Shown here piece by piece: positions 1-5,714 of a stretch of 5,714 nt of DNA (position 1 is its first letter; each line of letters opens with the position of its first letter). The stretch comes from Methylococcaceae bacterium (GTDB lineage Bacteria; Pseudomonadota; Gammaproteobacteria; Methylococcales; Methylomonadaceae). The position numbers and the translations under genes were made by a program. Location: assembly GCA_947505055.1 (NCBI GenBank), contig CANNLO010000319.1, positions 1 to 5,714 of the forward strand. Direction: 5' to 3'. A model generated the notes under the pieces. That model did not search any database. It was not told where the DNA came from and saw only the letters and a program-made list of their open reading frames with translations.

Positions 1-1820
1 AAGTCTGGAACCGGCGCAAAAACGGTGAAGTGTATGCGGTGATGGAAACCATCAGCGTGGTACGCGATGCCCAAGGTAAAGCCAGTCATTATATAGCCAT
101 GATCTCCGATATCACCTTGCTCAAGGAGCACCAAAGCGTGTTGGAGCACATCGCTCACTACGATGCCCTGACCAATCTGCCCAACCGTGTCCTGTTGGCC
201 GATCGTCTGCGTCAGGGTATGCTTCATAGCAAGCGACAGAAGCACAGGCTGGCCGTGGTATTTATTGATCTGGATGGCTTTAAGGCAATTAACGATAACT
301 ACGGGCATAGAGCTGGCGACCAGTTGCTGATTAAAGTGACTGAGCACATGCAGCAAGTCCTGCGCGAGGGCGATACCCTCGCCCGAATAGGTGGTGACGA
401 GTTTGTCGCCGTGCTGCTGGATCAGCCCTCTATGGTTGGCTGCGAGACCTTACTTAAACGCCTGCTTGCGGCTACTGCCAGACCGGTGCAGTTTGGCAAG
501 CTCAGTCTCAAGGTCTCAGCCAGTATGGGGATAACTTTCTACCCGCAGGAAGAAGTCATTGATGCGGAGCAACTGCTCCGTCAGGCCGACCAGTCCATGT
601 ATCAGGCCAAGCAAAGCGGCAAGAATTGTTACCACTTCTTTAACGTCGAGCTTGACCGGAACCTCCGTGGCCGTTACGAGAGTCTGGGGCGTATTCGTCG
701 TGCTCTGGATGACGGCGAATTCGTGCTGTTTTATCAGCCCAAGGTGAACATGCGTACCGGTAACATCATCGGTGCCGAAGCCTTAATCCGCTGGCAACAC
801 CCTGAAAGACAACTGCTCCTGCCAGGCGAATTCCTGCCGGTGATTGAGGATCATCCGCTGGCCATTGATATCGGCGAATGGGTGATCGACACAGCCCTTG
901 CCCAGATGGAAGCATGGCAGGCTGCGGGACTGGATATCCCGGTCAGTGTCAATGTGGGTGCCCGCCAATTACAGCAAGTAAACTTCGTCGAGCACTTGAG
1001 GGAGACGCTGGCAGCGCATCCCGACATCAATCCACGTCATTTGCAATTGGAAGTGCTCGAAACCAGTGCGCTGGAACTGGTCGGAGCCGCTCAAATCATC
1101 AAGACATGTCGGGAGCTAGGCGTGATGTTTGCTCTGGATGACTTTGGCACGGGCTATTCCTCGCTGACTTATTTGAAACGCCTGCCCGTTACCGAGATCA
1201 AGATTGACCAAAGCTTCGTGCGCAATATGCTTGAGGATCCCGATGACCTGTCTATTCTTGAGGGCGTACTCGGCTTGGCCACCGCTTTTCGCCTCCAGAC
1301 TATCGCCGAAGGGGTGGAGCAGATCGAACACGGTACCGTACTGTTGCAAATCGGCTGTGATGTAGCACAGGGCTACGGCATTGCCCACCCTATGCCAGCA
1401 AACCTGTTGCCCGGTTGGTCGGCGGCCTGGCGTCCTTATCCAGCCTGGACTGAGTCGCCTTCTTACAACCACGATATATTACCGCTGATTTATACCGGCG
1501 TTGAGCACAGAGCGTGGGGGATAGCCATCAGAAGTTACCTCAAGGGCGAGTCTGAAGCATCGCCACCCCAACATAACCTTTCGTTCTGTCGCTTCTGTCG
1601 CTTACTGGAAACCAATACGTTGAGCCGCTTTATTTCGCAACCCGCTTTTGAGGATATTGGGTCCTTGCACCTACAAATGCATGCCTTGGCAAAAGAGCTC
1701 TTTGAGCTTCATGACGCTGGCCGCAATCCCCAGGCGTTGGCAAAGCTTAAAGCATTCTATGAGCTACAGGGTGTCTTGCAGGAAAAATTGAAGGAATTGG
1801 TGCAAAAATACCAGCAATAG
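1..1820 (+). CDS. PAS-GGDEF-EAL-CZB cyclic-di-GMP cyclase/phosphodiesterase (5' end outside window)
   Basis: This is a bifunctional c-di-GMP enzyme, open from the window edge (codons in frame from base 3), so the true start lies upstream. Residues are counted from the GTG at 30, which is probably internal. The end of a PAS/PAC domain is seen first (WNRRKNGEVYAV before the GTG, then HYIAMISDIT at 20-29). The GGDEF domain follows (about 43-205) with an intact GGDEF motif at 121-125 and an RxxD product-inhibition site at R112-D115. The EAL domain (about 217-460) keeps E250-A-L, N308, E341, D370-D371 in DDFGTG, K391, E427 and Q447, so hydrolysis looks possible. The C-terminal ~110 residues fit a CZB zinc-binding domain, with H493, C520, H547 and H551 as likely ligands. 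The stop is TAG at 1818. No transmembrane segment is visible in the part present. Domain calls are confident; which activity dominates is unknown. A kinase relic follows directly downstream. Confidence 0.95.
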   Translation, partial: VWNRRKNGEVYAVMETISVVRDAQGKASHYIAMISDITLLKEHQSVLEHIAHYDALTNLPNRVLLADRLRQGMLHSKRQKHRLAVVFIDLDGFKAINDNYGHRAGDQLLIKVTEHMQQVLREGDTLARIGGDEFVAVLLDQPSMVGCETLLKRLLAATARPVQFGKLSLKVSASMGITFYPQEEVIDAEQLLRQADQSMYQAKQSGKNCYHFFNVELDRNLRGRYESLGRIRRALDDGEFVLFYQPKVNMRTGNIIGAEALIRWQHPERQLLLPGEFLPVIEDHPLAIDIGEWVIDTALAQMEAWQAAGLDIPVSVNVGARQLQQVNFVEHLRETLAAHPDINPRHLQLEVLETSALELVGAAQIIKTCRELGVMFALDDFGTGYSSLTYLKRLPVTEIKIDQSFVRNMLEDPDDLSILEGVLGLATAFRLQTIAEGVEQIEHGTVLLQIGCDVAQGYGIAHPMPANLLPGWSAAWRPYPAWTESPSYNHDILPLIYTGVEHRAWGIAIRSYLKGESEASPPQHNLSFCRFCRLLETNTLSRFISQPAFEDIGSLHLQMHALAKELFELHDAGRNPQALAKLKAFYELQGVLQEKLKELVQKYQQ

Positions 1821-1861
1821 CTGGAAGAAGTTGAGGCTATCCACTTAAACCCGGACAGCTT

Positions 1862-1960
1862 AATGAGGACATAGAAGTCAGAGTAAAAGACAATGGCCCC
1901 GGCATTCCTGAAGATCAGCAACAGCAACTATTAATGCCTTTTTACAGCACCCAACAGAAG
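1862..1960 (+). pseudogene. Histidine kinase HATPase domain relic
   Basis: A + strand frame open from 1835 to the TAA at about 2030 reads EVRVKDNGPGIPEDQ at 1874-1918 and then MPFYST at 1934-1951. This matches the G1 box (DxGPGIP) of a sensor histidine kinase ATP-binding domain followed by the usual PF(Y/F)ST segment. The histidine phosphoacceptor region, the N box and the GxGLGL G2 box are all missing. The frame upstream is closed by a TGA at 1832, and the downstream residues do not resemble a kinase. No start codon or ribosome binding site is seen. I infer a decayed fragment of a two-component kinase gene, cut at both ends. The motif match is strong for so short a stretch; the original family member cannot be named. 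Confidence 0.7.
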
Positions 1961-2026
1961 TCATCAGCGACTTTTGTAATATACTCGGCAAATCAGTATC
2001 TAGGTATTCATACGGATAGCCATCCC

Positions 2027-2043
2027 AAGTAAAGTAAAGTAAA
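2027..2043. repeat. AAGTA short tandem repeat
   Basis: Three full copies of the 5-base unit AAGTA plus a partial fourth (AA) run head to tail. The tract is non-coding, or lies at the tail of the kinase relic's frame, whose TAA stop falls inside it. No role is evident. Confidence 0.7.
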
Positions 2044-2191
2044 TTAGAACATGCGTAGATTATTCGTTGTGCTTGAAGCCATCTAATAAACATTTATAAA
2101 TTGGAGATGTGTACCCAAACCCCAAAAAGCTCTGAATGCTTTTAAAATCAAGGGAATATTTTTAATAGAAAAAACACTTTATCCTTCAAAA

Positions 2192-2205
2192 GCTATAATT
2201 ATAGC
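2192..2205. promoter_or_regulatory. 14-bp palindrome containing TATAAT
   Basis: GCTATAATTATAGC is a perfect palindrome and contains a consensus -10 hexamer (TATAAT at 2194-2199) readable on either strand. No good -35 element stands at the right distance on the + strand. It may be an operator, or a chance feature of AT-rich DNA. Confidence 0.25.
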
Positions 2206-2354
2206 GATTAAAAATCAGGATTCCATGTTCCGGTTCCTCCGTATTTTAAGACTAAAAACTAATTTGTTGTCGCATAAACCTGTTAGCCATTAATAATGCC
2301 GTCGTAATACCTTTGTGCATCACCTGATTCAGTTTGTTGCGTATTGATGCATAA

Positions 2355-2380
2355 ACAATCGATTGTGTAACTGATACACA
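2355..2380. promoter_or_regulatory. Two overlapping inverted repeats upstream of the hemerythrin gene
   Basis: ACAATCGATTGT at 2355-2366 is a perfect 12-bp palindrome. It overlaps by three bases a second inverted repeat, TGTGTA (2364-2369) and TACACA (2375-2380) with a 5-base spacer. Both are the size of a dimeric regulator site and lie ~90-115 bases before the start codon of the next gene. The regulator cannot be named from the sequence. Confidence 0.3.
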
Positions 2381-2394
2381 TATAAGTCGCTGTA

Positions 2395-2410
2395 TTTGAA
2401 ATATTTCAAA
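2395..2410. promoter_or_regulatory. 16-bp perfect palindrome, candidate operator
   Basis: TTTGAAATATTTCAAA is a perfect 16-bp palindrome ending 57 bases before the hemerythrin gene start. It includes TTGAAA, a five-of-six match to a sigma-70 -35 box, but the bases 16-18 further on (around 2420) make a poor -10. A regulator site overlapping the promoter is a reasonable guess and no more. Confidence 0.35.
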
Positions 2411-2455
2411 AATATCTGGATTTAGGGCTTAACACTCCCGTATTGATCTTAATAT

Positions 2456-2460
2456 GAGGT
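2456..2460 (+). promoter_or_regulatory. Ribosome binding site of the hemerythrin gene
   Basis: GAGGT stands 7 bases before the ATG at 2468, a good Shine-Dalgarno match and spacing. It supports this ATG as the start. Confidence 0.75.
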
Positions 2461-2467
2461 AAAAACT

Positions 2468-3961
2468 ATGGCACATGAAAAGCAGAGCAGCAATGTGCTT
2501 GTGGATTCTATTGATGTATTTCCATGGAATGAACATTTCAATACCGGAATACCTATCATCGATGAACAACACCAAAGACTGGTAATGTTAATAAATCGAC
2601 TGGCCAGTCATATAGCTCTCGGTTCAGATGACAAAGAATTAAATCTCCTTTTCCAAGAGTTGTTCGACTATTCGGTTTATCATTTCCAGACAGAAGAAGC
2701 TATTTGGCATGAGTATTTAACGAGGGACTCCCTGGAAATCGAGCATAAAGAAGAGCATAGCAATTTTATAGCGACTGTTCTTAATCTAAAAGCTAAAGAG
2801 AATACCCATCCATCCTCTGCATCAGAAGGCAATACGATCGAGGAAGTTCTGTCATTCCTGATTAGTTGGTTAGCTTTTCATATCCTAAAAAAAGACAAAT
2901 ACATGGCCTTGGTAGTGCAGGCCATTCAAAGTGGAATGCCACACGAGCAGGCAAAGATCCAAGCAAAGAAACAATTGCATAGTGGGATGGAAGCACTGAT
3001 AAATATTATGCTCTTAACTTACGGTAATCTTGCCACTAATGCCATGCAGTTGATGAAAGAGGTTGTCGAGCGCAAGCGAGCAGAACAAAACCTTCGCCTT
3101 ATTGCCGAGCATCTGGATCAAGCAAATCAGTATCTGGAAAAGCAATATACCGATTTCATCAGCGTATTATCACGCATTATTGAAATGCGGCCAGGCATAA
3201 AATGTGGACAATCAAAATATATCGCCGGAAAAGCCTTGCTGGTTGCCCGTAATCTTGGCATGGCCCCTGAAAAGGTAAAAGATATTTTTTATGCAGGCTT
3301 ACTTATACAGATCGGAAAAATGAGTTTGCCGGATACCTTGCTGAGTATACCTTTTGACGTATTGCCTTTCGTCAGCAAAAAAAAACATTTGAAACATTCG
3401 GTTGAAGGTGAGGCTTTATTGAAAGGGTTAACCAAATTAAATGGCGCATCCGTTTTAATTCGGCATCAATACGAAAACTATGATGGCTCGGGCACCCCGG
3501 ATGGCTTGGCTCAACAAGAAATTCCATTAGGATCGCGTATCCTCTCAGTTGTCAGAGACTATATTACATATCTTGATACTTCAAAAACAAAGGACGCCAT
3601 AGATTTTAATAACGCAATCAAAAAACTAAAAGCTGGACAAGGAAGCCTTTATGATCCTGATGTCGTCAATGCTTTTCTTGATGTGATCAAAGAGGAGATA
3701 GACATTGTAGATAACCTCCCAATACTTAATAAATCATGGAAGAGAAGTCAATTATGGGATACATCGGAGAGTCGTAGCTTGGCGAGTCTGGTTATAGACA
3801 TTCCATTGAACAAACTTAAACTCGGAATGAAAATAGAAAGTGTCTATTTTGATAATAAGCCGTATATTAAAAACTGCATCGTGGATGAAAAAATACTTAA
3901 GAATATTATGTCATTAACAGAGAATACCGGTACAGAACCCCTTATTAAAGTTATATTCTAG
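2468..3961 (+). CDS. Bacteriohemerythrin fused to a degenerate HD-GYP domain
   Basis: A 497-residue cytosolic protein with no signal peptide or membrane segment. Residues 19-150 form a bacteriohemerythrin with the full di-iron ligand set: H35 (IDEQH), H72 and E76 (HFQTE), H93 and H97 (HKEEH), H138 and D143 (HILKKD). Such domains bind O2 or respond to NO or redox state. A helical linker (about 185-228, with the PAS-linker-like VVERKRAEQNLR) leads to an HD-GYP-like domain (about 226-415). There the usual LLHDIGK is LLIQIGK at 278-284, the expected HHE is QYE at 334-336, GYP is GTP at 342-344, and the first metal histidine is Q248. H310, K284 and the DGSG segment remain. A small C-terminal domain follows (about 440-497). 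I infer a sensor whose output domain binds or signals without hydrolysing c-di-GMP. It starts after a good GAGGT site and stands alone, converging on the channel gene. The fold is confident; the signal and output are unproven. Confidence 0.93.
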   Translation: MAHEKQSSNVLVDSIDVFPWNEHFNTGIPIIDEQHQRLVMLINRLASHIALGSDDKELNLLFQELFDYSVYHFQTEEAIWHEYLTRDSLEIEHKEEHSNFIATVLNLKAKENTHPSSASEGNTIEEVLSFLISWLAFHILKKDKYMALVVQAIQSGMPHEQAKIQAKKQLHSGMEALINIMLLTYGNLATNAMQLMKEVVERKRAEQNLRLIAEHLDQANQYLEKQYTDFISVLSRIIEMRPGIKCGQSKYIAGKALLVARNLGMAPEKVKDIFYAGLLIQIGKMSLPDTLLSIPFDVLPFVSKKKHLKHSVEGEALLKGLTKLNGASVLIRHQYENYDGSGTPDGLAQQEIPLGSRILSVVRDYITYLDTSKTKDAIDFNNAIKKLKAGQGSLYDPDVVNAFLDVIKEEIDIVDNLPILNKSWKRSQLWDTSESRSLASLVIDIPLNKLKLGMKIESVYFDNKPYIKNCIVDEKILKNIMSLTENTGTEPLIKVIF

Positions 3962-4004
3962 AAGTCTGTTGAACGACAGCAATAGCTCATATCGCAGACG
4001 TTGG

Positions 4005-4123
4005 TTGAGTGTTCGGCGGTCCGGTCGGCGACAACTATCTTGACCGGTTGACCAATATGTAGGACAAGGGCGGATTTTAATTTTATTTGGAGTTCACCCC
4101 TTGCCTGCAATACGAACACTCAA
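4005..4123. repeat. 11-bp inverted repeat pair in the convergent gap
   Basis: TTGAGTGTTCG at 4005-4015 recurs exactly as its reverse complement CGAACACTCAA at 4113-4123, with 97 bases between. The arms do not extend further. The right arm lies inside the carbonic anhydrase relic. The spacing is long for a terminator hairpin. It could be the ends of a tiny non-autonomous element or an inverted duplication of the relic. No transposase or target-site duplication is visible. Confidence 0.4.
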
Positions 4124-4150
4124 TACATCACCCAAACCCTGGTCGAATGC
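4094..4150 (-). pseudogene. Beta-carbonic anhydrase relic
   Basis: Read on the - strand in a frame different from the channel gene, the bases just past that gene's stop encode AFDQGLGDVLSVRIAGKG and then TGA. This closely resembles the conserved beta-carbonic anhydrase segment FDQGxGDxFxVRVAGN, which normally sits just after the zinc-binding CxDSR motif. Both zinc-ligand motifs (CxDSR and HxxC) are absent, no start exists, and the downstream - strand DNA is not recognisable. I infer the remnant of a carbonic anhydrase gene that once followed the bestrophin gene. Only 18 residues support this, so chance is not excluded, though the run of matches is long. Confidence 0.55.
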
Positions 4151-5070
4151 TATGTTTTCGGTTGTTCCAGTAACGCGAAACAATGAAGTTTTATACTGTC
4201 GCAAATTGTATGCAAGGGTAAGTGACTTAAATTTTGGGTGTCGAATGGGTTTTGTAGCTCAATACCAATTCTGTCCAAAGACAACAAGGGATAAGCGACT
4301 AGTAAATAAATAAAAACGGCACTGAATCCCAGGTTTTCTATTAATGAAAACGGCAGCAATAATAAAAAAATCAAAATAAACCGCCGGGCTTTGATGGCAT
4401 AAACTACGGGCATAGGCGTTTTAAGGATTCTTTCACAACCACCCATGTGGTCAATCAGCAAAATACGTTGTCCTTCCAGTTTTTCAAAAACAAAGCCATC
4501 AATATGATTGCTAAACCGAGCCTGCTGTAATAAAGACGCTATTTTGCTAACAACAAACAGCGGCATGTGGCCAGCAGATTTCAGTGCCTCAAGTTCCTGT
4601 TGACTCAGTAAATCGGTTAAATCATCCAGGTTCTTACTATTGCGTAAAGATTCTCTAGTTGCAAAAGAAAATGCAACCGTCCATTTCACCATTTCTTTAC
4701 GCCATAGGCTCTCTTGAGGGCCGCTATTCAAAACCTCACTGTAATTTAAAGCCTGAATGACCAGGTTTCTGCTTTGGTTAACAATGCCGCCCCATAATTT
4801 TCGCGCCTCCCACCAGCGTTCGTGACCGGTATTGGTTCGAAACACCAGAACCAAACCGAGTACCACGCCGGTATATTCAAACGGAGTCACAGCAAGATGC
4901 GGCAAGGGCAGCCAGTATTGATCAAATACAACTATGAGTAAACAATAACAGGTCATTAACAGCAGACTGGGAAAAATGCGTGGCGTAACTGAACCTCGCC
5001 ACATCAGTGCGCCACGCAAAAAACCGGGTGATTCATCCTTATTGCTATGTAACTGTCTAGAATCTTTCAT
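4150..5070 (-). CDS. Bestrophin-family anion channel
   Basis: Bestrophins assemble as pentameric membrane channels for chloride, bicarbonate and similar anions. The 306 residues (from the ATG at 5070) match the bacterial family (PF01062, YneE/UPF0187 type, about 300 residues). Visible are a hydrophobic segment at about 32-51, a second at 65-78 leading into FRTNT (77-81) and RWWEARKLWG (85-94), then a soluble helical region, CERILKTPMP (212-221), a hydrophobic stretch at 231-262, and the IGIELQNPFD signature (268-277) near the C terminus. I chose the ATG at 5070 because AAGAG lies 8 bases ahead of it. An in-frame ATG at 5106 would add 12 residues but has no clear ribosome binding site. It is transcribed towards the hemerythrin gene. 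The carbonic anhydrase relic right after its stop codon suggests bicarbonate as a substrate, which is inference only. Confidence 0.92.
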   Translation of the reverse strand: MKDSRQLHSNKDESPGFLRGALMWRGSVTPRIFPSLLLMTCYCLLIVVFDQYWLPLPHLAVTPFEYTGVVLGLVLVFRTNTGHERWWEARKLWGGIVNQSRNLVIQALNYSEVLNSGPQESLWRKEMVKWTVAFSFATRESLRNSKNLDDLTDLLSQQELEALKSAGHMPLFVVSKIASLLQQARFSNHIDGFVFEKLEGQRILLIDHMGGCERILKTPMPVVYAIKARRFILIFLLLLPFSLIENLGFSAVFIYLLVAYPLLSLDRIGIELQNPFDTQNLSHLPLHTICDSIKLHCFALLEQPKT

Positions 5071-5078
5071 TTTTATAT

Positions 5079-5083
5079 CTCTT
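5079..5083 (-). promoter_or_regulatory. Ribosome binding site deciding the bestrophin start
   Basis: On the - strand AAGAG stands 8 bases before the ATG at 5070. The upstream in-frame ATG at 5106 is preceded by GCGGTAGCA, which is a weak site. This favours the shorter product. Confidence 0.55.
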
Positions 5084-5106
5084 AAGGCTAAAATTTTAGA
5101 ATTCAT

Positions 5107-5312
5107 TGCTACCGCGATGTGCCGCTGATAATTAAAAGCAGCAATACTATCTTTAGAGGTTGCAATATTATTTTAAACGAACATCTTTTAGTCCTTGTTA
5201 AAATAATCGCTTCAATGCCTTAAATTAAGAGAAAAGGCTAAATAAGTCAGCTATGGACATACTTTCTTTGTCAATGGTGCAGGCTTTTCCTTTTGGAGAT
5301 TGGCATTAAAAG
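5107..5312. other. Intergenic region upstream of the bestrophin gene
   Basis: AT-rich DNA between the bestrophin gene and the probable terminator of the next - strand unit. It should carry the bestrophin promoter, but I could not pick a convincing -35/-10 pair. CTTAAATTAAG at 5219-5229 is a small inverted repeat. I see no coding frame in it. Confidence 0.45.
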
Positions 5313-5336
5313 CTGTGCATTGGGCAATTGGCACAG
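5306..5336 (-). terminator. Probable rho-independent terminator of the TolC transcript
   Basis: CTGTGC (5313-5318) and GCACAG (5331-5336) pair as a hairpin that can be extended inward by ATT/AAT with a two-base bulge. On the - strand the hairpin is followed by CTTTTAA, a short U tract. It lies ~35 bases past the stop of the small - strand ORF at 5370, a sensible place to end transcription from the efflux gene. The U tract is short, so efficiency is uncertain. Confidence 0.5.
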
Positions 5337-5369
5337 ACTTGTTATTATCTTTTATACATCCATTTGACG

Positions 5370-5555
5370 TCATGGCATTCGCGTATCATTTTCAAGGCCG
5401 GCCTTTTCAGGACAGGTAAAGGTATTTTCGACTTCCAAAACACTACGTTTGGCTTGCTCAATCAGTTCATCGATTTCGGTACACAAGGCTTGTTCTTTTT
5501 TAAAAAACTTGAAAATCGAGGGTACTTTTTTTCTGGCTTGATTCTTAGCTCCCAC
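5370..5555 (-). CDS. Possible small hypothetical protein overlapping the TolC gene end
   Basis: A 61-codon ORF begins at a GTG (5555) that overlaps the end of the TolC-family gene by 11 bases in another frame, an arrangement suited to translational coupling. The product is rich in lysine and glutamate. It has a basic start (KNQARKKV), an amphipathic helix-like middle (TEIDELIEQAKRSVLEVEN) and two cysteines (residues 25 and 48). There is no signal peptide or membrane segment. I do not recognise the family. Its codon use looks protein-like and a terminator-like hairpin follows it, but the GTG has only a weak ribosome site (GGGA) and no ATG is available. It could be a real accessory of the efflux operon or just an open frame. 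Confidence 0.4.
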   Translation of the reverse strand: MGAKNQARKKVPSIFKFFKKEQALCTEIDELIEQAKRSVLEVENTFTCPEKAGLENDTRMP

Positions 5556-5714
5556 CTACTTTCCCGCCGAAATCGACACGACTATGTCCCAACAGGGTGC
5601 CGGTTGCGAAAGCGAGATCGATTAATGACACTTGATAGTCGCCTATGGCGCGGACTTCGCGTAACTGCGCTTCACCGAGGCGAGTGAGGGTTTCCAGCAC
5701 TTCGGTCATGGTTC
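5545..5714 (-). CDS. TolC-family outer-membrane efflux protein, C-terminal end (5' part outside window)
   Basis: The gene runs off the right edge of the window. The last ~55 codons are present, ending at TAA (5545-5547). The visible residues include EVLETLTRLGEAQL, then REVRAIGDYQVSLIDLAFAT and GTLLG. This is the typical last long helix of TolC/OprM-type outer-membrane channel proteins, where the usual pattern is LLxAxxxLxxAxxDYxxALxxLxxATGxL. Such proteins form the trimeric exit duct of RND, ABC or type I export pumps. The short tail after the helix (residues about 41-54) is unremarkable. The in-frame ATG at 5709 is almost certainly internal. The rest of the pump should be sought beyond the window. 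The family is confident from the motif; the substrate is unknown. Confidence 0.75.
   Translation of the reverse strand, partial: TMTEVLETLTRLGEAQLREVRAIGDYQVSLIDLAFATGTLLGHSRVDFGGKVGGS

Follow-up and report, generated by a model that had tools for sequence, protein, structure and literature searches.

Hemerythrin (Hr) sensors on c-di-GMP enzymes and degenerate HD-GYP regulators of the NosR and HnoD type are both already known. In Vibrio cholerae, Bhr-DGC carries an Hr sensor on an active GGDEF domain, and the Bhr-HD-GYP protein of Ferrovum sp. PN-J185 holds iron in both of its domains and hydrolyzes c-di-GMP when reduced (PMC9388753). In a 2022 review, an Hr-linked EAL phosphodiesterase is stated not yet to have been discovered (PMC9388753). 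The bhr-66 gene of Methylomonas denitrificans is a 1785-bp gene of the Hr-PAS type found beside response regulators (PMC12607906).

On the side of the degenerate regulators, the HD-GYP domain of NosR is described as probably degenerate, and NosR proteins with an altered HD-GYP are proposed to act on a phosphodiesterase or a diguanylate cyclase (PMC12570481). HnoD from Shewanella oneidensis is reported to be without phosphodiesterase activity and to suppress HnoB through direct interaction (PMC6335343); its role as a noncatalytic HnoB suppressor also appears in PMC8846402. DvhD from Desulfovibrio vulgaris is a PAS-linked membrane receptor that binds c-di-GMP with an HD-GYP fold that has no catalytic metal ligands.

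The window analyzed here, a 5,714-nucleotide stretch from a Methylococcaceae bacterium, encodes a protein, Hr-HD*, that combines features of these systems. Like Bhr-DGC, it places an Hr sensor on a c-di-GMP-related output. It shares with the Ferrovum protein an N-terminal Hr domain and a C-terminal HD-GYP fold, but the Ferrovum protein has an HD-GYP metal site whose ligands are lost in the window. Its degenerate HD-GYP domain (HD*) resembles that of HnoD, a likeness drawn by function alone (PMC6335343), and that of DvhD in lacking the catalytic metal ligands. However, HnoD is a response regulator under kinase control and NosR, in the NosP–NosK–NosR pathway, is kinase driven through a receiver domain, whereas the window protein has a fused Hr domain and no receiver. 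What is new is the direct fusion of Hr to HD*, which would cut short a two-component pathway. Hr joined to a degenerate HD-GYP was not found in the open-licence papers searched, which is weak evidence of absence.

A hemerythrin sensor joined to an HD-GYP fold

The Hr-HD* gene and its parts are collected in Table 1. A putative ribosome-binding site, GAGG, is visible by eye at 2456–2459, ahead of the start codon, and among the matches listed in the homolog search, P0002–P0015 cover 97–99% of the length of the window protein.

Table 1. Features of the window and of the Hr-HD* protein
Feature	Position	Strand	Basis or remark
PAS-GGDEF-EAL gene, cut by window start	3–1820	+	
Hr-HD* gene, 497 aa	2468–3961	+	ATG start, ORF call
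Bacteriohemerythrin (Hr) domain, residues 18–147	2519–2908	+	Seven di-iron ligands
Long linker helix, residues 159–239	2942–3184	+	Helix in structure model
Fusion junction within linker helix, about residues 196–213			Overlap of two BLASTP matches
Degenerate HD-GYP domain (HD*), residues 233–399	3164–3664	+	Pfam HD_5, ligand loss, structure matches
Q248 replacing metal His (PmGH H189)	3209–3211	+	Q in 95/107 relatives listed
I280-Q281 replacing HD pair (PmGH H221-D222)	3305–3310	+	Sequence alignment
H310, metal-ligand position still kept (PmGH H250)	3395–3397	+	H in 107/107 relatives listed
R332-H-Q-Y-E336 replacement motif at former tandem-His site	3461–3475	+	Sequence alignment
G342-T343-P344 replacing GYP	3491–3499	+	Sequence alignment
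C-terminal segment, conserved, residues 440–497	3785–3958	+	Structure model, family conservation
Bestrophin-type channel gene	4150–5106	−	Bestrophin_2, 250 bits

The N-terminal domain is a bacteriohemerythrin by both its ligands and its family scores. Residues 26–145 match Pfam Hemerythrin with 44.4 bits (cut-off 25.3), and the protein passes the bacteriohemerythrin families NF033749 (88.8 bits, cut-off 84) and TIGR02481 (85.6 bits, cut-off 51.75). An earlier note on this DNA had described the di-iron site as intact, and its seven ligands are indeed all in place (H35, H72, E76, H93, H97, H138, and D143); a comparison of 41 Hr domains gave the same letters, HHEHHHD, in every one.

The structure model was built from alignment A2, which holds 61 of the 120 listed homologs. 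The predicted structure retains the HD-GYP fold, and HD* matches the structures of DvhD and PmGH, with DvhD a tied best match. In Pfam, residues 233–399 reach 106.7 bits for HD_5 against a cut-off of 27.2. Modeled alone, the C-terminal segment has a pLDDT of 78.8, and a Foldseek search found no structural match to it (best E 0.63).

Loss of the active site and its conservation in the family

The catalytic and ligand-binding residues of PmGH and DvhD were taken from published lists (PMC4159591 and PMC13090378, respectively) and located through alignments with the PDB sequences; 17 of 17 PmGH residues and 11 of 11 DvhD residues were placed by letter. Just one PmGH metal ligand out of eight is retained by the window protein, H250 as H310. 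Six are changed (E185 to I244, H189 to Q248, H221 to I280, D222 to Q281, H277 to Y335, and D305 to R363). The eighth, H276, corresponds to Q334 in the ungapped register of the motif, while the gapped HMMER alignment places H333 there instead; if that register is right, two of the eight ligands remain, which is the most that could be retained. PmGH D183 and D308 are also changed, and the nonligand K225 is retained as K284. The HD pair, the tandem histidines, and further ligands by which active HD-GYP phosphodiesterases are recognized are thus missing, and HD* should be catalytically dead. The substitutions listed in the earlier note (I280-Q281 for the HD pair, Q334-Y335 for the tandem histidines, Q248 for a metal histidine, and T343 for the tyrosine of GYP) were correctly placed, and the comparison with an active HD-GYP protein that it called for extends the loss to the E185 and D305 positions, so that at least six of eight ligands are changed.

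A residual or altered phosphodiesterase working with few metal ligands is very improbable. The retained fold and the presence of H310, K284, and possibly H333 would allow for it, but besides the six or more altered ligands there is the experience with PmGH itself, where single alanine mutants of the metal ligands essentially abolish activity, except at E185 and D305 (PMC4159591).

The same residues bear on a redox-gated c-di-GMP receptor, in which a metal-free pocket would bind c-di-GMP as in DvhD, and the state of the Hr domain together with the ligand would set the output. This reading is unlikely because few of the contacts are kept. Of the eight canonical c-di-GMP contacts of DvhD, the aligned window residues are identical at two (L299 and K304), whereas six differ (Y523/I244, Y621/T343, M646/Y368, R650/S372, Y652/T374, and E668/Q391). 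At the bridging site of DvhD, P288 is kept in the window protein, R241 stands where there was a lysine, and the arginine is gone. One of the three PmGH substrate contacts survives, K317 as K375, while Y285 and R314 have been replaced; yet the K375 position is Gly in 104 of the 107 degenerate relatives listed. The earlier note had proposed either such a receptor or a protein-interaction switch; the DvhD contacts speak against the former, and the latter has the closer precedents in HnoD and NosR.

In the homolog search, the 7997 candidates sharing the most words were scored, and the best 120 of 483 matches were examined. An HD part is found in 108 of these 120, whereas the other 12 do not match the window protein there, and 107 of the 108 aligned relatives listed share the loss of the active site; P0115 is the sole canonical one. 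All 107 degenerate relatives listed have lost the HD pair and carry Q334. At position 281, 98 of them have Q and the other 9 have K, and the RHQYE motif is held nearly throughout (R in 106, H in 101, Q in 107, Y in 103, and E in 107). At the GYP position, G and P are found in 107 of 107, around a middle residue that varies (F 74, L 20, V 5, S 4, Y 2, and T 1).

Similar patterns are seen with redundancy reduced. The 120 listed rows were thinned by a similarity cut to a tree set of 65 rows, and removal of four active proteins and two near-copies left a nonredundant set of 59, three NosR-type proteins included. Here Q334, H310, G342, P344, and I352 are invariant over all 59 rows, K284 is shared by 58, and E336 and D364 are at least 95% conserved. 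Other positions of the former active site are looser: the place of PmGH H221 is hydrophobic (I 29, M 15, and L 10), Q248 is present in 45 of 59, and the place of Y285 is variable.

Since the same replacements recur throughout the family, HD* is, on this comparative evidence, a pseudoenzyme maintained by selection and not the product of decay. This bears out what the earlier note had argued from the scaffold of one protein, and the substitutions that it asked to be sought in homologs are not private to the window copy. A decaying gene with an HD half devoid of function has next to no probability: the loss of catalytic residues could be read that way, but the frame is open over 497 codons, the C-terminal segment is conserved, and the family-wide replacements speak against decay of the HD half.

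The conserved residues near the former site also leave room for a pocket retooled for another small ligand, such as a nucleotide or metabolite, that HD* would integrate with O2 or redox. H310, K284, and Q334, the invariant residues of the former pocket, could equally well form a ligand site, and together with E336 and D364 they are among the most conserved in the family; however, such conservation may be structural, and this reading is unlikely.

Relation to NosR and origin of the fusion

HD* belongs, as judged from shared motifs and identity, to the NosR-type degenerate HD-GYP lineage, with which the window protein has only the output domain in common. The RHQYE motif is also found in the NosR-type proteins L029, L030, and L031, and BLASTP aligns window residues 196–495 at 58% identity with the receiver-HD* protein of L011 (Methylobacter tundripaludum), which is itself above the 400-bit cut-off of the NosR family NF053512 (481 bits), as are L029 (529 bits) and the Paraburkholderia protein L030 (556 bits). 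The output half of Hr-HD* proteins alone scores 189 bits in the window protein (model positions 136–358) and 203 bits in L002, leaving the window protein below the whole-protein cut-off, and Pfam and NCBIfam profiles found no receiver domain in the window protein. In L030, FIST and kinase genes adjoin the NosR-type gene in divergent orientation. L029 comes from a gammaproteobacterial metagenome-assembled genome (MAG), and two genes past its NosR-type gene, at 4181–4843, is a gene resembling small GTPases of the Arf family (39 bits).

A two-component version of the Hr–HD* link is also seen. From 32 loci, 18 receiver-HD* loci were drawn as Methylococcales records with HD* frames of 438–549 aa; this leaves out the Hr-HD* loci L001–L007, the fragment L020, HD* alone in L021 and L022, the NosR-type L029–L031, and L032, in which the HD* frame after an Hr kinase is cut short. 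Pfam was used to check for receiver and kinase domains in L011, and the other loci were assigned through size and sequence cluster. In 15 of the 18, a gene of one kinase cluster precedes receiver-HD* in the same orientation and by at most 3 kb, and in 11 this gene bears Hr (the Hr match is partial in L017 and the kinase frame short in L027); no Hr kinase was detected upstream in the other 7. In L011, the 596-aa kinase has Hemerythrin, PAS, HisKA, and HATPase_c domains. The product of bhr-66 resembles it, judged on size and layout alone, and is of this kinase type without the HD* fusion, whereas the window protein joins Hr to HD*. Receiver-PAS and HDOD genes often sit ahead of the kinase gene, while a GGDEF-EAL-cluster gene lies between kinase and receiver-HD* in only 3 of 18 (L008, L015, and L016, with a receiver-GGDEF-EAL in L015). 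The recurrent pairing of Hr and HD*, in cis and in operons, supports a putative Hr-to-HD* signaling link.

Two further arrangements were seen in these loci. At 5948–10924 of L011, receiver-PAS, HDOD, Hr-PAS kinase, and receiver-HD* genes form a compact row, with similar rows in L009, L010, L012, L014, and L019. A second, receiver-less HD* gene directly follows receiver-HD* in L010 (11017–11955) and L011 (11186–12121). HD*-alone proteins form one clade with a support of 100.

Over residues 14–213, the window protein shares 66% identity with P0099, an Hr-PAS-GGDEF-EAL protein, compared with 30% for the Hr domain of the kinase (BLASTP). Hr-PAS-GGDEF-EAL proteins occur in Methylobacter relatives as P0087, P0088, P0092, P0098, P0099, and P0110–P0114. 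A different composition is found in P0016, where residues 1–306 are 74% identical to the Hr-PAS part of a kinase and residues 280–591 are 67% identical to HD*; in quick trees, SH-aLRT support is 96 for grouping its Hr with the Hr domains of the kinases and 98 for grouping its HD* with receiver-HD*. Since P0016 is represented by a single sequence, found on two contigs, there is a small chance that it reflects misassembly. These matches support two separate joinings, with Hr apparently from the Hr-PAS-GGDEF-EAL group in the window type and Hr-PAS from the kinase group in P0016. A single origin of all window-type Hr-HD* proteins is not rejected (AU p 0.294), in an HD* tree that is long-branched and in which the window domain is not firmly placed. 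A further layout, receiver-Hr-HD*, has 8 members among the matches listed, whose receiver bears only a weak resemblance to the one in receiver-HD* (36% over 61 aa). In its layout, the window protein appears to abridge the Hr-kinase/receiver-HD* pathway.

From homologs of its Hr-HD* protein, the window is placed in or near Methylobacter. Hr joined to HD* is found in 7 of the 23 genomes of the genus that were searched; 2 of the 7 frames are long enough for a leading receiver, and 5 of the 7 genomes also have a frame of receiver-HD* size. Across 301 Methylococcales genomes drawn from the larger order, with up to 5 candidates scored per genome, the matches listed that reach across both halves comprise those 7 plus 3 more, and the additional 3 carry canonical HD, HH, and GYP. 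The same motifs are kept in L063–L065 (Methylococcales, Ferrovum-type layout) and in P0115. Since canonical and degenerate forms are both found, live and dead Hr-HD-GYP proteins, as predicted from their motifs, coexist in Methylococcales, the dead ones found here being of the NosR line.

Signal input, partners, and meaning

The earlier note had named NO beside O2 and redox as the possible input. NO as the specific signal found no support: FIST (NosP-type) domains were detected in 2 of 8 related genomes and H-NOX in 1 of 8, these genomes being mostly MAGs that may be incomplete, and NO sensed via NosP or H-NOX was set aside as a general input.

The gene 647 bp upstream of Hr-HD* encodes a protein that retains intact GGDEF, EAL, and further EAL motifs as well as the I-site (RxxD), and that has a C terminus like the zinc-binding CZB domain (22.4 bits, under the Pfam cut-off of 29.4). 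A GGDEF-EAL-cluster gene is the next same-strand upstream neighbor in none of the 7 related Hr-HD* loci (genes over 200 aa, within 3 kb), so the adjacency in the window may be chance, and the gene was rejected as an operon partner. An aminotransferase-cluster gene is the next same-strand neighbor in 4 of these 7 (Pfam on L002 alone), and in L007 some 5 kb separate Hr-HD* from a PAS-GGDEF-EAL gene upstream of it. Between the two genes of the window, the plus strand at about 1850–1954 reads like a histidine kinase ATP-binding G-box amid stop codons, which we take to be perhaps the remnant of a kinase gene; with a best match at E about 0.2, the likeness is too weak for a lost Hr kinase. At 5560–5714, the minus strand, running off the window, resembles by eye the end of a TolC-type outer-membrane protein.

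The reading favored here, held at about even confidence, is a one-component protein-interaction switch controlled by redox or O2, whose most likely target is an enzyme of the EAL or GGDEF-EAL kind. The protein would have arisen via domain shuffling, a step with sequence support, bypassing the receiver and kinase of the Hr-kinase/receiver-HD* pathway. As in studied Hr sensors, the di-iron state of Hr would shift with O2 or redox, and the change would be transmitted to HD* via the long predicted helix, presumably in a dimer. Because the residues that hold the catalytic metal are lost, HD* would act through binding another protein. Binding would raise or lower the c-di-GMP turnover of the partner, likeliest an EAL or GGDEF-EAL enzyme, in the way reported for HnoD and HnoB. 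In at least 4 of the 7 genomes having Hr-HD*, a single frame codes for Hr together with GGDEF-EAL. Hst of Methylobacter is a PAS-EAL-GGDEF protein clustered with the hypoxia-induced hcp-hcr and a hemerythrin gene (PMC6977074). Hr-GGDEF-EAL proteins and Hst are candidate kinds of target for HD*.

A broader proposal is tentative and rather doubtful. Methylobacter and its kin may have repeatedly collapsed an O2-sensing two-component path of Hr kinase, receiver, and pseudo-phosphodiesterase into single Hr-HD* chains. The window pseudoenzyme may then pair, via the shared sensor module, with an Hr-PAS-GGDEF-EAL enzyme and set its c-di-GMP activity through O2 or redox; such pairing is possible because, in this same proposal, the Hr half of the window came from an enzyme of that kind.

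Because sensor and pseudoenzyme share one chain, signaling by a degenerate HD-GYP domain could be tested by varying nothing but O2 or redox, with no need for a kinase or for phosphotransfer. In methanotrophs, which are organisms of oxic–anoxic boundaries, a two-component pathway has apparently been replaced by direct fusion.
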